Source: Pyxidicoccus trucidator
GTDB lineage: Bacteria > Myxococcota > Myxococcia > Myxococcales > Myxococcaceae
Reading direction: 5' to 3'
Assembly (NCBI RefSeq): GCF_010894435.1
Contig: NZ_JAAIXZ010000029.1
Location: forward strand, 62,001-126,000
Length of the DNA stretch: 64,000 bases
The notes beneath the pieces were generated by a model that ran no database searches, had not been told where the DNA came from, and was given only the letters and a program-made list of their open reading frames with translations. How positions within the stretch are numbered: position 1 is the first letter of the stretch; each line of letters begins with the position of its first letter. Made by a program: the position numbers and the translations under genes. This document shows, piece by piece, positions 1 to 64,000 of this stretch.

Positions 1-86
1 CCAAGGACAATGCCCGGCTGCTCCTGCGCCGGGAGGAGCTGGTGGCCCGGACGAAGGACACGGTGTCCAGCCAGTCGCCACAGTGA
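1..86 (+). CDS. 3' end of an unknown gene cut by the window start
   Basis: The frame beginning at base 3 is open from the window edge to a TGA at 84-86 and shows the last 27 residues of a protein. The tail is charged (KDNARLLLRREELVARTKD) and looks helical, with no recognisable domain. The next gene starts 36 bases downstream on the same strand, so the two may be co-transcribed. No function can be given. Confidence 0.5.
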   Translation, partial: KDNARLLLRREELVARTKDTVSSQSPQ

Positions 87-122
87 GCCGGCGCGCCCAC
101 CGCGCGCCGTGAGAGGTCCGCG

Positions 123-467
123 ATGAGCCATGGACGGAAGTCCCGAGGACCGATTGGCGGGGTGAAGGGCATCCGCCGCGTCGAGGGCGCGGATGCCGTT
201 CCCCGCATCCGTGCTCCGGAGCGGGTGTCCGGGGTGGGGGCCATTGAAGCGCGGGAGGGTGGGCGGAGGTCGTTCTCCGAAGCGCTGGAGCGGGCGGAGC
301 GCGGACTGCACAGCGCGGAGCCGCTGCCGCTTCCCGTGGCTCGGCGGACGGTGGCGCTTCCGGAGCGGCGGACGGTGGATGAGGAGGAGGCCATGCGGCT
401 TCCGGAGCCGTTGCCCGAGTCGTTCATTGGACTGCTTTGGTGGAAGGTGAAGGGCCGGCTTCCTTGA
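123..467 (+). CDS. Small hypothetical protein, Arg/Pro-rich
   Basis: A 114-residue protein I do not recognise. A good ribosome binding site (GAGAGG at 111-116, six bases before the ATG) supports the start. The N-terminal half is basic. The C-terminal half is rich in short proline/arginine segments (LPLPVARRT, LPERRT, LPEPLPESF) and ends in a small hydrophobic and basic tail (FIGLLWWKVKGRLP). There is no signal peptide, so it is probably cytosolic and partly disordered. It converges on the immunity gene that ends nine bases away on the other strand. The overlapping frame at 193-450 is a shadow. Confidence 0.55.
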   Translation: MSHGRKSRGPIGGVKGIRRVEGADAVPRIRAPERVSGVGAIEAREGGRRSFSEALERAERGLHSAEPLPLPVARRTVALPERRTVDEEEAMRLPEPLPESFIGLLWWKVKGRLP

Positions 468-476
468 GGGCGGCGC

Positions 477-1046
477 CTACACCTCCGTGAAGGTCATTCC
501 GGTGGCGCCCGTGCGCTCCAGGGCGTCCTTGATGTCCTCGGTGACGACGAGGACGATGGTCCAGCCCCAGGGGCGGAAGACCTTGGCGTCTCCTACTCGG
601 GACTTGTCGATGCGCATGCCGACGACGTTGCGGTATTCGCCGGCTCGCTCGGGCTGGTCGTCCTCGTCCTCGGGCACCCAGCGCTCCACGTGCTCCGAGG
701 CCGCATCGTCGATGCAGTCCACCAGACGCGAGGCATTGATGAGGACGTAGGGCACCGGCTGGCCTTCCACCTGGATGGGCCAGGTCTGGACATCTCCAGG
801 GGCCAGGGAGGTGAACACGTCAGCAACCGTGGGGTGAACGACGGGAACTGCTCCAGCATCCGCCAGGGAGAAGTCGAGCGGATTGCCGGCCTGGAAGAGC
901 CCGACCGTCAGGGGTTCCGTCACGGTGGCGGGACGACCCCGCGTGAAGAGCCAGCTGCCAGCGTTTCCGCCTCTGCCGTCAACAGGCGTGTCAAGGTACC
1001 AGAGACCGGGGATGTAGAGGTTCTGGTCCAGCTCGAAGTAGCGCAT
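477..1046 (-). CDS. Immunity protein of the Imm11 / MXAN_0049 type (SitI-like)
   Basis: A 189-residue protein with the look of the myxobacterial MXAN_0049 immunity family: an N-terminal MRYFELDQN segment, a central acidic region and a C-terminal stretch with W, D and VLVTED-like strands. It has no signal peptide, as expected for a cytoplasmic antitoxin that binds its toxin domain. The start at 1046 is chosen because it lies 20 bases after the toxin stop codon; an upstream start at 1331 would overlap the toxin gene by more than 250 bases. The order toxin then immunity, in one transcript, is usual for sit loci. Family assignment is from sequence pattern; pairing with the toxin is inference from position. 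Confidence 0.75.
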   Translation of the reverse strand: MRYFELDQNLYIPGLWYLDTPVDGRGGNAGSWLFTRGRPATVTEPLTVGLFQAGNPLDFSLADAGAVPVVHPTVADVFTSLAPGDVQTWPIQVEGQPVPYVLINASRLVDCIDDAASEHVERWVPEDEDDQPERAGEYRNVVGMRIDKSRVGDAKVFRPWGWTIVLVVTEDIKDALERTGATGMTFTEV

Positions 1047-1066
1047 TGGAAGGACTTCTATCTTCC

Positions 1067-2359
1067 TCAGTCCTCGGTGAGAAGCCGCCGCAACCTGCTG
1101 CCGGGCGTGGAGAGCTCCCGCGCGATGCGCCGAAGTTCGCGCGTCAGGCGCTGACGACAGATTGCCACGGAAGAGCAGGCAATGGTCGCGTCCCGCACCC
1201 GTCGCAAGACCACCTCGTGGTACGCCTTCGGGTGGGGTCCTGCGTGCCCCCGGATGCGTATCAGGTTCGCGGGGTCGTTCTTCAACGACATCTCCGCTGT
1301 CCGGAATATCTTCTCGAAGAGGGGCGTCCACGGCCCACCTTCCGCGTCGGAGACGTTGTTCTTGTCCGTGCAGATGTGGTGCACCGTCCCATCCGGGTCG
1401 CCCTGGATGGCTCCCGGGCCCAGGGCCACCATCGCCACCGCGCCGGGCGCGAGGCTGATGACGACGCTGCCCTCCACCACCGCCACCGCGCTCACCTGCT
1501 CAATCGCCGCCAGATTGACTCCCAGCTGCGACGCGCTCAGCGCCACCGCCGCACCGAAGCCCGGCAACAGCGGCAGCCTCGTCGCCAGCCACGTCCCGGC
1601 GCCCACCGCTCCCCTGCCCGTCACCAATGCCACCGCGAGCACGAAGACACGCGCTCCCTCCGTGCCCAGCACCCGACCGAAGCGCGCTCCCGCCTCCTCC
1701 AACTCCTGGAACGTCGTGGCCCGGTCCACCGCGAGCTTCAGCGCACGGCAGGCCTTCACCACCTCCAGGAAGACCTCCATCCCTACGTACGCCAGCACCA
1801 GCACGGCCACCGTCGCCGCCGCCTTCGTGAACAACGGCTCGGGATTCGCCGCCAGCAGCGCCCACGACACCAGCGCCGACACCACCACCGTCTTGAAGAA
1901 GGTCGGGCTCAGCGTCCCTTCCACCGCGTCCGCGAGGCTCTCGTGCATCGGGTCCAAAGACAGCCCCACCGCCAGCTTCAGCCTGTCCACGGCACTGAAG
2001 CCCAGGCCGTCTTCCAGCAACGACAGACAGTCGCCGGGCCCTTCGTGCGCCTGGCACCAACGCCCATAGCCCTTGCGGAGCGCCACCTGCAGCGCCTTGT
2101 CCATGGCGCCGCCATGAGTCGAGGCGCGCACCAGCCACCCGGCTTCGGGCGGACGCAGGGACAGGGGAAATTCGAGCACCAGCCTCGCGAGGGCCTTCTC
2201 GAAATCGCCTTCGCCCACCTGGACGGAGCGGCTCGACGTGGGCGGCGTGTACGCCAGAGGCTGGCCCGTGCCCGTGTCCAGACGCACCACGCGCGCACTC
2301 GCGCAGCCCACCAGCAACGGCACCAGTGCGAGGGCACACCACCGGAGGCTCGTTGGCAT
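1067..2359 (-). CDS. SitA-like polymorphic lipoprotein toxin with C-terminal AHH nuclease-like domain
   Basis: A 430-residue lipoprotein with signal peptide and lipobox LLVGC (Cys19). The opening segment RVVRLDTGTGQPLAYTPP is typical of SitA5-type toxins of Myxococcus. Residues about 145-300 contain several hydrophobic stretches. The C-terminal end carries an HNH/EndoVII-like AHH pattern: His327-His328 in VHHICTDKN, then GPWTPLFEKIF, and GPHPKAYHEVV with His381. In the known family, SitA lipoproteins move between kin cells by TraA/TraB outer-membrane exchange and kill siblings lacking the matching SitI. Here the immunity gene follows at once; no SitB-like gene is visible. Nuclease activity is inferred from the motif. 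Confidence 0.8.
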   Translation of the reverse strand: MPTSLRWCALALVPLLVGCASARVVRLDTGTGQPLAYTPPTSSRSVQVGEGDFEKALARLVLEFPLSLRPPEAGWLVRASTHGGAMDKALQVALRKGYGRWCQAHEGPGDCLSLLEDGLGFSAVDRLKLAVGLSLDPMHESLADAVEGTLSPTFFKTVVVSALVSWALLAANPEPLFTKAAATVAVLVLAYVGMEVFLEVVKACRALKLAVDRATTFQELEEAGARFGRVLGTEGARVFVLAVALVTGRGAVGAGTWLATRLPLLPGFGAAVALSASQLGVNLAAIEQVSAVAVVEGSVVISLAPGAVAMVALGPGAIQGDPDGTVHHICTDKNNVSDAEGGPWTPLFEKIFRTAEMSLKNDPANLIRIRGHAGPHPKAYHEVVLRRVRDATIACSSVAICRQRLTRELRRIARELSTPGSRLRRLLTED

Positions 2360-2634
2360 CAGCCCACCATAGCCGTAACGTCCGCAGCTATCGTCAGGTG
2401 CCCTTGATTCGATTCCGCGTGTCGCCGGACGCGGGATGGCAGCAAGCGCGGCGTCTCACTCCGCCATCCGGAAGGTGACGGCTCGACTGCCGGGGCATGG
2501 GGCGCTGGCTTCGGGCCCGAAGCGGTTCAGTGGAGTGCAGGCAGCCTGGCGAGCCCATGCTCTCGGGGACGCACGGCATTCCTACTCTCCTGGCGCCCTG
2601 CGCGTCGCGTTCCCAACCTTGAGGGGCAGTCCTC

Positions 2635-3429
2635 GTGGGGACCACCCACGCACCGGGGAGGGAAGAAGCCTTGCGACGGAGCGGGCGGAGGTTGCCGAGG
2701 TCAGGTGCGCTCGCGGCGGGACTGCTGGCACTCGCCGTTGGCGCCTGTGGCCTGCCCAGGGACACCGAAGGCACCCAGGAACGCATCCAGCGCGAACGTG
2801 TCCTTCGCGCCGGACTCGTGCGGCATGAGCCCTGGGCCTGCCTCCGTGACGGCAAGCCCGCCGGCCCCGAAGTCGAGGCGGTGGAGCAGCTCGCCTCGAA
2901 GCTGGGCGCGCACGTTGTCTGGACCGTGGCCCCTGAATCCGAGCTGATGCACGGCCTGAAGGAACACGCCCTGGACCTCGTCGTCGGCGGCGTGTCCGCG
3001 AAGTCCCCCTGGGTGAAGGACCTTGGCGCCGGGCAGCCCTTCCTCACCACGCGACTGCTCGTGGGCGCACCCCCTGGACAGTCCGTGCCCGAGCAGCTCG
3101 AGGGCGCCTCCGTCGCCGTCGCTCCGGGCAGCGTCGCCGGCCCCCTGCTCGAAAAGAAGGGCGCCCGCGTCCACGAGGCAGACAGGCTGCACCAGGCCCC
3201 AGGTCTTCGCGCCGCCTGGGACTGGCAGCTCGAAGGCTGGGGCTACGTCCCCGGCCCCAAGCCCCTGCGCGAGGAGAAGTGGGTCTGGGTCGTCCCCTCC
3301 GGAGAGAATCGCTGGCTGCTCACCGTGGACCGCTTCGTCCTCGCGCAGGCGACGGACATCCGCCAGGGCTTGCTCGCGCTGGCACGCTCGGGCCCCACTC
3401 CCGGCAGCCCGGAGAAGACCCGGCCATGA
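2635..3429 (+). CDS. Periplasmic substrate-binding lipoprotein (SBP family 3 type)
   Basis: 264 residues from the GTG at 2635; a TTG at 2671 would give a tidier lipoprotein signal (basic n-region, then a hydrophobic stretch to AVGAC) and may be the true start. After the lipobox the chain follows the family-3 solute-binding fold: VLRAGLVRHEPWACL at the start, ALDLVVGGVSA in the middle, and a second lobe ending near RQGLLALARSG. No ABC permease or ATPase is next to it. Instead its stop codon overlaps the start of a cation exporter (ATGA at 3426-3429), so the two are translated together. It may be an orphan sensor or a metal-related binding protein; ligand unknown. Confidence 0.7.
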   Translation: MGTTHAPGREEALRRSGRRLPRSGALAAGLLALAVGACGLPRDTEGTQERIQRERVLRAGLVRHEPWACLRDGKPAGPEVEAVEQLASKLGAHVVWTVAPESELMHGLKEHALDLVVGGVSAKSPWVKDLGAGQPFLTTRLLVGAPPGQSVPEQLEGASVAVAPGSVAGPLLEKKGARVHEADRLHQAPGLRAAWDWQLEGWGYVPGPKPLREEKWVWVVPSGENRWLLTVDRFVLAQATDIRQGLLALARSGPTPGSPEKTRP

Positions 3430-4412
3430 GGTGGCTCCCGAAGAAGCTTCGCGCCGACACCGCGCTCTCTCATGGGGACACCTCGGACCTGCCCCCCGAC
3501 AAGAAGCACGTCCTCAAGCGCGCCCGGCGCCTGGAGGCGTGGTCCCTCGTCTACCTCGTCTCCGCCATCACCTTCATCTACCTCACCCTGGGCTCATCCC
3601 AGGCCATGAAGGCCGCATGGCTGGAGGACGTGCTCAGCCTCATCCCCCCCATCTCGTTCCTCGTCGCCAGCCGCGTGGCCCACCGCAAGCCCACCGCCGA
3701 GTACCCCTACGGCTACCACCGCGCCACCACCGTCGCCTATCTCGTGGGCTCCGTGACGCTGCTGACCCTGGGGCTGTGGCTCCTCGTCGAGTCCGTCCTC
3801 AAGCTCGCCCGCATGGAGCACCCCTCCATCGGCAGCGTCCAGCTGTTCGGCCATACCGTGTGGCTGGGCTGGCTCATGCTCGCGGCCCTGGTGTGGACCG
3901 GCGTGCCCTCCGTGCTCCTGGGGCGCGCGAAGCTGCCCCTCGCCGAGGCACTCCACGACAAGGTGCTCCACGCCGACGCGCTGATGAACAAGGCGGACTG
4001 GCTCACCGCCGCCGCCGCCAGCTTCGGCGTGCTCGGCATCGGCCTGGGCTGGTGGTGGGCGGACGCCGTCGCCGCCGGTGTCATCGCCGTGGACATCGCC
4101 TGGGACGGACAACGGCACCTGCGCACCGCCCTGGGAGACCTGATGGACCGCGCTCCCCGCACGCTGGACCCCAAGCACCATGAGCCGCTTCCTCGCCAGC
4201 TCCGCGACGCCGTGTGCGGCCTGGAATGGGTAGAGGACGCCGAGGTGCGCGTGCGCGAGGACGGGCATGTCTTCTGCGCCGACGTACAGCTCGTCCCTCG
4301 CGAGCGCGGGCCAGAGCTCGTCACCCGACTGAGCAACGCCGCCGAGGACCTCAAGCGCCTGGACTGGCGGCTGCGCGAGGTGCGGCTCTTCCCCGTGGAC
4401 CGCCTCACCTGA
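3426..4412 (+). CDS. Cation diffusion facilitator (CDF) family metal exporter
   Basis: 328 residues; inner-membrane antiporter that would export a divalent metal such as Zn, Co, Fe or Cd in exchange for protons. Hydrophobic segments lie at about 37-55, 63-80, 100-120, 138-158 and 180-220, followed by a cytoplasmic ferredoxin-like C-terminal domain (VEDAEVRVREDGHVF). Metal-site candidates include the Asp in LEDVLSLIPP and the HADALMNKADW segment. The ATG at 3426 is taken because it overlaps the stop of the preceding lipoprotein gene. The metal cannot be told from sequence, but the methionine-rich protein just downstream makes a metal-stress theme plausible. Confidence 0.85.
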   Translation: MRWLPKKLRADTALSHGDTSDLPPDKKHVLKRARRLEAWSLVYLVSAITFIYLTLGSSQAMKAAWLEDVLSLIPPISFLVASRVAHRKPTAEYPYGYHRATTVAYLVGSVTLLTLGLWLLVESVLKLARMEHPSIGSVQLFGHTVWLGWLMLAALVWTGVPSVLLGRAKLPLAEALHDKVLHADALMNKADWLTAAAASFGVLGIGLGWWWADAVAAGVIAVDIAWDGQRHLRTALGDLMDRAPRTLDPKHHEPLPRQLRDAVCGLEWVEDAEVRVREDGHVFCADVQLVPRERGPELVTRLSNAAEDLKRLDWRLREVRLFPVDRLT

Positions 4413-4418
4413 GGACGA

Positions 4419-4439
4419 GCCCGGTGTCCGAATCCGGGC
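4419..4439 (+). terminator. Possible weak terminator after the CDF gene
   Basis: Six-base arms GCCCGG and CCGGGC enclose a nine-base loop, starting seven bases after the CDF stop codon. There is no T-run, so this is only a weak candidate. The rest of 4440-4669 holds no gene I can support. Confidence 0.3.
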
Positions 4440-4669
4440 GGAGCCAGACGCCCACACCGGCGTGACACGGAAGACACTTCGTCCGCGCCAGCGGAGCGGT
4501 GTCCGCTCCACACGGCGACACCTCCGCCAGCACCAGCCGGTCCTCCGCTGCCTCGGAGGAAAACGCAGACCTGCCCTCCCGTCACATTCCGCTCCCGCGA
4601 GCGCGGGCCTATCCCATCGCTGCTGCCGTACGCACCCGCCCTCTCCCACCCGTACCCGGAGCACGCCCC

Positions 4670-5155
4670 ATGGCCGCCACGAACCCGATGCCGACGACGT
4701 CCAACCCCTCCATGCCCACCGGAATGAACCCCATGATGGGCATGCCGATGATGGGGATGCCCATGAACCCGATGATGGGCATGGGCATGCCGATGAACCC
4801 GATGATGGGCATGGGCATGAACCCCATGGGCATGCCCATGAACCCGATGATGGGCATGGGCATGAATCCCATGGGCATGCCGATGAACCCGATGATGGGC
4901 ATGGGCATGAACCCCATGGGCATGGGCATGCCGATGATGATGCCCATGATGATGCGTCAGATGGCGCCGATGATGGTCCGGATGACGTGTGAGATGGGCA
5001 AGGACGGCATGATGTGCCGGATGATGCCGATGGACGGTCAGGACATGGCGATGATGAAGGAGTGCTGTGACGCCATGAACGCCATGATGGCCATGGGCGC
5101 GCCGGTGATGATGATGTGCAACGGCATGCCGATGATGATGTGCACGGCCCGCTGA
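4670..5155 (+). CDS. Methionine-rich (about 42 percent Met) repeat protein, putative copper binder
   Basis: 161 residues, of which about 67 are methionine. The ATG at 4670 is chosen because GGAG sits eight bases upstream and the upstream extension has ordinary composition. Residues about 20-85 are tandem copies of a unit like MNPMMGMGMNPMGMP. The C-terminal third adds six cysteines (TCEMGKDGMMCRM, KECCDAM, MMMCNGMPMMMC). Met-rich MxM and MxxM motifs with cysteines are typical of Cu(I) or Ag(I) binding, but no named family fits. No signal peptide is visible, so it appears cytosolic. It follows a metal exporter gene and converges on an XRE/cupin regulator ten bases away. Function is inference. 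Confidence 0.75.
   Translation: MAATNPMPTTSNPSMPTGMNPMMGMPMMGMPMNPMMGMGMPMNPMMGMGMNPMGMPMNPMMGMGMNPMGMPMNPMMGMGMNPMGMGMPMMMPMMMRQMAPMMVRMTCEMGKDGMMCRMMPMDGQDMAMMKECCDAMNAMMAMGAPVMMMCNGMPMMMCTAR
4764..4930 (+). repeat. In-frame tandem repeat encoding Met-Gly-Pro-Asn units
   Basis: Successive 45-base units begin ATGAACCCGATGATGGGC and continue with ATGGGCATGAACCCCATG-like segments, differing by single bases. Each unit encodes 15 residues, so gain or loss of units keeps the frame. The same DNA reads as a repetitive open frame on the opposite strand, which is a by-product of the CAT/ATG symmetry. Confidence 0.8.
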
Positions 5156-5165
5156 AGGGCTCGCC

Positions 5166-5918
5166 TCAGCCGACTTCCTCGGCGTACGTCATCACCAGAT
5201 ACATGCGCAGCTCGTCCGGCCCCACGTTGCGGTAGACGTGGGGCTTGTCGGCCTCGAACAGGATGGCGTCACCCGCGGTGAGCAGGTGGCGCTCCGTGCC
5301 GACCTCCAGCTCCAGCGCGCCGTGTGTGACGATGAGGTTCTCCAGCGTCCCCGGTGGATGCGGCTCGGCCCGCTCCTCGCTGTTGCCCTTCAGTTGCAGC
5401 TCGTAGAACTCCACCCGCCGGGGCTCGTCGAACGGGAAGAGCGCCCGCGACACGAAGCCGCCGTCGTGCGAGGTGAGCCGCTTGGCCTCCCGCGCCCGCA
5501 TCACCCGCGTGCCCGCTCCGCCCGTCATGCTGATGAGCGCGGAGAAGGGCAGGTCCAGCGCGCGGGCAATCTTCCAGAGCACGTTGATGGTGGGCGCGCT
5601 CTGCCCCAGCTCAATCTGCCCCAGCATCGCCCGACTCACACCCGACGCCTTCGCCAGCCGCTCCAGCGACAACCCTCGCTGGCCGCGCAGCCGGCGCAGG
5701 TTCTTGCCCACCACCGGCGCCAGGTCCTGGTCCGCGTCGGCGGAGGCCACCTCGTAGGCCCACGCCTTGTCCGGGTCCGCGGGGGCCGCCGGGGAGGCGG
5801 GCGCTGGCTCAGCGGGCGGCCGGGGCGAGGGCGCCGCTTCCGGCTCCCTCGCTTCGCGGGGGCCGCGCTCTGGAGCGTCTGTCTTCCGCCGACCCGTGTT
5901 CTCCCGAACCGACTTCAT
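5166..5918 (-). CDS. XRE-family regulator with C-terminal cupin domain
   Basis: 250 residues. A proline/alanine-rich N-terminal tail of about 65 residues is followed by a helix-turn-helix at about 90-150 (GKNLRRLRGQRGLSLERLA, then SGVSRAMLGQIELGQSAPT) and a cupin_2 domain to the end (HPPGTLENLIVTHG, LTAGDAILFEADKPH). This architecture matches one-component regulators of the PuuR/SutR type that sense a small ligand through the cupin. The ATG at 5918 overlaps the stop of a 43-residue gene (ATGA at 5915-5918), favouring it over a GTG at 5990. The ligand is unknown; the long disordered N-tail is unusual for the family. Confidence 0.85.
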   Translation of the reverse strand: MKSVRENTGRRKTDAPERGPREAREPEAAPSPRPPAEPAPASPAAPADPDKAWAYEVASADADQDLAPVVGKNLRRLRGQRGLSLERLAKASGVSRAMLGQIELGQSAPTINVLWKIARALDLPFSALISMTGGAGTRVMRAREAKRLTSHDGGFVSRALFPFDEPRRVEFYELQLKGNSEERAEPHPPGTLENLIVTHGALELEVGTERHLLTAGDAILFEADKPHVYRNVGPDELRMYLVMTYAEEVG

Positions 5919-6046
5919 ACCGGCCAGACTACTACCCACACCCAGACGGGCATCCAGGGCCGCACCGGCGCGGGGCGCATCATCTGACACTGCTCGGCTT
6001 CACGCTTCTTGCGGAAGTCCTGCAGGTCGATGACCGCTGCGCTCAT
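5915..6046 (-). CDS. 43-residue small protein translationally coupled to the XRE/cupin regulator
   Basis: A short gene with a strong ribosome binding site (GGAGG, seven bases before the ATG at 6046) and a good promoter upstream. The N-terminal half is charged (VIDLQDFRKKREAEQ). The C-terminal half is a short Val/Trp/Pro-rich hydrophobic stretch (WMPVWVWVVVW) that could sit in a membrane or bind one. Its TGA overlaps the ATG of the regulator gene. It may be a true small protein or a leader peptide that sets regulator translation. I do not recognise the family. Confidence 0.6.
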   Translation of the reverse strand: MSAAVIDLQDFRKKREAEQCQMMRPAPVRPWMPVWVWVVVWPV

Positions 6047-6064
6047 TGGGGGCCTCCTGACTCC

Positions 6065-6093
6065 AATATCCGTTATGGCGGACGAATCGTCAA
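6065..6093 (-). promoter_or_regulatory. Sigma70-type promoter for the small gene and XRE/cupin regulator
   Basis: Read on the minus strand: TTGACG (6093-6088), a 17-base spacer, then GATATT (6070-6065), 18 bases before the ATG at 6046. Both boxes are close to consensus in an otherwise GC-rich region. The spacer and -10 area hold TCCG...CGGA half-sites that could serve an autoregulator, but this is weak. Confidence 0.6.
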
Positions 6094-6141
6094 GGCAACG
6101 GAAAGTGGCCGCCACCCCTGGGGATTCCCGGTCCTGGAGCT

Positions 6142-7065
6142 TCAGAAGGCGAAGCCCAGGCCGAGGTAGGGGCCGTGCAGGCGGTCCTGGTGGGCGATGC
6201 CGTCCACCACGCCCAGGTCGTCCAGGAAGAGGCCTCGCCAGCCGCCTCGCAGCACGAAGCCCCCCAGGTGCAGGGCGAGTCCCGCCGTGCCGTCGAGCTG
6301 CCGGTAGGGCAGCGGGGTGAATTGCGCCCGCGCCTCCACGTCCAGCGGCCCCAGCACGCACGCCTCGACCGAGACGGCCACGCTGGGCCCCACCAGGGTG
6401 ACGTCCGGCGCCTTCGCGGTGCTCACCCCCGCCTCCGCGCGGACCCGCACCCGCTCGTCGACGTGGAGCGAGTGGCTCACGTGCGCCTCCACCAGCGTCA
6501 GCCGGTCCACCCCCTCCGTCCCGTCGTCGGCGGGCAGCGCCAGCCGGACGACATTCGCCGCCACGCCGAAGCGCCGCCCCTCCAGGCCGAAGTACAGGTC
6601 CATGCCGCGGGCCTCACCCGCCGGCAGCACACCCTGCACGCCCATGCGCAGCGACAGCGGTGCGGCGTGCCGGCGCTCTCCTCTCTCGCGGGGCACGAGC
6701 GTGGCTTCCGGCTCTCCTTCCAGGTGCGTGCCGTTGGTGGCGATGGCGTACACCAGTCCCTCCAGCATCAGCCGGAGCAGCCCGCCCACGATTTCCTCGC
6801 CCAGCCCCCGCCCGGCGCTGGCGCAGCAGCCTGCTCCGTCCGAGTCAGAGTCCGAGGACGAGTGGCTCCCCTCCTTCGAGGGTTCCTCGTCGTCGTCGTC
6901 GTCGTCGTCATCGTCATCGTCGGTGCCGATGGCGGTGGCCTCATGGGGCTCGTCCTTCGGGGCGTCCGAAGGGGTGCCGCGCTTGCCGAAGCGCGCGTCC
7001 GCCGCTGGAGCCGCAAGGAGGCTGACGGCAAGCGCCGCGCACAACAGGGCCCTGGGTGCTGGCAT
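6142..7065 (-). CDS. Exported outer-membrane-type protein with poly-Asp linker
   Basis: 307 residues with a clear signal peptide (MPAPRALLCAALAVSLLAAP, cleavage near ADA). Next comes an acidic, low-complexity linker with eleven consecutive Asp and Ser/Asp repeats, then two adjacent cysteines. From about residue 130 the chain alternates short beta strands (LSLRMGVQGVLP, MDLYFGLEGRRFGVAANVVRL, VSVEACVLGPLDVEARAQF) and ends in F-A-F, as outer-membrane barrels do. The ATG at 7065 has GGAGGGGG upstream. Unknown family; likely an outer-membrane or surface protein of myxobacteria. The acidic linker could bind calcium or simply be a spacer. Confidence 0.65.
   Translation of the reverse strand: MPAPRALLCAALAVSLLAAPAADARFGKRGTPSDAPKDEPHEATAIGTDDDDDDDDDDDEEPSKEGSHSSSDSDSDGAGCCASAGRGLGEEIVGGLLRLMLEGLVYAIATNGTHLEGEPEATLVPRERGERRHAAPLSLRMGVQGVLPAGEARGMDLYFGLEGRRFGVAANVVRLALPADDGTEGVDRLTLVEAHVSHSLHVDERVRVRAEAGVSTAKAPDVTLVGPSVAVSVEACVLGPLDVEARAQFTPLPYRQLDGTAGLALHLGGFVLRGGWRGLFLDDLGVVDGIAHQDRLHGPYLGLGFAF
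6886..6921 (-). repeat. Trinucleotide repeat encoding eleven Asp
   Basis: A run of GAC with two GAT interruptions, read on the minus strand, encodes eleven consecutive aspartates in the gene at 6142-7065. Slippage would change linker length without changing frame. Confidence 0.75.
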
Positions 7066-7147
7066 GTCCCCCTCCGAGGCAGGTGAGCGCGGAGCAAGGT
7101 CCGCACCCACCATTCAAGCCCGGAGTGGGGTGGAAACGCCAACCGGC

Positions 7148-8014
7148 TCAGCGCCCTCGCGAGCCAGCAGCGTTGAAGGTGTCACACGCCGCCAGCGTCC
7201 CCTGCTCCAGCCCGCGGCGGAACCAGCCCACGCGCTGCTCGGCGGAGCCGTGGGTGAAGGACTCGGGGACCACGCGGCCCCGTGCTCGGCGCTGGAGCGT
7301 GTCGTCGCCAATGGCCGTGGCCGCGCCCAGGCCCTCCTCCACGTCGCCCTCCTCCAGCACCTTGCGCTGCTTCTGCGCGTGGTGCGCCCAGATGCCGGCG
7401 AAGCAGTCCGCCTGCAGCTCCATCCGCACCGACAGCGCGTTGGCGTCGCGCTGGGACATGCGGCTTCGCTGCGCGTGCACCTGGTCGGAGATGCCCAGGA
7501 GGTTCTGCACGTGGTGCCCCACCTCGTGCGCCACCACGTACGCCTGCGCGAAGTCACCCGGCGCGCCGAAGCGGCGGTCCAGCTCGTCGAAGAAGCCCAG
7601 GTCCAGGTACACGCGCTGGTCCGGCGGACAGTAGAAGGGGCCCACCGCGGACTCCTGCGTGCCGCACGCCGACTGCACCAGGTCCGTGAAGAGCACCAGG
7701 CGCGGCTGCTGGTACGTCACCCCCTCGGCTTGCAGCAGCCCGGGCCAGGTGTCCTCCGTGTCCGCCAGGATGACGGAGACGAAGTCCTTCAGCTCGTCCT
7801 GCCTCGGGTCCACCGGCTGCCCCGAGCCGCCCGTGCCCGGGTCCTGGTAGCCGCCGCCCCCCGACACCACGTCCGAGGGGTCTCCGCCGAGCAGCATCAC
7901 CAACAGCGCCACGACGATGGAGGCGGCCCCGCCGCCCACCGCCAGCGGACGGCCCAGGCCACTGCCCCGCCGGTCCTCGATGTTCGAGCTGCGACGTCCT
8001 CCCTGCCACCTCAT
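7148..8014 (-). CDS. ypfJ: YpfJ-family neutral zinc metallopeptidase
   Basis: 288 residues, the usual family length. A short N-terminal cytoplasmic segment with RRSSNIEDRRG is followed by one membrane helix (about 30-45), a Gly/Pro linker, and the putative zinc metalloprotease domain. The motif HEVGHH (AYVVAHEVGHHVQNLLG) supplies zinc ligands and the catalytic Glu, and the downstream ELQADCFAG supplies a further acidic ligand region. A conserved CGTQESAVGPFYCPPDQ segment is also typical. A ribosome binding site GGAGGG precedes the ATG. The biological substrate of this family is not known. It is an independent transcription unit, with the GMC oxidoreductase gene ending at 8164 upstream of it. 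Confidence 0.9.
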   Translation of the reverse strand: MRWQGGRRSSNIEDRRGSGLGRPLAVGGGAASIVVALLVMLLGGDPSDVVSGGGGYQDPGTGGSGQPVDPRQDELKDFVSVILADTEDTWPGLLQAEGVTYQQPRLVLFTDLVQSACGTQESAVGPFYCPPDQRVYLDLGFFDELDRRFGAPGDFAQAYVVAHEVGHHVQNLLGISDQVHAQRSRMSQRDANALSVRMELQADCFAGIWAHHAQKQRKVLEEGDVEEGLGAATAIGDDTLQRRARGRVVPESFTHGSAEQRVGWFRRGLEQGTLAACDTFNAAGSRGR

Positions 8015-8163
8015 GCGGCCTGCCCTCCTGATGGGTCCTCGCTCGCAGGAAGGTAGGCAGTCCGCCGAGGCGGAGTGGCCGCCCCGCCTCCCCCTCGCCT
8101 GGAAGTACGCAGACCAGGCGAGGAGGCGTCAGGCATCAGGGCTGCGCCATGAGGGAGCCCGGC

Positions 8164-9726
8164 TCAGACGCGCCCGCCCACCGCGGCGGCGACGTGCTGG
8201 CTGCCCCAGTGGGCAAGGCCGAGGATGGTCTCCATGGGGTTGACGCCCAGCGCGGTGGGGAAGACCGAGCCGTCCACCACGAAGAGGTTGTCCGCGTCCC
8301 AGTAGCGCAGCGTGCTGTCCACCACGCTCGTCTTCGCGCTGCCGCCCATGGCGCACCCGCCCATCTGGTGCGCGCTGGCCACGCGACACAGCAGCGGCGC
8401 GTAGGGCGCCCTGTCCAACAGCCCCACGTCCTGCTCGCTCCGCATCACCACCGGCGACGAGTGGGGGCTGAGCACCTGCTCCGCGCCCGCGGCGAATTGC
8501 AGACGCGCGGAGACCTTCAGCGCCTCGCGGAAGCCCTCCCAGTGGAAGTCCGTGAGCGGGTACTCCACCTTCACCCGCGAGTACTCGCGCTCGCCGCGCA
8601 GCGCCACCGTACCGCCCTCGTCGCCGGGCTGCACGCCGTCCAGGGTGATGGAGATGAGGGCGTTGGCGTAGGGCAGTTGCTCCATCATCTCCTGATGCGC
8701 GGCGCCGAAGCCCGGCATCGTCACCGAGGCCAGGACGGGGTGGATGGGCGGCACCTCGAGGAGCCAGCCCAGCTTCCCCGGCCCCCGGTCGATGAACTCG
8801 CGCGAGTAGACGGTGAGCGGTGCGCCGTAGAAGGCCTCCACGCGCTCGCGGAAGCGGCCCGTGGACACCACCACCGGATGCAGGAAGAGGCGCTTGCCCA
8901 CGCGCCCGCGCGCGGTGAGCCCGCTGCGCAGCAGGAGCGCCGGGGAGTTGATGGCCCCACCGCACACCGCCGTCACCTTCGCCTTCACCGTGAGCCGACG
9001 GCCCGAGGGCCGGTCCGTGCGCGGGTCCAGCACGTCCGCGTGCACCGCCGTCACGCGCATTCCCTCCAGCTCCAGCTTGCGCGCGCTGACGTTGGCGAAC
9101 AGGCGCATCCCCTGCTCCACCGCGTCGGGAATCAGCGTCACCAGCATGGACTGCTTCGCGTCCGTGGGGCAGCCCAGGCCGCAGGCGCCCAGGGCCGCGC
9201 AGGCCTTCACGTTGCGCTTCACCGTGCCCCGGCTGTAGCCGAGCTTGCCCAGGCCCTCCCAGAGGAGCTGGTTGTTGCGGTTGGCCCGTTCAATGGGCCA
9301 GTCGCGAATGTGCAGCCGCTCCTCCAGCCAGTCCCAGTGCGGCGCGAGGGTGGCCTCGTCCAGCCCCTTCACGCCGTGCACGTCGCGCCAGCGCTGGAGG
9401 ATTTCCGGCGGGGTGCGGAAGCTGGCGCACCAGTTGACGGTGGTGCCGCCACCCACGGTGCGCCCCTGGAGGATGCTGATGGCCAGGTCGTCCGTCGCCC
9501 GGTTGGCCAGCTCCTGGTACATGGCCGGGTACGCCGTGGCCTCCTTCAGGTCGAAGTCCCGGCGGGTGCGGTAGCCGCCCTCCTCCAGCATCACCACGTC
9601 CAGGCCGCGCCGCACCAGCTCATGGGCCAGCACCCCGCCGCCCGCCCCGCTGCCCACCACGCAGACATCGCAGGTGACGACACGGTCTTCGGTCAGCTCA
9701 TCCCCCGTGAAGATGCGGCCGCTCAT
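8164..9726 (-). CDS. GMC-family FAD oxidoreductase
   Basis: 520 residues. The N-terminal FAD-binding fold has VVGSGAGGGVLAHEL and the ADP-ribose Glu in MLEEGG. The GMC signature region GGGTTVNWCASFRTP follows, and the C-terminal domain has HQMGGCAMG and the DGSVFPTALGVNPMETI stretch with catalytic-site His/Asn. The size and HQMGG motif match bacterial alcohol/sugar dehydrogenase-like GMC proteins that pair with a small gluconate-2-dehydrogenase subunit 3. That subunit is encoded just upstream and overlaps this start (ATGA at 9723-9726). It has no own signal, so it is probably exported as a complex through the Tat signal of its partner. Substrate unknown. Confidence 0.9.
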   Translation of the reverse strand: MSGRIFTGDELTEDRVVTCDVCVVGSGAGGGVLAHELVRRGLDVVMLEEGGYRTRRDFDLKEATAYPAMYQELANRATDDLAISILQGRTVGGGTTVNWCASFRTPPEILQRWRDVHGVKGLDEATLAPHWDWLEERLHIRDWPIERANRNNQLLWEGLGKLGYSRGTVKRNVKACAALGACGLGCPTDAKQSMLVTLIPDAVEQGMRLFANVSARKLELEGMRVTAVHADVLDPRTDRPSGRRLTVKAKVTAVCGGAINSPALLLRSGLTARGRVGKRLFLHPVVVSTGRFRERVEAFYGAPLTVYSREFIDRGPGKLGWLLEVPPIHPVLASVTMPGFGAAHQEMMEQLPYANALISITLDGVQPGDEGGTVALRGEREYSRVKVEYPLTDFHWEGFREALKVSARLQFAAGAEQVLSPHSSPVVMRSEQDVGLLDRAPYAPLLCRVASAHQMGGCAMGGSAKTSVVDSTLRYWDADNLFVVDGSVFPTALGVNPMETILGLAHWGSQHVAAAVGGRV

Positions 9727-10349
9727 GGCGTGGAGCCCTCCTTCTGCGTCAGCGGCGCGGGGCGCGGGCCCTCGCCCTTCCAGGGCACCGCGTTCGCGTC
9801 ATGGAAGCCCTCCGGCGCGAGGTAGCCCGCGGCCGCAGCCGTCGCCGGGTGCATGTAGTAGGCGCTGTACACCAGCGTGCGCAGCGCATGGTGCCCGGTG
9901 CGCAGCAGCATCAGTCGCGACGTCCTCCAGTCCTCGAAGGCGGCGTCCTGCGCCTCGGGGGACAGCCGGGAGAAGGGCGTGACGCGGCCCGCGAAGAGGA
10001 AGCCGGCGAGCGCGTTGTCGAAGAGGCCGAGCAGCTCCTTCACCTCCTTCGCGACGGCCGGGTCTCCCCGCGCGAGCAACCCGTCCGCCGTGAAGGCCAC
10101 GCTCGCCGTGTCCGCATCCGGCCAGCCGGGACGCGGCGGGAAGGCGCGCCGGGCCAGGGCCTGGAGCGCGGCGTACTCGCGCGCGCCCAGCACCCGGAGC
10201 CCCTCTGGAGGCAGCGGGAGCGACAGCCCGTCCCGCGAGGCCAGCACCGCGCTGCCGCCCAGTGCCAGCAGCGCTCCCCCGAAGAGCCCTCGCTTGAGGA
10301 GACTTCGTCGCGTCAGTGCTTCCGGTGCGGCGGGTCTTGGCGCGTTCAT
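9723..10349 (-). CDS. Gluconate 2-dehydrogenase subunit 3-like protein with Tat signal
   Basis: 208 residues. The twin-arginine signal LTRRSLLKRGLFGGALLALG is near residue 13. The mature part (LGAREYAALQALARRAFPP, FDNALAGF, YYMHPATAAAAGY) fits the gluconate-2-dehydrogenase subunit 3 family, which chaperones and partners a GMC flavoprotein. The ATG at 10349 is chosen because it directly precedes the Tat signal; longer versions have no support. It is translationally coupled to the GMC gene. Together the pair would form a membrane- or periplasm-located dehydrogenase feeding electrons to quinone or cytochrome; no cytochrome gene is nearby. Confidence 0.8.
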   Translation of the reverse strand: MNAPRPAAPEALTRRSLLKRGLFGGALLALGGSAVLASRDGLSLPLPPEGLRVLGAREYAALQALARRAFPPRPGWPDADTASVAFTADGLLARGDPAVAKEVKELLGLFDNALAGFLFAGRVTPFSRLSPEAQDAAFEDWRTSRLMLLRTGHHALRTLVYSAYYMHPATAAAAGYLAPEGFHDANAVPWKGEGPRPAPLTQKEGSTP

Positions 10350-10438
10350 CCCATCCTCCGGTTTCAATCGCAGGACCGCTGCTGTCCGCCGTGTCTGAAG
10401 TTGCCCTGGTTCCGAAGAGGCTGGCCAGGGGGCGGGAC

Positions 10439-10463
10439 AAAAAAGAAGGGATATTTCTTTTTT
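10439..10463. repeat. AT-rich perfect palindrome in a divergent intergenic region
   Basis: Nine-base arms AAAAAAGAA and TTCTTTTTT flank the seven-base centre GGGATAT. It lies between the divergent Tat-subunit gene (start 10349) and the PhoD-like gene (start 10556). In a genome this GC-rich such a tract is striking. It could be a hairpin, a DNA-bending operator, or an UP-element-like promoter part serving either gene. Confidence 0.7.
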
Positions 10464-10555
10464 AAGACGACAGGCAGGGGCGAGCCCTCTCTTGCGCGGG
10501 AGAAGACCTCCCCGCGAGCGGCATCCCTCCCGAAGAAGGGGATGCGCTGAGGAAA

Positions 10556-11875
10556 ATGACAATGACAAAGAATTCCGTGCCCGGCGTGCTGCTGGGAGCG
10601 TTCGTAGCCATCGGCCTCGTGGTTCCCAGTGTCGCGCACGCCTTCGCCGCGCCCCTCGTGCGCGTCCCCTTCGTGGGCCGTGCCTTCCAGACCGGCGCCA
10701 GCATCTGGGTAGGCACCTCGGACTCCTTCGGGGATGCCGCCGGTGAGAAGCTGACCCTGCGCGCCCGGGAGGCGTCCGCCTGTGAGACGTGCTGGGTGTC
10801 CACGGTGGAGATGACGGATTCGGGAACCGGAGGCGGCTTCCGCGCGTGGAAGGGCGTCGTCGATGGCCTGAAGCCCAACACCCGGTACCACTATGGAATC
10901 TTCGCCTCGGGCTTCACCGGCGAGCGCGGTGGCTTCTATTTCAGGACCGAGCCGAATGGACCGGCGCACTTCAAGGTTGGCGTCGCGTCCTGCATGAACG
11001 GCGAGAAGAACCTGAGCCAACCCTCGTTCGACATCCTGCACGAGCAGCTCAACACCGGAGAGGCCAACATCCAGATGCTCGTGGGGGACAACATGTACAC
11101 GACGCAGACCCCCCCGACGAAGGACCACTACTGGTTCAAGTACTTCCAGCAGCGCAATGTGCCGGAGTTCTCGAACGTCTTCCGCGCCTTCCCGACGTAC
11201 GCCATCTGGGATGACCATGACTACGGCCCGAACGACGAGGATGGCACCTTCGCCCAGAAGGACATCGCCCGCTCGACGTACGCGGCCCTCTTTCCCCATC
11301 CCCCGTTCGTCGGAGACGGCATCCACCACAAGTTCACCTGGGCCGGAGATGGGAGCGGGGCCGGCGGCGTGGAGTTCTTCATGATGGATGACCGCTGGGG
11401 ACGCGACTGCCCCAGGTCCATGCCCGCGGGGTACTCGCCGAAGATGTACGGCGCGACGCAGTTCACCTGGCTGAAGACCGAGCTGCTGGCCTCGAAGGCG
11501 ACCTTCAAGGTGATTGTGAATGGCTCCACCCTGGGCAGCGAGTGCTGGGGAAGCCAGCGGGATTCGCTGTTCGACTACATCACCAACAACAAGATTGGCG
11601 GGGTGCTCTTCGTGACGGGTGACATCCACCGAAGCCAGGTCACCCAGCGCACGCCCACCGGGGGCTACCCGCTGTGGGAGCTCACCTCATCCGGCATTGG
11701 CGTCGGCGCCGACCCGGCCGAATACAGCTTCGGCATCATGGAGTTCAACACGACGCTGGCGGACCCCACCGTCACCCTCAAGGTCATCAACAACCCCCAG
11801 AAGCGCTCGAGCATCACCGGAGCGGGCGTCACCGTCTCCACGAAGGTCCTGAAGCGCTCGCAGCTGAAGAACTGA
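10556..11875 (+). CDS. PhoD-like metallophosphatase (alkaline phosphatase D family), exported
   Basis: 439 residues. A signal peptide (about 1-30, ending VAHAFA) leads to an N-terminal fibronectin-like PhoD_N region (LKPNTRYHYGIFAS) and a metallophosphatase domain. Metal-site motifs are GDNMY, WDDHDYGPND and VTGDIHRS, all typical of PhoD. The family hydrolyses phosphodiesters or phosphomonoesters in the periplasm or outside the cell, usually with Ca and Fe. Two ATGs are possible, 10556 and 10562; the second has better spacing from the AGG at 10550. A strong hairpin terminator follows. Phosphate regulation is likely for the family, but no Pho box is obvious. Confidence 0.9.
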   Translation: MTMTKNSVPGVLLGAFVAIGLVVPSVAHAFAAPLVRVPFVGRAFQTGASIWVGTSDSFGDAAGEKLTLRAREASACETCWVSTVEMTDSGTGGGFRAWKGVVDGLKPNTRYHYGIFASGFTGERGGFYFRTEPNGPAHFKVGVASCMNGEKNLSQPSFDILHEQLNTGEANIQMLVGDNMYTTQTPPTKDHYWFKYFQQRNVPEFSNVFRAFPTYAIWDDHDYGPNDEDGTFAQKDIARSTYAALFPHPPFVGDGIHHKFTWAGDGSGAGGVEFFMMDDRWGRDCPRSMPAGYSPKMYGATQFTWLKTELLASKATFKVIVNGSTLGSECWGSQRDSLFDYITNNKIGGVLFVTGDIHRSQVTQRTPTGGYPLWELTSSGIGVGADPAEYSFGIMEFNTTLADPTVTLKVINNPQKRSSITGAGVTVSTKVLKRSQLKN

Positions 11876-11886
11876 GGACGGCGCCG

Positions 11887-11915
11887 GCGCCTCCCGGGGC
11901 TTTCCCGGGAGGCGC
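11887..11915. terminator. Bidirectional hairpin terminator
   Basis: A perfect 12-base stem (arm GCGCCTCCCGGG) with a five-base loop fills the gap between two convergent genes: the PhoD-like gene stops at 11875 and the minus-strand gene stops at 11916. There is no long T-run, as usual in this GC-rich lineage, but stem strength and position support termination for both. Confidence 0.8.
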
Positions 11916-13208
11916 TCAATCGTCCGCGGCGGAGCTCTCCAGCAGCAGCTCCACCTGCGTCGCGGGCACCTGCACCTCCGCGTCTCGCGTCGCATGGCCG
12001 AACTTCTCCACCCGCAGCCGCAGGCGTCCCGGGAGCAGGCCTGACAGGGTGAAGCGGCCCTGGACATCCGTGCGGGCACTGCTCACGCTCGTTCCCTCCT
12101 CCAGGACGCCCACTTCCGCCTCGGCCACCGGCGCTCCCCGCTCATCCCGGACGCGGCCGGACAGCGTGAGGCCCTCGCGCAGCATCAGCGTGACGGGCAC
12201 GGCCTCCTCGTCCCACGCTTCCACCGGGAGGGGCTCGGACGTGAGGTAGCCCGGGGCACGCGCCTGCGCGAGGTAGCTGCCCGGGACGAGCCCACCGAAC
12301 TGGACGTCGCCCCGGGCGTCCGTGCCCTGCTCCCGCACCGTCTCCCCGCGCCCCTCACCCACCAGCGTGAGGGAGACAGACGCTTCCTCCACGGGCGCCC
12401 CGCGCGTGCCGTACACCTTCACGGCCACCGCCGCCGCGGGCGACAGGGGCAGCTCCAGCGGCTCGGTCCTCGGCAGCCGGACCTCTCGCGACACGGAGAG
12501 GTACCCCGGTCGCTCGACGCGCAAGTCATAGGTATCCTCCGCGAGCTCACGCACCTCGAAGCGCCCATCCGCGCCCGTGCGCACCTCCTCCGCGCCGCCG
12601 CGCCCTGGCCCCACGAGCTCAATCCGCGCCCCCTCCAGCCCGAGCCCCTCGGGGCCCAGGATTCGGCCCGCCAGCACGCTCTCCTGCTGCAGCGCGACCT
12701 CGACTTGCGTCTCGGCGCCCACGTCCACCGTGACGGTGCGCTGCACGGCCCCATGGCCCGGCGCCCGGACGAGGAGGGCATACGAGCCCGGCAGCAGCGG
12801 AGCGGTCCGGAAGTGGCCCACGCCCTCCTCGCGCCAGCGGACCTCCGGTGCGGCGGGAGACTGGACGCTCGCGCCTTCGAGCTCCCGGCCCGAGCGGGCC
12901 CCCACCACCCGCACGTGGAGCCCGCCCGCCGGCTCCAGCTCGACGTCGGCTCCCGAGGCGTCCTCGCTCAGCGGCTCGAGCACCCGCTCACCATGGGCCG
13001 CCGCGCCGGCATCCCGGGCCCATCCGCTCCGCGTGGTGTGCTCGCTGGCTGTCGGGTCCGGCGCCGAGGAGCCCGAGCCCGTATCGGTGTCAGCAGCCCG
13101 CGCCTCCGCGGACGCTCCTCGTCCATCGGAACCCCCGGGCGCGAGGGCGACGCCGAGCAACGCCAGCAGCAGGAGCAATGCACCCCCGGCGACGAGCCCA
13201 TACCGCAT
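11916..13208 (-). CDS. Membrane-anchored protein with carboxypeptidase-regulatory-like repeats
   Basis: 430 residues. A start at 13208 is preceded by GGAGGG and gives an N-terminal signal or anchor (LVAGGALLLLLALLGVAL). A disordered Ser/Ala/Asp stretch follows to about 95, then about four CarboxypepD_reg-like Ig-fold modules of 80-85 residues. Each has the pattern G-x-V-x-D-x-x-G-x-P-V-x-x-A-x-V and a GRFxxxxLxPGxYxLRVxxxGY ending (for example DGRFEVRELAEDTYDLRVER and GRFTLSGLLPGRLRLRVE). Such proteins are common on the myxobacterial surface and may act in adhesion. It converges on the phosphatase gene; no partner gene is evident. Confidence 0.75.
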   Translation of the reverse strand: MRYGLVAGGALLLLLALLGVALAPGGSDGRGASAEARAADTDTGSGSSAPDPTASEHTTRSGWARDAGAAAHGERVLEPLSEDASGADVELEPAGGLHVRVVGARSGRELEGASVQSPAAPEVRWREEGVGHFRTAPLLPGSYALLVRAPGHGAVQRTVTVDVGAETQVEVALQQESVLAGRILGPEGLGLEGARIELVGPGRGGAEEVRTGADGRFEVRELAEDTYDLRVERPGYLSVSREVRLPRTEPLELPLSPAAAVAVKVYGTRGAPVEEASVSLTLVGEGRGETVREQGTDARGDVQFGGLVPGSYLAQARAPGYLTSEPLPVEAWDEEAVPVTLMLREGLTLSGRVRDERGAPVAEAEVGVLEEGTSVSSARTDVQGRFTLSGLLPGRLRLRVEKFGHATRDAEVQVPATQVELLLESSAADD

Positions 13209-13371
13209 CGACAACCCTCCTTTTTCAACGCGTGCCCACATGCTCCTCGGAGGGCGCGGACCCGCAAGCATCTCAAAGAATATGGAGTTTCATTTTGAGT
13301 GAGATTTCGGGGAGGCACTTCCCTCCAAGGGTTTCCATGCACCGCAGCTGACACCCCACCTGGGAGAACCC

Positions 13372-14421
13372 ATGAAGCCACTCAGTCGCCGCGCGTCCAG
13401 CGCTGCCGTCGTCCTCGCCGCGTGTCTGGGAAGCGCCATCCCCGCCCTGGCCGCCCCACCCAAGCCAGTCTATGCGCCCACCAACGGGTTCCCCGACCCC
13501 TCCGCGGTCAGCGAGAACGGCCAGTTCTACGGCATGGCGACCGGGAGCCTCGTCCCCTCGGCCAGGGGCGACATCGCCTCCGGGCCCTGGACGGCCCAGG
13601 GCCCGGCCCTCACCGAGAAGCCCTCCTGGGCCACGGGCGGCGGCATGTGGGCCCCGGACCTCGAGCGAATCAGCGCGAACGCGTGGGTGCTCTACTTCGC
13701 CGCACCGGTCGACGGCCTGGGCAGCGGCCAGCGCTGCATTGGAGCGGCCACCGCCAGCACGCCCCTGGGTCCGTTCACCCCCGTCGCCGGCGGGCCGCTG
13801 GTCTGCCCGGGGCTGGCCAACACCCCCACCGCGGACGACACCGTCCCGGACCGGCCCATCACGAATGCCGGCGTCATCGACCCGTCCGGCTTCAAGGACA
13901 GCGATGGCACGCGCTTCCTGCTCTACAAGACGCAGCAGCTGCCGTCGTCGCTGCGCATCGTCCGCCTCAACGCGGCCGGCACCCACGTGGCCAGCGACGC
14001 CACCAGCCGCCAGCTGCTCCGCTCGGACCGAATCGTCGAGAACCCCGTCGTCGTGAAGCGCGGCGGCGCCTACATCCTGTTCGCCTCGCGCGGCCCCTAC
14101 AACAAGTGCAGCTATGAGACTGTCTGGATGCGGGCCCCCGGCCTGGGCACCAACGCCTTCAACACCGTCACCCAGCACACGCTGCTCACCCCCGGGAGCA
14201 CGGACGGGGTCTGCGGCCCCGGCGGCGGGGACATCGCGGCGGCGCTCGACGGTGGGCAGCGCATCTTCTTCCACGGCTGGCTGTGCGGCAGCAGCCCCTG
14301 CCCATCCGGCTTCGACGCGCAGTCCGACACCGGGGGCCGCCGGGGACTGTACGTCGGCGTGCTGGGCTGGAACTCCAGCAACGACCCGGTCGTCAACCTG
14401 TTCCTCAACCCGGGGGACTGA
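13372..14421 (+). CDS. Secreted GH43-type glycoside hydrolase
   Basis: 349 residues with a signal peptide ending near ALAAP. The chain fits a five-bladed GH43 propeller: FPDPSA near residue 42 would supply the base Asp, VIDPSGFKD the pKa-modulating Asp, and RIVENPVVVKR the acid Glu. Six cysteines in the second half (CPG, NKCSYE, DGVCGPGGGD, HGWLCGSSPC) suggest disulfides. The family cleaves arabinan, xylan or related plant polysaccharides outside the cell. The gene stands alone and ends 21 bases from the convergent DUF3703 gene. Together with the pectinacetylesterase at 21.6 kb it suggests use of plant cell-wall material. Confidence 0.8.
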   Translation: MKPLSRRASSAAVVLAACLGSAIPALAAPPKPVYAPTNGFPDPSAVSENGQFYGMATGSLVPSARGDIASGPWTAQGPALTEKPSWATGGGMWAPDLERISANAWVLYFAAPVDGLGSGQRCIGAATASTPLGPFTPVAGGPLVCPGLANTPTADDTVPDRPITNAGVIDPSGFKDSDGTRFLLYKTQQLPSSLRIVRLNAAGTHVASDATSRQLLRSDRIVENPVVVKRGGAYILFASRGPYNKCSYETVWMRAPGLGTNAFNTVTQHTLLTPGSTDGVCGPGGGDIAAALDGGQRIFFHGWLCGSSPCPSGFDAQSDTGGRRGLYVGVLGWNSSNDPVVNLFLNPGD

Positions 14422-14442
14422 CGCGCGCCCGGCCCCCGGCGC

Positions 14443-14790
14443 TCACGCGTCCAGCAGGGCCCGTAAGTCCTCGGGGATGGGCATGGGCGTGAGGATGCTC
14501 ACGTTGGCGCCGCCGGTGTTGCCGAGCGGCGCCCGGCCCAGCCACGAGCCCGGCCCGGCGACGAGGATTCTGGCGAGCTGCCCCAGCAGCTCGCGCACGT
14601 CGTGGCGCCGCCACCCGAAGCCAAACATCCGGCAGTGCACGCGGACATGCGGGCCCGCATAGGCCTGGCTGAGCACATGGGCCCGCTCGAGGTGGCGCCA
14701 GGCACGGGCCACGTCTCCCTGGGACTCGGACTGGTGGGCTTCGCGCAGCTCCGCCTCGAAGGCGGCGCGCAGCTTCGGCTTCATGGGCAT
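14443..14790 (-). CDS. DUF3703 family protein
   Basis: 115 residues, the usual family length. The family pattern is clear: AWRHLERAHVLSQAYAGPHVRVH, then LGQLARILVAGPGSWLGR, then GNTGGANVS and PMPIPEDLRALL. GGAGGAAG sits five bases before the ATG. The His-rich segments could bind metal, and in other bacteria DUF3703 genes are often near metal-resistance genes, but no function is established. It lies downstream of the AraC-family gene, 70 bases from that gene's stop. Confidence 0.85.
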   Translation of the reverse strand: MPMKPKLRAAFEAELREAHQSESQGDVARAWRHLERAHVLSQAYAGPHVRVHCRMFGFGWRRHDVRELLGQLARILVAGPGSWLGRAPLGNTGGANVSILTPMPIPEDLRALLDA

Positions 14791-14860
14791 GACTTCCTCC
14801 CGAGAGGTTGCAGTGCCCTCACCTTCGCGCGGGAGGCAGCCCCGGGCTTGTAAGAACTCG

Positions 14861-15637
14861 CTACTCCGGAGGCGGGAGGACCCAGTCCACCACGCCGGCG
14901 ATTTCGGACGGGGCGAGCCCGAAGGTGCGGCGGAAGGCGTGGCTCAGGTGCGCGCTGTCGGTGAAGCCCGCGGCGTGCGCCGCCTGCGTGAGGGTGGCCC
15001 CGCGCTGGAGGTGCTCGGCCGCACGCCGCAGGCGCAGCCAGAGGACGTAGGGCCGAAGCGGCAGGCCCACCTCCTCGCCGAAGAGGTGCGACAGGCGCCC
15101 GGCCGAGAGCCCCACGCGCGGCGCGAGCGCGGACAGGCGCACGTCCTCCTCCAGCAGCTCCGGCAGGAGGCGCAGCAGCTTCTTCACCGCGGGATGCGCG
15201 GGCGGGGCCTGCCCCGCGTCGGCCTGGAGGGCGCGCAGCATGGACTGCTCGAGCGCCTCGGCGTCGGCCCAGCGCCGTGGCAGCGCGGGGAGCCCGTGGG
15301 ACAGCAGCGGGGCTCCGGTGTGCCGCCAGGCTTCCACGTCCGTGCCGATGGCGAGCGTGCGCAGCTGGCGCCCCACCACGTCATCCGGGTTGACGTGCAG
15401 GATGACCCCGGCGGGCGCCATGCTGACCACTGTGTGCTCCACGTCCGGAGGGACGACGGCCGCGTGACAGGGTGCCTCCCGCTGGTGGGCGTCCCGCAAG
15501 ACGACGGGCTCCCCGAGCGACAGGAGGAGCTGGAAGGTGTGGTGCGCGTGCGGGCGCGTCTCGCCCAGCGGGCCGGCGTAGAGCAGCCGCCGGGGCCCGA
15601 AGAAGAGTCGGCCCTTCCAGGCGCTCTGCCTGCTCAC
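14861..15637 (-). CDS. AraC-family transcriptional regulator
   Basis: 258 residues. The N-terminal cupin-like sensor domain (LGETRPHAHHTFQLLLSLGEP) is followed by a C-terminal pair of helix-turn-helix motifs at about 165-255 (VRLSALAPRVGLSAGRLSH, FGEEVGLPLRPYVLWLRL, LTQAAHAAGFTDSAHLSH, FRRTFGLAPSE). The start is the GTG at 15637, which overlaps the TGA of the preceding gene (GTGA at 15634-15637); a longer reading would run inside that gene. Coupling to a spermidine-synthase-like lipoprotein gene is odd for a regulator. Its targets are unknown; DUF3703 downstream is a candidate. Confidence 0.85.
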   Translation of the reverse strand: MSRQSAWKGRLFFGPRRLLYAGPLGETRPHAHHTFQLLLSLGEPVVLRDAHQREAPCHAAVVPPDVEHTVVSMAPAGVILHVNPDDVVGRQLRTLAIGTDVEAWRHTGAPLLSHGLPALPRRWADAEALEQSMLRALQADAGQAPPAHPAVKKLLRLLPELLEEDVRLSALAPRVGLSAGRLSHLFGEEVGLPLRPYVLWLRLRRAAEHLQRGATLTQAAHAAGFTDSAHLSHAFRRTFGLAPSEIAGVVDWVLPPPE

Positions 15638-16596
15638 GGTGCTGGAGTTGGCGCCGATGCCGGCGTGGGCGATGGTGCGGGTGCGGGTGCGGGTGCGGGT
15701 GCGGGTGCGGGTGCCTGCTTGGGCTTCGGGAGGTTCGCGTCCTTCAGCACCGAGCCCCGGGGCTTGCGGCGCGTCGCATCCTCGTAGCCCTCCACCACCA
15801 GCTCGCTCAGGTCGAACGGTATCGACTTCGCGCGCTCCAGCTTCTCCGCGCGCGCTTCCAGCGCCGCTCGCGCCTGCGTCTCCGGGCGCGACAGTCCCAC
15901 GAGGATGCGATTGCCGCTGCCCCGCACGTCGAACGTGTACAGCTGCCGGAAGCCCACGTGCCACGTGTGCACCATGGAGTCGAAGCGCGGGTTGGGTGGA
16001 AACTCCCAGACGTTGCCCACCACCGCGCCGTGCTCCGTCAGCCGCGCCCGCACCGCCTTGAGGAACTCCACCGTCGCCAGGTGCTCGGGGATGCTGTCCG
16101 GCCCGTACGCGTCCAGGAAGACGAGGTCATACGCCGGGCCCGCCGCTTCCACGAAGCCCCGGCCGTCACCCACGTGCGCGCGCAGGTGCTCGTCCTCGCG
16201 GAAGCCGAAGAAGCGCTTCGCCACGTCCACCACGTCCGGGTCGATGTCCACCACGTCGATGTGCGCCCCGGGCACCACCGCCCGCAGGAACATGGGCATC
16301 GCCCCACCGCCCAGGCCCACCACCAGGATGCGCTTCGGCTCCGGCACGAAGGCCAGCCCCACCATCGACACGCGCGTGTAGGGCAGCTCCAAATCCAGCG
16401 GACGCCCCGGCCGCACCACGCTCTGTAGCGCGCCCGTCTTGTCGAACTGGAGATAGCGCCGGCCCTCGACGTCCTCCGTCACCGAGATGAAGGTGTAGGG
16501 CGACTGCTTCTCGTAGAGGACGGTGCGCGGGCTGGAGGCCGAGCATGCCAGCAACGCCAGTACCACCAGCGCCAGTCGAGGGGTGAGGCGCCGCAT
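15634..16596 (-). CDS. Spermidine-synthase-like methyltransferase-fold lipoprotein with Ala-Pro tail
   Basis: 320 residues. A lipoprotein-type signal (LALVVLALLACSAS) precedes a spermidine synthase/SAM-fold domain: VLYEKQSPYTFISV, LPYTRVSMVGLAF, the nucleotide loop ILVVGLGGGAMPMFL, VDIDPDVVDVA and the acidic LVFLDAYGPDSIPEHL. Key polyamine-synthase features are recognisable, but export to the cell envelope would make a normal synthase role unlikely, so it may be a repurposed fold. The C-terminal tail ends in repeated Ala-Pro pairs. The ribosome binding site GGAG precedes the ATG. The AraC gene follows in the same transcript. Confidence 0.75.
   Translation of the reverse strand: MRRLTPRLALVVLALLACSASSPRTVLYEKQSPYTFISVTEDVEGRRYLQFDKTGALQSVVRPGRPLDLELPYTRVSMVGLAFVPEPKRILVVGLGGGAMPMFLRAVVPGAHIDVVDIDPDVVDVAKRFFGFREDEHLRAHVGDGRGFVEAAGPAYDLVFLDAYGPDSIPEHLATVEFLKAVRARLTEHGAVVGNVWEFPPNPRFDSMVHTWHVGFRQLYTFDVRGSGNRILVGLSRPETQARAALEARAEKLERAKSIPFDLSELVVEGYEDATRRKPRGSVLKDANLPKPKQAPAPAPAPAPAPAPSPTPASAPTPAP
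15675..15714 (-). repeat. Hexanucleotide tandem repeat, unit GTGCGG, about 6.7 copies
   Basis: Exact hexamers encode the Ala-Pro tail of the spermidine-synthase-like protein. Gain or loss of a unit changes tail length by two residues and leaves the frame and the downstream GTGA overlap untouched. Confidence 0.85.
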
Positions 16597-16687
16597 GTCC
16601 GCTCCTGTCGAGTACCCCTAAAGTAGCAACTTTCCGAGGAAGAACAACGGGTTGACCTGCACGCCGTCAGGGTTCACCTTGCCGCGC

Positions 16688-18811
16688 ATGAGCCACGCCC
16701 ATGGCACCCTTCCGGAGCACGCCCGCGCCGTCATCGCCGAGGAGGAGGCGCTGCTCGCCCGCGTCCAGGCGACGCTGGAGACGGCGCGGCGCAAGGCCAG
16801 CGGCGGCGTGGACACCCGGGGCCTGGTCGCCCAGCTCCAGGTGCTCCGCGATGAGGCGGCCAGCGCCTCCGTCGCGGACCTGCCCCACATCTTCACGGAG
16901 ATGAACCATCTGCGCTCCCTCATGGAGCGCCAGGAGACCGCGCGCCTGCCGGACTCCCAGGCCCCCTATTTCGCGCACCTGCGCCTGGACGGCGCCGCCG
17001 GCCCCCGCGACTACCTGCTGGGCCGAACCAGCTTCGCGGACGTGGGCGCCGGCGTGCGCATCATCGACTGGCGCTTCGCCCCCGTGGCCCGCGTCTTCTA
17101 CTCCTACGAGGAGGGCGACTCGTACGAGGAGTACTTCGGCGAGCAGCTGGCCGAGGGCACCGTGGAGACGCGCCGGCTGGTGGTCATCGAGCGCGGCGTG
17201 CTGACACGCATCCTCTCCGGCCCGCTGGTGCTGGAGCGGGCGCAGGACGGCACCTGGCACAGCGTGGGGCTCGACATCGCCACGCTCCAGTCCGGCGGCG
17301 CGGGCACGGCCGCGCGGCCCGAGTTCCTCGGCACCGGCAAGGGCGCGCGGCGCAGCGAGGATGCCTTCGGCGTCACCGCCCTCCTGGACGCCGAGCAGTA
17401 CGAGGCCGTCAGCACCGGGCCGGACCGGCCGTTGCTCGTGCTGGGCAGCGCGGGCAGCGGGAAGACGACGGTGGCCCTGCACCGGCTCGCCAAGATTGCC
17501 TTCGACGAGCCCCAGACGTACCCCCAGGCGCGGATGAAGCTCATCGTCCCCGAGGAGGGCCTGGCCCGGCTGTCGCGCCGGCTGCTGGCGCCGCTCGGCC
17601 TGGGCGGCGTGGCGGTGCAGACTCGGGACTCCTGGCTGCTGGCCACCGCGCGCCAGGCCTTCAACCTGCCCGGCATCAAGCTGTGGCACGACACGCCGCC
17701 GCTGGTGTCGCGACTCAAGCGCCACCCCACCCTGCGGCGCGCGCTGGCCGCCCGCATCGGCGTGCCGAAGACGGCGGCGGGCACGACGCTGGAGCGGCTG
17801 CGCACGCGGCTGGCTGACGCGTTCCTGGACCGGCACTTCCTGGACACCGTGGTGAGCGCCGCCCGGGGCGAGCTGCCGCGCACCGCCATCGACGAGACGA
17901 TGGAGCACACGCGCCTGCAGCACGCCACGCCCCTGTCCAAGGAGCTCAAGGACATCACCGACCCGGACAGGCTCGTCACCGTGGACGGGAAGGCGATTGA
18001 GGAGGACACGCCGTACGCCATGGCCGGCACGGTGGACCTGGACGACCTGCCCATCCTCATGTTCCTCAAGGCGCAGCACACCTCGCTGGGCCTGGAGCGG
18101 CTGGCGCACGCCGTCCTCGACGAGGCGGAGGACTTCTCCCTCTTCGAGCTGTTCGTCGTGGGGCGGCTGCTGGGCAAGGGCCGCAGCTGCACGCTGGCCG
18201 GAGACGAGATGCAGCAGACGGACGCCGGCTTCGCGGGGTGGCCCGCCGTCCTCAACGAGCTGGACATCCGCGACGCCGCCACCTGCCGGCTCCAGGTGTC
18301 CTACCGCTGCCCCCAGCCCGTGGTGGAGCTGGCGCGACAGGTGCTCGGCACCCAGGCGCCGGAAGCCTCCGCGCACGCCGGCCGCCCGGGCGCGCCCGTG
18401 GGCCTCCACCACTTCCCGGACGAGGCCCAGGCGCAGCTGTTCATCGGCGAGGCGCTGAGGGACCTCGTCGCCCGCGAGCCCCACGCGTCGGTGGGCGTCA
18501 TCGCCAGCAGCCCCGAGTCCGCCGAGGCCGTCTACCGCGTCGTCGCGGACATGCCGTGGGCCCGCCAGGTGAGCGATGGGGAGTTCACCTTCGAGCCCGG
18601 CGTGGACGTCACCGACGTGGGCAGCGTGAAGGGCCTGGAGTTCGACTACGTCATCCTCCCGGACGTGACGGCGCGCGCCTACCCGGTGGACGACGAGTCG
18701 CGCCGCCGCCTGCACGTGGCGATTACCCGCACGTCACACCAGCTGTGGGTGGTGTCCTCCGGCGTGCGCTCGCACCTCATGCCGCCTGCTGGCGCGGGAG
18801 CTCCACGGTGA
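16688..18811 (+). CDS. HelD/UvrD-like superfamily 1 helicase
   Basis: 707 residues. A coiled N-terminal arm (AVIAEEEALLARVQATLETARRK) leads to a HelD-type domain (PYFAHLRLDGAAGPRDYLLGRTSF, then IIDWRFAPVARVFY). Walker A is GSAGSGKTT, Walker B is DEAEDFS, and the C-terminal helicase motifs are SVKGLEFDYVILPDV and LHVAITRTSHQLWVVS. This architecture matches HelD proteins, which free stalled RNA polymerase in Gram-positive bacteria, and E. coli helicase IV relatives. The ATG at 16688 is preferred over a TTG at 16652. Its 3' end overlaps the convergent kinase gene by 35 bases. Role in this organism is inference. Confidence 0.85.
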   Translation: MSHAHGTLPEHARAVIAEEEALLARVQATLETARRKASGGVDTRGLVAQLQVLRDEAASASVADLPHIFTEMNHLRSLMERQETARLPDSQAPYFAHLRLDGAAGPRDYLLGRTSFADVGAGVRIIDWRFAPVARVFYSYEEGDSYEEYFGEQLAEGTVETRRLVVIERGVLTRILSGPLVLERAQDGTWHSVGLDIATLQSGGAGTAARPEFLGTGKGARRSEDAFGVTALLDAEQYEAVSTGPDRPLLVLGSAGSGKTTVALHRLAKIAFDEPQTYPQARMKLIVPEEGLARLSRRLLAPLGLGGVAVQTRDSWLLATARQAFNLPGIKLWHDTPPLVSRLKRHPTLRRALAARIGVPKTAAGTTLERLRTRLADAFLDRHFLDTVVSAARGELPRTAIDETMEHTRLQHATPLSKELKDITDPDRLVTVDGKAIEEDTPYAMAGTVDLDDLPILMFLKAQHTSLGLERLAHAVLDEAEDFSLFELFVVGRLLGKGRSCTLAGDEMQQTDAGFAGWPAVLNELDIRDAATCRLQVSYRCPQPVVELARQVLGTQAPEASAHAGRPGAPVGLHHFPDEAQAQLFIGEALRDLVAREPHASVGVIASSPESAEAVYRVVADMPWARQVSDGEFTFEPGVDVTDVGSVKGLEFDYVILPDVTARAYPVDDESRRRLHVAITRTSHQLWVVSSGVRSHLMPPAGAGAPR

Positions 18812-20492
18812 ACGTCGACCCCTGGCCGGGCGCGCTCTCCACCCGGATGCGGCCCTCCAGCGCGTCGACAATCTGCTTCACAATCCAGAGCCCCAGGCCC
18901 AGCCCGCCGTAGTGCCGCTCGCTGGCGAGCCGCTCGAAGCGCTGGAACAGGCGCGTCTGCCCCTGCGGGTCGATGCCCACGCCCTCGTCCCGCACCGACA
19001 GCCAGGCGCGCTCGCCGTCGGCGCCCACCCGCACGTCGATGGGCCGCCCCCGGCCGTACTTAATCGCGTTGGACAAGAGGTTCTGGAGCACCTGCTCCAG
19101 CCGCAGCCTGTCCCAGTGGCCTGTCACGGGGCCCGGGGCGTCCAGGCGAAGCTCGCACCCCGCCCGCGCCAGGTCCTCCGAGAAGCGCGGCACCATCTCC
19201 CGCGCCAGCGCCGCCAGGTCCAGGTCCTCGCGCTCCAGCCGCAGCCGGCCGGCGGTGATGCGGGACACGTCCAGCAGCTCGCGCACCAGGCTCGACAGGC
19301 GGGAGAGCTGCCGCTGCACGGCATGCACCTTCGTGGCGAGCGCCTCTGGAGGGGAGCCGCCCGTGGCACGCGGCTCCAAGTCCCGTCGCAGGGCCTGGAC
19401 GTTGAGGGTGAGCGAGGTGAGCGGCGTGTTCAGCTCGTGGGAGGCGACGGAGAGGAAGGTGTCCCGCGCGCGGATGGCGTCCTGCGCCTCCGTGTAGAGC
19501 CGGCCGTTGTCCAGCGACGCGGCCGCGCGCCGGGCCAGGTCCTCCGCGAGCCGCACGTCCGCCTGCGTGTACCGCCGCGCGGACTCGGTGTTCACCAGCG
19601 AGAGCGCCCCGAGCACCCTGCCGCGGCTGATCAACGGCACGGAGATGTACGAGCGGACGCTCAGCTCCCGCGTGGCCTGGAGCCGCTCCGCGTCATGCGC
19701 GAGCGCCTGCTCGAGGAGCTCGGGCGACACCTCCGGGGTGAACTCGGTGACGCCGTCGCGCAGCACCCTGCCGATGCCGGCCGCGTCGTCCATGCGGATG
19801 GGGTAGCGGGCGTGGAAGGCGTGGGTGCGCTCCACCATGCTCTGCCGGACGTGGGCCACCGCCACGCGCCGCACCTGCCCGTCGGGCCCGGGCACGTCCA
19901 CGGCGCACCCATCCGCCAGGGTGGGGATGGCGAGGTGGGCCATGCGCTCGAGAATCTGGTCCTGCTCCAGCGACGACGCCAGCACGGCGCTGGCCTGCGC
20001 CAGGAAGGCCGCGTGGCGCTGGGCGCGGCGCGTCTCGTCATAGAGGCCCCGGAGCGTCGCCTCCTGCTTCTTCTCGGCGGTGATTTCCCGGGAGAAGACG
20101 TAGATGCGGCCGTGGCCCCGGAAGAGCCGCTTCACGAACCAGCGCTCCCGCACCACGAAGTGGCACTCGAACTCCTCCGAGACGCCCGTCTCCAGCACCC
20201 GGCGGAAGCGCTCCTGGACCGAGCCCACCAGCGTGTCCGGGAACAGCTCCCACAGCACACAGCCCAGCACGTCCGCCCTCGGCCTGCCGAAGGCCCGCTC
20301 CATGGCCGGGTTGACGTAGAGGCACACCGCGTCCGGCGCACAGACGGCGACGCTCTCCGGCAGCTGGTCGAGGAGGACGGTGTCGATGCCCGCCAGGTCC
20401 GGCCCACGGGGGTCGGCACTGGCAAAGCCCTGTCCGGTCAAGGGTTGTTCCACGCGGTCGAGGAGGGTGCGGGCCACGGAAGTCGTTTCCAA
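18777..20492 (-). CDS. Cytosolic PAS-GAF sensor histidine kinase
   Basis: 571 residues, no membrane segment. A PAS domain lies at about 35-140 (LPESVAVCAPDAVCLYVNPAMERAFG), a GAF domain at about 175-330 (ISVPLISRGRVLGALSLVN), then HisKA with phospho-acceptor His in SVASHELNTPLTSL, and HATPase_c motifs NLLSNAIKYG, DEGVGIDPQG and GGLGLGLWIVKQIV. No receiver gene is adjacent, so it is an orphan kinase, common in myxobacteria. The start is a TTG at 20492 with no good ribosome site; GTG at 20477 is an alternative. Its last 35 bases overlap the helicase gene tail to tail. Confidence 0.9.
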   Translation of the reverse strand: METTSVARTLLDRVEQPLTGQGFASADPRGPDLAGIDTVLLDQLPESVAVCAPDAVCLYVNPAMERAFGRPRADVLGCVLWELFPDTLVGSVQERFRRVLETGVSEEFECHFVVRERWFVKRLFRGHGRIYVFSREITAEKKQEATLRGLYDETRRAQRHAAFLAQASAVLASSLEQDQILERMAHLAIPTLADGCAVDVPGPDGQVRRVAVAHVRQSMVERTHAFHARYPIRMDDAAGIGRVLRDGVTEFTPEVSPELLEQALAHDAERLQATRELSVRSYISVPLISRGRVLGALSLVNTESARRYTQADVRLAEDLARRAAASLDNGRLYTEAQDAIRARDTFLSVASHELNTPLTSLTLNVQALRRDLEPRATGGSPPEALATKVHAVQRQLSRLSSLVRELLDVSRITAGRLRLEREDLDLAALAREMVPRFSEDLARAGCELRLDAPGPVTGHWDRLRLEQVLQNLLSNAIKYGRGRPIDVRVGADGERAWLSVRDEGVGIDPQGQTRLFQRFERLASERHYGGLGLGLWIVKQIVDALEGRIRVESAPGQGSTFTVELPRQQAA

Positions 20493-20699
20493 CGCTTAAC
20501 ATTTCCCTCCCATGCGCCCCACTCCAGCCAGCCGGGCGACTGCTCGACACCCAACACTCAGGCGCGAGGCCGGGCGGAGGGGCGAGCGGGCGGGCGCCCG
20601 GGCTCCGGCAGGCAGGCGGCGGACGCCGGGGGTGCGAGCCGGACGCGGCACCCGCGCCAGGCCCCGGCCCGGGAGGGGGCCCCGCCGCCGTGGAGAAGC

Positions 20700-21386
20700 T
20701 CAGGGCTGCTGCTGGCCCTGGCGCCAGGCCTCGCGGCGCTGTGCCTGCTCCTCCCGGCGGGTCAGCGCCTCCTGCTCCTGGCGCGGCAGCTCCGACAGCT
20801 TGGTGCGGTGCATGTCGAGGCTCAGCTCGTACAGGCCCCGCTCCTGCTCGGGGAGCTGGTCCCCGTAGTCCGCCAGCACCGTGCTCGCGAACACCATGAG
20901 GTCCTCCGACACCTGGCGCCGGTGCGCGTAGTACTGGCGGACTTCCTCCTCGGTGGCCATGCCCGACAGCACCTTGCCGTAGAGGTCATTCCAGCGCCGC
21001 GTGTCCTCGTCGCGCCGCTTCAGCACCTCCGGGTCCTGCGTGGGCGCGCCCAGGGACCAGTAGAGGTTGTCCGGCAGCTTCGCGCGCAGCGCCGTGAGGT
21101 CCACGGGGTGCAATTGGGGCGCCTCGTCGTCCGGAGAGGACGGCGGCTGCGGCAGGAGGCCCGTGCCGCTGCTCCCCACCCCGGGGGTGGGCGCGGCGGG
21201 AGTGGGCGGGGGCGCACCGGCCGGGAGGGCCGCCACCGGGGCCGCGGGCGCGGCGGTGGGGGCGGGCGAGAGTGGGGCCGACGGCTCCGGGTTCCGGAAG
21301 AGCACGGCGAGGAGGACGGCAAGTCCCACGAGGACTCCCGTCGCGACAACCCACGGGAGGCCCTTCCACCGAGCGTTCGCAGCCAT
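20700..21386 (-). CDS. Membrane-anchored hypothetical protein with Pro/Ala linker
   Basis: 228 residues. One N-terminal membrane helix (WVVATGVLVGLAVLLAVLF) is followed by a Pro/Ala/Gly linker to about residue 90 and a helical, charged domain (LRAKLPDNLYWSLGAPTQDPEVLKR, then EEVRQYYAHRRQVSEDLMVF). The end is Gln/Arg/Glu-rich and probably coiled. The topology suggests a small cytoplasmic tail, one crossing, and a periplasmic helical domain. I do not recognise the family. It may be expressed with the histidine kinase downstream, but the 207-base gap (20493-20699), in which I see no gene, argues for separate promoters. Confidence 0.65.
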   Translation of the reverse strand: MAANARWKGLPWVVATGVLVGLAVLLAVLFRNPEPSAPLSPAPTAAPAAPVAALPAGAPPPTPAAPTPGVGSSGTGLLPQPPSSPDDEAPQLHPVDLTALRAKLPDNLYWSLGAPTQDPEVLKRRDEDTRRWNDLYGKVLSGMATEEEVRQYYAHRRQVSEDLMVFASTVLADYGDQLPEQERGLYELSLDMHRTKLSELPRQEQEALTRREEQAQRREAWRQGQQQP

Positions 21387-21527
21387 GCCGTTCCGAATAT
21401 CGCGCGTCGCGCGCGCCTGGCAACCCGGCTTCTTGCCGCGACGCCCGGCGACTCAGGCGTGGCTGCGCTTGCCGCAATGCATCACAAACCGGCGCCCCCC
21501 ATGAAACATGAACTCGGCACAAAGCCC

Positions 21528-21556
21528 CTGACACTCTTGCAATTGCATTGTATAGA
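21528..21556 (+). promoter_or_regulatory. Sigma70-type promoter of the pectinacetylesterase gene
   Basis: CTGACA at 21528-21533, a 17-base spacer and TATAGA at 21551-21556, 32 bases before the ATG. The spacer contains the perfect palindrome TGCAATTGCA (21538-21547), a plausible operator. The AT-rich character stands out from the surroundings. Confidence 0.65.
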
Positions 21557-21588
21557 CAGGGATTCCCACCAAACCCGGAGGTTCCTGA

Positions 21589-22899
21589 ATGAAGCGCCTA
21601 CTCCTGGCCTGTCTCATGGCCGCAGCGCTGGTACCTGGCATGGCTCGCGCGGAGGTCATCGTCTCCTCCATCGTCAGCGTGCTCGTGGACGGAGGTAACA
21701 ACTACAACTGGCAGAAGGTGGAGCTCCCCGGGACGAAGTGCGGCAACGGCTCCCAGTACAAGTTCTACGTCCACCGCACCGGCTCGCCCAACCTGCTGTT
21801 CCTGCTGGAGGGCGGCGGCGCGTGCTGGGACTTCGAGACGTGCAGCGGGCGCGCGGGCGTGCTGGGCGCGGCCAACCCGAACGGCATCAGCGACGACTAC
21901 ATCACCCAGTTCACGGCGAAGTACGTGTCGCCGCTCGTCAACGGCGCCGACCCGGGCCTGCCGGGCCGCAGCCGCAAGGACCTGGCCACCAAGGACTGGA
22001 ACATCGTCTACATGCCGTACTGCACGGGTGACGTGCACATCGGCAACAACGTGGCGACGTACACGGACACGACGGGGCAGAACCCGCCGCTGACGTGGCA
22101 CCACTCCGGCTACACCAACACCATGGCGGCGGCCAACTGGACGCGCACCCAGTTCCCCAACGTCCAGAAGTTCCTGATGACGGGCTACAGCGCGGGCGGC
22201 ACGGCGACGTCGGCCGGCTACTACTTCGTGCGCAAGGCCATCAACCCGGCCCGCGGCTACCTGCTGAATGACTCGGGCCCCATCTTCCTGGCGCCGAACG
22301 CCACGTACCGCTCGCGCTCGCTGCACGACAAGATTCGCCAGTCGTGGAACCTGAACTCGGTCTTCTCGCTGCTGCCGGCCACGTTCAACCAGAACGACTT
22401 CGGCACCATCAACCGCATGGTGGCGCAGGAGTTCCCGAACGACCAGCTCGCGTACACGGGCTACACGCGCGACTACAACTACTCGCGCTTCTCCTATGAC
22501 CGCTTCCACACGCCCAACGACGAGGAGTCCGTGCACGGCTACTGGAAGCAGGACCAGGACCGGCTCGTGCAGGAGCTGAACCTCTACAACAACTTCAGCT
22601 ACTTCATCCCGCACCACCGGGCCATCAACTCCAGCCACTGCAGCACCATCATCACCTTCATCGGTGCGCACGCCTGCCAGAAGATGGAGAAGAAGCGGTA
22701 CTGGTACGAGTACCTCGAGTTCCCCTTCACCCAGACGTACAAGTGCTACAGCGAGTTCGTCGGCATGGACACGTTCCTCTCGCGGTGGATCAACGAGAAC
22801 CAGCGCGTCCGCGTCTACGAGCCGACCAACTGGTACAACAACGAGGACCCCGGCATGCAGATTGTCGCGCCCCTCATCAACGGCGCGCTGGGCGGGTAG
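21589..22899 (+). CDS. Secreted pectinacetylesterase-family hydrolase
   Basis: 436 residues with signal peptide [20 protein letters not shown]. The pectinacetylesterase/Notum pattern is present: [17 protein letters not shown] near the start (oxyanion region), [14 protein letters not shown], the nucleophile motif [14 protein letters not shown], and a late His ([12 protein letters not shown]). The family removes acetyl groups from pectin or related esters outside the cell. Several cysteines suggest disulfides. GGAGG lies seven bases before the ATG, and a promoter and a terminator frame the gene as a single unit. Codon use is less skewed to GC at the start of the gene than in its neighbours. Confidence 0.85.
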
Positions 22900-22925
22900 T
22901 CCCCGGTCGCACGACTGAAAGTCCC

Positions 22926-22960
22926 AGCGGGACGCCAGGCACGGTGCCGGGCGTCCCGCT
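22926..22960 (+). terminator. Strong terminator after the pectinacetylesterase gene
   Basis: An 11-base stem (arm AGCGGGACGCC) encloses a nested GGCAC/GTGCC stem, making one almost continuous hairpin with a single A/G mismatch. It starts 26 bases past the stop codon and is followed by a T-rich stretch (TCGTCGTTTC). Confidence 0.85.
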
Positions 22961-23023
22961 TCGTCGTTTCAGGGGCTGGCCCTGGCGTTGCCCGTGGCGG
23001 GACGGTAGACGGAAGGCCACGCC

Positions 23024-24064
23024 ATGGACAACCTCACCCACGGGCTGCTGGGGCTCGCCCTCGGCGCGCTGCGCAGGCCCGACGCGCCCCCGGGAGGGCG
23101 CACCTCGCCCACGGACCGCGCCGTGCTGCTGGGCGCCGTGCTCGCCTCGGAGCTGCCGGACCTGGACACGCTGCTGGCGCGCGGGGACGCGGTGACGGTG
23201 GCCCTCCAAGCCCACCGGGGCCTGTCCCACTCGCTCCTCTTCAGCCCGGTGGTGGCGCTCGGCGCCACGCTGGCCGCGTGCGCCGTCTTCCGGGGCGCCA
23301 GGCCCCGTCCCGTCCTCGCCGCCAGCCTGGCCTCCGTCCTCGGCGCGCACCTGCTGCCAGACTTGTGGACGGGCTGGGGGACGCGGCTGCTGCTGCCCTT
23401 CTCCGACGTCCGCCTCAGTCTCGATTGGACGATGGTGGTGGACCCGTGGGTGACGCTGCCGCTGCTGGCCGGGGCCCTGGTGGCCTGGCGGCGGCGCGCG
23501 GCGTGGCGCCGGGCGCTGCTCGTGGGCCTGGCGTGCTCGGTGGCCTACGTGGGGGCACGCGTGGTGTCCTGGGGCGTGCTGACGCGACGGGTGGAGGCCA
23601 CCTACGCGTCGGCGGTGTCCGTGCGCGTCTTCCCCCTGCCCTTCTCCGTGGGCACCTGGCGGTACGTGGCCACCCTGCCCGGCGGGGTGCTCGCCGCGGG
23701 CGAGGTGCCCCTGGCCGGCGCGCCGCGTGAGGCACGCCGCGTGGACGCCTCGGTGGACGCGCTCCCCCAGGAGTTGCGCGAGGTGGGCCCCGTGCGCGAG
23801 GCGCTCGCCTGGGCCCGCTTCCCCGTCGTCACGGTGGCCCCCTTCGACGGGGGCCGCGAGGTGCGCATCTCCGACCTGCGCTACCACCTGCGTGGCGAGC
23901 CCACGCTGGGCTTCGTCATCCGCCTGGACGCGGGCAACCGTGTCACGGAGGCACGGCTGGAGCGCGGGGGCAGCGCGAGCGAGCTGCTGCGCCGGTGGCG
24001 GGGCGGCTCGGCCGGGCCCACCCGCGAGGACGGCGGGGACGCGGGAGCCAGCGGCGTCCCCTGA
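23024..24064 (+). CDS. YdjM-type membrane-bound metal-dependent hydrolase family protein
   Basis: 346 residues. The N-terminal half fits the YdjM/DUF457 family: MDNLTHGLLGLALG, ASELPDLDTLL, LQAHRGLSHSLLFS and LGAHLLPDLWTGWGTRLLLPFS, which place conserved His and Asp residues near membrane helices. About five hydrophobic segments occur up to residue 195. The C-terminal 150 residues form a soluble domain of unknown type. The family is named hydrolase from its metal-like motif; no substrate is known. A ribosome site GGAAGG precedes the ATG. A small hydrolase gene follows after 16 bases, so they likely form an operon. Confidence 0.8.
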   Translation: MDNLTHGLLGLALGALRRPDAPPGGRTSPTDRAVLLGAVLASELPDLDTLLARGDAVTVALQAHRGLSHSLLFSPVVALGATLAACAVFRGARPRPVLAASLASVLGAHLLPDLWTGWGTRLLLPFSDVRLSLDWTMVVDPWVTLPLLAGALVAWRRRAAWRRALLVGLACSVAYVGARVVSWGVLTRRVEATYASAVSVRVFPLPFSVGTWRYVATLPGGVLAAGEVPLAGAPREARRVDASVDALPQELREVGPVREALAWARFPVVTVAPFDGGREVRISDLRYHLRGEPTLGFVIRLDAGNRVTEARLERGGSASELLRRWRGGSAGPTREDGGDAGASGVP

Positions 24065-24080
24065 GGGCGGTGGAGTCCCC

Positions 24081-24653
24081 ATGGGCCATGGCATCCTGCG
24101 CGCCATGTCCGCGCCCCTGCTCATCGTCCCCGGCTACAGCAACTCGGGCCCCCGCCACTGGCAGAGCCACTGGGAGCGGCTCCTGCCCGGCGCCCTGCGC
24201 GTCCGGATGCCCGACTGGGACGCTCCGGAGCTGGAGGCGTGGGTGGCCTCGCTCGACGCGGCCATCGCCGCGTGCGGGGAGCCCCCCGTGCTGGTGACGC
24301 ACTCGCTGGGCGGGACGACGGCGGCGCACTGGGCGGCACGGCACCGCCGGCCCGTGCGCGGCGCGCTCCTCGTGGCGCCTCCGGACCTGGAGCACCCGGA
24401 CGTGCCCGCGCCCATCCTCGGCTTCGCGCCCACGCCGCGCCAGCGCCTTCCCTTCCCCTCCATCCTCGTGGCCTCGCGGGATGACCCGTACGCCACCTTC
24501 GAGCGCAGCGAGGCCCTGGCACGAGACTGGGGCAGCCGGCTGGAGGACGCGGGCCCCGCGGGCCACATCAACTCCGACTCCGGCCTGGGCGACTGGCCCC
24601 GGGGACAGGCCCTGTTGGACTCGCTGCTCCAGCCCTCCGGGAGCTGGAAATGA
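24081..24653 (+). CDS. RBBP9/YdeN-type alpha/beta hydrolase
   Basis: 190 residues from the ATG at 24081, which has GGAG five bases upstream; an internal ATG at 24105 (MSAPLLIVPGYSNSGPRHW) is the usual family start and is also possible. The motifs are LLIVPGYSNSGPRHWQ, nucleophile VTHSLGGTTAAHW, acid region VASRDDPYATF and C-terminal His in GPAGHINSDSGLGDWPRG. These match the RBBP9 serine hydrolase family, small cytosolic enzymes of unknown substrate. It follows the YdjM-type gene closely and is ended by a strong hairpin. Confidence 0.88.
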   Translation: MGHGILRAMSAPLLIVPGYSNSGPRHWQSHWERLLPGALRVRMPDWDAPELEAWVASLDAAIAACGEPPVLVTHSLGGTTAAHWAARHRRPVRGALLVAPPDLEHPDVPAPILGFAPTPRQRLPFPSILVASRDDPYATFERSEALARDWGSRLEDAGPAGHINSDSGLGDWPRGQALLDSLLQPSGSWK

Positions 24654-24656
24654 CAC

Positions 24657-24692
24657 GGCCCCGGGAGAGGAGTCGCTCCTCCCACCGGGGCC
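24657..24692. terminator. Terminator hairpin between convergent genes
   Basis: Outer arms GGCCCCGG and CCGGGGCC and inner arms AGGAG and CTCCT form a stacked hairpin three bases after the RBBP9 stop codon. The convergent DUF1552 gene stops at 24715, so it may serve both directions. Confidence 0.75.
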
Positions 24693-24714
24693 ATGACGAC
24701 AGACGCGACTTCGC

Positions 24715-26151
24715 TCAGGTCAGCCCGGCCAGCGGACCGGTGTAGTCCGGGTGGCCGAAGGTATTCACATTCACCCCGAAGGCCTGGGCGATGGAGACCA
24801 GCAGCTTGTTGTGGGCGATGGCCCCCGGCAGCGGAGTGCCCGGGCCAGTCCAGCCGGAGAGCGGGTTGGAGCCCGCCGGGCGCGCGTGGAGGAAGCGCCC
24901 CATGCGGAACCTGCCGCCCGCGCCACCGGCCAGCACCGTGGGGACGCGCACATTCATGTGGCCCGCGGCGTCGCCCAACTCGTTGCCCCAGAGGATGAGC
25001 GTGTTGTCCAGCGCGGTGCCGCTGCCCTCCTGCACCGAGGCCAGCTGCGTCATGAGGTACGCCACCTGCTCGGCGTACCAGCGCTGCACCGTCACCATCT
25101 TCGTGCGGATCTGCGTGCGCAGCGGCTCGGTGGTGACGTCCAGTCGGTGCGCCAGGTCGTTGTGCACGTCCTCGTTGATCTGCAGCCACGGCATGGACGG
25201 GCCCGGAATGGTCAGCGTCACCACCCGCGTCAAGTCACACGCGAAGGCACGGACGATGAGGTCCAGGTGCAGCCGTGTCAGCTCGGGCATGCGGTTGAGG
25301 TTGCCCAGCTGGTCCAGGCCATAGGCCGGCGGCACCACGCCACCCGCGCAGGCGGACTCGGAGGGCACCGGCGTGGGCGTGGGGTTGGGCGAGGTGCTCA
25401 GCGAGCCGATGCGCCGCTCGATGTCCGCGAGCGCCGCCAGGTGCGACTCCAGCTTCTGGCGCTCATCGGCCGCGAGCCTGTCGCGAAGGCGGTTGGCGTC
25501 CTTGACGAGGAAGTTGAGCAGGCTCCTGCGACGGGCGATGGCCTTGTCGGCCTCGGCCGGGTCCGCGGCGGGCGGGGGCGCGTTGCCGAAGAGGCGCTGG
25601 TAGACGGCGGCCGGGTCCCGCTCGAAGGGCACGCGGGAGCCGTTCCCCGTGAAGCTGATGCTGTTGTAGACGTGCTGGCCACCGAACTGCTCCCACGCGT
25701 TGAGCTGGAGGGAGCGGAACCGCGTGGTGCCGCCAATGGCGTTGCCCAGCACCTGGTCCAGCGAGGCGCTGTCCGGCAGGTCGTCACCGCTGGAGGTGTT
25801 GACCTTGCTGCCGGTGAGGAAGGTGACGGGCGCGCCCTCGTGGCCTGTCAGGCCGTGCTCGTACAGCACCCGGTAGTCGATGCCGTTGAGCACCAGCAGC
25901 TTGGAGCGGTGCGGCTGGAGCGGGAGCAGCATGGAGTTGGGGAAGTCGAGCGTGAAGTCCGTCTCGCCACCCTGCGGGTTCCAGAACTCCGGAAGGCACC
26001 CGTGGGGCGTGAAGATGGCGATGAAGCGCAGCGGGGGCGCGGTGGTCTGCGCGTGCGCGTCGGAGGTGCCGAGCAGGTTGGCCAGCGGGAGCGCCGCGGC
26101 CGAGCCACCCATCAGCTGAAGCAGGTTTCGTCGGGAGAGTTGGCGGAGCAT
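24715..26151 (-). CDS. DUF1552 protein with Tat signal
   Basis: 478 residues. The twin-arginine signal is LSRRNLLQLMGGSAAALPL. Family landmarks include IAIFTPHGCLPEFWNP, LVLNGIDY, GHEGAPVTFLTGS, SASLDQVLGNAI, and ILWGNELGDAAGHMNVRVPTV near the end. DUF1552 proteins are exported, resemble a sulfatase/alkaline-phosphatase fold in places, and almost always sit next to a DUF1592 cytochrome-like protein; this is so here, with nine bases between the genes. The pair is best known from Planctomycetes and myxobacteria and its role is not known. Confidence 0.9.
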   Translation of the reverse strand: MLRQLSRRNLLQLMGGSAAALPLANLLGTSDAHAQTTAPPLRFIAIFTPHGCLPEFWNPQGGETDFTLDFPNSMLLPLQPHRSKLLVLNGIDYRVLYEHGLTGHEGAPVTFLTGSKVNTSSGDDLPDSASLDQVLGNAIGGTTRFRSLQLNAWEQFGGQHVYNSISFTGNGSRVPFERDPAAVYQRLFGNAPPPAADPAEADKAIARRRSLLNFLVKDANRLRDRLAADERQKLESHLAALADIERRIGSLSTSPNPTPTPVPSESACAGGVVPPAYGLDQLGNLNRMPELTRLHLDLIVRAFACDLTRVVTLTIPGPSMPWLQINEDVHNDLAHRLDVTTEPLRTQIRTKMVTVQRWYAEQVAYLMTQLASVQEGSGTALDNTLILWGNELGDAAGHMNVRVPTVLAGGAGGRFRMGRFLHARPAGSNPLSGWTGPGTPLPGAIAHNKLLVSIAQAFGVNVNTFGHPDYTGPLAGLT

Positions 26152-26160
26152 GGTCGCGAC

Positions 26161-27762
26161 TCAGGGAGAGAGGGTACGCCGGTGGGTGAAGTAGGGGGAG
26201 CGCACGAGGCTGACGAGCGCGTCTCCCAGCTGGAGCCTCGGGTTCGCCTTGAAGGCGGTCCGCATCTCGGTGAGCAGCTGCTCGTCGACGGTGTCCTCTT
26301 CACGTCCCATGGCGTAGCGGAAGATCTGGAGGGGCACGCAGTTGGCCACGTCCTCGCTGCTGGCGAGGAAGCGGGCCAGGTCGCCGCCTCCGGTGAAGGT
26401 GAAGGTGCCGGCGGAGTGCTCCACCGCGCCGCTGGCGTCGACGGCGAGGCCGTTCTCCGTCGTGCGGTGCTTGCCCAGGCCGTCGAAGTTCTCGAAGCCG
26501 AAGCCGATGGGGTCCAGCGTGCGGTGGCAGCCGGCGCAGGCGGGGTTGTTGGTGTGGGCCGCGAAGCGCGCGCGGGTGGTGGCGTCCGGCGCGGGCGCGG
26601 GGGGGATGATGACGACGGTGGCCGGCGGAGGCGGCACCTCGCGGCACAGCAGGCGGGTGAGGACGAACTTGCCGCGGCGGATGGGCGAGCTGGAGTCGAA
26701 GAGCGCGTACGTGGCCAGCACGCTGGCCTGGGTGAGGATGCCCGCGCGCTCGGGCGGCAGCGGCACCTTGCCCAGCGCTCCGTTGGGCGTGGTCGTCGTC
26801 CCGTAGAACGCCGACATGCGGCCGTCCGCGAAGGTGTAGTTCGCGCCCAGCAGCTCCTTGACGGAGCCGCCCTCGTTGGCAATCACGTGGTCGATGAAGG
26901 CCCGCGTCTCGCCCTGGCTGGAGTCCTTGAAGGCCGCGCTGAAGTTGGGGAAGACCTGGTTGTTCTTGTTGAGGTTGGCCAGGCCGGTGAGGCCGAGCCA
27001 CTCGCGGATGAAGTGGTGGAGGCGCTTCTGGGCGGCCGGAGTGGCCAGCAGCCGGCGCGCATGCGCCTCGCGCTGGTCCGCCGTCTTGAGCTCACCGGCC
27101 ACCGCGGCGGCGAGCAGCTCGGCGTCCGGAGGGCCAGCGGTGATGGCGAAGGACAGCGCCGAGGCGACCTCGTGCTGCGTCAGCCGCACCACCTGGTTGG
27201 CGCCCTCACCAGGCTCACCCAGCTCCGTGCGGTACATGAAGGAGGCGGAGGAGAAGATGCCGTGGAGGAAGATGCGCTGCGCGGTCTGCGGGTCCGCGGT
27301 GGTCCGGGCCTCGCGCCAGAAGGCGAGCAGCTCCGCGCGGTCCTCCGCCGTGAGCGGCCGGCGGAAGGCGCGGCTGGCCGTGTCGAGCAGGATGTCCGTC
27401 GTGCACGTCTCCTCGTTCGGGCCGGCCGGGCACTGATTGCCGATGGCCAGCTTGCGCTTGACGACCTCGGCCGCGTTGAGCGCGGCGTTGTCCAGCTGGT
27501 CCGCCAGCAGCGACGTCACCTGGAGCCGGTCGTGCGTGCTGAAGCCAAGGATGGTGTCCTCGGGCGCGAGGCCCTGGCCCAGTGTCAGCTGAGCATCGCC
27601 GAAGATGGCACTGAGGCTGTTGTCGTACTCCACCCGGGTCAGTCGCCGCACGCGCGCCGGTGAGGCATCCGAGACTTCCGGAGGCTCCTTCGCGGTGATG
27701 TCGCCGGAGCAGGATGCGGCCAGCAGCAGGGCCGCGGGAACGCAGAAACGAACGATTCGCAT
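26161..27762 (-). CDS. DUF1592 multi-domain lipoprotein with a CxxCH site
   Basis: 533 residues. A lipoprotein signal (CVPAALLLAASCS) precedes the domain series DUF1587 (VRRLTRVEYDNSLSAIFG), DUF1595 (SRAFRRPLTAEDRAELLAF), DUF1592 (LTQHEVASALSFAITAGPPD), DUF1588 (RAGILTQASVLA to CAGCHRTLDPIGFGFENFDG) and DUF1585 (FRYAMGREED). The single CAGCH could bind one c-type heme, and the architecture is shared with planctomycete cytochrome-like proteins. The ATG at 27762 directly starts the signal peptide. It is the first gene of a two-gene unit with DUF1552. An electron-transfer or surface-degradation role is only conjecture. Confidence 0.88.
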   Translation of the reverse strand: MRIVRFCVPAALLLAASCSGDITAKEPPEVSDASPARVRRLTRVEYDNSLSAIFGDAQLTLGQGLAPEDTILGFSTHDRLQVTSLLADQLDNAALNAAEVVKRKLAIGNQCPAGPNEETCTTDILLDTASRAFRRPLTAEDRAELLAFWREARTTADPQTAQRIFLHGIFSSASFMYRTELGEPGEGANQVVRLTQHEVASALSFAITAGPPDAELLAAAVAGELKTADQREAHARRLLATPAAQKRLHHFIREWLGLTGLANLNKNNQVFPNFSAAFKDSSQGETRAFIDHVIANEGGSVKELLGANYTFADGRMSAFYGTTTTPNGALGKVPLPPERAGILTQASVLATYALFDSSSPIRRGKFVLTRLLCREVPPPPATVVIIPPAPAPDATTRARFAAHTNNPACAGCHRTLDPIGFGFENFDGLGKHRTTENGLAVDASGAVEHSAGTFTFTGGGDLARFLASSEDVANCVPLQIFRYAMGREEDTVDEQLLTEMRTAFKANPRLQLGDALVSLVRSPYFTHRRTLSP

Positions 27763-28203
27763 ACGAAAGGCACCCTCGTACCAGCGACTCCCGGAAAAAC
27801 CCCCTCTGGAGCGCCAGCGCATTGACAACTGTAACCGCTCACCCTGTCGAGGTCGGTGAGGTTTTCATGAACGCGAGCGATGGCCTCGCGCTTTGCAGCC
27901 ACACTGACGCATTTCATCCTCGCGGACAGGCAACGAGAGACTTTGTTCCAAGAGTCCTTGGATTGCAGTTCTCCCAAACCCCACAGCCACCCACGTCCAC
28001 CCCAAGTGGAAGCAGGAGAGCCACCTGCGCACCGCACCGATGCGCGAGAAGGTACCACCCGACTCCGCGCGGCCGGATTCACGCGATGTGCCTCTCGGGC
28101 GCACGTGACGTGCAGGCGCAGGCTCCCGGCTCGTGGGGCAGGGAGGCGAGCACGCACGGGGATTCGAGGCCTTCCGCCGGAGCGCGCGCCAAGAGCGCTC
28201 GCG
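27763..28203. other. Intergenic region upstream of the DUF1592/DUF1552 operon
   Basis: 441 bases with no gene I can support; open frames across it are short or shadow-like. GC content drops in its left half. It contains a small palindrome, CCAAGAGTCCTTGG at 27948-27961, and must hold the promoter of the DUF1592 operon, though I see no convincing -35/-10 pair. It also holds the 3' untranslated side of rpiA. Confidence 0.5.
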
Positions 28204-28911
28204 TCAGAGGGCGCGGTGTTCCACGCCGTGAGGGCCGGCCACCACGAGGTCCGTCGTCAGGCCGAGGAAGAGGCCATGGCCCACCACGCCCGCGCGCAAG
28301 CCCAGGCGCACGGCCAGCGCCTCCGGCGCTTCAATGGGGCCGAAGCCACAGTCGAGCACGAGGTTCCCCTGGTCCGTGAGGAAGGGCTCGCCCGCCGCGT
28401 CCCGCCGCGGGGTGACGCGCGCGCCGAGCGACTCCAGGAAGAGCGCCTGCGAGCGCCAGCCGAAGGGAAGGACTTCCACCGGCAGCGCCCAGCGGGTGCC
28501 GAGCCGTGGCGACAGCTTGGCCGAGTCCACCACGATGACCACGCGCCGGCTGGCCTGCGCGACGACCTTCTCGCGCAGCAGCGCGCCTCCCCCACCCTTG
28601 ATGAGCGACAGGTCCGGAGCCACCTCGTCCGCGCCGTCCACCGTGACGTCCAGCACGGGGTGCTCCTCCAGCGTGGTGAGGGGCACTCCCAGCTCCCGTG
28701 CCAGAGCCTCCGTCTGGCGTGACGTGGGCACGCCCCGCACGTCCGTGAGCCGCCCCAACGCGCGCAGCTCCGCCAGCCGCTGGACGGCGAAGGCGGCGGT
28801 GCTGCCCGTGCCCAGCCCCACCACCATGCCGTCGCGGAAGAACGCATCCACCGCCCACGCGGCGGCCTCGCGCTTGTAACGGGCGGTGTCGCCGGCTTCG
28901 GAGGGGGCCAT
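28204..28911 (-). CDS. rpiA: Ribose-5-phosphate isomerase A
   Basis: 235 residues, standard length. It interconverts ribose 5-phosphate and ribulose 5-phosphate in the pentose phosphate pathway, in the cytosol. Signature motifs are [16 protein letters not shown] (phosphate loop), [10 protein letters not shown] with the catalytic-site Asp pair, and [16 protein letters not shown] with the active-site Lys and Glu region. The ATG at 28911 is used; a TTG at 28920 has a better-placed GAGG and would add three residues. The C-terminal part is slightly divergent but complete. It is a single-gene unit. Confidence 0.95.
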
Positions 28912-29238
28912 GTCGCTCAAGCTACACCTCGGCGCGAAGGCAGGCTTGCCGTGAGGACGGGTCGGGCGGAGGGCCCGGCAACCGGCTGGAACCCCTGCGG
29001 GCGTGCGAGGTTTCACCCGCCGGGCCTGGCAGCGCGACAGGGCCGGGAAGCCAAGCCGGAGGCCACCCTGAGAGCCTTGCAAGTGGATTGCGATACGGGG
29101 CGCCTGGAACCGGAAGCCGCGGGGCGACATGACCGCCCGGGCACCGCCATTTCCGAGCCCCGATTCGTGGCGCGGAGCGAGAGCTCCGTGTCACCCCAGG
29201 GCCGCGCACAGCAGCGCGGCCCCGGGCGGGACAACCGA
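28912..29238. other. Intergenic region upstream of rpiA with possible leader structure
   Basis: 327 bases with no gene I can support. GGCCCGGC at 28972-28979 and its complement at 29019-29026 could pair around a 39-base loop in the rpiA leader RNA. I recognise no known riboswitch. The right end is the 3' flank of the beta-barrel gene. Confidence 0.4.
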
Positions 29239-29991
29239 CTACAGGTTGAAGGTGCCGCGAACGCCCAGGATGATGAGGCCGTACGGGCCGTCATCCACGG
29301 CGGGCACGCCCGACGTGGCGGTGGTGCCACCGAGCTGGGCAGGCAGGGTCACCGTCTGGGTGCCGGCGCGCACGGTGTTGCGGGCGTAGGTGCCGGTGAG
29401 GTACGGGCCGAAGGACAGGGAGTTGCTCAGCCGCCACTTGCCGCCGACGGTGGCATTCACGTACTCCGGGCCGCGGAACGTGCTCTCGATGTCCACGTCC
29501 GCGTTGAGGCCGGGGACAGGCGTGGGGGACTGGCCCTCGACTTTGCTCGTCAGGGTGACGAAGCCGAAGCCGATGCCCACGAAGGGGTCGAACGAGGCCT
29601 CGGGCGAGAAGTGGTACTGCACCTGGGGACCGACGCGAATCGAGCTGGTGGTGCAGTCGAAGCCCTCGGGGCAGGAGTAGGGGTTGGTCTTGGTCAGGAT
29701 GTGCGTGTACTGACCGAAGGCCCCGATGAACCAGTTGGGGCTGGCGCGGTAACCGGCCTCCAACAGGAACGCGACACCGCCGTTGGCGCCGTCGCTGAGC
29801 TTCACATCGCCCACCGTGCCGTCGGCCCTCGGGCCATTCTTGTAGACGTAGCCGGCGCCGGCCTGGAAGCCGAGCCCCACGGTGAACTCCAGCCCACTCC
29901 TGACGCTGGAGCTCGTCGCCTCTTGCGCCATGGCAGCCGAGGACACAAGCGTGGTCACTACCGCAAGGGCTCTATACAGCCTTCCCGTCAT
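29239..29991 (-). CDS. Outer membrane beta-barrel protein
   Basis: 250 residues with signal peptide MTGRLYRALAVVTTLVSSAAMA. The mature chain alternates amphipathic strands (GLEFTVGLGFQAGAGYVYK, VAFLLEAGYRASPNWFIGAFG, VGPQVQYHFSPEASFDPFVGIGFGF, ATVGGKWRLSNSLSFGPYL) and ends GVRGTFNL, as small eight-stranded barrels do. Two cysteines in SCPEGFDCTTSS suggest a disulfide-tied loop. GGAGGGG precedes the ATG. It would sit in the outer membrane; specific role unknown, and no partner is linked. The fold call is firm, the function is not. Confidence 0.8.
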   Translation of the reverse strand: MTGRLYRALAVVTTLVSSAAMAQEATSSSVRSGLEFTVGLGFQAGAGYVYKNGPRADGTVGDVKLSDGANGGVAFLLEAGYRASPNWFIGAFGQYTHILTKTNPYSCPEGFDCTTSSIRVGPQVQYHFSPEASFDPFVGIGFGFVTLTSKVEGQSPTPVPGLNADVDIESTFRGPEYVNATVGGKWRLSNSLSFGPYLTGTYARNTVRAGTQTVTLPAQLGGTTATSGVPAVDDGPYGLIILGVRGTFNL

Positions 29992-30172
29992 ATAACCCCT
30001 CCCTACAAGTGAGCTTTCACTCTATGACGGCCCGCACCACGCATGTAAGGCGCGCTGCGTCGAGAACGTGCGCGGTCGCTCCCGACCTGGGAACTCACGA
30101 AGTCCCGGGCCGCCCCAAAGGGTGGTGCACCAAGCAATGCCTCCCGCAGTCAGGGGATTAGACAATGTTCCC

Positions 30173-31060
30173 ATGAACGTCACCCTGGAGCAGGCCCGTG
30201 CCCTGGACGCCCTCGCCCGCCATGGCACCTTCGCGGCCGCGGCGGAGGCCCTGCACAAGGGACACACCGCGGTGCTGTACGCGCTGCGCACGCTGGAGGA
30301 GCAGACGGAGCTGACGCTGTTGGATCGGCGCGGCTACCGCACGCGGCTGACGCCCGCGGGCGAGCGCGTGCTGGAGCACTGCCGCAAGCTGCTGGCCGCG
30401 GAGCGGGAGCTGGAGGCCGCGTGCGCGGAGATTCGCACCGGCTGGGAGCCCACGCTGCGCATCGTCTTCGACGGCGTCTTCCCCGCCGTGCCGTTGCTGC
30501 GGGTGGTGAAGGAGCTGCGCGCGGAAGGGGCCAGCACGCGCTTCCACGTGTCCGCGGAGTTCCTCGCTGGCGTGGAGGCAGCCTTCGTGCGCGATGAGGC
30601 GGACCTGATGGTGTCCGTGCTGCCACCCACGATTCCAGGCCTGCGCACCTACCGGCTGCCGGAGCTGAAGACGGTGCTGGTGGCCCACCGCGGGCACCCG
30701 CTGGCGCGGCGGCGCGGGCCCCTGAAGGACGAGGAGCTGGCCGAGCACCTCCTGCTCACCGTGCGCGGCTCGGACCCCCGGCTGCAGCTCAGCACCGTCT
30801 CACTGGAGAGCCGCTCCTCGGTGCTCCTCAACGACTTCGCCGCGAAGAAGGCCGCCATCCTCGAGGGGCTGGGCTTCGGATGGCTGCCGGAGCACCTGGC
30901 CACCCGCGAGCTGCGGCGGGGAGAACTCAAGGCGCTGAAGGTGGCCCGGGGCGCCACGCACTCGCTCCAGCCGCAGCTCCACCACCGCGCCACCGTGAAG
31001 CCGGGCCGCGCCGCCCGCCGCGTGGTGCAGGCCCTCACGGGGGCGAAGCAGGAAGAGTGA
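30173..31060 (+). CDS. LysR-family transcriptional regulator
   Basis: 295 residues. The N-terminal winged helix-turn-helix is MNVTLEQARALDALARHGTF, AAAAEALHKGHTAVLYAL, RTLEEQTELTLLDRRGYRT and LTPAGERVLEHC; the rest is the ligand-sensing domain (WEPTLRIVFDGVFPAVPLLRVVKEL, DEADLMVSVLPPT, GFGWLPEHLA). The start is uncertain by three residues: the ATG at 30164 has AGGGG seven bases upstream. Divergence from the barrel gene (start 29991, gap about 180 bases) suggests it may regulate that gene, but no LysR box was identified. Ligand unknown. Confidence 0.9.
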   Translation: MNVTLEQARALDALARHGTFAAAAEALHKGHTAVLYALRTLEEQTELTLLDRRGYRTRLTPAGERVLEHCRKLLAAERELEAACAEIRTGWEPTLRIVFDGVFPAVPLLRVVKELRAEGASTRFHVSAEFLAGVEAAFVRDEADLMVSVLPPTIPGLRTYRLPELKTVLVAHRGHPLARRRGPLKDEELAEHLLLTVRGSDPRLQLSTVSLESRSSVLLNDFAAKKAAILEGLGFGWLPEHLATRELRRGELKALKVARGATHSLQPQLHHRATVKPGRAARRVVQALTGAKQEE

Positions 31061-31087
31061 GGGCCGGACTCGCGGGCCCGACGGGCG

Positions 31088-32446
31088 CTACTGCGCGGCG
31101 GTGTTGCAATCGCCCGTGACGTTGGACGCTGGCTGCCCGTTCACCGTGTTCCCCGTGAAGACGTTGTCGGCGGCCACCACCAGCTCCACGTCACCACTGC
31201 CCCGGTTGCAGACGATGACGCCACCGGCGCCGCCCCGGTTGTTCACGAAGCGGTTGCCTCGCATGGTGACAGTCCTCGTGCCCACGTCCTCCAGGTAGAT
31301 GGCCGCCCCGGGGCCCATGGCCACGAAGTTGCCCTCGAAGAAGTTGTCCTCCAGGAGGTCGTTGTCCGGCTGGAAGTAGTGAATCGCGCCCCCGCCGCCC
31401 AGGTCGGAGATGTTCTGCGCGTTGGGCCACGTGAGCAGGGGCCGGGGCTCGAGCGCCGTCGTCACGAAGCCACCGAAGGCCTCCACTCCGTTGTCTCGGA
31501 AGGTGTTGCCCCGCACCACCGAGTTGCGGCCGTGGGTGATGCACACGGCCCCGCCACCGGACATGGACGAGGTGCCGGGCTGCGCGAAGCGGTCAATCTC
31601 GTGGATGCGGTTGTCCTCGAAGACGGTGTCCTCCACGCGCGAGCCGTCGGTGAACATCAGGTCGAGCGCGGCGCAGTGCGCGGACGCGACGTTGTCGCGG
31701 AACACCGAGTGGGCAATCGTCACCGGCCCCGGGTAGTAGGCCCACAGCGCGCCACGCGTCCAGTCACGGGCGCCGTTGTACTCGTTCTTGCGCACCTTCT
31801 CGAAGACCATGTGCTCGAAGGTCGGGTGGCCATCCCCCACGGAGTTCTGTCCATAGAAGTTCACCCCCCACCAGCCGTGCGGATTGGTGGACGTGAGGAG
31901 CACCGGCTTCGCCGCGGTGCCCTGGACGTGGATGGCACCGTAGGCGCGCACCTCCACCCGTCCCTTCTGGTGGTTCATCACACTGTCGGGCGAACTGGAG
32001 TCCACATCCGCCTCCGTCACCTCCGGCCGGCCGCGAAAATCGAGGATGACGCCCGGCCCCACCGTGAGGACCTGTCCCTTCGGAATGGTGACGACGCCGT
32101 TCGCGTCCCCCACGACGCGGTAGGGCGAGCCCGCCTCCGTGAGCCGCCCCGACAGCGTGCCGGTGACAACGGTGCCTCCATCCTCCGGCACCGGGATGAC
32201 GGGCCCCGCGTCCGCGCCCGTTCCCGCGTCCTGCCCTCCATCCGTCGCCGGGGCGGTGGAGCCCGCGTCGTCGCCTCCGTCCGGCGAAGGAGTGGAGCCC
32301 GCATCTCCGCTTCCCTCCGAAGTGCCAGCATCCCCAGGGGCGTCCGTGGGCTTCGGGTCCGGACTGGAGGAACAGGCGGCGACGAGCAGGCCCAGCGTCA
32401 GGGCCAGGAGGGTCTGCTTCCAGAGGAGAAGAACCGGGGTGGGCAT
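31088..32446 (-). CDS. Parallel beta-helix lipoprotein
   Basis: 452 residues. The signal TLLALTLGLLVAACSSS gives a lipidated Cys near residue 22. A Ser/Thr/Asp/Gly-rich spacer runs to about 120 (repeats of DAGS, DGGDDAG). The rest has right-handed beta-helix rungs with short repeats such as NSVVRGNTFRDNG, DLLEDNFFEGNF, TVTMRGNRFVNNRGG and NVFTGNTV. Such folds bind or cleave polysaccharides or serve as surface adhesins. The ATG at 32446 is chosen for the signal peptide. It converges on the LysR gene. A lyase function cannot be claimed from these motifs. Confidence 0.8.
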   Translation of the reverse strand: MPTPVLLLWKQTLLALTLGLLVAACSSSPDPKPTDAPGDAGTSEGSGDAGSTPSPDGGDDAGSTAPATDGGQDAGTGADAGPVIPVPEDGGTVVTGTLSGRLTEAGSPYRVVGDANGVVTIPKGQVLTVGPGVILDFRGRPEVTEADVDSSSPDSVMNHQKGRVEVRAYGAIHVQGTAAKPVLLTSTNPHGWWGVNFYGQNSVGDGHPTFEHMVFEKVRKNEYNGARDWTRGALWAYYPGPVTIAHSVFRDNVASAHCAALDLMFTDGSRVEDTVFEDNRIHEIDRFAQPGTSSMSGGGAVCITHGRNSVVRGNTFRDNGVEAFGGFVTTALEPRPLLTWPNAQNISDLGGGGAIHYFQPDNDLLEDNFFEGNFVAMGPGAAIYLEDVGTRTVTMRGNRFVNNRGGAGGVIVCNRGSGDVELVVAADNVFTGNTVNGQPASNVTGDCNTAAQ

Positions 32447-32580
32447 GGCCCACCGCGTTAACACGGTGGCCGGGGCCCGCCAACCGGGGCACGGATGGCG
32501 CCCAACCGACTGGGGTGGAGCCGCACCAGGCCGCCACGACGCCCTGGGTTCGGAACGCACGCCTTGTTAGAAGCGCGCCC

Positions 32581-32949
32581 ATGCCGAACGACGTCCTGGT
32601 GCTGGCCTACGCCGGCTGTAGCACCTGCAAGAAGGCGCAGAAGTGGCTGGAGGAGCAGGGTGTGGCGTACCAGGTGCGTCCCATCGTCGAGACGCCGCCC
32701 ACGGTGGCCGAGCTGGGGCAGTGGATTCCCCGCAGCGGGGTGTCCGTCCGCAAGTGGCTCAACACCAGTGGCCAGAGCTACCGCGCGCTTGGCAAGGCGA
32801 AGGTGGACGCCGCGTCCGACGCGGAGCTGGTGTCCTGGTTGGCCGCCGACGGGAAGCTCATCAAGCGTCCCGTGCTCGTCACCGGGAGCACCGTCCTCGT
32901 CGGCTTCCAGCCGGACGCCTACGCGCGCGTCTTCGCCTCGCGCCGCTGA
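32581..32949 (+). CDS. ArsC/Spx-family thioredoxin-fold protein
   Basis: 122 residues, the usual length. The CxxC motif is in YAGCSTCKKAQKWLEE, followed by VRPIVETPPTVAEL, KWLNTSGQSYRALGK, and IKRPVLVTGSTVLVGF, which together match the ArsC/Spx/YffB family. Members are either arsenate reductases that use glutaredoxin, or regulators and redox proteins of unknown role. The GCSTC motif and lack of nearby ars genes favour the YffB/Spx-like type. No good ribosome site is visible before the ATG at 32581. It is probably a single-gene unit or is read into the MshEN gene downstream. Confidence 0.85.
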   Translation: MPNDVLVLAYAGCSTCKKAQKWLEEQGVAYQVRPIVETPPTVAELGQWIPRSGVSVRKWLNTSGQSYRALGKAKVDAASDAELVSWLAADGKLIKRPVLVTGSTVLVGFQPDAYARVFASRR

Positions 32950-33038
32950 GGGCATGCCCCGGGAGCGAGCGACGGGGCAGGCGCCCGTCCCGCCGTCCCT
33001 CGCGGATTGGGGCGTGGAGTGAAGACTCCTTTCCTACC

Positions 33039-33920
33039 ATGGAGACCGGCGCGCGACGTCCGCTCGGAGAGATACTCCTGGAACTGGGAGTGCTCAACCG
33101 CGCCCAGCTCCGAGTGGGACTGGTACATCATCATGAGACCCAGGTCCCGCTGGGACGCGCGCTGGTGCGCGAGGGCGTCTGCTCCGAGGCCGACGTCCTC
33201 CGGGGCCTGGCCGCGCAGCTGGGCGTGGAGGCCGTGGACCTGCGCGAGCTGCCCGAGCGTGCCGTGGCCTCGCTGATTCCCGCCCGCGTGGCGCGCCAGT
33301 ACCGCGCCGTGCCGCTCCGCGTGGAGCTGCTCCAGTTGGAGCAGGGGGAGCGCGAGGTGCTCCACATCGCCCTGCCCGCCCCTGTCTCCCTGGAAGCGGT
33401 GGACGCCGTGCGGGCGGTGACTGGCAAGCCCCGCGTCGAGGCACATGTCGCGTCGGACCCCGCGCTGACCCGCGCGCTGGCCGCGCTGTACGGCATCGAA
33501 GAGCCCGCCGAGCCTCCCGCGGTCCCCAGCCCATCCCCTGGAGGCCCCCTGCTGCTCTACGGCTGGCCCCCCGTCACCGCCGTCCTCATCTCCCGGCAGC
33601 TCGCCCGGCACGGCATCCCCGCGAAGGTGGCCACCCCACTGGAGGTGCTGCACACCGGACCCGACGACGTCGTGCTCGCGCCCATCCAGGCCATGGAGGG
33701 ACTGCTGGCCGGGGAAGTCCGCATCGCCGGCTCGCTCATCGTCCATGGCACATCGGACGATGAGGGCTTCGAGCGGGCCCGTCAGCTCGGAGCGCGCGGC
33801 TTCCTGGCCAACCCGCGCGACGAGCAGCTCCTCCTGCGCGCCATCCGCCGGCTCCGCCCGGAGGGGAACAGCTCCGACAACCTGCCCGGAGGCCCGGACT
33901 CCGCGCCCCACTCGCACTGA
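33039..33920 (+). CDS. MshEN-domain protein with receiver-like C-terminal domain
   Basis: 293 residues. Residues about 5-150 form the MshEN/GspE N-terminal domain (RPLGEILLELGVLNRAQLRVGL, GRALVREGVCSEADVLRGLAAQLG), which in type IV pilus and type II secretion ATPases can bind cyclic di-GMP. After a proline-rich linker, residues 170-275 look like a receiver-type alpha/beta fold (LLLYGWPPVTAVLISRQLARHG, then GARGFLANPRDEQLLLRAIRRL), but without the conserved phospho-Asp set. No ATPase domain follows. It may be a cyclic di-GMP adaptor acting in motility or secretion. Both ends look complete. Confidence 0.75.
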   Translation: METGARRPLGEILLELGVLNRAQLRVGLVHHHETQVPLGRALVREGVCSEADVLRGLAAQLGVEAVDLRELPERAVASLIPARVARQYRAVPLRVELLQLEQGEREVLHIALPAPVSLEAVDAVRAVTGKPRVEAHVASDPALTRALAALYGIEEPAEPPAVPSPSPGGPLLLYGWPPVTAVLISRQLARHGIPAKVATPLEVLHTGPDDVVLAPIQAMEGLLAGEVRIAGSLIVHGTSDDEGFERARQLGARGFLANPRDEQLLLRAIRRLRPEGNSSDNLPGGPDSAPHSH

Positions 33921-33957
33921 CGCGCGGACGGCAGCCCACCCGTGCCCCGGGGGAGCA

Positions 33958-34773
33958 CTATCCCGGCGCCAGCCCCAGCACGCCCAGCACCTCCGGATAC
34001 ACCTTGCTGGCGAAGTACCGTCCACCCGCGACGGTGAAGTGGACGCCATCCTCCATGCGCAGCCGCATCGGCTTGCGGAAGCCCTCGACGCGGGCCTGGA
34101 GCAGGACGCGGCCCTTCGCATCCGTGAAGTAGGGGCGCGTATCCAGGTGCAGCGCGTCCTGGCGGGCGGTGATGACCTCGCGCTGGAGGCCGCGGATGAG
34201 CGTGAGCTTCTGCTCGAAGCGCTTGCGCCCGGTGGCCGGCAGCTCCAGCCAGACAATCTTCCGCCCCGGCGCCGAGAGGACCTTCGCGAAGTCCTCCAGT
34301 CGCTGGCGATAGGCCTGCTCCCACTCGGGCCGCCCCCAGTGGATGGGCTTGCCGCCCTTCCCGTCCTTGAGCGACTGCCCGTCATTGCCCCCGAGGATGA
34401 CCACCACGACGTCGGGCTGGTGGCGCTGCACCTCCTGCTGCCCTACCTCCATCCAGTCGAAGAAGTCGGGGCGGGCCAGCCCGGTGGAGGACTTCGCGCG
34501 CCGGGCGGTGCGGATGCGTGGGTGCGCCTCCAGGCGGGCCTGCAGGTACTCACCGAAGCCGGTGGCGATGAGGCTGTCGCCCAGCAGCAGCACCGTGTGC
34601 GAGCGCTCCGCCTCGGGGGGAGACGGACGGGCGACAGGCGGAGGGGCCGGCAGCACGGGCGCGGCGCGCACGGCGTCAGGCGGGGAACCGGAGTCCGCCG
34701 CGGATGAGGCCAGCACGGGGGCGGAGGTGAGCAGGGGGACGAGGGTGAGCGCGCGAGCGAGGCGGGTCCGCAT
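33958..34773 (-). CDS. Exported SGNH/GDSL hydrolase (DUF459-like)
   Basis: 271 residues with a signal peptide ending near ASSA and a Pro/Ala linker. The SGNH blocks are TVLLLGDSLIATGFGEYLQA (nucleophile Ser), then VVVILGGNDGQSLKDGKG (Gly and Asn), and DGVHFTVAGGRYFASKV (Asp and His). WxRPEWEQAYRQRLEDF and IVWLELPATGRKRFEQK fit the DUF459/peptidoglycan or polysaccharide O-acyl esterase-like branch. It would act in the periplasm or at the surface on an ester. It converges on the MshEN gene. Substrate unknown. Confidence 0.85.
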   Translation of the reverse strand: MRTRLARALTLVPLLTSAPVLASSAADSGSPPDAVRAAPVLPAPPPVARPSPPEAERSHTVLLLGDSLIATGFGEYLQARLEAHPRIRTARRAKSSTGLARPDFFDWMEVGQQEVQRHQPDVVVVILGGNDGQSLKDGKGGKPIHWGRPEWEQAYRQRLEDFAKVLSAPGRKIVWLELPATGRKRFEQKLTLIRGLQREVITARQDALHLDTRPYFTDAKGRVLLQARVEGFRKPMRLRMEDGVHFTVAGGRYFASKVYPEVLGVLGLAPG

Positions 34774-34904
34774 TGGCGGCCGAACGCTACTGGTGGGACG
34801 CGGTCAGGTACATCCCCCTCCCGCGCCCCCCACCCCTTCCCGCCAGGTGAGGCACACCCCGGGTGGGGCGCGCCTTCACGGCACGGAAGGCCAGACGTCC
34901 AGGC

Positions 34905-35699
34905 TCAGGCGGCGCTACCGGCCACCCGCGGATGCCGCGGCCGGGCGGGCTCGGAGACGGGCTCGGCGGGGGCCAGGGCCTCCAGCCAGGGCCGCAGCAA
35001 CCGGGCACACTCCTCCGGGTGGGTGAAGTAGGGCACGTGGCCCGCGCCGCGCAGCAGGTGCCGGGGTGTCCCGGAAGGGAGCGACGCGGCCAGCCGCTCC
35101 AGGGTGGAGGGGGGCACCAGCACGTCGCGGTCCCCCTGGATGCACACGCAGGAGACGGAAAGCCGTCGCAGCTCCGGCGGGGGCGGCTCGTCGCCAATGG
35201 CCAGGGCGCGGTGCCACGTCGTGCTCCGCTCCACCTGCGTGGTGGGGACCACCTCGGCGACCCGGGCGAAGGGCACCGGCTTCCACGCCGCGAGCCCCGC
35301 CGCCACGATGCCGGGCCGGCCCCACATGGCGATGGGGCCCATCATCCCGATGACGCGTCCACGCACCCCCAGCTGTGAGGGACGGGTGAAGGAGCCCAGG
35401 AAGGCCGCCCCCCGCGCCGCGCCGGCCGCCGCCAAATGCGCCGCCACCATGCCGCCGAAGGAGCTGGCCACCACCGCGTCCATGCGCCCGGCGGCCAGCA
35501 GCACCTGCCGCGCCAGGGCGCCCGCGCCGCAGGCCGCATGCCCACCCTCCGGGTACTCGACCAGGACAGGGCGGGCCAGGGGAGCGAGCTGCTCGGCGAG
35601 CGCGCGGAAGCCAGAGCCCCGTGCTCCCAGCCCGGGCAACAGGAGCACCCGGGGCCCCCTGCCCTGTCCCAACTCGGTGAGCTGCACCTCTCGACGCAT
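34905..35699 (-). CDS. Alpha/beta fold hydrolase
   Basis: 264 residues, no signal peptide. Motifs are VLLLPGLGARGSGFRAL (oxyanion HG-like loop), VVASSFGGMVAAHLAA with the nucleophile Ser in SSFGG, CIQGDRDVLVPP (acid Asp) and LRGAGHVPYFTHPEE (His). The length and motifs fit small cytosolic esterases or MhpC-type hydrolases. GAGGGA precedes the ATG. It lies 104 bases downstream of the ABC transporter ATPase gene on the same strand. Substrate unknown. Confidence 0.85.
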   Translation of the reverse strand: MRREVQLTELGQGRGPRVLLLPGLGARGSGFRALAEQLAPLARPVLVEYPEGGHAACGAGALARQVLLAAGRMDAVVASSFGGMVAAHLAAAGAARGAAFLGSFTRPSQLGVRGRVIGMMGPIAMWGRPGIVAAGLAAWKPVPFARVAEVVPTTQVERSTTWHRALAIGDEPPPPELRRLSVSCVCIQGDRDVLVPPSTLERLAASLPSGTPRHLLRGAGHVPYFTHPEECARLLRPWLEALAPAEPVSEPARPRHPRVAGSAA

Positions 35700-35803
35700 G
35701 TCATTCCCTCGCGGACGCGGCGAGGAACACCGCGGACGCGCTGCTTCTGCCCGGCTCGCCCGTCAGCATGCTCCTCCGGCGGGCTGACGCAACCGGTTGC
35801 CGC

Positions 35804-36568
35804 TCATGACCTTTGGGGCGGCGGACCGGCCACGCGGTCCAGACCGAGGAAGGCGCGGGTGCGCTCGTGCTGTGGACTGGCGAGCACCCGGTCCGGTGGA
35901 CCTTCCTCGATGATGCGCCCGCCGTGGAGCACCAACATCCGAGAGGCCAGCTCACGCGCGAAGCGCATCTCGTGTGTCACCGTCACCAGGGTGAGCCCGT
36001 CCCCGCGCAGCCGCGCCAGCAGGTCCACCAGCTCCCCCACCCGCTCCGGATCCAACGCACTGGTGGGCTCATCCAGGAGCAACACCTCCGGCTCCATGGC
36101 CAGCGCGCGGGCAATGGCCACCCGCTGCTGCTCACCACCGGACAGCTCGGCGGGATAGGCGCCCTCGCGGTGGGACAGGCCCACCTTCGCCAGCAGCGCC
36201 CGCCCCTGCTCCGCGGCCTCCTTCCGGCCAAGGCCCTTCACGTGCACGGGGGCCTCCGTCACGTTGCCCAGCGCCGTGCGGTGCGCGAACAGGTGCCATT
36301 GCTGGAAGACGAAGCCCACCCGGCGGCGGATGTTCCACAGTCGCGCCCCCTGCGCCCGCGCATCGCCCGGTCCCAGTTCGTCTCCGCCCACCCGCACGGA
36401 GCCCCTGTCGAAGGGCTCCAGCCCGTTGAGGCACCGCAGGAACGTGCTCTTGCCCCCACCGGAGGGACCCACCAGCGCCACCACCTCGCCGGGCCCAAAG
36501 GCCGCGCTGATGCCGTCCAGCACCGTGCGTCCCTCATAGCGCTTGCACAGGTCCTTCACCTCTATCAT
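35804..36568 (-). CDS. Amino-acid ABC transporter ATP-binding protein
   Basis: 254 residues, canonical length. Walker A is GPSGGGKST, the Q-loop is VFQQWHLF, the signature is LSGGEQQRVAIARAL, and Walker B is VLLLDEPTSALDP, followed by the switch His in VTHEMRFA. The HEMRFARE motif and overall pattern match polar-amino-acid importers of the GlnQ/HisP type. The ATG at 36568 overlaps the stop of the fused binding protein-permease gene (36565-36568), so both parts of the transporter are made together. It energises uptake from the periplasm; the amino acid is not identified. Confidence 0.93.
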   Translation of the reverse strand: MIEVKDLCKRYEGRTVLDGISAAFGPGEVVALVGPSGGGKSTFLRCLNGLEPFDRGSVRVGGDELGPGDARAQGARLWNIRRRVGFVFQQWHLFAHRTALGNVTEAPVHVKGLGRKEAAEQGRALLAKVGLSHREGAYPAELSGGEQQRVAIARALAMEPEVLLLDEPTSALDPERVGELVDLLARLRGDGLTLVTVTHEMRFARELASRMLVLHGGRIIEEGPPDRVLASPQHERTRAFLGLDRVAGPPPQRS

Positions 36569-38064
36569 CCGCGCTCCAGCCTTGCCTCCAGCCGCCTGGC
36601 CAGGCGGGACAGGGGGTAGCTCATCGCCAGGTACAGCAACGCGCACAGCGCGCCGGGCAGCAGCCAGCTGCGAACATCCACCGCCGTAATCGTCATCCGC
36701 TTGGTGAGCTCCACCACGGAGATGACCGACACCAGGGAGCTGTCCTTGAGCAGCGCGATGAAGTCGTTGGTGACGCCCGGGAGCGCCACGCGGAAGGCCT
36801 GGGGCAGGATGACCCGCCGCAGCGCCAGTCGCAGGGGCATGCCCAGCGACAGGGCCGCCTCGAGCTGCCCGCGCGGCACGGCCAGCACGCCCGCCCGGTA
36901 CACCTCCGCCTCATAGGCCGCGTAGTTCAACCCCAGCCCGAGCATCGCCGCCGAGAGCGCGTCCAGCCGCAGCACGCCCGCCAGCCCGTAGTAGAGGACA
37001 TAGAGCTGCAACAGCACCGGCGTCCCCCGGAACAGCTCCACGTAGGCGGTGGCCAGCCGCCCCGCCCAGACGGGCCCGTACAGCCGCACCAGGGCCAGCC
37101 CCATCCCCAGCGGAATGGCGAGCGCCATGGCGCCCACCGACACCAGCAATGTCACCAGCGACGCCTGGAGGAACAACACGAGCTGCCCCCAGCCCAGGCG
37201 CGTCGTGCGCGTTTCCGACAGCACCTCGCGCGTCTGCGCGTCCGTCCAGTCCACCATGCGCTGCTGCGCCGCGCTGTCGATGCCCCAACGCCGGAAGATG
37301 GCGCGCAGCTCGCCCGAGCGGGCGATGCGGACCAGCGCCGCGTCCAGCGCCGCGCGAAGGTCCTCTTCCCCGGGCCGCACCGCAATCGCGTAGTAGCCCT
37401 CGCCCACGTCGCCCACCACGCGGAGCCCCGGACGTGGCTGGCCGTAGCGCTGGGCGATGATGTCGTCCATCAGCACGCCATCCACCCGCCCCTGCTCCAG
37501 GTCGATGTAGGGCTCCTCCACGCCTTCGTAGGGCACCGCCTGCGCGCCGCTGCGCAGGAGCAACTCCCACGCCTGGGAGTTGGCCAGCGTGCCCACGCGC
37601 CTGCCCCGCAGGGACTCCAGGTGGGGAACGCTCGTGTCGTCCCGCCGCGCCAGCAGTCGCAGGTTGAAGACGTAGTAGGGCCGGGTGAAGAGGACACGGC
37701 CGGCACGGGCGGGGGTGATTTCAATCCCGTTCAGCGCCACGTCGAAGGAGCCGCGCTCCAGCGAGGGGATGAGGCTGGACCAGTCGTTCTGGACGAACCG
37801 TGCGCGGACTCCCAGCTCGCGCGCCAGCGCATCCGCCAGCTCCACCTCGAAGCCACGCATGCGTCCCGGCTCGTCCGGGTCCTCCATGGCATAGGGCTCT
37901 CCCCCCTGCGCGTCCGCGCCCCAGCGCAGCACACCCGCGCGCCGCACCCGCTCCAGCCCCGTGGCCTCCTCCACACCACACGACAGGAGGGCGAGCGCCA
38001 GGAGCGCCACCACACAGGTCGGGAGGAGGACGGGCCTTCGCGCCCGCGACGGGAGCTCGCGCAT
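36565..38064 (-). CDS. Fused substrate-binding protein and permease of an amino-acid ABC transporter
   Basis: 499 residues. A signal (VVALLALALLSCG) leads to an SBP family 3 domain at about 37-265 (GVLRWGADAQGGEPYAMEDPDE, DVALNGIEITPARAG, GRVDGVLMDDIIAQR, YAIAVRPGEEDL). The permease domain at about 285-495 has the HisM/GlnP pattern, with GTPVLLQLYVLYYGLA, AYEAEVYRAG and RVILPQAFRVALPGVTNDF (EAA loop), plus DSSLVSVISVVELT. Tethered receptor-permease proteins are known in amino-acid importers; here the tether replaces a separate binding protein. Together with the ATPase it forms a full importer, probably as a homodimer. Confidence 0.93.
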   Translation of the reverse strand: MRELPSRARRPVLLPTCVVALLALALLSCGVEEATGLERVRRAGVLRWGADAQGGEPYAMEDPDEPGRMRGFEVELADALARELGVRARFVQNDWSSLIPSLERGSFDVALNGIEITPARAGRVLFTRPYYVFNLRLLARRDDTSVPHLESLRGRRVGTLANSQAWELLLRSGAQAVPYEGVEEPYIDLEQGRVDGVLMDDIIAQRYGQPRPGLRVVGDVGEGYYAIAVRPGEEDLRAALDAALVRIARSGELRAIFRRWGIDSAAQQRMVDWTDAQTREVLSETRTTRLGWGQLVLFLQASLVTLLVSVGAMALAIPLGMGLALVRLYGPVWAGRLATAYVELFRGTPVLLQLYVLYYGLAGVLRLDALSAAMLGLGLNYAAYEAEVYRAGVLAVPRGQLEAALSLGMPLRLALRRVILPQAFRVALPGVTNDFIALLKDSSLVSVISVVELTKRMTITAVDVRSWLLPGALCALLYLAMSYPLSRLARRLEARLERG

Positions 38065-38142
38065 GGAATGTGCCGGCCTTCGACATAGGCGAAGCGCCGC
38101 CCGGCTTCCAGCCTCCTGCTCCCGGATGGGGAGTCACGACGG

Positions 38143-38370
38143 TCAGCGGGCCGCAGCCGGGGTGCGCCGAAGCCACTCGGCGCGGATGCGGAGCGCGCGA
38201 CACAGGGCAACGAGGGTGGAGACGGTGGGAAGCAGCTTTCCGCGCTCCATGCGCACGTAGGCCTCGGGCGGGAGGCAGGCCGCCTCCGCCACCTGGGCCG
38301 TGGTCAGCCCGGCACGCAGCCGCGCGGTGCGCAGCCCACTCCCGACCTGAATCACCACTGCTTCATCCAT
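38143..38370 (-). CDS. Small XRE-type helix-turn-helix regulator
   Basis: 75 residues, a single HTH_3 domain: GSGLRTARLRAGLTTAQVAEAA, then CLPPEAYVRMERGKLLPTVSTL. It has no sensor domain, so it may need a partner or be constitutive. An ATG at 38379 would add three residues. It is transcribed toward the ABC transporter genes, 78 bases away, and may regulate them. Upstream, at 38413-38427, lies the palindrome TCTATAGA followed by a repeated ATAGA, a weak operator candidate for autoregulation. Confidence 0.85.
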   Translation of the reverse strand: MDEAVVIQVGSGLRTARLRAGLTTAQVAEAACLPPEAYVRMERGKLLPTVSTLVALCRALRIRAEWLRRTPAAAR

Positions 38371-38518
38371 GGGCACCATCCGGTTGAGCCTGGGTGACTG
38401 TACCTCAGAGGTTCTATAGACAATAGACCTCCGGGCCGAAGCCCCACTGCCGCTCCGGACCGCAGTGGGCCTGCATTTCACCGTGCAGGCCCGGCCGGGG
38501 GCAGGTGCCCCCGAGGCT

Positions 38519-39742
38519 TCATCCGCCCGTCATGCGGCGCAAGAAGCCCCCCAGCCCCTGCGACTTGTTACGCGGCCCGTTCTGGCCTTGCACCGCCGCC
38601 ACCCCGGGAGTGGGAGTGGTTCCATTGGACGTCGGGGCCTTCATCGCCGGGAAGGCCGGAGACGTCATGGCAGGCTGCTGCACCACGGGCGTGGGGCGGA
38701 CGGCGACATTGTCGTTGTACGCCGGGCCCCGCGGCTGCTCGACCGCGGTCGCGGGAACGGCTGGACTGTCATTGTGGGCCGTGCCCTGCGTCGGCGCGGT
38801 GGTGGCGACCTGCGCCACCAGGGGTGGCAGGACGGCGGAGGGGCCGTCTTGCGCGGAGTCCCGCAGCGGAGAGAGCGGCACGACGGGGCTGTCTCGGGTG
38901 TCCGCCTCCTTGAACCGTGCCTCCGTGGAGGGCGGGGCGGCAGTGGGGCCATCGTCGTGGGCCACCTCCTTCGGCTGAGCCACCGGAGCGAGAGGAGTAC
39001 GCGCGGAGACGGGCGCCTGCGCAGCCGGGGCAAGGTGGAGCTCGGAGGTGTCCCGGTGCGAGGAGCCCTGCGCCCGCGTGTCACGCGAGGTGGACTCCTC
39101 CGCCAGGGCCGCGACGAGCCGCCGCATCTCCTTCTCGGGGATGTTCCGCAGGCTGATGTACAGCTCCCCCATGTGGCTTCGCGCGTCCACGCGGATGCTG
39201 AGCTTCTCGGTGAAGTGGCGCTGCAGACTGTCCCGGTAGCGCTGGACGCGGGCCGCGTCTTCTTCCGGCAGCGGAACCTGGGGCGCCCGCTTGTGATTCA
39301 CCGCCCCCTGCAGCTCGTCCACGGTGCATTCAGAGAATGGCTTCGTCAGCAGCGCGCCGTCCTCCTGCGACACCGCGACGGGGGTGGCACCGGGCTCGTC
39401 GTGGTCCAGCGTGAGGCCCGCCAGCTTCGCGTACGTGAGCAACGTGTAGAGGTTGCTCATCCCGTACTTCAGGGCAATCGCCTCGGGGAAGGTGCGCGCC
39501 ACGGCGCCATTCCGGCTCAGCACCGACTGCCCGAGCACCTTCACCTTCTGCTGGAAGAAGTCCCGGGCGTCCTTGAAGCCGTCCTTCTGCGCCAGCTCGC
39601 TGTCCACGACGTAGTTGTAGAGCCGCCCGATCTGATAGGCGCTGCGATGGCCCTGCTCGACGAGCTTCAAGATGCGCTTGTGGACCTGGTCCAACGAAAG
39701 CTCGAGAGCGGACGAGGGGGTGCTGTTGTTGTCGGTTTCCAT
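38519..39742 (-). CDS. Unknown protein with ParB-C-like segment and degenerate C-terminal repeats
   Basis: 407 residues, not assigned to a family. Residues about 15-110 are helical and basic-to-mixed (LDQVHKRILKLVEQGHRSAY, KYGMSNLYTLLTYAKLAGL). Residues about 166-213 (VQRYRDSLQRHFTEKLSIRV, ELYISLRNIPEKEMRRLVAAL) recall the ParB/KorB C-terminal dimerisation segment, with an L-Q-R...EKLSIRV...GELYISL pattern. A disordered tail (220-380) holds about five loose repeats with AHDDGP, RDSPVVPL, AQDGPSAVLPP, AHNDSPAVP and AYNDNVAVRP. No signal or membrane helix. The ATG at 39742 lies 169 bases from a six-copy palindrome array. A DNA-binding role for that array is inference. Confidence 0.7.
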   Translation of the reverse strand: METDNNSTPSSALELSLDQVHKRILKLVEQGHRSAYQIGRLYNYVVDSELAQKDGFKDARDFFQQKVKVLGQSVLSRNGAVARTFPEAIALKYGMSNLYTLLTYAKLAGLTLDHDEPGATPVAVSQEDGALLTKPFSECTVDELQGAVNHKRAPQVPLPEEDAARVQRYRDSLQRHFTEKLSIRVDARSHMGELYISLRNIPEKEMRRLVAALAEESTSRDTRAQGSSHRDTSELHLAPAAQAPVSARTPLAPVAQPKEVAHDDGPTAAPPSTEARFKEADTRDSPVVPLSPLRDSAQDGPSAVLPPLVAQVATTAPTQGTAHNDSPAVPATAVEQPRGPAYNDNVAVRPTPVVQQPAMTSPAFPAMKAPTSNGTTPTPGVAAVQGQNGPRNKSQGLGGFLRRMTGG

Positions 39743-40370
39743 GGGTGCCTGTTCGGTTGTGCCGCGTGATTGCGACACGCCCGGCAAGAGCAGCCAGCGA
39801 GCCAACGACGTGCCCATGTGGTTACGCCTACTTGCGTGACACCTGCGAGGCTCGACCATCCGGAGGCTGGTCGCACCGTCTCGCGCGCTGGACGGCACGC
39901 AGTCACGCAGCTTCCACTTGAGTGGAAGCTGCAGCCGCCTGGAGTCACTTCCACTTGAGTGGAAGCAGCCGGAGCCCTTGAGTCACTTCCACTCGAGTGG
40001 AAGCAGCCGACACCCGCGGTGCTCACTTCCACTTGAGTGGAAGCAGCCGACACCCGCAGTGCTGACTTCCACTCGAGTGGAAGCAGCCGGCGCCCTCGAG
40101 TCACTTCCACTTGAGTGGAAGCAGGCTCTCACGGCCTGAGACGAACGAGGCGCTCCCCACCCGAAGAGAGACCCCTGACGGAAAGATGCCGGATACGCGT
40201 ATAGCCGAAGCATCGCCTGCTTCCTTGCCTGCCCTCGCGCGCCATCAACATTCGCCGAGAGAACTCCCACCCTGTCGCAGGTGCGAGAGTGACCCGTCAC
40301 CTCCACGAAGGACCCAGGGAAATTCGCCGGAGCCTTCGTTACAGTGGCCGCCATAGGAGCCGACGCTGTC
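39743..40370. other. 628-base divergent intergenic region holding the palindrome array
   Basis: No coding frame in it has support. The array at 39911-40121 occupies its centre. The right part (40122-40370) contains a lower-GC patch and would carry the promoter for the receiver-kinase-P450 operon; the left part would carry the promoter of the gene at 38519-39742. Short frames reading LPLEWK or HSSGS through the array are translations of the repeats. Confidence 0.7.
39911..40121. repeat. Array of six 18-bp palindromes with short similar spacers
   Basis: Copies lie at 39911, 39948, 39986, 40026, 40066 and 40104 (18 bases each). The sequence is CTTCCACTTGAGTGGAAG in four and CTTCCACTCGAGTGGAAG in two (third and fifth); the latter is a perfect palindrome. 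Spacers are 19, 20, 22, 22 and 20 bases and are related to one another: spacers two to five start CAGCCG and end near TCA or TGA, and the first also contains a CAGCCG. Periods are 37-40 bases. The arms TTCCAC/GTGGAA equal a parS-like half-site, but with a four-base TYGA centre. It looks like a clustered protein-binding array. Confidence 0.9.
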
Positions 40371-41066
40371 ATGGAAGCATTCAAGCTACTGGTGGTGGAC
40401 GACGAACCGCAGGTGGCGCATGCGCTGCGCCGGTTGTTTCGCAGAGAAGGCTTCGAGGTCCAGGTGGCCTTCAGCGGCAGCGAAGCCCTGGAGCAGCTCA
40501 AGGAGTTCAGTCCGGACATCATCCTGACGGACTTCCGGATGCCGGGGATGACCGGCAGCGAGTTGCTCCAGCGCGTCAAGCGCAGTCACCCGCTGGCGCT
40601 GCGCCTCATCATCTCCGGCTACGCGGACTTCAAGTCGGTGGTGGCCTCGGTGAATGAGGGGGAGATCTGCCGCTTCATCAGCAAGCCGTGGGACGACGCG
40701 GAGCTGGTGTCGTATCTCCGGTCCCTGCTGCGACAGCGTGAGACGATGGCGCAGTTGTATGCCCCCTTCCGCACGGCCCGGCCGGGCGTGAGCGCGGAGG
40801 TGGGCATGTCCGACGCGTCCATGGTGCTGAAGGTGCAGATGGCGGAGCCCGCCTTCCCGGCGGAACAGGCCCTCTCCATCATCGAGCGCTTCGCTGGTGT
40901 GCTGGCGGAGGACAGCATGAAGGTGGTGGGCGGTCTGCTGGAGCGCTACGGCGGGCGGCTGTCCTTCGTCGCCGAGGTGGGTGGCCCCCAGCGGTTGCGC
41001 CTGGAGCTGCCAGTACGCGCGGAAGAGCTGACCCCCTCCGAGCGCCCCGGAGTTGGCAACGCATGA
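40371..41066 (+). CDS. Response regulator with unusual C-terminal domain
   Basis: 231 residues. The receiver domain (about 5-120) has LLVVDDEPQVAHALRRLF, phospho-Asp in IILTDFRMPGMTG, LIISGYADF and the conserved Lys in FISKPWDD. The C-terminal 100 residues are not a known DNA-binding output: MSDASMVLKVQMAEPAFPAE, ALSIIERFAGVLAEDSMKVV and RLSFVAEVGGPQRLRLELPV. They could be a new effector or dimerisation domain. The ATG at 40371 is preceded by GGAG. Its stop overlaps the start of the kinase gene (41063-41066), so it pairs with that kinase. Confidence 0.88.
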   Translation: MEAFKLLVVDDEPQVAHALRRLFRREGFEVQVAFSGSEALEQLKEFSPDIILTDFRMPGMTGSELLQRVKRSHPLALRLIISGYADFKSVVASVNEGEICRFISKPWDDAELVSYLRSLLRQRETMAQLYAPFRTARPGVSAEVGMSDASMVLKVQMAEPAFPAEQALSIIERFAGVLAEDSMKVVGGLLERYGGRLSFVAEVGGPQRLRLELPVRAEELTPSERPGVGNA

Positions 41067-42382
41067 AACGGCGTCAGTCTCTGACGCCCGCGGACCCGGA
41101 GGCCGACGCAGCGTGGGTGAACACCCGCCTCAAGAATGTCACGCTGCTCGCCTGCATCCTCATCCACCTGCTGCTCGTCTACAGCATCTGGGGGCAGTGG
41201 GAGCGCATCGCCCTGGTGACGGCGGTGTTCGCGGTGGTGACGGGCACCAACCAGGTGCTCGCGAGCCGCTTCTTCTCCCAGCACACGCGGACCGCGGAGT
41301 CGTTGCGGTTCGTCATGAACATGGTGGCCAACATCATCTACGGCCTGGCGAGCGACTGGGCCCTGCCCATGTGGCTGTACCTGCCCCTCAACGCCCTGTG
41401 GGTGGACCGCTTCGTGGACCCGGGTGCCCGCCCGCGCCTGGGGTGGATGCTGGCCCTGGTGGGAGGCGTGGCCCTGGCGGACGGGTGCCCTCCCCTCGTG
41501 CCCGCGTGCTTCGTGCTGCTCTCGCTGCTCGTCTATTTCATCTCCGAGGGCCGCGTCTTCCTCACCCACCAGGCGCTGCGCAGCCTGGCGCAGCAGCACG
41601 AAAAACTGGCACAGGCCCACAGGCAGCTCGACCTGGCCCACCAGCGGGCCCGCGAGCAGGAGCGGCTCTCCAGCCTGGGCATGCTCGCAGCCGGCGTGGC
41701 GCACGAAATCAACAACCCGATGAGCTACGTGAAGAGCAACGTCAACTCGCTCCTGCTGGACCTCCGGGCGTGCAAGGCGCTGCCCGAGGAGCTTCGCGAG
41801 TACGTGGATGACGTGCTGCCCGCCACGCTGGATGGCATCCGTCGGGTGACGGCCATCGTCTCGGACCTGCGCCGCTTCGCGCGCGGGGACCCGGAGGCGG
41901 TGGTGGAGTACGACCTCAACCAGGAAGTGGCCGTCGCGCTGCGCATCGCCCGCGGACAGTTGGGGCCCCAGTGCGAGGTGATTCTGGAGTTGACGGAACT
42001 GCCGCACCTGCTCGGCCATCCGGGACAGGTCGCCCAGGTGGTCGTCAATCTCCTGATGAACGCGGCCCAGGCCATGCCGGGCGGCGGGCGCATCCGCGTG
42101 TCCACGCGGATGGAGAACGAGGAGGCCGTGCTGGAAGTGCATGACACCGGCGTGGGCATGACGCCCGAGGTGCGTGCGAAGCTGTTCGAGCCCTTCTTCA
42201 CCACCAAGCCCACGGGAGAGGGCACCGGCATGGGCCTGGCCGTGGTGCATGGCATCGTCACCGCGCACCGCGGACGCATCCGGGTGGACAGCGCGCCCCA
42301 GCAGGGAAGCACCTTCACCATCCACCTGCCGCGCATTCCGCCGCTGGAGCTGGGACTCTCCGACGAGCGCCTGCGCGGCTAA
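41063..42382 (+). CDS. Membrane sensor histidine kinase, NtrB-like core
   Basis: 439 residues. Several membrane helices lie between about 28 and 160 (LKNVTLLACILIHLLLVYS, WLYLPLNALWV, LVPACFVLLSLLVYFIS). A coiled linker follows (LAQQHEKLAQAHRQLDLAHQRAREQ). HisKA has the phospho-acceptor His in GVAHEINNPMSYVKSN, and the ATPase has VVNLLMNAAQAM, DTGVGMTPEV, FEPFFTTKPTGEGTGMGLAV. It is coupled to the upstream receiver gene and followed after ten bases by a cytochrome P450 gene, all in one likely operon. The short extracellular loops suggest that it senses within the membrane. Confidence 0.92.
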   Translation: MKRRQSLTPADPEADAAWVNTRLKNVTLLACILIHLLLVYSIWGQWERIALVTAVFAVVTGTNQVLASRFFSQHTRTAESLRFVMNMVANIIYGLASDWALPMWLYLPLNALWVDRFVDPGARPRLGWMLALVGGVALADGCPPLVPACFVLLSLLVYFISEGRVFLTHQALRSLAQQHEKLAQAHRQLDLAHQRAREQERLSSLGMLAAGVAHEINNPMSYVKSNVNSLLLDLRACKALPEELREYVDDVLPATLDGIRRVTAIVSDLRRFARGDPEAVVEYDLNQEVAVALRIARGQLGPQCEVILELTELPHLLGHPGQVAQVVVNLLMNAAQAMPGGGRIRVSTRMENEEAVLEVHDTGVGMTPEVRAKLFEPFFTTKPTGEGTGMGLAVVHGIVTAHRGRIRVDSAPQQGSTFTIHLPRIPPLELGLSDERLRG

Positions 42383-42392
42383 GCTGGGCGCC

Positions 42393-43625
42393 ATGTCGAC
42401 GCCGCCGCCCGCCTTCTCCAGCCGCTTCGAGCCCCGGTACGTCGAGGACCCGTACCCGCTCTACGCGCGCCTCCGCCAGGAGGCGCCGGTCCAATTCAGC
42501 GAGGAGCTCCACCTGTGGGTGGTCTCCCGCTATGAGGACGTGAAGACGGTGCTGCTGAACCCGGGGGACTTCCTGTCCGCCAATGCCTTCCGCAACCCCG
42601 TGCCGCCCGCGCCCGAGGTACTGGAGGCGCTGGCGGAAGGCTACCCGCAGGTACCGGCGCTCGTGGACGACGACCCGCCCAACCACACGCGGATGCGCGT
42701 CATCGTCACCAAGGCCCTGGCACACCACCGCGTCTCCGCCATGGAGCCGAGGGTGCGCGCCATCGCCTCGGAGCTGGTGGACGCCTTCGCACGCGAGGGC
42801 CGGGCGGACCTCGTGGAGGGCCTGGCCTTCCCCCTGCCCGCGCGAGTCATTGGCGCCATTCTCGGGCTGCCCGACTCGGACCTGGAGCGGCTCAAGGCCT
42901 GGACGGAGGACCTCGTTACCCTCTCCGCCGGCAACGCGCCCGTTCCCCGGCAGGTGGAATGCGCGCGAGGACTCGTGGCCATCCAGAAGTACCTCGCGGG
43001 CCACATCTCGGAGCGACGGCGCGCACCGAAGGATGACCTCATCAGCGCGCTCATCGAGGCTCGCCATGAGGACACGCCCCCGCTGAGCGACGTGGAGCTC
43101 ATCAGCCTGCTGTCCATGCTGCACTTCGCCGGACACGAGACGACGGCCAACCTGCTCGGCAACCTGCTGGTGATGCTCCTCCGGGAGCCAGAGCGACTGG
43201 AGGCGCTGAGACAGGACACGCGCCTCATCCCCTCCGCCATCGAAGAAGCTCTGCGCTTCGACGCCCCCGTGCAGGGCATGATGCGCACCACCCGGAGCGC
43301 GGTGACGCTCGGGGGAGTGGCGCTGCCCGAGGGTGCGCGGCTGCTCATCCTCTACGCCTCCGCCAACCGCGACGGCGCCGCCTTCCACGCACCGGACCAG
43401 GCCGACCCGCGCCGGCCGGACGTGGGCCGGCACCTGGGCTTCGGCCTGGGCATCCACTACTGCATCGGCGCTCCGCTGGCGCGGATGGAGGTGCGCATCG
43501 CCCTGGAGCTGCTGCTGGAGCGACTGCCCGGCCTGCGCCTGGCCCCGGGCAGCCCCGTCCTGTACCTGCCCAACTTCCTGCACCGTGGCCCCCGGCGGCT
43601 GCTCGTGGAGTGGGACCCGGCCTGA
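42393..43625 (+). CDS. Cytochrome P450
   Basis: 410 residues, class I bacterial size. Motifs: I-helix oxygen-binding FAGHETTANLL, ExxR in IEEALR with the Arg in RFDAP, and the heme-Cys loop FGLGIHYCIGAPLARMEV. The heme Cys is in CIGAPLA. It would use ferredoxin and ferredoxin reductase encoded elsewhere. Its position directly behind a two-component pair (gap ten bases) suggests that its expression, and perhaps a lipid, steroid-like or secondary-metabolite substrate, is linked to that signalling pair. Substrate cannot be told. Confidence 0.95.
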   Translation: MSTPPPAFSSRFEPRYVEDPYPLYARLRQEAPVQFSEELHLWVVSRYEDVKTVLLNPGDFLSANAFRNPVPPAPEVLEALAEGYPQVPALVDDDPPNHTRMRVIVTKALAHHRVSAMEPRVRAIASELVDAFAREGRADLVEGLAFPLPARVIGAILGLPDSDLERLKAWTEDLVTLSAGNAPVPRQVECARGLVAIQKYLAGHISERRRAPKDDLISALIEARHEDTPPLSDVELISLLSMLHFAGHETTANLLGNLLVMLLREPERLEALRQDTRLIPSAIEEALRFDAPVQGMMRTTRSAVTLGGVALPEGARLLILYASANRDGAAFHAPDQADPRRPDVGRHLGFGLGIHYCIGAPLARMEVRIALELLLERLPGLRLAPGSPVLYLPNFLHRGPRRLLVEWDPA

Positions 43626-43645
43626 GCCGGGCCCCGGAAGGCGCC

Positions 43646-44290
43646 TCAGCGCTCCAGCTCGGCGTCGATGAGCTGGGTGAAGTCCTCCATCGGCCGTGCG
43701 CCCATCACCGCCTGGCCGTTGATGAAGAAGCTGGGAGTGCCGGCGATGCCACGCCGCTGCGCCTCCACCACCTCTGCGTCCACGTAGTTGGCCCACGTGG
43801 CGCCGTCGAGCGCCTTGCGGAAGCGGACGAGGTCCAGCCCCAGCTCCCGCGCGTACCCTTCCAGCGACTCGCGGTCCAACTCCCGCTGGTTCTTGAAGAG
43901 CACGTCGTGCATCTCCCAGAACCGGCCCTGCTCGTGCGCGGCCATGGTGGCGATGGCGGCGAGGCGCGCATGGGAGTGCATGGGCAGCGGCTGGTGACGG
44001 AAGACGATGCGAATCCGCTCGCCGTACTTCGCGCGCAGCCCGTCGATGATGGTGGCGCCCTTCGCGCAGAAGGGACACTGGAAGTCCGACCAGACCTCCA
44101 CCGTCACCCGCGCGTCGGGGGCTCCGAGCGACGGTGCGTCGGCCCGGGGCGTGGCGGCGATGGGGCTGTTCTGGGCGGACACCTGCGCCTTCGGACACCC
44201 CTTGTCACAGGCCTTGTCCCCGGCGAAGGCGGGGACGGCGAGCGCGAGCAGGGCACCAGCGGCCATGGCGGTAGAGACCACGAGCTTCAT
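43646..44290 (-). CDS. DsbA-family exported thioredoxin-fold protein
   Basis: 214 residues with signal peptide MKLVVSTAMAAGALLALAV ending near AFAG. Two cysteines (ACDKGC) follow the cleavage site, then the thioredoxin domain with active-site CPFC in VEVWSDFQCPFCAKGATI, FRHQPLPMHSHARLAA, and the cis-Pro region GIAGTPSFFINGQAVMG. This matches the DsbA/DsbG-like family (thioredoxin_4), catalysing disulfide exchange in the periplasm. The start at 44290 has GAGG upstream. It converges on the P450 gene. Confidence 0.92.
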   Translation of the reverse strand: MKLVVSTAMAAGALLALAVPAFAGDKACDKGCPKAQVSAQNSPIAATPRADAPSLGAPDARVTVEVWSDFQCPFCAKGATIIDGLRAKYGERIRIVFRHQPLPMHSHARLAAIATMAAHEQGRFWEMHDVLFKNQRELDRESLEGYARELGLDLVRFRKALDGATWANYVDAEVVEAQRRGIAGTPSFFINGQAVMGARPMEDFTQLIDAELER

Positions 44291-44437
44291 GGAAGGACCT
44301 CTTTCGGATGTGTGGGAAGTGGAACGCCGGCTCTCCCGCTCGGGGAGCCAGCGGCGCGGGGCCATTCCGCCCGCACGAGGAGGAGTGACGCGAGCCCGGC
44401 GTGAGTTTCAGCGGGCCCGTGTTATCCCTTCCGGCGC

Positions 44438-45637
44438 ATGTCCACCGAGCGCCTCTACTACGCCGACCCCTTCCTCCACCGCTTCACCGCGCGCGTCGTC
44501 GCGCATGGCACCTGGAGCGGTGCGCCCTCCGTCGTCCTGGAGCGCACCGCCTTCTATCCGGAGGCCGGTGGGCAGATGGGCGACCGGGGGATGCTCGGCG
44601 GCCTGCCCGTGCGGGACGTGCAGGTGGACGACGCCGGCACCGTCCACCACCTGCTGGACGTCCCCGCGGGCGCCGCGCTCCCCATGCCCGGCACCGAGCT
44701 GGCGGGCGAGGTGGACCGGGCCCGCCGCCGCGCCAACATGTCGCTGCACACCGGTCAGCACATGCTGTCGCGCGCGCTGGTGGACGTCGCGGGGGCCGCC
44801 ACCGTGTCCTCACGCCTGGGCGAGACGCTGTGCACCATCGACACGGACCAGGACACCCTGGACGAGCGGCAGGTGGCCGAGGCCGAAGCCCGGGTGAATG
44901 ACATCATCGATGACGACATCCCCATCCGCGCCTTCTTCCCCACGCCGGAGGAACTGGCCGCGCTGCCGCTGCGCCGCGCCCCCAAGGTGACGGACAACAT
45001 CCGCGTCATCCAGATTGGCGACTTCGACGTGTCCCCTTGCGGAGGCACGCACTGCACGCGCTCCGGCCAGGTGGGCATGGTGCGGGTGCTGGGCGTGGAG
45101 CGCTACAAGGGCAAGGGCCGCGTCCTCTTCTCCGCGGGCCCCCGCGCCCGGCGCGAGCTGTGGGAGGAGGCCGGCACGCTGCGCGCCATGGCCCGGGCCT
45201 TCACCTGCGGCGTGGCGGAGGTGCCGGTGGCGGTGGACAAGCTGCGCCGCGAGCTGACCGAGGCCCGCGAGGCGCTCGGCGCCGTGCGCGCACGCCTGGC
45301 CGAGCACACCGCCGGGGAGCTCGCCGCCACCCTGGAGGCCTCCGCGGACAAGCGCGTGGTGGCGGTGCTCGACGGCGCCGGGCCCGAGCAGCTGCGCGCC
45401 GTGGCCGCGCGCCTCACGGCCCGACCGGAGGCGGTGGTGCTGCTCGCCGGCCGGCTTCCCGAGGGCATGCCCGTCCTCATTGCCCGTGGCGCTGGCTCCA
45501 CCTTCGGGTGCGGTGCCTTCCTCAAGCGGGCCGCCGAGGCCGCCGGAGGCCGGGGCGGAGGCCGCCCGGAGCACGCCGAGGGACGCCTCCCGCCCGGCAC
45601 GGACTGGCCCGCCCTCGCGGCCACGCTCCTGGGCTGA
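44438..45637 (+). CDS. AlaX-type alanyl-tRNA editing protein
   Basis: 399 residues, the long AlaX (AlaX-L) type. The N-terminal beta-barrel region (TAFYPEAGGQMGDRG) and editing domain resemble AlaRS: zinc ligands are in HTGQHMLSRAL (HxxxH) and SPCGGTHCTRSGQVG (Cys and His). A C-terminal DHHA1-like oligomerisation region with GCGAFLKRAAEAAGGRGGG closes it. It hydrolyses mischarged Ser- or Gly-tRNA(Ala) in the cytosol. No tRNA or synthetase gene is next to it. Single-gene unit; start ATG at 44438 lacks a strong ribosome site. Confidence 0.92.
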   Translation: MSTERLYYADPFLHRFTARVVAHGTWSGAPSVVLERTAFYPEAGGQMGDRGMLGGLPVRDVQVDDAGTVHHLLDVPAGAALPMPGTELAGEVDRARRRANMSLHTGQHMLSRALVDVAGAATVSSRLGETLCTIDTDQDTLDERQVAEAEARVNDIIDDDIPIRAFFPTPEELAALPLRRAPKVTDNIRVIQIGDFDVSPCGGTHCTRSGQVGMVRVLGVERYKGKGRVLFSAGPRARRELWEEAGTLRAMARAFTCGVAEVPVAVDKLRRELTEAREALGAVRARLAEHTAGELAATLEASADKRVVAVLDGAGPEQLRAVAARLTARPEAVVLLAGRLPEGMPVLIARGAGSTFGCGAFLKRAAEAAGGRGGGRPEHAEGRLPPGTDWPALAATLLG

Positions 45638-45811
45638 GTCCCCTCCCCTCCCCGGGCCGCCCCCGGCCGCGGCACTTCCCACAAGAGGCCGTGACGCGCC
45701 GTGCTATACGATTCCACCGAAGAGATTTCCCCGCCCACGTTCTCCCCGTGCGCAGGGGGCGCTCCACGCGTGGAACGACATGAAATGATGGGAGTAGGGG
45801 GCGGCGCGACG

Positions 45812-46360
45812 ATGGATGACGTGCAGCACCGCCAGTTCGAGGACTTCGCGCGTGCTCGGCGCCCGGGCCTGTTGAGGGTTGCCCGGAGACTGTGCGCGGG
45901 AGGAGGCACCGACCCGGAGGACCTCGTGCAGGAGACGCTGGAGCGCGCGTACCGCCACTTCGACCGGCTGGTGGGGGAGAACGCGGGGGCGGTGAGCGTG
46001 TGGCTGAGCACCACGCTGAGCAACCGCTTCCTGGACCACTGCCGCCGGCGGCGCACCGAGGTGCTCGGAGCGCCAGCGCTGCGCGTGGTGCAGGGGGATG
46101 CGACGGGCGAGCCGGTGCCCGTGGAACGGTGGGAGCAGGTGACGAGGGACGACTTCCTGCGAGCCATCGACCAGCTTCGTCCGACGCACCTGAGGGATGC
46201 GTACCGACTGCATGCCTCGGGGTTGCGCTACCGGGCCATTGCCCAGCAGCTTCGCGCGCCCGAGGGGACGGTGGGCCGGTGGCTCTCCGAAGCCCGTCAG
46301 GCCCTGAGGGAGCTGCTGACGCCGGGTGAGACGCCGCGCGAAGGCAGGGCCGGGTCATGA
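45812..46360 (+). CDS. ECF-type RNA polymerase sigma factor
   Basis: 182 residues. Region 2 is at about 10-75 (RPGLLRVARRLCAGGGTDPEDLVQETLERAY, then VWLSTTLSNRFLDHCRRRR). Region 4 is at about 125-175 (LRATDQL-like helix, LRYRAIAQQLRAPEGTVGRWLSEARQAL). The ATG at 45812 is preferred over one at 45785. Its stop overlaps the start of a membrane protein with an N-terminal anti-sigma zinc finger (46357-46360), so sigma and anti-sigma are translated together. Such pairs respond to envelope signals. No ECF-type autoregulated promoter was identified. Confidence 0.88.
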   Translation: MDDVQHRQFEDFARARRPGLLRVARRLCAGGGTDPEDLVQETLERAYRHFDRLVGENAGAVSVWLSTTLSNRFLDHCRRRRTEVLGAPALRVVQGDATGEPVPVERWEQVTRDDFLRAIDQLRPTHLRDAYRLHASGLRYRAIAQQLRAPEGTVGRWLSEARQALRELLTPGETPREGRAGS

Positions 46361-49287
46361 GCGAGCTCTGCGAGAGACTGGAGCGCTTCGTCGACGGGGA
46401 GCTGATGCCGGTGGACGCGGAGAACTTCCGCCACCACCTCACCCGCTGCGGCCCCTGCGAGACGCGGATGAAGGAGCTGCTCGCCATGGAGCTGCTCGCC
46501 GACGACGCGGTGAACGCCGCCAGCGACGAGCCCGCCCCCTCCATCGTGCACGGGCCCCCCGCCTGGCGCCGCAAGGCGTGGCTGATGGTGGTGCCCCTGG
46601 CGCTGGCAGCGGGCCTCGCCACGCTGGTGCTGGTGTCGCGCTCGGACCCACGGCCCGACGCCCACACGCTGTGGCTCGCCCAGGCGCCCACGCGCACGCT
46701 GGAGGCGCGGGTGACACTGCCTGGCGCGGACCTGCACAAGCCCTACGAGGTGATGCGCAGCCAGGGCACGACGGCGCAGCCGCTGCCCATGCGTGAAATG
46801 GCCCTGCTGGAGAAGGCGGGGGACGACCGCGGACTGGCCATGGCCTTCCTGCTGCGCGGGGACCTGGGGCAGGCCTCGGCCTACCTCGGCAGGCTGCGCG
46901 AGTCGCCGGACGTGGACACCGACCAGGCCGTGCTGGCCATGCAGCGGCAGGACTGGCAGACGGCGCTGACGCTGCTGGAGCGCGCGCTGAAGGAACGGCC
47001 CCAGCACCCGCAGGCCCTCTGGAACCGCGGGCTGGCGCTGCGGGCCCTCGGCCTGCCGCTCCAGGCGGCGGAGTCCTTCGAGCAGGTGGCGGCGCTGAAG
47101 GAGCCGGGCTGGAGCGAGGAGGCCGCCCAGAAGGTCCGCGAGCTGCGAAGCGCGGCGGAGGCGGAGCGCAAGGACTGGAAGGGCGCACGGCAGGACTGCC
47201 AGCGCATGGTGGAGGGAGGCGCGCCCCTCTCCGTGGCCCAGGCGGACGCCCTGCCCGGAATGGCGCGGGTCTGCCTGTACAACGCCCTGCGCACCGCGGC
47301 GACTCCCGAGCGCGTGGAGGCCCTGCGCCCCCTGGCGGCGAAGCTCGACGAGAAGCAGGGCAGCTCCCACCTGGAGGATGCCGTGCGCCGCACCGCCCGG
47401 CAGGACTTCTCCCTCCGCGCGCCCCTGGCCCGGGACTATGTCCGACTCTCTCGCGGCGAGCTGAAGGGCGCCGCGCAGGCGTCCTTCCTCGACAAGGTGC
47501 GCAAGGCCCGCCAGGAGGACATTCTCCTCGGAGCCATGACGTACGTCGACGCCCGGGAGCACCTGGACGAATACCGGACGCTGGCGCTGGCCACGAGGGA
47601 CCCGTGGTTCGCGCTGCTCGCGGAGGAGCGACAGGCGAAGGCGGAGGCGCTGCGGGACGAGCCCTACCACGCCCTGGAGCGACTCGAGGCCGCGGTGCAG
47701 TCGTGCAGGGCAGACGCGAAGCAGGGCTACCGCTGCATGCTGATGCAGCGGGAGCTGGGGCTGGTGAGTGTCCGCCTGAACCGTCCCGTCGAAGCCACCG
47801 CGCACTTCCTTCGGGCCATGGAGCTGGCCCGGAGCAGCCAGGAGTGGGGCACGCAGCGCAACCTCCTTCAGGACCTGGGGCAGGTGGCCCGGGCGCGGAA
47901 TGACCTCGTCCTGGCGCGCGCATATATGGAGGAGCTCGTCTCCCAGACGCCCGAGAGCTGCGCCGACTGGGAGTTGGCCCTCACCAACCTCGCCATCGCC
48001 CACCACCGTGCCCTGGACTTCGCGGGTGCCCGCCAGCATCTGGACCGGGCCTCGAGCTGCGGCCAGAAGCCCTCCATGGCCCGCATCTCCCTGCTCGCGG
48101 AGCTGGCCCGCACGACACAGCACCAGCCCGGGGACACCCAGCAACTGGTCGAAGCGCTGACCTCGCTGCGCGCCTCCGGAAGCCTGGACGCCGGAGACCA
48201 GGCCATGCTGAGCCACTTCGAGGGCCGCTACTTCATCGAACAGGACCGCCCGCGGGGACAGCAACTGCTGCGGCAGGTGCTGACCGAGACCGCGAAGCTG
48301 CAGGCCTCCGACGTGGGCGCGCGCAAGGCACGCGTCTACAGCTACACCTCCCTCCTCCTCGACGCGGGACGACACGAGGAGCTGGAGCAGGGGCTTGCCC
48401 TCTTCGCGGAGGAGCGCGCCCTGCCCGCGCCGGAGCGGTGCGTGCTGGGCGTCACGGTGGATGACGAGCGCACCTTCGTGGTGGCTCGGGACGCCGAGGG
48501 GCGCCTGACAGGCCACTATGACGCGGGACGGAAGTCTCCCCTCGAAGGTGTCGAAGGACTGGTGCCCTCGAAAATCGTGGAGGCGCTGCGCGCTTGTCCC
48601 AGTGTGCATGTCCTGGCCCGTCCCCCCGTCCAGGGCCGCGCGGGCCTGCTGCCTCCGGAGCTGGCGTGGTCCTACCGCGTCGGACCTCCGTCGGTACCCC
48701 GGGCGCCGAAACAGGAGCGCCGGCTGGTCGTCACCGACGTACTGGCTCCCGCCTCACTGCGCCTCCCCGCGCTGCGGGCGTGGAGCACCACCGGTCCGGA
48801 TGAGGCCTTCACCGTCCTGCGCGGCGCGGCGGCCACGCCCGTCCGCGTGCTGGAGGCCATGCGGGATGCGACGGAGGTGCAGGTCCATGCACATGGAATC
48901 ATCGACCCCGGCGTGGCGGATGCGTCCGTGCTCGTGCTTTCGCCCACGAGCGACACGGGGCGCTTCGCGCTGACCACCAGGGACCTGCGCGGACAGCGGC
49001 TGCGCGGGCGGCCCGTCGTGGTGCTCGCCGCCTGCTACGCCGCGCATACCAGCGCCTATATCCACGAGAATCTCGGGCTGCCGCTCGCCTTCATCGAGTC
49101 AGGTGCCCGGGCCGTCCTGGCGGCAACCCAGGAGATTCCCGATGCCGAGGCCTCGGCCTTCTTCGAACTGGTGCTGGCACGCATCCGGTCCGGAGCGCCC
49201 GCCGCCGAGGCACTCCGGGACGAACGGCAGGACTGGCTGCGGCGCCACGGAAGCACGTGGGTGCGGCAGGTGCTGCTCTTCGAGTAG
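46357..49287 (+). CDS. Membrane fusion of anti-sigma zinc finger, TPR region and CHAT protease-like domain
   Basis: 976 residues. The N-terminal zf-HC2 has Cys5, His27, Cys31 and Cys34 (HLTRCGPC). One membrane helix is at 74-94. Helical TPR-like repeats run from about 140 to 690 (LERALKERPQHPQALWNRGL). A C-terminal CHAT (caspase-like) domain follows, with the dyad His846 in QVHAHG and Cys893 in LAACYA. So a zinc-finger anti-sigma that would hold the sigma factor is joined in one chain to a protease-like sensor predicted outside the inner membrane. The coupled sigma gene and downstream lipoprotein gene form its operon. TPR-CHAT proteins are known peptidases in some immunity systems; here cleavage targets are unknown. 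Confidence 0.85.
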   Translation: MSELCERLERFVDGELMPVDAENFRHHLTRCGPCETRMKELLAMELLADDAVNAASDEPAPSIVHGPPAWRRKAWLMVVPLALAAGLATLVLVSRSDPRPDAHTLWLAQAPTRTLEARVTLPGADLHKPYEVMRSQGTTAQPLPMREMALLEKAGDDRGLAMAFLLRGDLGQASAYLGRLRESPDVDTDQAVLAMQRQDWQTALTLLERALKERPQHPQALWNRGLALRALGLPLQAAESFEQVAALKEPGWSEEAAQKVRELRSAAEAERKDWKGARQDCQRMVEGGAPLSVAQADALPGMARVCLYNALRTAATPERVEALRPLAAKLDEKQGSSHLEDAVRRTARQDFSLRAPLARDYVRLSRGELKGAAQASFLDKVRKARQEDILLGAMTYVDAREHLDEYRTLALATRDPWFALLAEERQAKAEALRDEPYHALERLEAAVQSCRADAKQGYRCMLMQRELGLVSVRLNRPVEATAHFLRAMELARSSQEWGTQRNLLQDLGQVARARNDLVLARAYMEELVSQTPESCADWELALTNLAIAHHRALDFAGARQHLDRASSCGQKPSMARISLLAELARTTQHQPGDTQQLVEALTSLRASGSLDAGDQAMLSHFEGRYFIEQDRPRGQQLLRQVLTETAKLQASDVGARKARVYSYTSLLLDAGRHEELEQGLALFAEERALPAPERCVLGVTVDDERTFVVARDAEGRLTGHYDAGRKSPLEGVEGLVPSKIVEALRACPSVHVLARPPVQGRAGLLPPELAWSYRVGPPSVPRAPKQERRLVVTDVLAPASLRLPALRAWSTTGPDEAFTVLRGAAATPVRVLEAMRDATEVQVHAHGIIDPGVADASVLVLSPTSDTGRFALTTRDLRGQRLRGRPVVVLAACYAAHTSAYIHENLGLPLAFIESGARAVLAATQEIPDAEASAFFELVLARIRSGAPAAEALRDERQDWLRRHGSTWVRQVLLFE

Positions 49288-49313
49288 TCCCACCCACAGC
49301 CAGAGTCATCTCC

Positions 49314-49832
49314 ATGAAGAGAATCCTCCTGCCCTTGTCGTGTCTCGTCGCACTGTCCGGTTGCTGGCGCCACACCCGTGAGCCGGACTGGAATCCCTCG
49401 CGAGACATTCCCGCCGGGACGCTCGTCCGTGTCGTCCTGCAGGACGTGAACGAGCCCGGCCGCATCTCCGCCTTCACGGTGGACCCTCGCGCGGGGCGCG
49501 TCATCGACCGTCAGGATGGGAAGCGGGTCCAGCGGCAGGAGGCCGGCTCCGTGACGGCGGCCCAGGACGCCCCGTCCAAGCAGACGCTGAACACGGCCGT
49601 CCAGGTTCCATGCCCGGAAGTGAGGCCGGACGCGCCCGAGTGCCTCGTGTACGCGTCCGACCCGAAGCATGAGACCACCGGCGACCCCAACCCCGCCAAG
49701 GAAAACGACTACGCGGCCCGCCTCGCGCTGACCGAGAAGTTCGTCGTGCAGGTCTCCTTGAACCTCCTCGAGGCAGCGCACGTCACCGGCGTCAACGTGG
49801 GCGTGCAGGGCCTCAAGCAGGCGCCCCGGTAG
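49314..49832 (+). CDS. Lipoprotein in the sigma/CHAT operon
   Basis: 172 residues with lipobox in SCLVALSGCWRH (Cys18). The mature chain (LVRVVLQDVNEPGRISAF, DPRAGRVIDRQDGKRV, KFVVQVSLNLLEAAHVTGVNVGVQGL) alternates strands and helices with no named family. It starts 26 bases after the CHAT gene, so it is the third gene of that operon. A role as a lipid-anchored sensor or substrate of the CHAT protein is possible but inferred only from gene order. It converges on the gene ending at 49925. Confidence 0.75.
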   Translation: MKRILLPLSCLVALSGCWRHTREPDWNPSRDIPAGTLVRVVLQDVNEPGRISAFTVDPRAGRVIDRQDGKRVQRQEAGSVTAAQDAPSKQTLNTAVQVPCPEVRPDAPECLVYASDPKHETTGDPNPAKENDYAARLALTEKFVVQVSLNLLEAAHVTGVNVGVQGLKQAPR

Positions 49833-49924
49833 CCCGGCGCGCCGGCTCCGTCCACGGAGGGAGCCCACGGGCCTCCAGCGCCAACAGGTCGCCGGAGGCC
49901 CACCCGGGGCTGGAGGGTCCGCTC

Positions 49925-51274
49925 TCAGCACCCCGGGTGGCAGGTCTGCCCGTCCTCGTGCGCGGGAGCGGCGAGTCCTTCCAGGACGAGCGTCACCGGC
50001 CCTTGTGGGTGCAGCACGTGGCGCTCCGTGCGCACCTCGAGGATGAAGGAGACCTTCCGCCGCCAGAGCTGCTTCCCGGAAGGCAGCCGTGGCTCCGCGC
50101 CACACCCGGGGCGCGGAGCGAGGGACTCCGGGCGGAGGCCGATGAGCCGCCCCAGGTGGATGAGCCTCGGGTCCTGGGGGATGGCAATCCACCCCTCGGC
50201 GTCCGGCAAGGGGAACACCGGCGTCAACATGCAATCCCCTGCCGCCGGGCCCACCTGCTCGCGGAGGTATGCGTACGCCTGGCCTCCGTGGAGGTGTTCC
50301 GCCGTCAGCGGTCGGTAGTCCCGGGGGTAGCGGGGCGCGGTGTCGGCCCAGGCCGCGTGGACGAAGCGGAAGCGCACCGGCTCGCCCTGGTACGTCCGCG
50401 CGAGGGTGCCCCGGAACTGGACGTCTCCGGACCAGTCCCCTGCCCCGTCCAGCCGGCCCAGCCCGGTCTCTCCCACGTGGGTCCAGAGCGTCATCGTGTC
50501 GAGGCGGGGAGGCTCGGCGCACAGCTCCAGGTAGGAGCAGTTCCGGCGATTCTCCCTGTCGCGCTCACGGGCCCGCGAGGGCGGCTCGTCCACCACCCAG
50601 GCGTTGCCGGAGCGCACCTTGAAGTAGAGGTCCGGCCCACCGATGAGCTCGTGCGGGAGGATGGAGTCGAAGGGCGGCGGCAGCGTGGGGATGTGGCGGA
50701 AGACGTCTCCGGGGAAGAACACCTCGAAGCTGCCGGTGGCATCCGTGGCCGCCTGGCCCAGCGTGCCATCCGGGTCGAAGTCGCGGGCACACGCCGTGAC
50801 GACGCCCTCCACCAGGGGCCTGGCAAGGGGCGAGCCGTCCGTCACGCGGCCCGCGACCAGCCACAGGTCCAGCGCGCCCAGCAGCGCGCAGTACGCCGGC
50901 CGCGGGACGTCCAGGTCCAGCACCCAGGCCAGCCCCTCACGCCGAGGCTGGGCCACGCCGAGCAGCCCCTGGGCCGACTTCCCCGTCGCTGGCGCATAGT
51001 CGAGCTTCTCCACCCGCAGCGCGAAGAGCAGCGGGCCGCCTTCGTAGCCCTCCAGGTCCAGGGAGTAGCTTCCATCAGGCTGGACGGTGGCAAGGCCCAG
51101 TGCGCCCGGAGGAAGCGCGTCGAGTGCACGCCACCCCAGTCGCGAGCGCCCCGGGCCAGGAGGACGCGAGTCCGCGGCGTCCGCCCGATAGAAGTAGAGC
51201 GTGGCGCCCGCGAGCGTCTGGTGGCGGTGCGGGTTGTCGTAGTGCGCGCGAGTCCTGCCGTGGATGGTGGGCAA
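49925..51274 (-). CDS. Hypothetical protein with transthyretin-like modules
   Basis: 449 residues that I do not recognise. It opens MPTIHGRTRAHYDNPHRHQ with no signal peptide. Stretches such as LATVQPDGSYSLDLEGYEGG, and VTDGSPLARPLVEGVVTACA followed by DATGSFEVFFPG, resemble carboxypeptidase-regulatory/transthyretin folds. A later part (FKVRSGNAWVVDEPP, TMTLWTHVGETGLG) is Trp/Asp-rich and beta. The start is a TTG at 51274 with GGGAGGA just upstream; no ATG alternative fits. Cysteines near the end suggest a secreted or extracytoplasmic fate without a classical signal. Function unknown. Confidence 0.65.
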   Translation of the reverse strand: MPTIHGRTRAHYDNPHRHQTLAGATLYFYRADAADSRPPGPGRSRLGWRALDALPPGALGLATVQPDGSYSLDLEGYEGGPLLFALRVEKLDYAPATGKSAQGLLGVAQPRREGLAWVLDLDVPRPAYCALLGALDLWLVAGRVTDGSPLARPLVEGVVTACARDFDPDGTLGQAATDATGSFEVFFPGDVFRHIPTLPPPFDSILPHELIGGPDLYFKVRSGNAWVVDEPPSRARERDRENRRNCSYLELCAEPPRLDTMTLWTHVGETGLGRLDGAGDWSGDVQFRGTLARTYQGEPVRFRFVHAAWADTAPRYPRDYRPLTAEHLHGGQAYAYLREQVGPAAGDCMLTPVFPLPDAEGWIAIPQDPRLIHLGRLIGLRPESLAPRPGCGAEPRLPSGKQLWRRKVSFILEVRTERHVLHPQGPVTLVLEGLAAPAHEDGQTCHPGC

Positions 51275-51400
51275 GGCGGTCCTCCCCGACGGAGTTCGAC
51301 CGATGAACGGCCCCTGCCCTCTTCCTTCGGTACGTCCGCGCCATCCTCGGGCCCGGACCTGCCGTTCCCCGGGCAGCCGGAGCCCTCGCGGGCCGCCCGC

Positions 51401-54400
51401 CTACCCCTTCGCGCCGCCGGGCGCGGCGGGGACGAGCCCCGCGAGCGTCTCCACATAGGTGGCGGCCACGCGAAGGAAGCGGGCTCCACGGACGCCGGTG
51501 AGGTACTGCCGCTTCATGGCCCGGGTGGAGCCCACGTAGAACATGGCGCGGCGGATGCGCTCGATTTCCCGGGCGGAGCGCTCGCGGGCGCCCGCCATCC
51601 AGTTCTCCACGGAGTCCAGCGCGTCCAGCCCCGCGAAGAAGACGATGGGGCACTCGTGGCCCTTGCAGGAGAAGACGGTGGTGGCGCGCACGTGGTCCAC
51701 GCCGCTGACGCGGAAGTCCGTCACGTCCCGCCCCCCCTTGCCACCATAGGCCTCCGCGGGCACGCCGGCGCGGGTGAGGGCCTCGGTGTACTGGGAGGGC
51801 ATGACGGGGGCCACCACCAGGATGTCTCCGGGGTGGACGCCCTCCTCCCGGATGAGCCGGGCCACCTCCTTCGCCACCTGGCGCGCCTCGCTGGCGCTGG
51901 AGGCGAAGCCTCGCACCTGGGGTAGCACGCCACCGCGCTCGGTGGACTGGACGCGGAAGAGGCCCTCCAGCGTCTCCTCCGGCAGCCAGAGGAGCCCCTC
52001 CCGGGCCAGCTCCCCCACCTTCATGTACTCGCGCATGCCCGGCTCGCCCGCCTGGTGCTGGCGCAGCGGGTCCAGCACGACATTGAAGGCCACGTCGAGG
52101 ATGTCGCGGGTGGCGCGGAACGTCTCCTTGAGCACGCGAGTGCGGCCGCGGAAGGACAGCCCCTCGGGGAGCTGCTCCTTGAGCGCGTCGATGGGCACCT
52201 GGCCGTAGACGTTCTGCGAGTCGTCCATGAAGAGCTGGAAGCAGCGCACCTGCCGGCCGTCCGGCAGCGCGTAGGGGCGCACCAGGCCATGGAGGGAGGA
52301 CAGCGCCTTCGCGTCCATGTCCTGCGCCTCGTCCACGAAGACGGCGTCGAAGCTGCCGGGCTCCGGACGGCGCAGCGCCCCCACGTGCCGCACCGAGACG
52401 CGGGCGCGCAGCTCCCGCACCCGCTCGCGGCCCGCGCGCTGCACCAGCGCCTCCGTGAGCAGCTTGTCCACCAGCGGCGCCAGGGCCCGGTTGTAGAAGG
52501 AGATGAGCACCTGCGCCTCGCCGTGCTCCAGCAGGTAGCGCGCCACCCAGTGCGCCAGCACGTACGTCTTGCCGCTGCCCGCCACGCCGCGCACCAGGTG
52601 GTGCCCGTCATCGAAGCGCCGCTCGAAGAGGGACACCTGCTCGTGCGTGAAGAGGGGCCGCGCCGGACGCGCGCCCTCGATTTCGCCGCCCAGGCTGGCC
52701 GGCGCGGAGGGAGGCGGCGGCGGGGGTGGCGGCTGTTTCTGCGGAAGGGGCAGTGGCTCCAGGCGCAGCGGCTCGCTGGAGAGGACCCGCAGGCGGGGCA
52801 GCAACGCGAGGAAGCGCTGGGGGATGGTGGCGGCCCGGGCCTCGTCGCGCGAGGCCAGCACCAGCAGGTAGTCCCGCGCGCGGCTGGCGGCCACGTTGAG
52901 CATGGGCACCAGCGTGTGCGGCGGAAAGGGCCGCCCTCCGGCCACCGTGTCCACCAGCACCACGTCGTATTGGGTGCCCTGCTGGCGGTGGATGGTGGAC
53001 GCGCTGAAGACGTCCCCGCGCAGGCCGGCCGAGTTGCCCAACCGGCGCAGCAGGGCTGCCTGGGCGCGGTAGGGCGTGACACACAGGACGCTGAGACCCG
53101 AGCGCACCGCCTCTCGCGCCAGCGACACGGCGAGACTCGCGGACAGCTCGCGCTGGTAGCCGGAGCCTGTCTCCCCACGCCCATGGGTGAGGCGGCGGGG
53201 GTCTCTCGTCAGGCTGTCCAGCACCACCCAGCCGGCGCGCGTGGCGGGGAAGGCGGCCACGGGCGCCGGCTTCTCCGCGCGGGCGCGGACGATGTCGCCG
53301 TCCTGCAGCGCGCCGCCGTAGCAGAAGTGGCTCACCACCCGGGCGATGTCCGGGTGCATGCGGTGCTGGGTGCGCAGCAGCAGCACGTCCGGCCGCGCCG
53401 CATCCTTCACCGCGTCCTCCAGGTGCGACAGGCCGCTGGCGCGCAGCCACTTCTGCGTGTCCTTGCCGGCGCCCTCGGCGGCACGGCTCACCGGGCCAAT
53501 CTGCTTCGGGTCTCCGGCGAGCGTCACCCGCTCCGCCAGCGGCGCCAGCACCGCGGTGGCGGCGCGTGTCACCATGCCGGCCTCGTCCACCACCAGCCTC
53601 GAGAAGGTCCGCTTTCCCTCCAGCTCCGACACCAGGCGCAGGGCACGGTGCACGGTGAGCACCATCAGCGGGCAGTCGCCCTTCTCCGCCTCCTTCAGCG
53701 TGGGGTCCTTCACCTTGCCGCGCAGGCCGCGCAGCTCCGCCTGGAGCTTCGCCAGCTCGTGCGCGGGCCCCCCTCGCACGCGCTGGAGCATCAGCTCCCG
53801 CTCGCGGTCTTCGATGCTCGAGCGGAGCTTTCCGCCCTTCTGGCTGTCCTCGACGATGACGGTGGGCAGCTTCGCCAGCGCCTCGCTGGCGCCGGTGCCG
53901 CCCCGGAAGATGCTGCGCAGGGGGCGCAGGGGAATCGGCTCGCGCTCCAGCAGCGCGCTGATGCGCAGCACCAATTCGTCCGCGGCGCGGTTGGTGGGCG
54001 CCACCGCGAGGATGCGCTCGCCGGGGAACGCACGGAGGGAGCGGGCGATGAGGTCCGCGACGGCCGTCGTCTTGCCCGTGCCCGGCGGGCCCCAGATGCA
54101 GCCCCAGGGCTGACTCCACAGCCGGTCCGCTGGCAGCCGTTCCGCGTCCCGGGCCGACAGCTCGGGCGGAGTCTCCTCACCGCACGCGCGGCGCAGCGCC
54201 TGGGTGAGCGCGGGCTGCCGCTCCTCATATGCCGAGGCCGCCGCGCACAGCGCCTCCGCGAAGTCATAGGGCCGGTAGCACCAGCGCTCGGCGGAGAGGG
54301 CGCTCCGGTCCACGTCGTCGCCATGCCCGGGGGACGCGAAGACACGGCCCGACTCGAAGTCGAGGTGGACGACGTCGCCCCCGAAGACGCACTCCTCGCC

Positions 54401-54922
54401 ATGGAAGCCGAGCAGCGAGCCACCCGACCAGTCCGGGTCCGCCGCTGGCCGGGGGATGAGCGAGAGGACACCGGGCGACTGGAGGCTCACCTCGCGCACG
54501 TCCTGCAGCCGCTGCGCGCGGTACTGGCTGCGCTCGGCCATGAGCGCCTCGCGCAGGTCTTCCGGAAGGTACGCAGGGGGGGTCCAGACCTCACGGCGCT
54601 TTCCCGCCGCCACCGCGGCCTGCATGGCCTCACGCTCGGCCTGGCTGGCCTCCGCCGGCGCGGCGAGGTCCACGGCGGGCACGCCCTCGGAATCCACGGC
54701 CGCGGGCCCCGGCAGGCCAGGGCCCCGGGACACCTCGGGCCGTCCCCGCGTGGCGAGCGCATTGCGCGGACGCGATGGCGGCACCGGAGGGACGGCGCCG
54801 TGCCCGGGTGGCGCATCGTCGTATTCGATGCGGAGCTCGCGCGAGCCGCTCCCCGCCTCAGAGGAACTCCCGCCCTGCCCCACGGCCTCGTGGCCCCAAG
54901 CCCCGTCCGTCCCACGCATCAT
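51401..54922 (-). CDS. Double superfamily 1 helicase (UPF1-like plus UvrD-like) fusion
   Basis: 1173 residues. A disordered N-terminal 80 residues lead to a UPF1/DNA2-like helicase: Walker A GPPGTGKTT near 276, Walker B VVDEAGM near 442, GDPKQIGPVS, and STIHRQQGTQYDVVLVD with NVAASRARDYLLVLASR near 670. A Pro-rich linker (about 725-745) joins a second, UvrD-like helicase: GVAGSGKTYV near 778, FVDEAQDMDA near 860, VFSCKGHECPIVFFAGLD near 1081 and FYVGSTRAM. Both motor sets look complete. Single-gene unit. Domains of each type usually occur in separate proteins. Likely a nucleic-acid translocase; role unknown. Confidence 0.85.
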   Translation of the reverse strand: MMRGTDGAWGHEAVGQGGSSSEAGSGSRELRIEYDDAPPGHGAVPPVPPSRPRNALATRGRPEVSRGPGLPGPAAVDSEGVPAVDLAAPAEASQAEREAMQAAVAAGKRREVWTPPAYLPEDLREALMAERSQYRAQRLQDVREVSLQSPGVLSLIPRPAADPDWSGGSLLGFHGEECVFGGDVVHLDFESGRVFASPGHGDDVDRSALSAERWCYRPYDFAEALCAAASAYEERQPALTQALRRACGEETPPELSARDAERLPADRLWSQPWGCIWGPPGTGKTTAVADLIARSLRAFPGERILAVAPTNRAADELVLRISALLEREPIPLRPLRSIFRGGTGASEALAKLPTVIVEDSQKGGKLRSSIEDRERELMLQRVRGGPAHELAKLQAELRGLRGKVKDPTLKEAEKGDCPLMVLTVHRALRLVSELEGKRTFSRLVVDEAGMVTRAATAVLAPLAERVTLAGDPKQIGPVSRAAEGAGKDTQKWLRASGLSHLEDAVKDAARPDVLLLRTQHRMHPDIARVVSHFCYGGALQDGDIVRARAEKPAPVAAFPATRAGWVVLDSLTRDPRRLTHGRGETGSGYQRELSASLAVSLAREAVRSGLSVLCVTPYRAQAALLRRLGNSAGLRGDVFSASTIHRQQGTQYDVVLVDTVAGGRPFPPHTLVPMLNVAASRARDYLLVLASRDEARAATIPQRFLALLPRLRVLSSEPLRLEPLPLPQKQPPPPPPPPSAPASLGGEIEGARPARPLFTHEQVSLFERRFDDGHHLVRGVAGSGKTYVLAHWVARYLLEHGEAQVLISFYNRALAPLVDKLLTEALVQRAGRERVRELRARVSVRHVGALRRPEPGSFDAVFVDEAQDMDAKALSSLHGLVRPYALPDGRQVRCFQLFMDDSQNVYGQVPIDALKEQLPEGLSFRGRTRVLKETFRATRDILDVAFNVVLDPLRQHQAGEPGMREYMKVGELAREGLLWLPEETLEGLFRVQSTERGGVLPQVRGFASSASEARQVAKEVARLIREEGVHPGDILVVAPVMPSQYTEALTRAGVPAEAYGGKGGRDVTDFRVSGVDHVRATTVFSCKGHECPIVFFAGLDALDSVENWMAGARERSAREIERIRRAMFYVGSTRAMKRQYLTGVRGARFLRVAATYVETLAGLVPAAPGGAKG

Positions 54923-55203
54923 GGACCGCGCAGCCTCCGCCCGGCCTGAAGGCCGGGCATGTGCGCGCCGGGGCTACCCGGCCTCATCACGTCCACATTG
55001 CTCGGAGGATTCGCCGCGCCTGCCATGGTGGGTGTTCGCGAGACGCACATGTCATGACCTGTCCGCGCGAACAGGTGGCGGCATGTGAGAGGGCGGCCAA
55101 GGTAGGGGACGCGCGAAGGGCCGTCAATGCGCCGAGCCCGAGCGTCCACCCTCCCTGCACGGTGGGTGCATCGCACCTTTCCTCTCCAACCCGGAGGTGT
55201 CGA

Positions 55204-55383
55204 ATGGCAGGACAGAAGACCCCAGGCTCCCAGGGAGGCACTGCGGGCAGCCAGGCGGACAAGGACAACCGCTCCCAGCAACTGAACGAGCAGGACCCCA
55301 CGTACCACCGCGGTCGCGGCGAGTCCGAGACGGACAGCGCGAACGCGGCCCGGGAGGCCACGCAGCAGAACCAGAAGAAGTAG
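55204..55383 (+). CDS. Small hydrophilic protein, 59 residues
   Basis: A short gene with a strong ribosome site (GGAGG, six bases before the ATG). The chain is rich in Gln, Gly, Ser, Asn and Asp (MAGQKTPGSQGGTAGSQ, TYHRGRGESETDSANAA) and lacks hydrophobic segments, so it is likely disordered. It resembles small stress-type hydrophilic proteins only in composition. A conserved start, an independent position and strong initiation support a real gene. Function unknown. Confidence 0.65.
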   Translation: MAGQKTPGSQGGTAGSQADKDNRSQQLNEQDPTYHRGRGESETDSANAAREATQQNQKK

Positions 55384-55503
55384 CGACGGTCGCTCGGCGG
55401 AGGGGCGTGGCGTCCCGGTCGCCAGACGCCTCCGGCCTCACCGGGTTTGCTTCCGGGGCGCGGGGGTGTTTAGGGGAGAAGCACTCGCAGCCGACTGACC
55501 GCC

Positions 55504-57546
55504 ATGCCCCCTCCGACCCGCTACGCCCATCCCTTCCTGCCCATCACCCGAGCCGACATGCAGGCGCGGGGCTGGGAGCAGTGCGACATCATCATCGTGA
55601 CGGGAGACGCGTACGTGGACCACCCGGCCTTCGGCCCGGTGCTCATCGCCCGCTTCCTGGAGGGCCGGGGCTTCAAGGTGGGGCTCATCCCCCAGCCGGA
55701 CTGGCACTCGGCCGAGCCCTTCAAGGCGCTGGGGCCGCCGCGCCTCTTCTTCGGGGTGGCCGCCGGCAACCTGGACTCGATGCTCAACCGGCTGACGGCC
55801 CAGAAGAAGAACCGCTCCGAGGACCAGTACAGCCCCGGTGGCCGCACCAACTGCCGGCCGGACCGCGCCACCATCGTCTACGCGCAGCGCTGCCGCGAGG
55901 CGTACCCGGAAGTGCCCATCATCCTGGGCGGCATCGAAGCCAGCCTCCGCCGCATCGCCCACTATGACTACTGGAGCGACAAGGTGCGCCGCTCCATCCT
56001 CTTCGACTCCAAGGCGGACCTGCTCGTCTTCGGCATGGGCGAGCGCCCCATCATGGAGGTCGCCGACCGGATGCGCCGTGGCGAGCGCATCCAGGACATC
56101 CGCGACGTGCGCGGCACCGCGTACACCATCAACGACGAGGAGATGCGCGCCCTGGAGGCGGACCCGGCGAAGCGCGCCGCGGACCGCAAGCCGGTGGTGC
56201 TGCCCGCCTACGAGGCGGTGGTGGCGGACAAGCAGGCCTTCGCGGTGATGAGCCGCGACTTCCAGATGGAGACCAACCCGGGCAACGCGCGGCCGCTCGC
56301 GCAGCGCCATGGCAACCGCGCCATCTACATGAACCCGCCCGCGCTCCCGCTGGAGGACGGCGTGGGCGCCTCCGACGCCGAGGGGCGCTCGGTGGCCATG
56401 GACGAGCTGTACGACTTGCCCTTCAACCGCGTCCCGCACCCCCTCTACAAGGACGAGGGCATCCCCGCGTACGAGACGGTGAAGCACTCCATCGTGCTGA
56501 TGCGCGGGTGCTTCGGCGGCTGCACCTTCTGCTCGATTACCGAGCACGAGGGCCGCGTCATCCAGAGCCGCTCCGCGGAGAGCGTGCTGCGCGAGGTGCG
56601 CGCGCTGCGGCGCATGGGCGACTTCCGCGGGACGATTACGGACCTCGGCGGCCCCACGGCCAACATGTACAAGCTCAAGTGCAAGAGCGAGGACATCGAG
56701 AAGAAGTGCCGCAAGCTGTCCTGCGTCCACCCGGGCGTCTGCGAGAATCTCCAGACGGACCACGGGCCGCTCATCAGCCTGATGCAGGAGGTGCGCAAGG
56801 AGGACGGCGTCAAGCACGTCTTCATCGCCAGCGGCGTGCGGTATGACCTGGCGGAGCGCTCACCCGAGTACGTGAAGGAGCTGGCCGCGCACCACGTGGG
56901 CGGGCAGCTGTCGGTGGCGCCCGAGCACGTGTCCAAGCGCGTGCTGGAGAAGATGAAGAAGCCGGGCATCGAGAGCTTCGAGCGCTTCCAGAACATGTTC
57001 GCCTGCGCCAGCGAGGAGGCCGGCAAGGAGCAGTACGACATCCCCTACTTCATCAGCGGCCACCCGGGCTCCACGCTGGAGGACATGGTGGAGCTGGCGC
57101 TGTGGCTGAAGAAGAACGGGAAGCGGCCCCGGCAGGTACAGGACTTCATCCCCACCCCCATGGCCATGGCCACGGCCATGTACTACTCGGGCATGGACCC
57201 GCTGAAGATGGAGCCCGTGTACACGGCGCAGGGCCTGCGCGAGAAGAAGCTCCAGAAGGCGCTGCTGCTCTACTGGAACCCGGAGCAGTGGCCCCTGGCG
57301 CGCGAGGCGCTGATTCAGGCCGGCCGCGAGGACCTCATCGGCCGGGGTCCGCAGGCACTGGTGCCGCCCGAGACGCCCGCCGAGGCCGCCCGCCGCCAGC
57401 GTGCCGAACAGCGGGACGACGAGGACGGGCCGCGCCAGCCGAAAGCCTCCGCGCCCCGGCAGCACGCCGGTCCCCGCCCGGGAGGCAACGGCCCGGCCCG
57501 GCCCGGCGCGCGTCGCCCTGGTGGACCGGGTCCCCGGCCGCGCTGA
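55504..57546 (+). CDS. YgiQ-family radical SAM protein
   Basis: 680 residues. An N-terminal domain ([57 protein letters not shown]) precedes the radical SAM domain with CxxxCxxC in [18 protein letters not shown], coordinating a 4Fe-4S cluster and SAM. Later blocks ([59 protein letters not shown]) match YgiQ closely. The C-terminal 60 residues are a Pro/Arg/Gly-rich disordered tail, which is longer than usual. The enzymatic product is not known. It lies alone between a small gene and a lipoprotein gene. Confidence 0.93.
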
Positions 57547-57584
57547 GGGTCGTGGCATGCTCGCGGTCCTTTCTGGAGGACTGG

Positions 57585-58337
57585 ATGCGTCACGCGAGCA
57601 GGGTGCTGGGACTGGGCTGTGTGCTGGGATTGATGGCCGGTTGCGCCGGGGGGTCGAAGTCCCTGGCGTCCAGGGACACCGCGGCGTCACAGGACACCGC
57701 GGCGTCGAAGGACACCGCCTCGGAGTCCACGGAACCGAAGCCCACCTGTCCGGAGACGATTTCCGACGAGCCGAACCTGGAGCTGGAGCTCCGGCCGGAG
57801 CTGAACGCCCGCACCTGGGTTCCCGCGCTCACCTTCGAGCACTTCGGGTTCAAGTCTCCTGAAGCGGTGAAGCCGGCCTTCCAGCAGGAGCTGGCGCTCG
57901 CGACGGGGCCGGTGCGCGCGTTCGGGCTGGTGCGGCGCAGCCTGAATGGCCCGGAGGGCGGTGGCTCGCTGGTGCTGGCACGCCCTCACGCGGGTGGGTT
58001 CTGCGTGGTGAACACCTGGTCCACGTGGCTCCCGTCGCGGGTGGAGCTGTCGCTCGCCAACACCTGGACATCCCAGGACGGGCGGCTGTCCATCCTCCTG
58101 GTGAGAATGGACCTGAAGGAGTCGCCCGACGGGCCGCAGACGCGCTGGGTGGCGCTGGGCACGGATGGCGGACGCATGTGGGTTGCCCTGGGCAATCCCC
58201 CGGAGCACCAGCTCATCGTCCCCTCGCTAACGCTCTTCCCGAACGGAAGCGACCTCTACCTGGACATCAAGCAGCGCTACATCACCCGGCTGCGGCTGGG
58301 AAAGGACGGGCGCTTCGTCATCCCGCCCGCGCCGTGA
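57585..58337 (+). CDS. Hypothetical lipoprotein
   Basis: 250 residues with signal and lipobox in LGCVLGLMAGCAGG (Cys20). The mature N-terminus has short repeats (DTAASQDTAASKDTAS), a disordered spacer, then a beta-rich domain (LELELRPELNARTWVPAL, GGSLVLARPHAGGFCVVNTW, RWVALGTDGGRMWVALG). GGAGG lies five bases before the ATG. I do not recognise the family. It follows YgiQ after 38 bases and may be its own unit. The 11-residue repeat-like spacer could vary in length. Confidence 0.7.
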   Translation: MRHASRVLGLGCVLGLMAGCAGGSKSLASRDTAASQDTAASKDTASESTEPKPTCPETISDEPNLELELRPELNARTWVPALTFEHFGFKSPEAVKPAFQQELALATGPVRAFGLVRRSLNGPEGGGSLVLARPHAGGFCVVNTWSTWLPSRVELSLANTWTSQDGRLSILLVRMDLKESPDGPQTRWVALGTDGGRMWVALGNPPEHQLIVPSLTLFPNGSDLYLDIKQRYITRLRLGKDGRFVIPPAP

Positions 58338-58393
58338 CGGCTGACGCGTCCGCGGATTGAATAAATCCCCGGCCCCTTCGTCGGGGGCTCACC

Positions 58394-59011
58394 ATGCTCT
58401 CTCTGCTCGCCATGCTCTGGTTGGCCTCCACCCCCGTGGAGTCGCCCACGCCGCCCGCACCGCGGCCCCCTCCGCCCCAGTGTCTTTCCTCCCAGGGGCG
58501 GACGGTGTGCGGGTACCAGTGCAAGTCCACCGGAACGAGTGCGGCCTGTGCCAGGACTCCCTATGGGGTGTGCCAGGTGCTGGCCGGTAGCGTCCATTGC
58601 TGGGACCCGCCGCGAGTCGTCATCCACCACCCGGCCAGCTCGGGCGCGAAGCCCGAGTGCAAGGAGAGCCGGGGTCAGGTGGCCTGCGGCTACAACTGCC
58701 GTATCTTCAACGGTGAGGTGGCCTGCAACCGCACTCCGTACGGGGTGTGCACCACCCACTTCAGCCGCCTCGTCTGCTGGGACCCGCCGGAGAGCGTCAT
58801 CCACCAGTACGGCGCGGAGACGCCCGCGCCCCGCTGTCTCAACGCCTCGGAGGCGGTGGGCTGTGGCTATGACTGCAAGGCCACGCGCGCGGAGGTGCAG
58901 TGCGCCAGCACGCCAGACGGCGTGTGCCGGCTCGACAAGGAGCGCTTCACCTGCTTCGACCCGCCGTCGCTGCTGCACTGCGACCACAGCGCGCCGCCGC
59001 CCGCGAACTGA
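58394..59011 (+). CDS. Secreted protein with three cysteine-rich repeats
   Basis: 205 residues. A short hydrophobic start (LSLLAMLWLAS) acts as a signal, then a Pro-rich linker. Three repeats of about 55-60 residues each carry a common pattern: C-x-G-x-V-x-C-G-Y-x-C-K, then VACxRTPYGVC, then C-W/F-DPP (for example CGYQCK, CGYNCR, CGYDCK; PYGVCQ, PYGVCT, PDGVCR; HCWDPP, VCWDPP, TCFDPP). Each repeat holds six cysteines, so three disulfides per repeat are likely. Other families with such repeats bind sugars or proteins, but I cannot match this one. A GGGGG ribosome site precedes the ATG. Confidence 0.75.
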   Translation: MLSLLAMLWLASTPVESPTPPAPRPPPPQCLSSQGRTVCGYQCKSTGTSAACARTPYGVCQVLAGSVHCWDPPRVVIHHPASSGAKPECKESRGQVACGYNCRIFNGEVACNRTPYGVCTTHFSRLVCWDPPESVIHQYGAETPAPRCLNASEAVGCGYDCKATRAEVQCASTPDGVCRLDKERFTCFDPPSLLHCDHSAPPPAN

Positions 59012-59233
59012 CGAAGTTGGCCCGACCCGCCAGGGGGCAGGCAGTCAGCAGACCTCCAGCGCGCCCCCGGTGGAGCACCCGAAGCCCGGAAGCGCGCCAC
59101 GCCGCACCCCTGGCGTAAAGCAGCCGGCCAGCCTGCGCGGCAGCGGAACGGAAGCGGCCGATGTGGCACCATGGCGCCACACCCCTCGCTCCCGAAACGC
59201 ACGTCTCTCGTCGCGGTGGGCGGCCCTTCGGTC

Positions 59234-60367
59234 ATGACTTCTTCCGGCCATCTCAGGCAGCGCCGTCCCCAGGCCTGGGCCTGGGTGTGGCTGCTCGCGC
59301 TCGGCCTCGCCTGCACGCGAGAGCGCCCGCCGCCCCTCACGCACGAGGCCTACGTGTGGCAGCGCGACTGGAGCCCGGAGCTGAGCCGCGGCCTCGCGGA
59401 GGTGCCCACGGAACTCGGAGCGCTGCGAGTCCTCGCCCGCGAGCGCTCCGGCCCCACGCGGACTCCCGTGGACATCGCGGTGGACGTGGAGGCCCTGGCG
59501 CGCTCGGGCCGCGAGGTGGTGGCGGTGATGCGGGTGGACGGCACGGCGCCACTCGACGGCATCTCCCTCCAGGAGGTCGCCCTCCATGCCCGCGCCTGGA
59601 AGGCCCGGGGCGTCCGGGTCCGCGGCATCGAGGTGGACCATGACTGCGCGACCGCCGCGCTGGCTGGCTACGTGGACTGGCTGAAGCGCGAGCGGGCCTC
59701 CCTGGAAGGCCTGACGCTCTCCATCACCGCCCTGCCCACCTGGGCCTCCTCTCCGGACGTGGAGCGCCTGGTCTCCGTCGCCGACGACGTCGTCCTCCAG
59801 GTCCACGCGGTGCGCGCGCCCACGCTCTTCACCCCCGAGGAGGCACGAGGGTTCGTCGAGGACTGGTCGAAGGCCACCCGTGCCGCCCAACGGCCCTTCC
59901 GCGTCGCCCTCCCCACCTACCGCGTCCGGCTGCGCGATGGGACTCGCCTCTCCGCGGAGCCCCGCGACGTGTCCCGCTTCCTGGCGCTGCTGCATGAGCG
60001 CCCCGTGCGCGGCGTAACGGGTGTCCTCTGGTTCCGGCTCGGCCACCGTGGAGACCCGGACGCCTGGAGCCTGCCCACGCTGGCGGCGGTGGTGCGTGGC
60101 GAGTCGCTGGAACCGAGCCTCACGCCTGCCCTCGTGGACGCTGGGGGTGGGACGCGGGACATCGTCATCGAGAACACCGGCCGCGTGGACGCGGATGCGC
60201 CCGCGCGCCTCACCCTCTCTGGAAACCTGGAGGTCCTGGACGGTGTGGGCGGCTACGCCCCGCACGGGGCCTCCCTCGTGGCGCGCACGCCTCCCCGCCT
60301 GCGCGCCGGCGAGCGACGTGTCATCGGCTTCGTGCGGGGAACCGAGGTGTCACTTGCCGTGCCGTAG
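59234..60367 (+). CDS. DUF3142 lipoprotein
   Basis: 377 residues from the ATG at 59234, which starts the lipoprotein signal (MTSSGHLRQRRPQAW, then WVWLLALGLACTRE, Cys at about 28). A GTG or ATG near 59171 gives a longer version with an improbable leader. The DUF3142 body contains HEAYVWQRDWSPELSRGL, VRVRGIEVDHDCATAALAGY, LTLSITALPTWASSP, VLQVHAVRAPTLFTPE and GVLWFRLGHRGDPDAWSL, the fold being a TIM-barrel-like glycosidase-related one with unknown activity. It overlaps the next gene by 14 bases. Confidence 0.85.
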   Translation: MTSSGHLRQRRPQAWAWVWLLALGLACTRERPPPLTHEAYVWQRDWSPELSRGLAEVPTELGALRVLARERSGPTRTPVDIAVDVEALARSGREVVAVMRVDGTAPLDGISLQEVALHARAWKARGVRVRGIEVDHDCATAALAGYVDWLKRERASLEGLTLSITALPTWASSPDVERLVSVADDVVLQVHAVRAPTLFTPEEARGFVEDWSKATRAAQRPFRVALPTYRVRLRDGTRLSAEPRDVSRFLALLHERPVRGVTGVLWFRLGHRGDPDAWSLPTLAAVVRGESLEPSLTPALVDAGGGTRDIVIENTGRVDADAPARLTLSGNLEVLDGVGGYAPHGASLVARTPPRLRAGERRVIGFVRGTEVSLAVP

Positions 60368-62399
60368 CCTGTTCGCGTCCCTGGTCGTCCTCCTGCTGCT
60401 CGCGCCCCTGCGCGACGCGCGGGCCTGCGGCCCCGACTTTCCACCCGAGCTGCTGACGGACAGGGCTCGCACCCTCGCGGAGCTGCCGGATGGCACCTTC
60501 GCGCTGGAAGTCTCGCGACTGCTGCCGAAGCCAGTGGACTCCTTCCAGGTGGTGGAGGTGGTGGAGAACGCGGACGCGCAGGGCGAGCCGGTGGGCGCCC
60601 GCGAGGGAGGCGGCGCGCGAGAGACGGAGCTGTACGCCGCGGGCGCCAGGGCCTTCCACGCCGGAGACCTGATGGAGGCCCGCGCCCGCTTCCAGGACGT
60701 GCTCGCGCTGCCCCCGGAGGAGCGCCGCCGCTTCTCCACCTTCGCCGCGTACATGCTGGCGCGGACGGCGGGAGCCGGACTGCAGCATGAGGCGCGCCCG
60801 CGCTTCGCCGAGGTGCGCGAGCTGGCCCGCCAGGGCTTCGACGACCCGCTGGGGCTCGCGGTGGCCAGCCTCGGAGAAGAGGCGCGCTTGCTCCTGGAGC
60901 AGGGAGATGACACGGGCGCCATCCGGCTCTACGCGGAGCAGGCGGCGCACGGGAGCGGAAGCGCGACGACGTCCCTGCTGCTGGTGGCTCGCGCCCTCCA
61001 CCGCGACGAGGCCCGCCTGCGGGAAGCGCTGAAGGACCCGCTGGTGCAGCGCCTGATGGCGACCTTCGTCTGGACGCGCGGCCAGGAGTGGCAGTGGGTG
61101 GAGGAGGAGGAAGGCGGGCTGCAGCGGCTGCTGGACGCACTCGCGGCCGTGCCCGGGCTCGCGGGCGCGGACCGGCTGGCGGCGGGGGCGTGGCGCGTGG
61201 GCCGCTTCGACCTCGCCGAGCGCTTCGCCGCGCAGGAGCGCACGCCGCTCGCCGCGTGGGTGCAGGCGAAGCTGGCGCTGCGCCGGGGAGACCGGGCGGC
61301 GGCGGAGCAGCTCCTCGCGGAGGCCGCGAAGGGCTGGACGGAGGCGGAGGACTGGACGACGGACCCCGAGATGTCCTCGCTGCGTCCGCTGACCCGCACG
61401 GAAGGAGAGCGGGGACTGCTCGCCCTCATGCGCGGGGACTTCACCGGCTCCGCGGAGCGGATGCTGGCGAGCTGCGCCTGGCCGGACATCGCCTACGTGG
61501 CGGAGCGCGTGCTCACGGTGGAGGAGCTCCAGCGGCTCGTCGCGGCCCAGGCCCCGACGGCGGCGGAGCAGTGCAAGCCCGAGCTGGCGCACGTCTGGGA
61601 CGACGACGCCCGTGAAGGGACGAACAGCATCGCCGGGCGCCTGCGCCTGCTGCTCGCGCGGCGGCTGCTGCGCACGGGCGCGGGCCCGGAGGCACTGGAG
61701 CACTTCCGGGGCACGCCCTGGGAGCAGCCCGCGCGGCAGTACGTCGAGGCCCGGGAGCGCGCCCGGAACGAGGACGACGCGGTGGACCGGGCCCGTGCGC
61801 TCTACGACGCGGCGCTGCTCGCGCGGCGCATGGGCATGGAGCTGCTCGGCACCGAGGCCTCGCCCGACTGGGCGCAGGTGGATGGAATGTATGACCTGGG
61901 CGCCTACGACGGCCAGCGGGAGCTGCCGCCCGAGGAGGACGCCCTCCGCCGGAAGATGGCGGAGCTGCCCCTCGTCTCGGATGGCGAGCAACAGCGGATG
62001 ACGGCCCACGCGCCGCCGCACGCGCGGCGCTACCACTACCGCTCCACGGCTTCGGACCTCGCCGAGGAGGCCGCGAACCTCATGCCGAAGCGCAGCCAGG
62101 CCTACGCCGTACTGCTCTGCCACGCGGCGCGCTTCACCTCGAGCAGCGAGCCGGAGCGGATGCCGCGCCTCTGGAGCACCTACGTGAAGCACGGCCCCGC
62201 CATCCACGGCGACGGGATGCTCTTCGGCCAGGAGTGCCCGGAGCCGGACTTCGAGCGAGCGCGGGCGCAGCAGCCGAAGCTCTCCCTGCCCTGGAAGGGC
62301 CTGCGGCGCCGCACGCTGGCGGCCCTGGGAGGCGGGCTGCTGCTGCCGGTGGCGCTGGGCGCCACGCTCTTCCTGCGCCGCAAGCGCAAGCCAGCCTGA
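60354..62399 (+). CDS. Large exported hypothetical protein, ACGPDFP type, helical
   Basis: 681 residues. The start is a TTG at 60354 (MPCRSLFASLVVLLLLAP signal), six bases after GAGG, overlapping the DUF3142 gene by 14 bases; no in-frame ATG is available near by. The mature protein begins ACGPDFPPELL, typical of some myxobacterial exported proteins. The body is a long series of helical, TPR-like repeats (AGARAFHAGDLMEARARFQ, LLLEQGDDTGAIRLYAEQ) and it ends in a membrane helix and basic tail (LPVALGATLFLRRKRKPA). So it is anchored at the C-terminus. Likely an envelope protein acting with the DUF3142 lipoprotein. Confidence 0.75.
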   Translation: MPCRSLFASLVVLLLLAPLRDARACGPDFPPELLTDRARTLAELPDGTFALEVSRLLPKPVDSFQVVEVVENADAQGEPVGAREGGGARETELYAAGARAFHAGDLMEARARFQDVLALPPEERRRFSTFAAYMLARTAGAGLQHEARPRFAEVRELARQGFDDPLGLAVASLGEEARLLLEQGDDTGAIRLYAEQAAHGSGSATTSLLLVARALHRDEARLREALKDPLVQRLMATFVWTRGQEWQWVEEEEGGLQRLLDALAAVPGLAGADRLAAGAWRVGRFDLAERFAAQERTPLAAWVQAKLALRRGDRAAAEQLLAEAAKGWTEAEDWTTDPEMSSLRPLTRTEGERGLLALMRGDFTGSAERMLASCAWPDIAYVAERVLTVEELQRLVAAQAPTAAEQCKPELAHVWDDDAREGTNSIAGRLRLLLARRLLRTGAGPEALEHFRGTPWEQPARQYVEARERARNEDDAVDRARALYDAALLARRMGMELLGTEASPDWAQVDGMYDLGAYDGQRELPPEEDALRRKMAELPLVSDGEQQRMTAHAPPHARRYHYRSTASDLAEEAANLMPKRSQAYAVLLCHAARFTSSSEPERMPRLWSTYVKHGPAIHGDGMLFGQECPEPDFERARAQQPKLSLPWKGLRRRTLAALGGGLLLPVALGATLFLRRKRKPA

Positions 62400-62409
62400 G
62401 GCGCGCCCT

Positions 62410-62601
62410 TCACCCCACCGCGAGGTTGAGCGCGTAGAAGTACAGGTCCACGTAGGACTGGAGCGCCTCGAAGAGGAGCCGGGTGAAGGGCCAGCCCATG
62501 AAGCCCACCACCGTGCCCACCATCAGCAGGGTGACGATGAGGGCGTACTCCACCATGGCCTGACCGCGCCGCGCGGCCGTGCGTCGCAGGGGCTGCTTCA
62601 T
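62410..62601 (-). CDS. Flp/TadE-like pilin-type small protein
   Basis: 63 residues. The type IVb/TadE-like N-terminal pattern is GQAMVEYALIVTLLMVGTVVG, with a basic leader before it and one hydrophobic helix after the Glu; the rest is short (FEALQSYVDLYFYALNLAVG). It would be processed by a prepilin peptidase and assembled by a Tad-like system. Its ATG overlaps the stop of the preceding gene (62598-62601). No Tad ATPase or secretin is visible in the window, but the cluster runs off its end. Confidence 0.8.
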   Translation of the reverse strand: MKQPLRRTAARRGQAMVEYALIVTLLMVGTVVGFMGWPFTRLLFEALQSYVDLYFYALNLAVG

Positions 62602-63545
62602 GGCCTTCCCTCCTGTGCGCTCGGCCCGCTGCCCTGGGCCGTCACGACGGTGCCCCGCTCCTGCTCAGCCAGGGCGAGCCTCCACTGACTGCCCCTCCGG
62701 CTGGCGAAGCGCAGCAGGCGCGGGCCCGTGAGCGACTCGCCGGGGACGTCGTCACCGGGCAGCTCGGAGTAGCCCCGCTCGGCCAGTGCGCGCCGGTAGA
62801 AGGACTCCACCTTGGCGGGCGCATCCCCGGTGTCGAAGCTCACCGTCAGGGCCAGGCTCCCCTCCCCGCTCGAGCGCACCGCCAGGGGATGCGTGCCGGG
62901 ATACACGGGCAGGTCTCCCGTGTCCTCCCCGTGCGAGCCCCGGCCCCAGGCCTCCATGTCCGCCAGGCCGAGCACCACGGTGTTCCCCTTGTCGTCTCCG
63001 TGCGGCATCACCATCACCGACAGCTGGAGGCCCTCCTCCAGCAGCGTGGCGCTCAGCGCGCGGTACGGCACCAAATCTCGCGCGCCCGGCACATCCGAGT
63101 ACGGCCAGCCCTTCGACTCGAAGTGGCGCGAATAGAAGGCCAGCACGTCCTCCAGCGGCGCCTCCATCTCGAAGGCGGCCAGGTTCATGGGCACGCCGTG
63201 CGCGTCCAGTTGCTGGCCGATGGACACCAGCGCCCCGGCCCGGGGCGGCAGTGGCAGCCGGGCCCGGAGCGCAGCCTGTCCCGTGCGGCGCACGCGGCCC
63301 GGCGAAGGAGCTCCGCTTCCCAATTCCGGCGTCACGCCCTGCCCCTGCTTGCGCGGCCTGGGCGGCGCCTCCAGGTCGAGCGCCTCGGCCAGCAGCTCGG
63401 CGTCCATGGCCGCGTCCTCCGCGGAAGGGGCCTCGGGTGGCGCGGAGCGCTCCTGGTACGCGCGGCCCAGCGCGCTGCCCAGGACGGCGCTGGCCACCAG
63501 ACCGACGGCGAGCAGGGCCCGCCGATGAGTACGCGAGGTGCTCAT
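62598..63545 (-). CDS. Hypothetical exported protein of a Flp/Tad-like cluster
   Basis: 315 residues. A signal or anchor (LLAVGLVASAVLGSALG) precedes a disordered acidic and Pro-rich region and two related alpha/beta modules (VLAFYSRHFESKGWPYSDV and AKVESFYRRALAERGYSEL, each followed by a beta-rich region). These look like a duplicated fold. It is coupled by 4-base overlaps to the pilin-like gene downstream and to the gene upstream (63542-63545). I do not recognise the family; co-expression with the pilin suggests a role in pilus assembly or function. Confidence 0.7.
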   Translation of the reverse strand: MSTSRTHRRALLAVGLVASAVLGSALGRAYQERSAPPEAPSAEDAAMDAELLAEALDLEAPPRPRKQGQGVTPELGSGAPSPGRVRRTGQAALRARLPLPPRAGALVSIGQQLDAHGVPMNLAAFEMEAPLEDVLAFYSRHFESKGWPYSDVPGARDLVPYRALSATLLEEGLQLSVMVMPHGDDKGNTVVLGLADMEAWGRGSHGEDTGDLPVYPGTHPLAVRSSGEGSLALTVSFDTGDAPAKVESFYRRALAERGYSELPGDDVPGESLTGPRLLRFASRRGSQWRLALAEQERGTVVTAQGSGPSAQEGRP

Positions 63546-64000
63546 GGCCAGTGGTTGTGGACGTAGTCGGCCTCGGGATGCCCGAGGTAGTGGCGCCTGT
63601 CCCGGTCCACCCGCTGGCTCCCCAGAAAGCCCGTGTCGTCGTCATCCCACGGGGTGAGGTGGGCCCGGTCCATGGCTCCGCCCTCCACCTCGAAGGTCTG
63701 CATCTCGCTGGAGGGGTTGCGGAAGCCGAACTTGAAGTCGGACGTGAAGGCGTAGTCCTTCGCGGTGTCGAGGAGGAAGTCCATCGTGAAGCGCACCTGC
63801 TTGGCGCCGGTGCCGCCCTCGAAGCCGTGCCCGTCCACCACCGGCTCCGGGGCGCGGTGGTAGATGGAGCTGCCCACCTGCGCGTATTTGATGTTCTCCG
63901 CGCGCCACCAGGTGTCCACCGGGCTCTCCGTCGCGTCCTCCAACCCCCAGTCGTCGGTGAGCACGATGAAGCCTCCTCCCCCGTCGCAGCCCCGCAGCGA
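63542..64000 (-). CDS. 3' part of a large hypothetical protein of the Flp/Tad-like cluster, cut by the window end
   Basis: The open frame runs from the window edge to a TGA at 63542-63544; 152 residues are visible. The segment includes GCDGGGGFIVLTDDWG, then WWRAENIKYAQVGSSIYHRA, and Asp/Gly/His-rich stretches such as TPWDDDDTGFLGSQRVDRDRR. It may be a TadE/TadG-type pilus-associated or Ca-binding surface protein, but this is uncertain. Its stop overlaps the start of the next gene. Confidence 0.55.
   Translation of the reverse strand, partial: SLRGCDGGGGFIVLTDDWGLEDATESPVDTWWRAENIKYAQVGSSIYHRAPEPVVDGHGFEGGTGAKQVRFTMDFLLDTAKDYAFTSDFKFGFRNPSSEMQTFEVEGGAMDRAHLTPWDDDDTGFLGSQRVDRDRRHYLGHPEADYVHNHWP

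Follow-up and report, generated by a model that had tools for sequence, protein, structure and literature searches.

The locus described here lies within a 64,000-nucleotide stretch of the Pyxidicoccus trucidator genome (hereafter the 64-kb window) and comprises three forward-strand genes, coding for an ECF sigma factor (45770..46360), a 976-residue DdvA-type transmembrane anti-sigma protein (46357..49287) and a small, fast-evolving lipoprotein (49314..49832). The sigma factor contains regions 2 and 4 and no region 3, which places it among the ECF sigma factors (Sigma70_r2, E 3e-13, and Sigma70_r4_2, E 3.7e-7, both exceeding the Pfam cut-offs; top NCBIfam model sigma70-ECF, E 6e-17). The earlier note had started this gene at ATG 45812, which is probably too late: we prefer the conserved in-frame GTG 45770, since it is preceded by AGGGGG (45754-45759), a conserved SD sequence, and fits the ortholog alignment better. 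The sigma stop and the anti-sigma start share four bases (ATGA), an overlap kept in every ortholog examined.

Between the end of the upstream gene (45637) and the sigma gene lies an ECF-type promoter on the forward strand, CCGAAGRGA-N12-CGTTC (45717..45742), which an alignment of 28 homologs shows to be conserved. A scan of the 12.67-Mb genome with CCGAAGRGA-N11..13-CGTT gave a single match, before this sigma gene, and two for the reversed control. When one mismatch was allowed, 14 matches were obtained versus 4 for the reversed control; several are copies of one repeat, and these matches look like chance occurrences. Autoregulation of the sigma operon from this promoter is likely.

The lipoprotein gene (ATG 49314; lipobox LSGC with Cys17) is the conserved third gene of the subfamily and occupies the same downstream place in the orthologs, at 22-44% identity. 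It is present in a single copy in the genome, and its structure model is poor (pLDDT 58). Other neighbours in the window code for a tRNA-editing-type protein, a helicase and a radical SAM protein, and an Rfam search gave no match at the gathering threshold.

A frame error in the second gene was rejected, since full-length orthologs of 60-80% identity share its single open frame. Pfam, homology, a structure match and an AF2 monomer model (pLDDT 85.9) define the order zf-HC2, membrane helix, TPR and CHAT in its product. The zinc-finger anti-sigma domain (residues 1-62; 46357..46542), with ligands C5, H27, C31 and C34 located by alignment, scores slightly below the Pfam cut-off (zf-HC2, E 2e-4, 21.7 bits versus 22.2); nevertheless, it is independently supported, because a profile built from the family recovers the anti-sigma domains of DdvA (8rlz, E 5e-16) and RsiW (5wuq, E 5e-4), both of solved structure. 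By hydropathy, a single membrane helix spans residues 74-94 (46576..46638), with a basic N-terminal flank and the peak 19-residue window beginning at residue 76; residues 51-102 have pLDDT <50 in the AF2 model. The following part, predicted to be periplasmic, is composed of a TPR superhelix (residues 145-686; 46789..48414; TPR_2, TPR_16 and TPR_12 all over the Pfam cut-offs), also seen in the AF2 model, and of a caspase/separase-like CHAT domain (residues 695-976; 48439..49284) carrying the dyad H846 and C893, located by alignment and model (PF12770, E 5.6e-17, 62.6 bits versus a cut-off of 24). Two cysteine pairs invariant in the alignment, C450/C460 and C695/C747, would fit a disulfide-bearing periplasmic domain. 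Apart from the sigma start, what the earlier note had read at this locus stands: the ATGA overlap, the four zinc ligands, the one membrane helix at 74-94, the helical repeats, the His846/Cys893 dyad and the lipoprotein gene that follows. The CHAT fold it had assumed was recovered in structure prediction, with matches to 8rot, the Craspase TPR-CHAT protein and separase.

The protein aligns with M. xanthus DdvA, a dimeric transmembrane anti-sigma factor according to the title of its PDB entry, over residues 3-976 (8rot; phmmer, E 4e-137), and residues 102-976 of the model superpose on the cryo-EM structure 8rot_A with Z 47.0 and rmsd 4.8 over 861 aligned residues at 36% identity. We regard the 976-residue protein as very probably the cognate transmembrane anti-sigma factor of the adjacent sigma factor. 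The DdvS-DdvA system (Bernal-Bernal et al., 2018, 2024, as cited in PMC12288465; PDB 8rot, 8rw5, 8rlz) shares with this locus the order of zinc finger, membrane helix, TPR and CHAT over the full length, the aligned histidine and cysteine, the fold and a cognate ECF sigma factor. The earlier note had pictured the sigma trap and the protease-like module joined in one chain across the membrane: the architecture and the likeness to Csx29 hold, but the design is not new, as DdvA already has it. The protein studied here is a DdvA paralog within a large myxobacterial family; about 10 homologous loci are present in this genome, and the paralog loci were examined as separate DNA stretches.

Could the pair be the local DdvS/DdvA ortholog, controlling a defence island? 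The architecture is shared, and DdvS controls a CBASS/CRISPR island in M. xanthus (PMC12288465). However, identity to DdvA is 36%, compared with 57-64% for two clear orthologs elsewhere (loci L134 and L137), the protein falls in a well-supported clade of the tree apart from DdvA, and no DdvA ortholog was found in this genome. We rejected the pair as DdvS/DdvA itself on identity and tree, and a CRISPR or CBASS link too, as nothing in the window or the promoter scan supports one: none of the tandem repeats in the window resembles a CRISPR array, and the sole genome match of the promoter is its own. Control of such an island by an orthologous pair is therefore very improbable. The operon also differs from DdvS-DdvA in having its own lipoprotein as third gene and its own promoter.

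H846 and C893 are invariant in 108 of 108 CHAT-containing homologs, whose pairwise identities are mostly ~40-47%, and are kept even in clades devoid of zinc finger and sigma factor. A sigma gene adjoins all 68 zinc-finger-bearing (fused) homologs and none of the 31 zinc-finger-less ones; four zinc-finger-less rows that end at contig ends (L109, L114, L121 and L136) were left out of the count of real losses. The distances of the sigma factors and those of the zinc fingers are correlated (r 0.92, 85 pairs), as expected if the zinc finger and the adjacent sigma gene are co-inherited.

Proteolytic activity of this CHAT domain is plausible as a prediction. Asp929, present in 104 of the 108 homologs, is by its position a candidate S1-pocket residue. 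Alternatively, CHAT may be a non-catalytic fold that binds a ligand or a protein, with the dyad kept for fold or ligand, while a DegS-type site-1 protease and then an M50 protease release the sigma factor. Site-1 cleavage of many anti-sigma factors is left to a separate protease, M50-family (site-2 type) proteases are encoded in this genome, the Pfam CHAT model matches in its second half alone (residues 804-963), and the active site of DdvA is reportedly incomplete, with three helices absent. Against this stand the dyad invariance, sigma-less homologs included, and the nearest solved folds after DdvA, which are those of active proteases (the Craspase TPR-CHAT protein, separase and gingipain); we consider a non-catalytic role the less probable reading, albeit a substantial one.

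If CHAT is a protease, a candidate cleavage segment is the conserved juxtamembrane stretch of residues 113-139 (46693..46773), with R113, R118 and R134 in the alignment; residues 134-139 form a low-confidence loop in the AF2 model. In one clade of 17 rows, of single origin and with full support in the tree, CHAT and the sigma trap are on separate chains. There the trap chain retains R113 (19/19), Y130 or phenylalanine (19/19) and R134 (18/19), whereas the CHAT chain has alanine or serine, arginine and glycine at those positions in 17/17. Since the dyad is invariant and the juxtamembrane Arg113 and Arg134 are found only on the trap chain, cleavage in trans is favoured, and the alignment suggests that it would occur in the split clade. 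This arginine loss amounts to a single evolutionary event, and the segment may instead be structural, because R113, and in most cases R134, is also present in stand-alone zinc-finger-less CHAT clades with no sigma partner, and methionine takes position 134 in the DdvA-like clade (VMMG in DdvA, VMRS here). Neither should arginine specificity be assumed, as the aspartate by which separase reads arginine is replaced by lysine in a Craspase TPR-CHAT protein (PMC9729208).

The stand-alone TPR-CHAT clades also bear on a further possibility, that CHAT acts mainly on another envelope protein (the lipoprotein, or the DPPP-motif proteins of the paralogs) and that release of the sigma factor reports the binding of a substrate. 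These clades keep the dyad, and some of their genes adjoin lipoprotein genes; a small DPPP-motif protein is encoded after 23 of 78 CHAT genes in paralog operons versus 0 of 376 control genes; and the lipoproteins evolve fast, the anti-sigma factor does not. Nonetheless, the DPPP proteins have no obvious signal peptides, at odds with a periplasmic CHAT, and in the split clade it is the trap chain that looks like the partner of CHAT; we consider this explanation rather unlikely.

Our preferred reading, which we find reasonably probable as a whole, is that the operon works like DdvS/DdvA as an envelope-signalling module that regulates itself. The zinc finger would keep the ECF sigma factor bound to the inner membrane, and the periplasmic TPR-CHAT part, probably dimeric by analogy with DdvA, would sense a signal, possibly relayed by the partner lipoprotein. 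CHAT would then cut the juxtamembrane segment of the partner subunit in trans, with Arg134 or Arg113 as candidate sites, and intramembrane and cytoplasmic proteolysis would free the sigma factor, which would transcribe its own operon from the promoter at 45717-45742. The presence of M50-family proteases in the genome agrees with this scheme as well. CHAT-dependent cleavage as the release trigger, reportedly suggested earlier for DdvA, is a real prospect that we hold just short of probable.

The invariant dyad, the zinc finger-sigma coupling, the split clade, the promoter and the DPPP-motif proteins are new in this comparison, which adds to a single structure the strict conservation of the dyad, a lineage in which trap and protease are naturally separate, and two arginines that stay on the trap chain. 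Whether CHAT releases the sigma factor, and where it cuts, can be tested with a few point mutants. As many myxobacteria carry several DdvA-type switches, these could be a major envelope-signalling route there. More tentatively, and with some doubt, the members of the large DdvA-type family of myxobacteria may all be self-contained sigma switches of the membrane, the periplasmic CHAT domain on one subunit cutting the juxtamembrane segment of the other at Arg134 or Arg113. One lineage would then have divided the roles, with the cut site left on a trap chain and lost from the protease chain, and the lipoproteins or DPPP-motif proteins of the subfamilies would serve as signals or substrates.

Related logic is found in other systems. 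In RseA/RsiW-type anti-sigma factors a cytoplasmic zinc-finger domain, one membrane helix and a periplasmic part are likewise present, but these lack TPR-CHAT and release proceeds via separate site-1 proteases. CalpL-CalpT-CalpS, of type III CRISPR, also connects protease, anti-sigma and ECF sigma factors (PMC11417357), although on separate chains, with a Lon-SAVED protease and a cyclic nucleotide signal. In Craspase (type III-E CRISPR: Csx29 TPR-CHAT, Csx30 and CASP-sigma) an inhibitor holds an ECF sigma factor, and TPR-CHAT, which shares the fold (Z ~16-21), is a proven protease whose substrate is a sigma-binding protein (PMC10028731; PMC9729208). That system is RNA-guided and has no membrane anchor, its inhibitor and protease are different proteins and no zf-HC2 domain is described for Csx30; none of Cas7-11/gRAMP, Csx30 or a CRISPR array occurs at the locus studied here. 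In eukaryotic separase, too, a caspase-fold protease comes after a superhelix of helical repeats (Z ~14-18), at 8-14% identity and without membrane anchor or anti-sigma domain, and its protease part alone superposes on our model with Z ~17.5 over 257-267 residues at 3.5-3.9 A.

The 976-residue protein encoded 3' of the ECF sigma gene (window 46357-49287) matched PDB entries 8rot and 8rw5 over its full length in a sequence search of solved structures (E 4e-137), and a PDB comparison of its fold model (built with 48 relatives; pLDDT 85.9) showed that both entries represent DdvA, a dimeric transmembrane anti-sigma factor solved by cryo-EM (Z 47.0, 861 residues, 36% identity), the next-best folds being Craspase TPR-CHAT (Z ~16-21), separase (~14-18) and gingipain (~16). 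Since DdvA and its sigma factor DdvS are known in M. xanthus, the architecture that had seemed striking in the earlier note is present but is an already established kind. In M. xanthus, a defence island comprising two CBASS systems and a type III-B CRISPR system is under DdvS control (PMC12288465), and DdvA inactivation leads to active DdvS, the signal being still unknown in 2015 (PMC4374960). The locus is best read as a DdvA-type autoregulated membrane sigma switch, whose 976-residue protein very likely has the predicted anti-sigma function; release of sigma through the CHAT domain is a plausible but putative step, for which the family comparison now provides some support. A 2024 paper on DdvA reportedly described a His-Cys site that is incomplete and faces the dimer interface, and suggested that the subunits cleave each other in trans before intramembrane proteolysis sets in. 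What is new here are clues from the family as a whole, through which the mechanism can be tested.

DdvA is 63% identical to an Archangium lansinium protein, 57% to a Corallococcus exercitus protein and 36% to the window protein, which falls in a different clade of the tree; orthology was therefore rejected in favour of paralogy. No DdvA ortholog is present in the P. trucidator genome, which holds about 10 homologous loci. In a sample spread over the phylum, matches were observed in 49 of 146 genomes, from 7 of 78 genera, one named match falling in Kofleriaceae. Apart from the DdvA-type genes, the P. trucidator genome encodes a different, Pfam-typical kind of TPR-CHAT protein, with at least 12 members (L001-L012; E <1e-65; frames of 959-1216 residues), and has 27 CHAT matches altogether. 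Two BNCN01 records titled Comamonas sp. KCTC 72670 (L106 and L138) group closely with Myxococcus (L138 in the tree), and probably represent a mislabelled or contaminated assembly.

Profile matches to Sigma70_r2 (E 3e-13) and r4_2 (E 4e-7) in the sigma factor, and to CHAT (E 5.6e-17) and TPRs in the window protein, confirmed that both genes, joined by an ATGA overlap, are real; the sigma gene probably starts at GTG 45770, which follows an AGGGGG, and not at 45812 as previously proposed. The zf-HC2 match scored slightly below the cut-off, and the zinc finger assignment is nevertheless secure, because all four ligands are conserved among homologs and the family profile matches the anti-sigma domains of DdvA and RsiW, both of known structure. 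The single hydrophobic helix near residues 74-94, also noticed earlier, is preceded by basic residues, which predicts a cytoplasmic zinc finger and a periplasmic TPR-CHAT part. Every CHAT-containing homolog has cysteines 450, 460, 695 and 747, which, as expected outside the cytoplasm, fit putative disulfides.

Three architectures were recognized. In the fused form, zf-TM-TPR-CHAT lies immediately 3' of the sigma gene (68/68); in the second, TM-TPR-CHAT lacks both zinc finger and adjacent sigma gene (31/31 loci with enough upstream sequence, split CHAT chains included). The split form comprises a zinc-finger-less TPR-CHAT gene, one opposite-strand cupin/JmjC-like gene, and then the sigma gene with a zf-TM-TPR trap gene (277-478 residues, no CHAT); it occurs in L065 (2306-8498), L102, L104, L110-L113, L115, L120, L123, L125, L127, L133, L138, L139 and L141. 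The 17 split CHAT chains form a single, fully supported clade, with a conserved new cysteine (GGC) where other homologs have MR(S/G). The His846/Cys893 dyad is invariant in 108/108 CHAT-containing homologs, sigma-less ones included. Sigma and zinc-finger distances are strongly correlated (r 0.92, 85 pairs), common ancestry of the loci contributing. In L056 and L057, a zinc-finger-less CHAT gene, seemingly divergent, adjoins a sigma/CHAT-family gene pair, perhaps another two-chain arrangement.

The segment just outside the membrane (residues 113-135) is highly conserved (R..LEAR.....AD..RPY..MRS), R118 being invariant across all classes. Position 113 is arginine in all fused (68/68), zinc-finger-less (19/19) and trap chains (19/19), whereas it is Ala/Ser in the split CHAT chains (17/17); position 134, the first of a low-confidence loop of the model (134-139), is arginine in 61/68 fused (Met in the others), 18/19 zinc-finger-less and 18/19 trap chains, and glycine in 17/17 split CHAT chains. 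Trap chains keep these arginines and split CHAT chains have lost them; read most simply, this points to a site that is required on the trap chain and dispensable on the protease chain, which would place trans cleavage near R134 or R113. Against this, the loss was a single evolutionary event; the reading is also limited by sigma-less stand-alone CHAT clades, which retain the arginines, and by the DdvA-like clade, which has Met at position 134. A structural role of these arginines is possible. In D. ishimotonii, Csx29 cleaves Csx30 behind residue 428 (PMC10028731); in another species the cut follows L407, and the TPR-CHAT protease of that system has Lys in place of the Arg-reading Asp of separase (PMC9729208); cleavage specificity is thus not transferable to the window protein.

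Upstream of the sigma gene, in the gap after the preceding gene, 28 homologs share the conserved element CCGAAGGGA-N12-CGTTC, which resembles an ECF promoter; its single occurrence in the P. trucidator genome, where a pattern scan found no second convincing target, fits autoregulation. The third gene, a lipoprotein in the same position in orthologs, appears to be a fast-evolving partner, since its orthologs are 22-44% identical vs 60-80% for the anti-sigma factor. Other paralog operons have instead a protein of 40-110 residues that bears the motif DPPP..G, found directly 3' of 23/78 DdvA-type CHAT genes vs 0/376 control genes (L093, 8091-8279; also L059, L061, L081, L088, L094, L099, L105, L107, L108 and L143). 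The motif sometimes occurs twice, sometimes at the extreme C-terminus (e.g. RPDVRDPPPTGPPG); the one protein tested had no Pfam match, and lipoproteins adjoining one zinc-finger-less clade carry a similar motif, DPPPDPKDPGN. These partners are candidates for substrate, inhibitor or signal.

Elsewhere in the window, 51401-54922 (minus strand) encodes a 1173-residue protein that seems to combine two halves of superfamily-1 helicases in a single chain (AAA_11/AAA_12 followed by a UvrD-like half; PADLOC match MkoA, E 8e-44). A tandem array of palindromic units (CTTCCACTTGAGTGGAAG plus spacer, period ~40, 5.6 copies) lies at 39911-40124, and tandem repeats of ATGGGCATG-type units lie within an ORF at 4724-4949.

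What the first reader, a model, noticed from the sequence alone, without database searches (positions are those of the whole stretch)
58394..59011. Triplicated six-cysteine repeat protein
Seen: three units with CGYxC, PxGVC and CxDPP landmarks, each with six Cys. I cannot match a family. It may be a secreted binder or a defence or predation factor.
Basis: partly seen in the sequence, partly recalled or inferred. Interest (0 to 1): 0.5.

Follow-up and report, generated by a model that had tools for sequence, protein, structure and literature searches.

The report
Exported disulfide-hairpin repeat protein, myxobacteria
This gene encodes a small exported myxobacterial protein built of three similar six-cysteine units from a protein family not yet catalogued, and it sits behind a conserved switch sequence shared mainly with genes for other outer-envelope proteins.

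Summary
In detail: ORF 58394-59011 (+), 205 aa, has three 59-residue units, each C-x8-CGYxC-x8-C-x7-C-x8-CxDPP. Lag-59 identity is 52 of 146, against a shuffle maximum of 23. No curated family or solved structure matches. The gene occurs in 27 of 27 genomes of its genus, beside a 4-unit paralogue. Units of this kind occur in 89 of 195 Myxococcota genomes.

Each unit appears to be three C-x8-C beta-hairpins. Glycine is favoured at the turn, spacing between hairpins is invariant, and low-confidence AF2 models place strands there.

The new finding is a promoter-like element, TGAATAAA-N13-CGTC, ending 11 nt before the ATG. It has 75 exact sites in 27 genus genomes against 0 for the reversed control, and 129 against 2 in the family. 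Nearly all inspected sites precede genes for exported proteins. I infer an unidentified ECF-type sigma regulon of envelope proteins, in which this is a disulfide-stapled, probably dimeric, surface or periplasmic scaffold. Function is inferred, not shown. Defence or toxin roles have no support.

The parts
58394..59011 (+). CDS, 205 aa, three-unit six-cysteine repeat protein
   Evidence: ORF and composition; orthologues in 27 of 27 genus genomes
58358..58382 (+). promoter-like element TGAATAAA-N13-CGTC (-35-like 58358-58365, -10-like 58379-58382), 11 nt before the ATG; ECF sigma type inferred
   Evidence: only match of a looser pattern in the window, 0 in 100 shuffles; conserved upstream of orthologues; 75 sites against 0 control in the genus
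58394..58444 (+). hydrophobic N-terminus, probable signal peptide (MLSLLAMLWLASTPVES; no charged n-region; cleavage site uncertain)
   Evidence: sequence; conserved ML[SP]-hydrophobic start in orthologues; typical signal peptides in distant relatives
58445..58480 (+). proline-rich spacer, residues 18-29
   Evidence: sequence
58481..58618 (+). unit 1 (residues 30-75): hairpins 30-39, 43-52, 60-69
58658..58795 (+). unit 2 (residues 89-134): hairpins 89-98, 102-111, 119-128
58835..58972 (+). unit 3 (residues 148-193): hairpins 148-157, 161-170, 178-187
58979..58981 (+). codon of the conserved nineteenth cysteine (Cys196, LLHCDH), predicted unpaired within the chain
   Evidence: 19 Cys in 33 of the 37 distinct ORFs that the pattern counts as three-unit
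57585..58337 (+). neighbour: lipoprotein (LMAGC lipobox), present only in a subset of relatives; not part of the system
55504..57546 (+). neighbour: YgiQ-like radical SAM protein (name recalled), next to the gene in the genus but not seen beside it in other genera
59222..60367 (+). neighbour: DUF3142 protein

Best explanation
The gene encodes an exported, disulfide-stapled repeat protein of the cell envelope. After Sec export each 46-residue unit folds as three consecutive C-x8-C beta-hairpins, each locked by its own disulfide (C1-C2, C3-C4, C5-C6), so the mature protein is three rigid beads joined by short linkers. A conserved nineteenth cysteine at the C-terminus is left over and probably links two chains or joins a partner. 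Transcription starts from a conserved TGAATAAA-N13-CGTC promoter used by an unidentified ECF-type sigma factor, which also drives an OmpW-like barrel, a CARDB/Ig-domain lipoprotein and other exported proteins. The likeliest job is a protease-resistant structural or binding scaffold at the outer membrane, surface or periplasm, made as part of an envelope programme. Shown: repeat anatomy, conservation, the element and its shared use. Inferred: hairpin pairing, dimerisation, the sigma factor, location and role.
For: Repeat. Spacing between hairpins is fixed (C2-C3 3 and C4-C5 7 in 162 of 162 six-Cys units, out of 171 aligned); length changes occur only inside hairpins (C3-C4 9 in 2, C5-C6 9 or 10 in 9). 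Gly at the fifth residue after the first Cys in 65%, 45% and 58% of hairpins 1, 2, 3, and V/I/L common at the seventh. AF2 strands bracket every hairpin of the unit model, turn at positions 4-5 after the first Cys, and most in the full model. Distant relatives add Cys as a further hairpin: L090 and L091 have a fourth. Export. Element: 29 of 34 listed upstream regions exact; 75 against 0 in 27 genus genomes; 129 against 2 in 96 family genomes. Downstream genes look exported in 22 of 24 loci from other genera and, by a lenient score, at 90 of 93 distinct sites against 24 of 47 window genes and 20 of 50 flank genes. Partners: OMP_b-brl/OmpW, CARDB and Big_6. Extra Cys. Purifying selection: median dN/dS 0.37 over 406 pairs.
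Against: Both AF2 models are weak (mean pLDDT 57.5 and 38.7), the first hairpin of unit 3 is missing in the full model, and no coordinates were given, so no S-S distance was measured. The N-terminus lacks the usual positive charge of a signal peptide. No sigma factor was identified. Two of 24 outside sites precede non-exported genes (L195, L201) and 3 of 9 one-mismatch sites in this genome do not look exported (L117, L118, L121). The 4-unit paralogue lacks the element. The export score takes the best start within 160 nt of a site, which flatters it, and the sites are orthologous rather than independent. dN/dS exceeds 0.5 in 51 of 406 pairs, so constraint is moderate.
Confidence: 0.5

Rival explanations
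1. A secreted binder or inhibitor (for example of a protease or a glycan): each unit displays hairpin loops that bind a target, and tandem units give avidity.
For: Stapled hairpins are good display scaffolds (general knowledge). Positions between the cysteines vary much more than the cysteines. Three units stay distinct: same-position identity is highest on the diagonal between genera g1 and g32 and between g1 and g8. This overlaps with the best explanation.
Against: No known inhibitor or lectin family matches. No conserved reactive-site motif apart from TPxG and DPP. The position signal fades in more distant genera (g33, g37).
Confidence: 0.2
2. A predation factor or antimicrobial toxin released to kill prey or rivals.
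For: The host is a predatory lineage (general knowledge) and the product is small, probably exported and disulfide-rich.
Against: Single copy in 27 of 27 genus genomes, no cognate immunity gene at a conserved neighbouring position, purifying selection, no match in the phages, plasmids or viral contigs searched, and the element is shared with barrels and lipoproteins.
Confidence: 0.08
3. A metal-binding or thiol-redox protein in which the cysteines are ligands or are reactive.
For: 19 cysteines, a His after each unit (VIHH, VIHQ, LLHCDH), and known metal-responsive ECF sigma factors (CorE, CorE2) in Myxococcus (PMC8999054, passages).
Against: C-x8-C and C-x3-C spacing is not a usual metal site and exported cysteines normally form disulfides (general knowledge). 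CorE promoters carry an AAC in the -35 region (PMC3107203, passages) while this element has GAAT, so it is not CorE-like on that feature.
Confidence: 0.07
4. The conserved upstream element is not a sigma-factor promoter but an operator or an RNA element.
For: No sigma factor was linked to it; in some loci including the window the sequence around it could form a GC-rich stem (by eye).
Against: Fixed two-block spacing, one orientation relative to the gene, variable distance to the start codon (about 10 nt for this gene, about 30-110 nt for others), and a CGTC box of ECF -10 type (recalled).
Confidence: 0.2

Closest known systems
DUF6464 (PF20065)
   Same: Nearest Pfam trace: E 0.06 to the 4-unit paralogue, 0.024 to a distant relative; cyanobacterial by recall, and over its cut-off in one of 14 control genomes
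   Different: Below the curated cut-off everywhere tested (8.3-17.5 against 25 bits) and no match at all to the window protein; function unknown
Myxobacterial disulfide repeats of the DUF4215 / TIGR02232 type, as in TraA (recalled)
   Same: Tandem Cys-rich repeats in exported myxobacterial proteins
   Different: No match to any Pfam or NCBIfam model; different spacing, no CDDGN-type core (recalled)
Designed disulfide-cyclised C-x8-C beta-hairpin peptides (recalled)
   Same: Ten-residue C-x8-C loop with a two-residue turn at positions 5-6
   Different: Isolated synthetic peptides; here three in a row per natural unit
CorE / CorE2 ECF regulons of Myxococcus (PMC3107203, PMC8999054, passages read)
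   Same: Two-block ECF-type promoters in the same lineage
   Different: -35 region with AAC, copper or cadmium/zinc response; the element here has TGAATAAA and CGTC

Membership tests
Any curated Pfam or NCBIfam family | score above the curated cut-off | tested here: not met
   0 families for the window protein in either library; relatives have only sub-threshold matches in the repeat region
Plain lectin repeat | match to a lectin model or fold | tested here: not met
   no sequence match; fold search of a weak model gave nothing at E 0.001 or better
DUF6464 (PF20065) | 25-bit cut-off | tested here: not met
   17.5 bits in the own genome, at the paralogue only
Exported (Sec) protein | signal peptide | tested here: inconclusive
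   hydrophobic N-terminus without charged n-region; no dedicated predictor available; relatives have typical ones
ECF sigma-dependent gene | conserved two-block element at fixed spacing upstream | tested here: met
ECF sigma-dependent gene | dependence on a named sigma factor; mapped transcription start | not testable with these tools
   needs RNA data
CorE regulon | AAC in the -35 region | tested here: not met
   PMC3107203 passages; the window element reads GAAT
Disulfide-stapled triple-hairpin unit | strands on both sides of each C-x8-C | tested here: inconclusive
   seen in the unit model, mean pLDDT 57.5, and in most of the full model, 38.7

The most novel reading that the evidence does not exclude
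A conserved, undescribed ECF-type envelope regulon of Myxococcaceae (TGAATAAA-N13-CGTC) whose members include an uncatalogued family of tandem disulfide-stapled triple-hairpin proteins. The three-bead protein dimerises through its odd cysteine and forms a cross-linked protein layer or tether at the cell surface.
Probability: 0.25. Interest if true: 0.65.

Novelty: new variant of a known kind. Interest (0 to 1): 0.5.

Why it matters
It defines a protein unit absent from the curated libraries searched, with a simple structural hypothesis that disulfide mapping can test, and attaches it to a compact, genus-wide promoter signature shared by envelope proteins. If confirmed, the signature gives a way into an ECF regulon in a model social predator and a first functional context for a conserved gene of unknown function.

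Tried and rejected
Operon function: rejected. The YgiQ-like neighbour adjoins the gene in the genus, but the lipoprotein lies there only in a subset and neither was found beside it in other genera. Mobile or phage origin: no match in phages, plasmids or viral contigs. CorE regulon: rejected on the -35 box. Sigma-70 promoter, terminator and Rfam element: none found. Fold search of the unit model: 27 matches, none at E 0.001 or better, no weight given. PDB profile hits: a designed protein sharing an 11-residue CxDP stretch and two other chains, taken as chance. DUF4124, Defensin and similar weak Pfam hits in relatives: below cut-off. The third hit (L003, E 0.035) overlaps a long ORF for a WD/propeller-like lipoprotein on the other strand and was not recovered by the unit profile: chance. 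Relatives outside Myxococcota: not testable; the one scan of genome contigs found eight loci, one labelled Comamonas (see noticed items). Papers: 7 searches, none whose listing describes this protein or this element; only passages of PMC3107203 and PMC8999054 were read, all others were seen as search listings. The Myxococcus xanthus locus tag could not be assigned, so expression papers could not be checked.

Full report
1. Observation. The ORF is real and exactly placed: 58394-59011 (+), 205 aa, GC3 0.90, 19 cysteines. Three units share the spacing C-x8-C-x3-C-x8-C-x7-C-x8-C with a 59-residue period. Identity at that lag is 52 of 146 against a shuffle mean of 9.4 and maximum of 23. Units are 19-21 of 45 identical in protein and 72-77 of 135 in DNA, so they are old duplicates. 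A nineteenth cysteine (Cys196) follows unit 3.

2. Family. No Pfam or NCBIfam model matches the protein at E 10 or better; the PHROGs match is noise; PDB sequence searches give nothing credible. The genome holds a 4-unit paralogue (L002, 270 aa) and no further copy. In the relatives search, 36 of 61 genomes match, including 27 of 27 of the genus. With a unit profile, 89 of 195 Myxococcota genomes match: 81 of 96 in the family, 3 elsewhere in the order and 5 elsewhere in the phylum (grouping counted by me). Relatives carry 2, 3 or 4 units, or hairpins fused to other domains: TPR in L092 and a DUF2799-like N-terminus in L091, the latter below its cut-off. One genus, g31, shows exactly 4 units in all 16 genomes listed, which suggests it keeps only the paralogue (inference).

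3. Anatomy of the unit. Among 171 profile-aligned units, 162 have six cysteines. In all 162, C1-C2 is 8, C2-C3 is 3 and C4-C5 is 7; only C3-C4 (9 in 2 units) and C5-C6 (9 in 5, 10 in 4) vary. The other nine are truncated matches or distant relatives. Within each C-x8-C the fifth residue after the first Cys is Gly in 65%, 45% and 58% of hairpins 1, 2 and 3, and V, I or L are common at the seventh. In the most distant full units the loop reads C-x3-YG-x3-C, often three times over. A two-residue turn at positions 5-6 of the ten-residue loop puts the two cysteines opposite each other at a non-hydrogen-bonded pair, the favourable site for a cross-strand disulfide (established knowledge, recalled). 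AF2 on 21 aligned units places strands on both sides of all three loops, with mean pLDDT only 57.5. The full-length model repeats this for units 1 and 2 but lacks the first hairpin of unit 3, with pLDDT 38.7. I used only window and the search for related loci sequences there, as the tool requires, so the alignments were shallow. Relatives L090 and L091 add a fourth hairpin with its own Cys pair. All this favours C1-C2, C3-C4, C5-C6 pairing, but no disulfide was observed.

4. Odd cysteine. Of the distinct ORFs in hand that the pattern counts as three-unit, 33 of 37 have 19 cysteines from the first unit on, 3 have 18 and 1 has 20; that last one is a frame-broken 4-unit gene (L072). Of 11 counted as four-unit, 9 have 26. 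So three-unit proteins of the genus and of several sister genera carry one cysteine that cannot pair within the chain if all units are closed. I predict a homodimer or a bond to a partner.

5. Export. The N-terminus MLSLLAMLWLASTP is hydrophobic but lacks a charged n-region; orthologues keep it. Distant relatives have textbook signal peptides. No signal-peptide predictor was available.

6. Promoter element. Of 34 upstream regions listed, 29 hold TGAATAAA-N13-CGTC exactly, 2 have N14 (L038, L097), 2 have small changes (L015, L036), and 1 is weak (L080). In the window it is 58358-58382, ending 11 nt before the ATG, and the window has no other match to a looser form, with 0 in 100 shuffles. In the genome there are 4 exact sites. 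Across 27 genus genomes there are 75 sites (sum of the rows) and 0 for the pattern read backwards. Across 96 genomes of the family there are 129 sites in 54 genomes against 2 for the control (sums mine). No sigma-70-like site was found near the gene.

7. What shares the element. Genus sites fall into this gene, an 'ARFGKR' exported protein, a CARDB/Big_6 lipoprotein, an OMP_b-brl/OmpW-like barrel, and three singletons (a signal-peptide protein and two lipoproteins). All of these look exported by inspection. As a check in other genera, 22 of the 24 loci returned there, of 54 sites, precede a signal-peptide or lipobox protein; L195 and L201 do not. The other 30 sites were not inspected, apart from two that lie before this gene. 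With a crude hydrophobicity score, 90 of 93 distinct sites with enough downstream sequence pass, against 24 of 47 likely genes in the window and 20 of 50 in flanks. The site score takes the best start within 160 nt and the sites are related by descent, so this is support, not a probability. Of 9 one-mismatch sites in the own genome, 6 precede proteins that look exported and 3 do not. Three of the six (L114, L115, L116) resemble genes with exact sites elsewhere (L185/L202, L188/L205, L194) by their N-termini. The 4-unit paralogues show no such element, so the regulon membership is specific to this gene. Two distant relatives show TGAAT and CGTC at the same spacing upstream (L087, L089), seen by eye.

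8. Mechanism. The most economical reading is an ECF-type sigma factor that recognises TGAAT(AAA) and CGTC and turns on a set of envelope proteins, this one among them. CorE is unlikely, because its -35 region has AAC (PMC3107203, passages). Which sigma factor acts was not found. Within the regulon the protein most likely serves as a stable scaffold at the outer membrane, surface or periplasm. The constraint is purifying but moderate (median dN/dS 0.37 over 406 pairs, 51 above 0.5). Nothing points to a toxin, defence or mobile element.

9. Known or new. The protein is a new variant of a known kind (exported disulfide-rich tandem repeats), with a unit not found in the libraries searched. The regulon signature was not found in seven paper searches, which cover open-licence full text only, so it may be described elsewhere.

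Noticed in passing
L009 (BNCN01000001.1): A contig labelled Comamonas sp. KCTC 72670 carries the myxobacterial gene and its YgiQ neighbour; its length equals contig C1 of G025, placed in the window's genus. The label is probably wrong.
   Followed up: partly
L002 1465-2277: The 4-unit paralogue stands divergently beside a TauE/SafE-like permease gene (name recalled) in this genome, and the permease gene adjoins the paralogue in several other genera too.
   Followed up: partly
L111 586-1452 (-): Exported protein with EARFGKRS after the signal peptide and an Asp-rich stretch; second commonest holder of the element in the genus, no Pfam match.
   Followed up: partly
window 62410-62601 (-): 63-aa ORF with GQAMVEYALIVTLL, like a Flp-type pilin prepilin motif (recalled).
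   Followed up: no
L091, L090, L093: Lipoproteins with a DUF2799-like N-terminus followed by C-x8-C hairpins in other lineages of the phylum.
   Followed up: partly
window 51401-54922 (-): 1173-aa protein that looks like two helicase/ATPase halves fused head to tail (by eye).
   Followed up: no
window 57585-58337: Lipoprotein gene present between the YgiQ-like gene and the repeat gene only in a subset of relatives, a recent gain or loss.
   Followed up: partly
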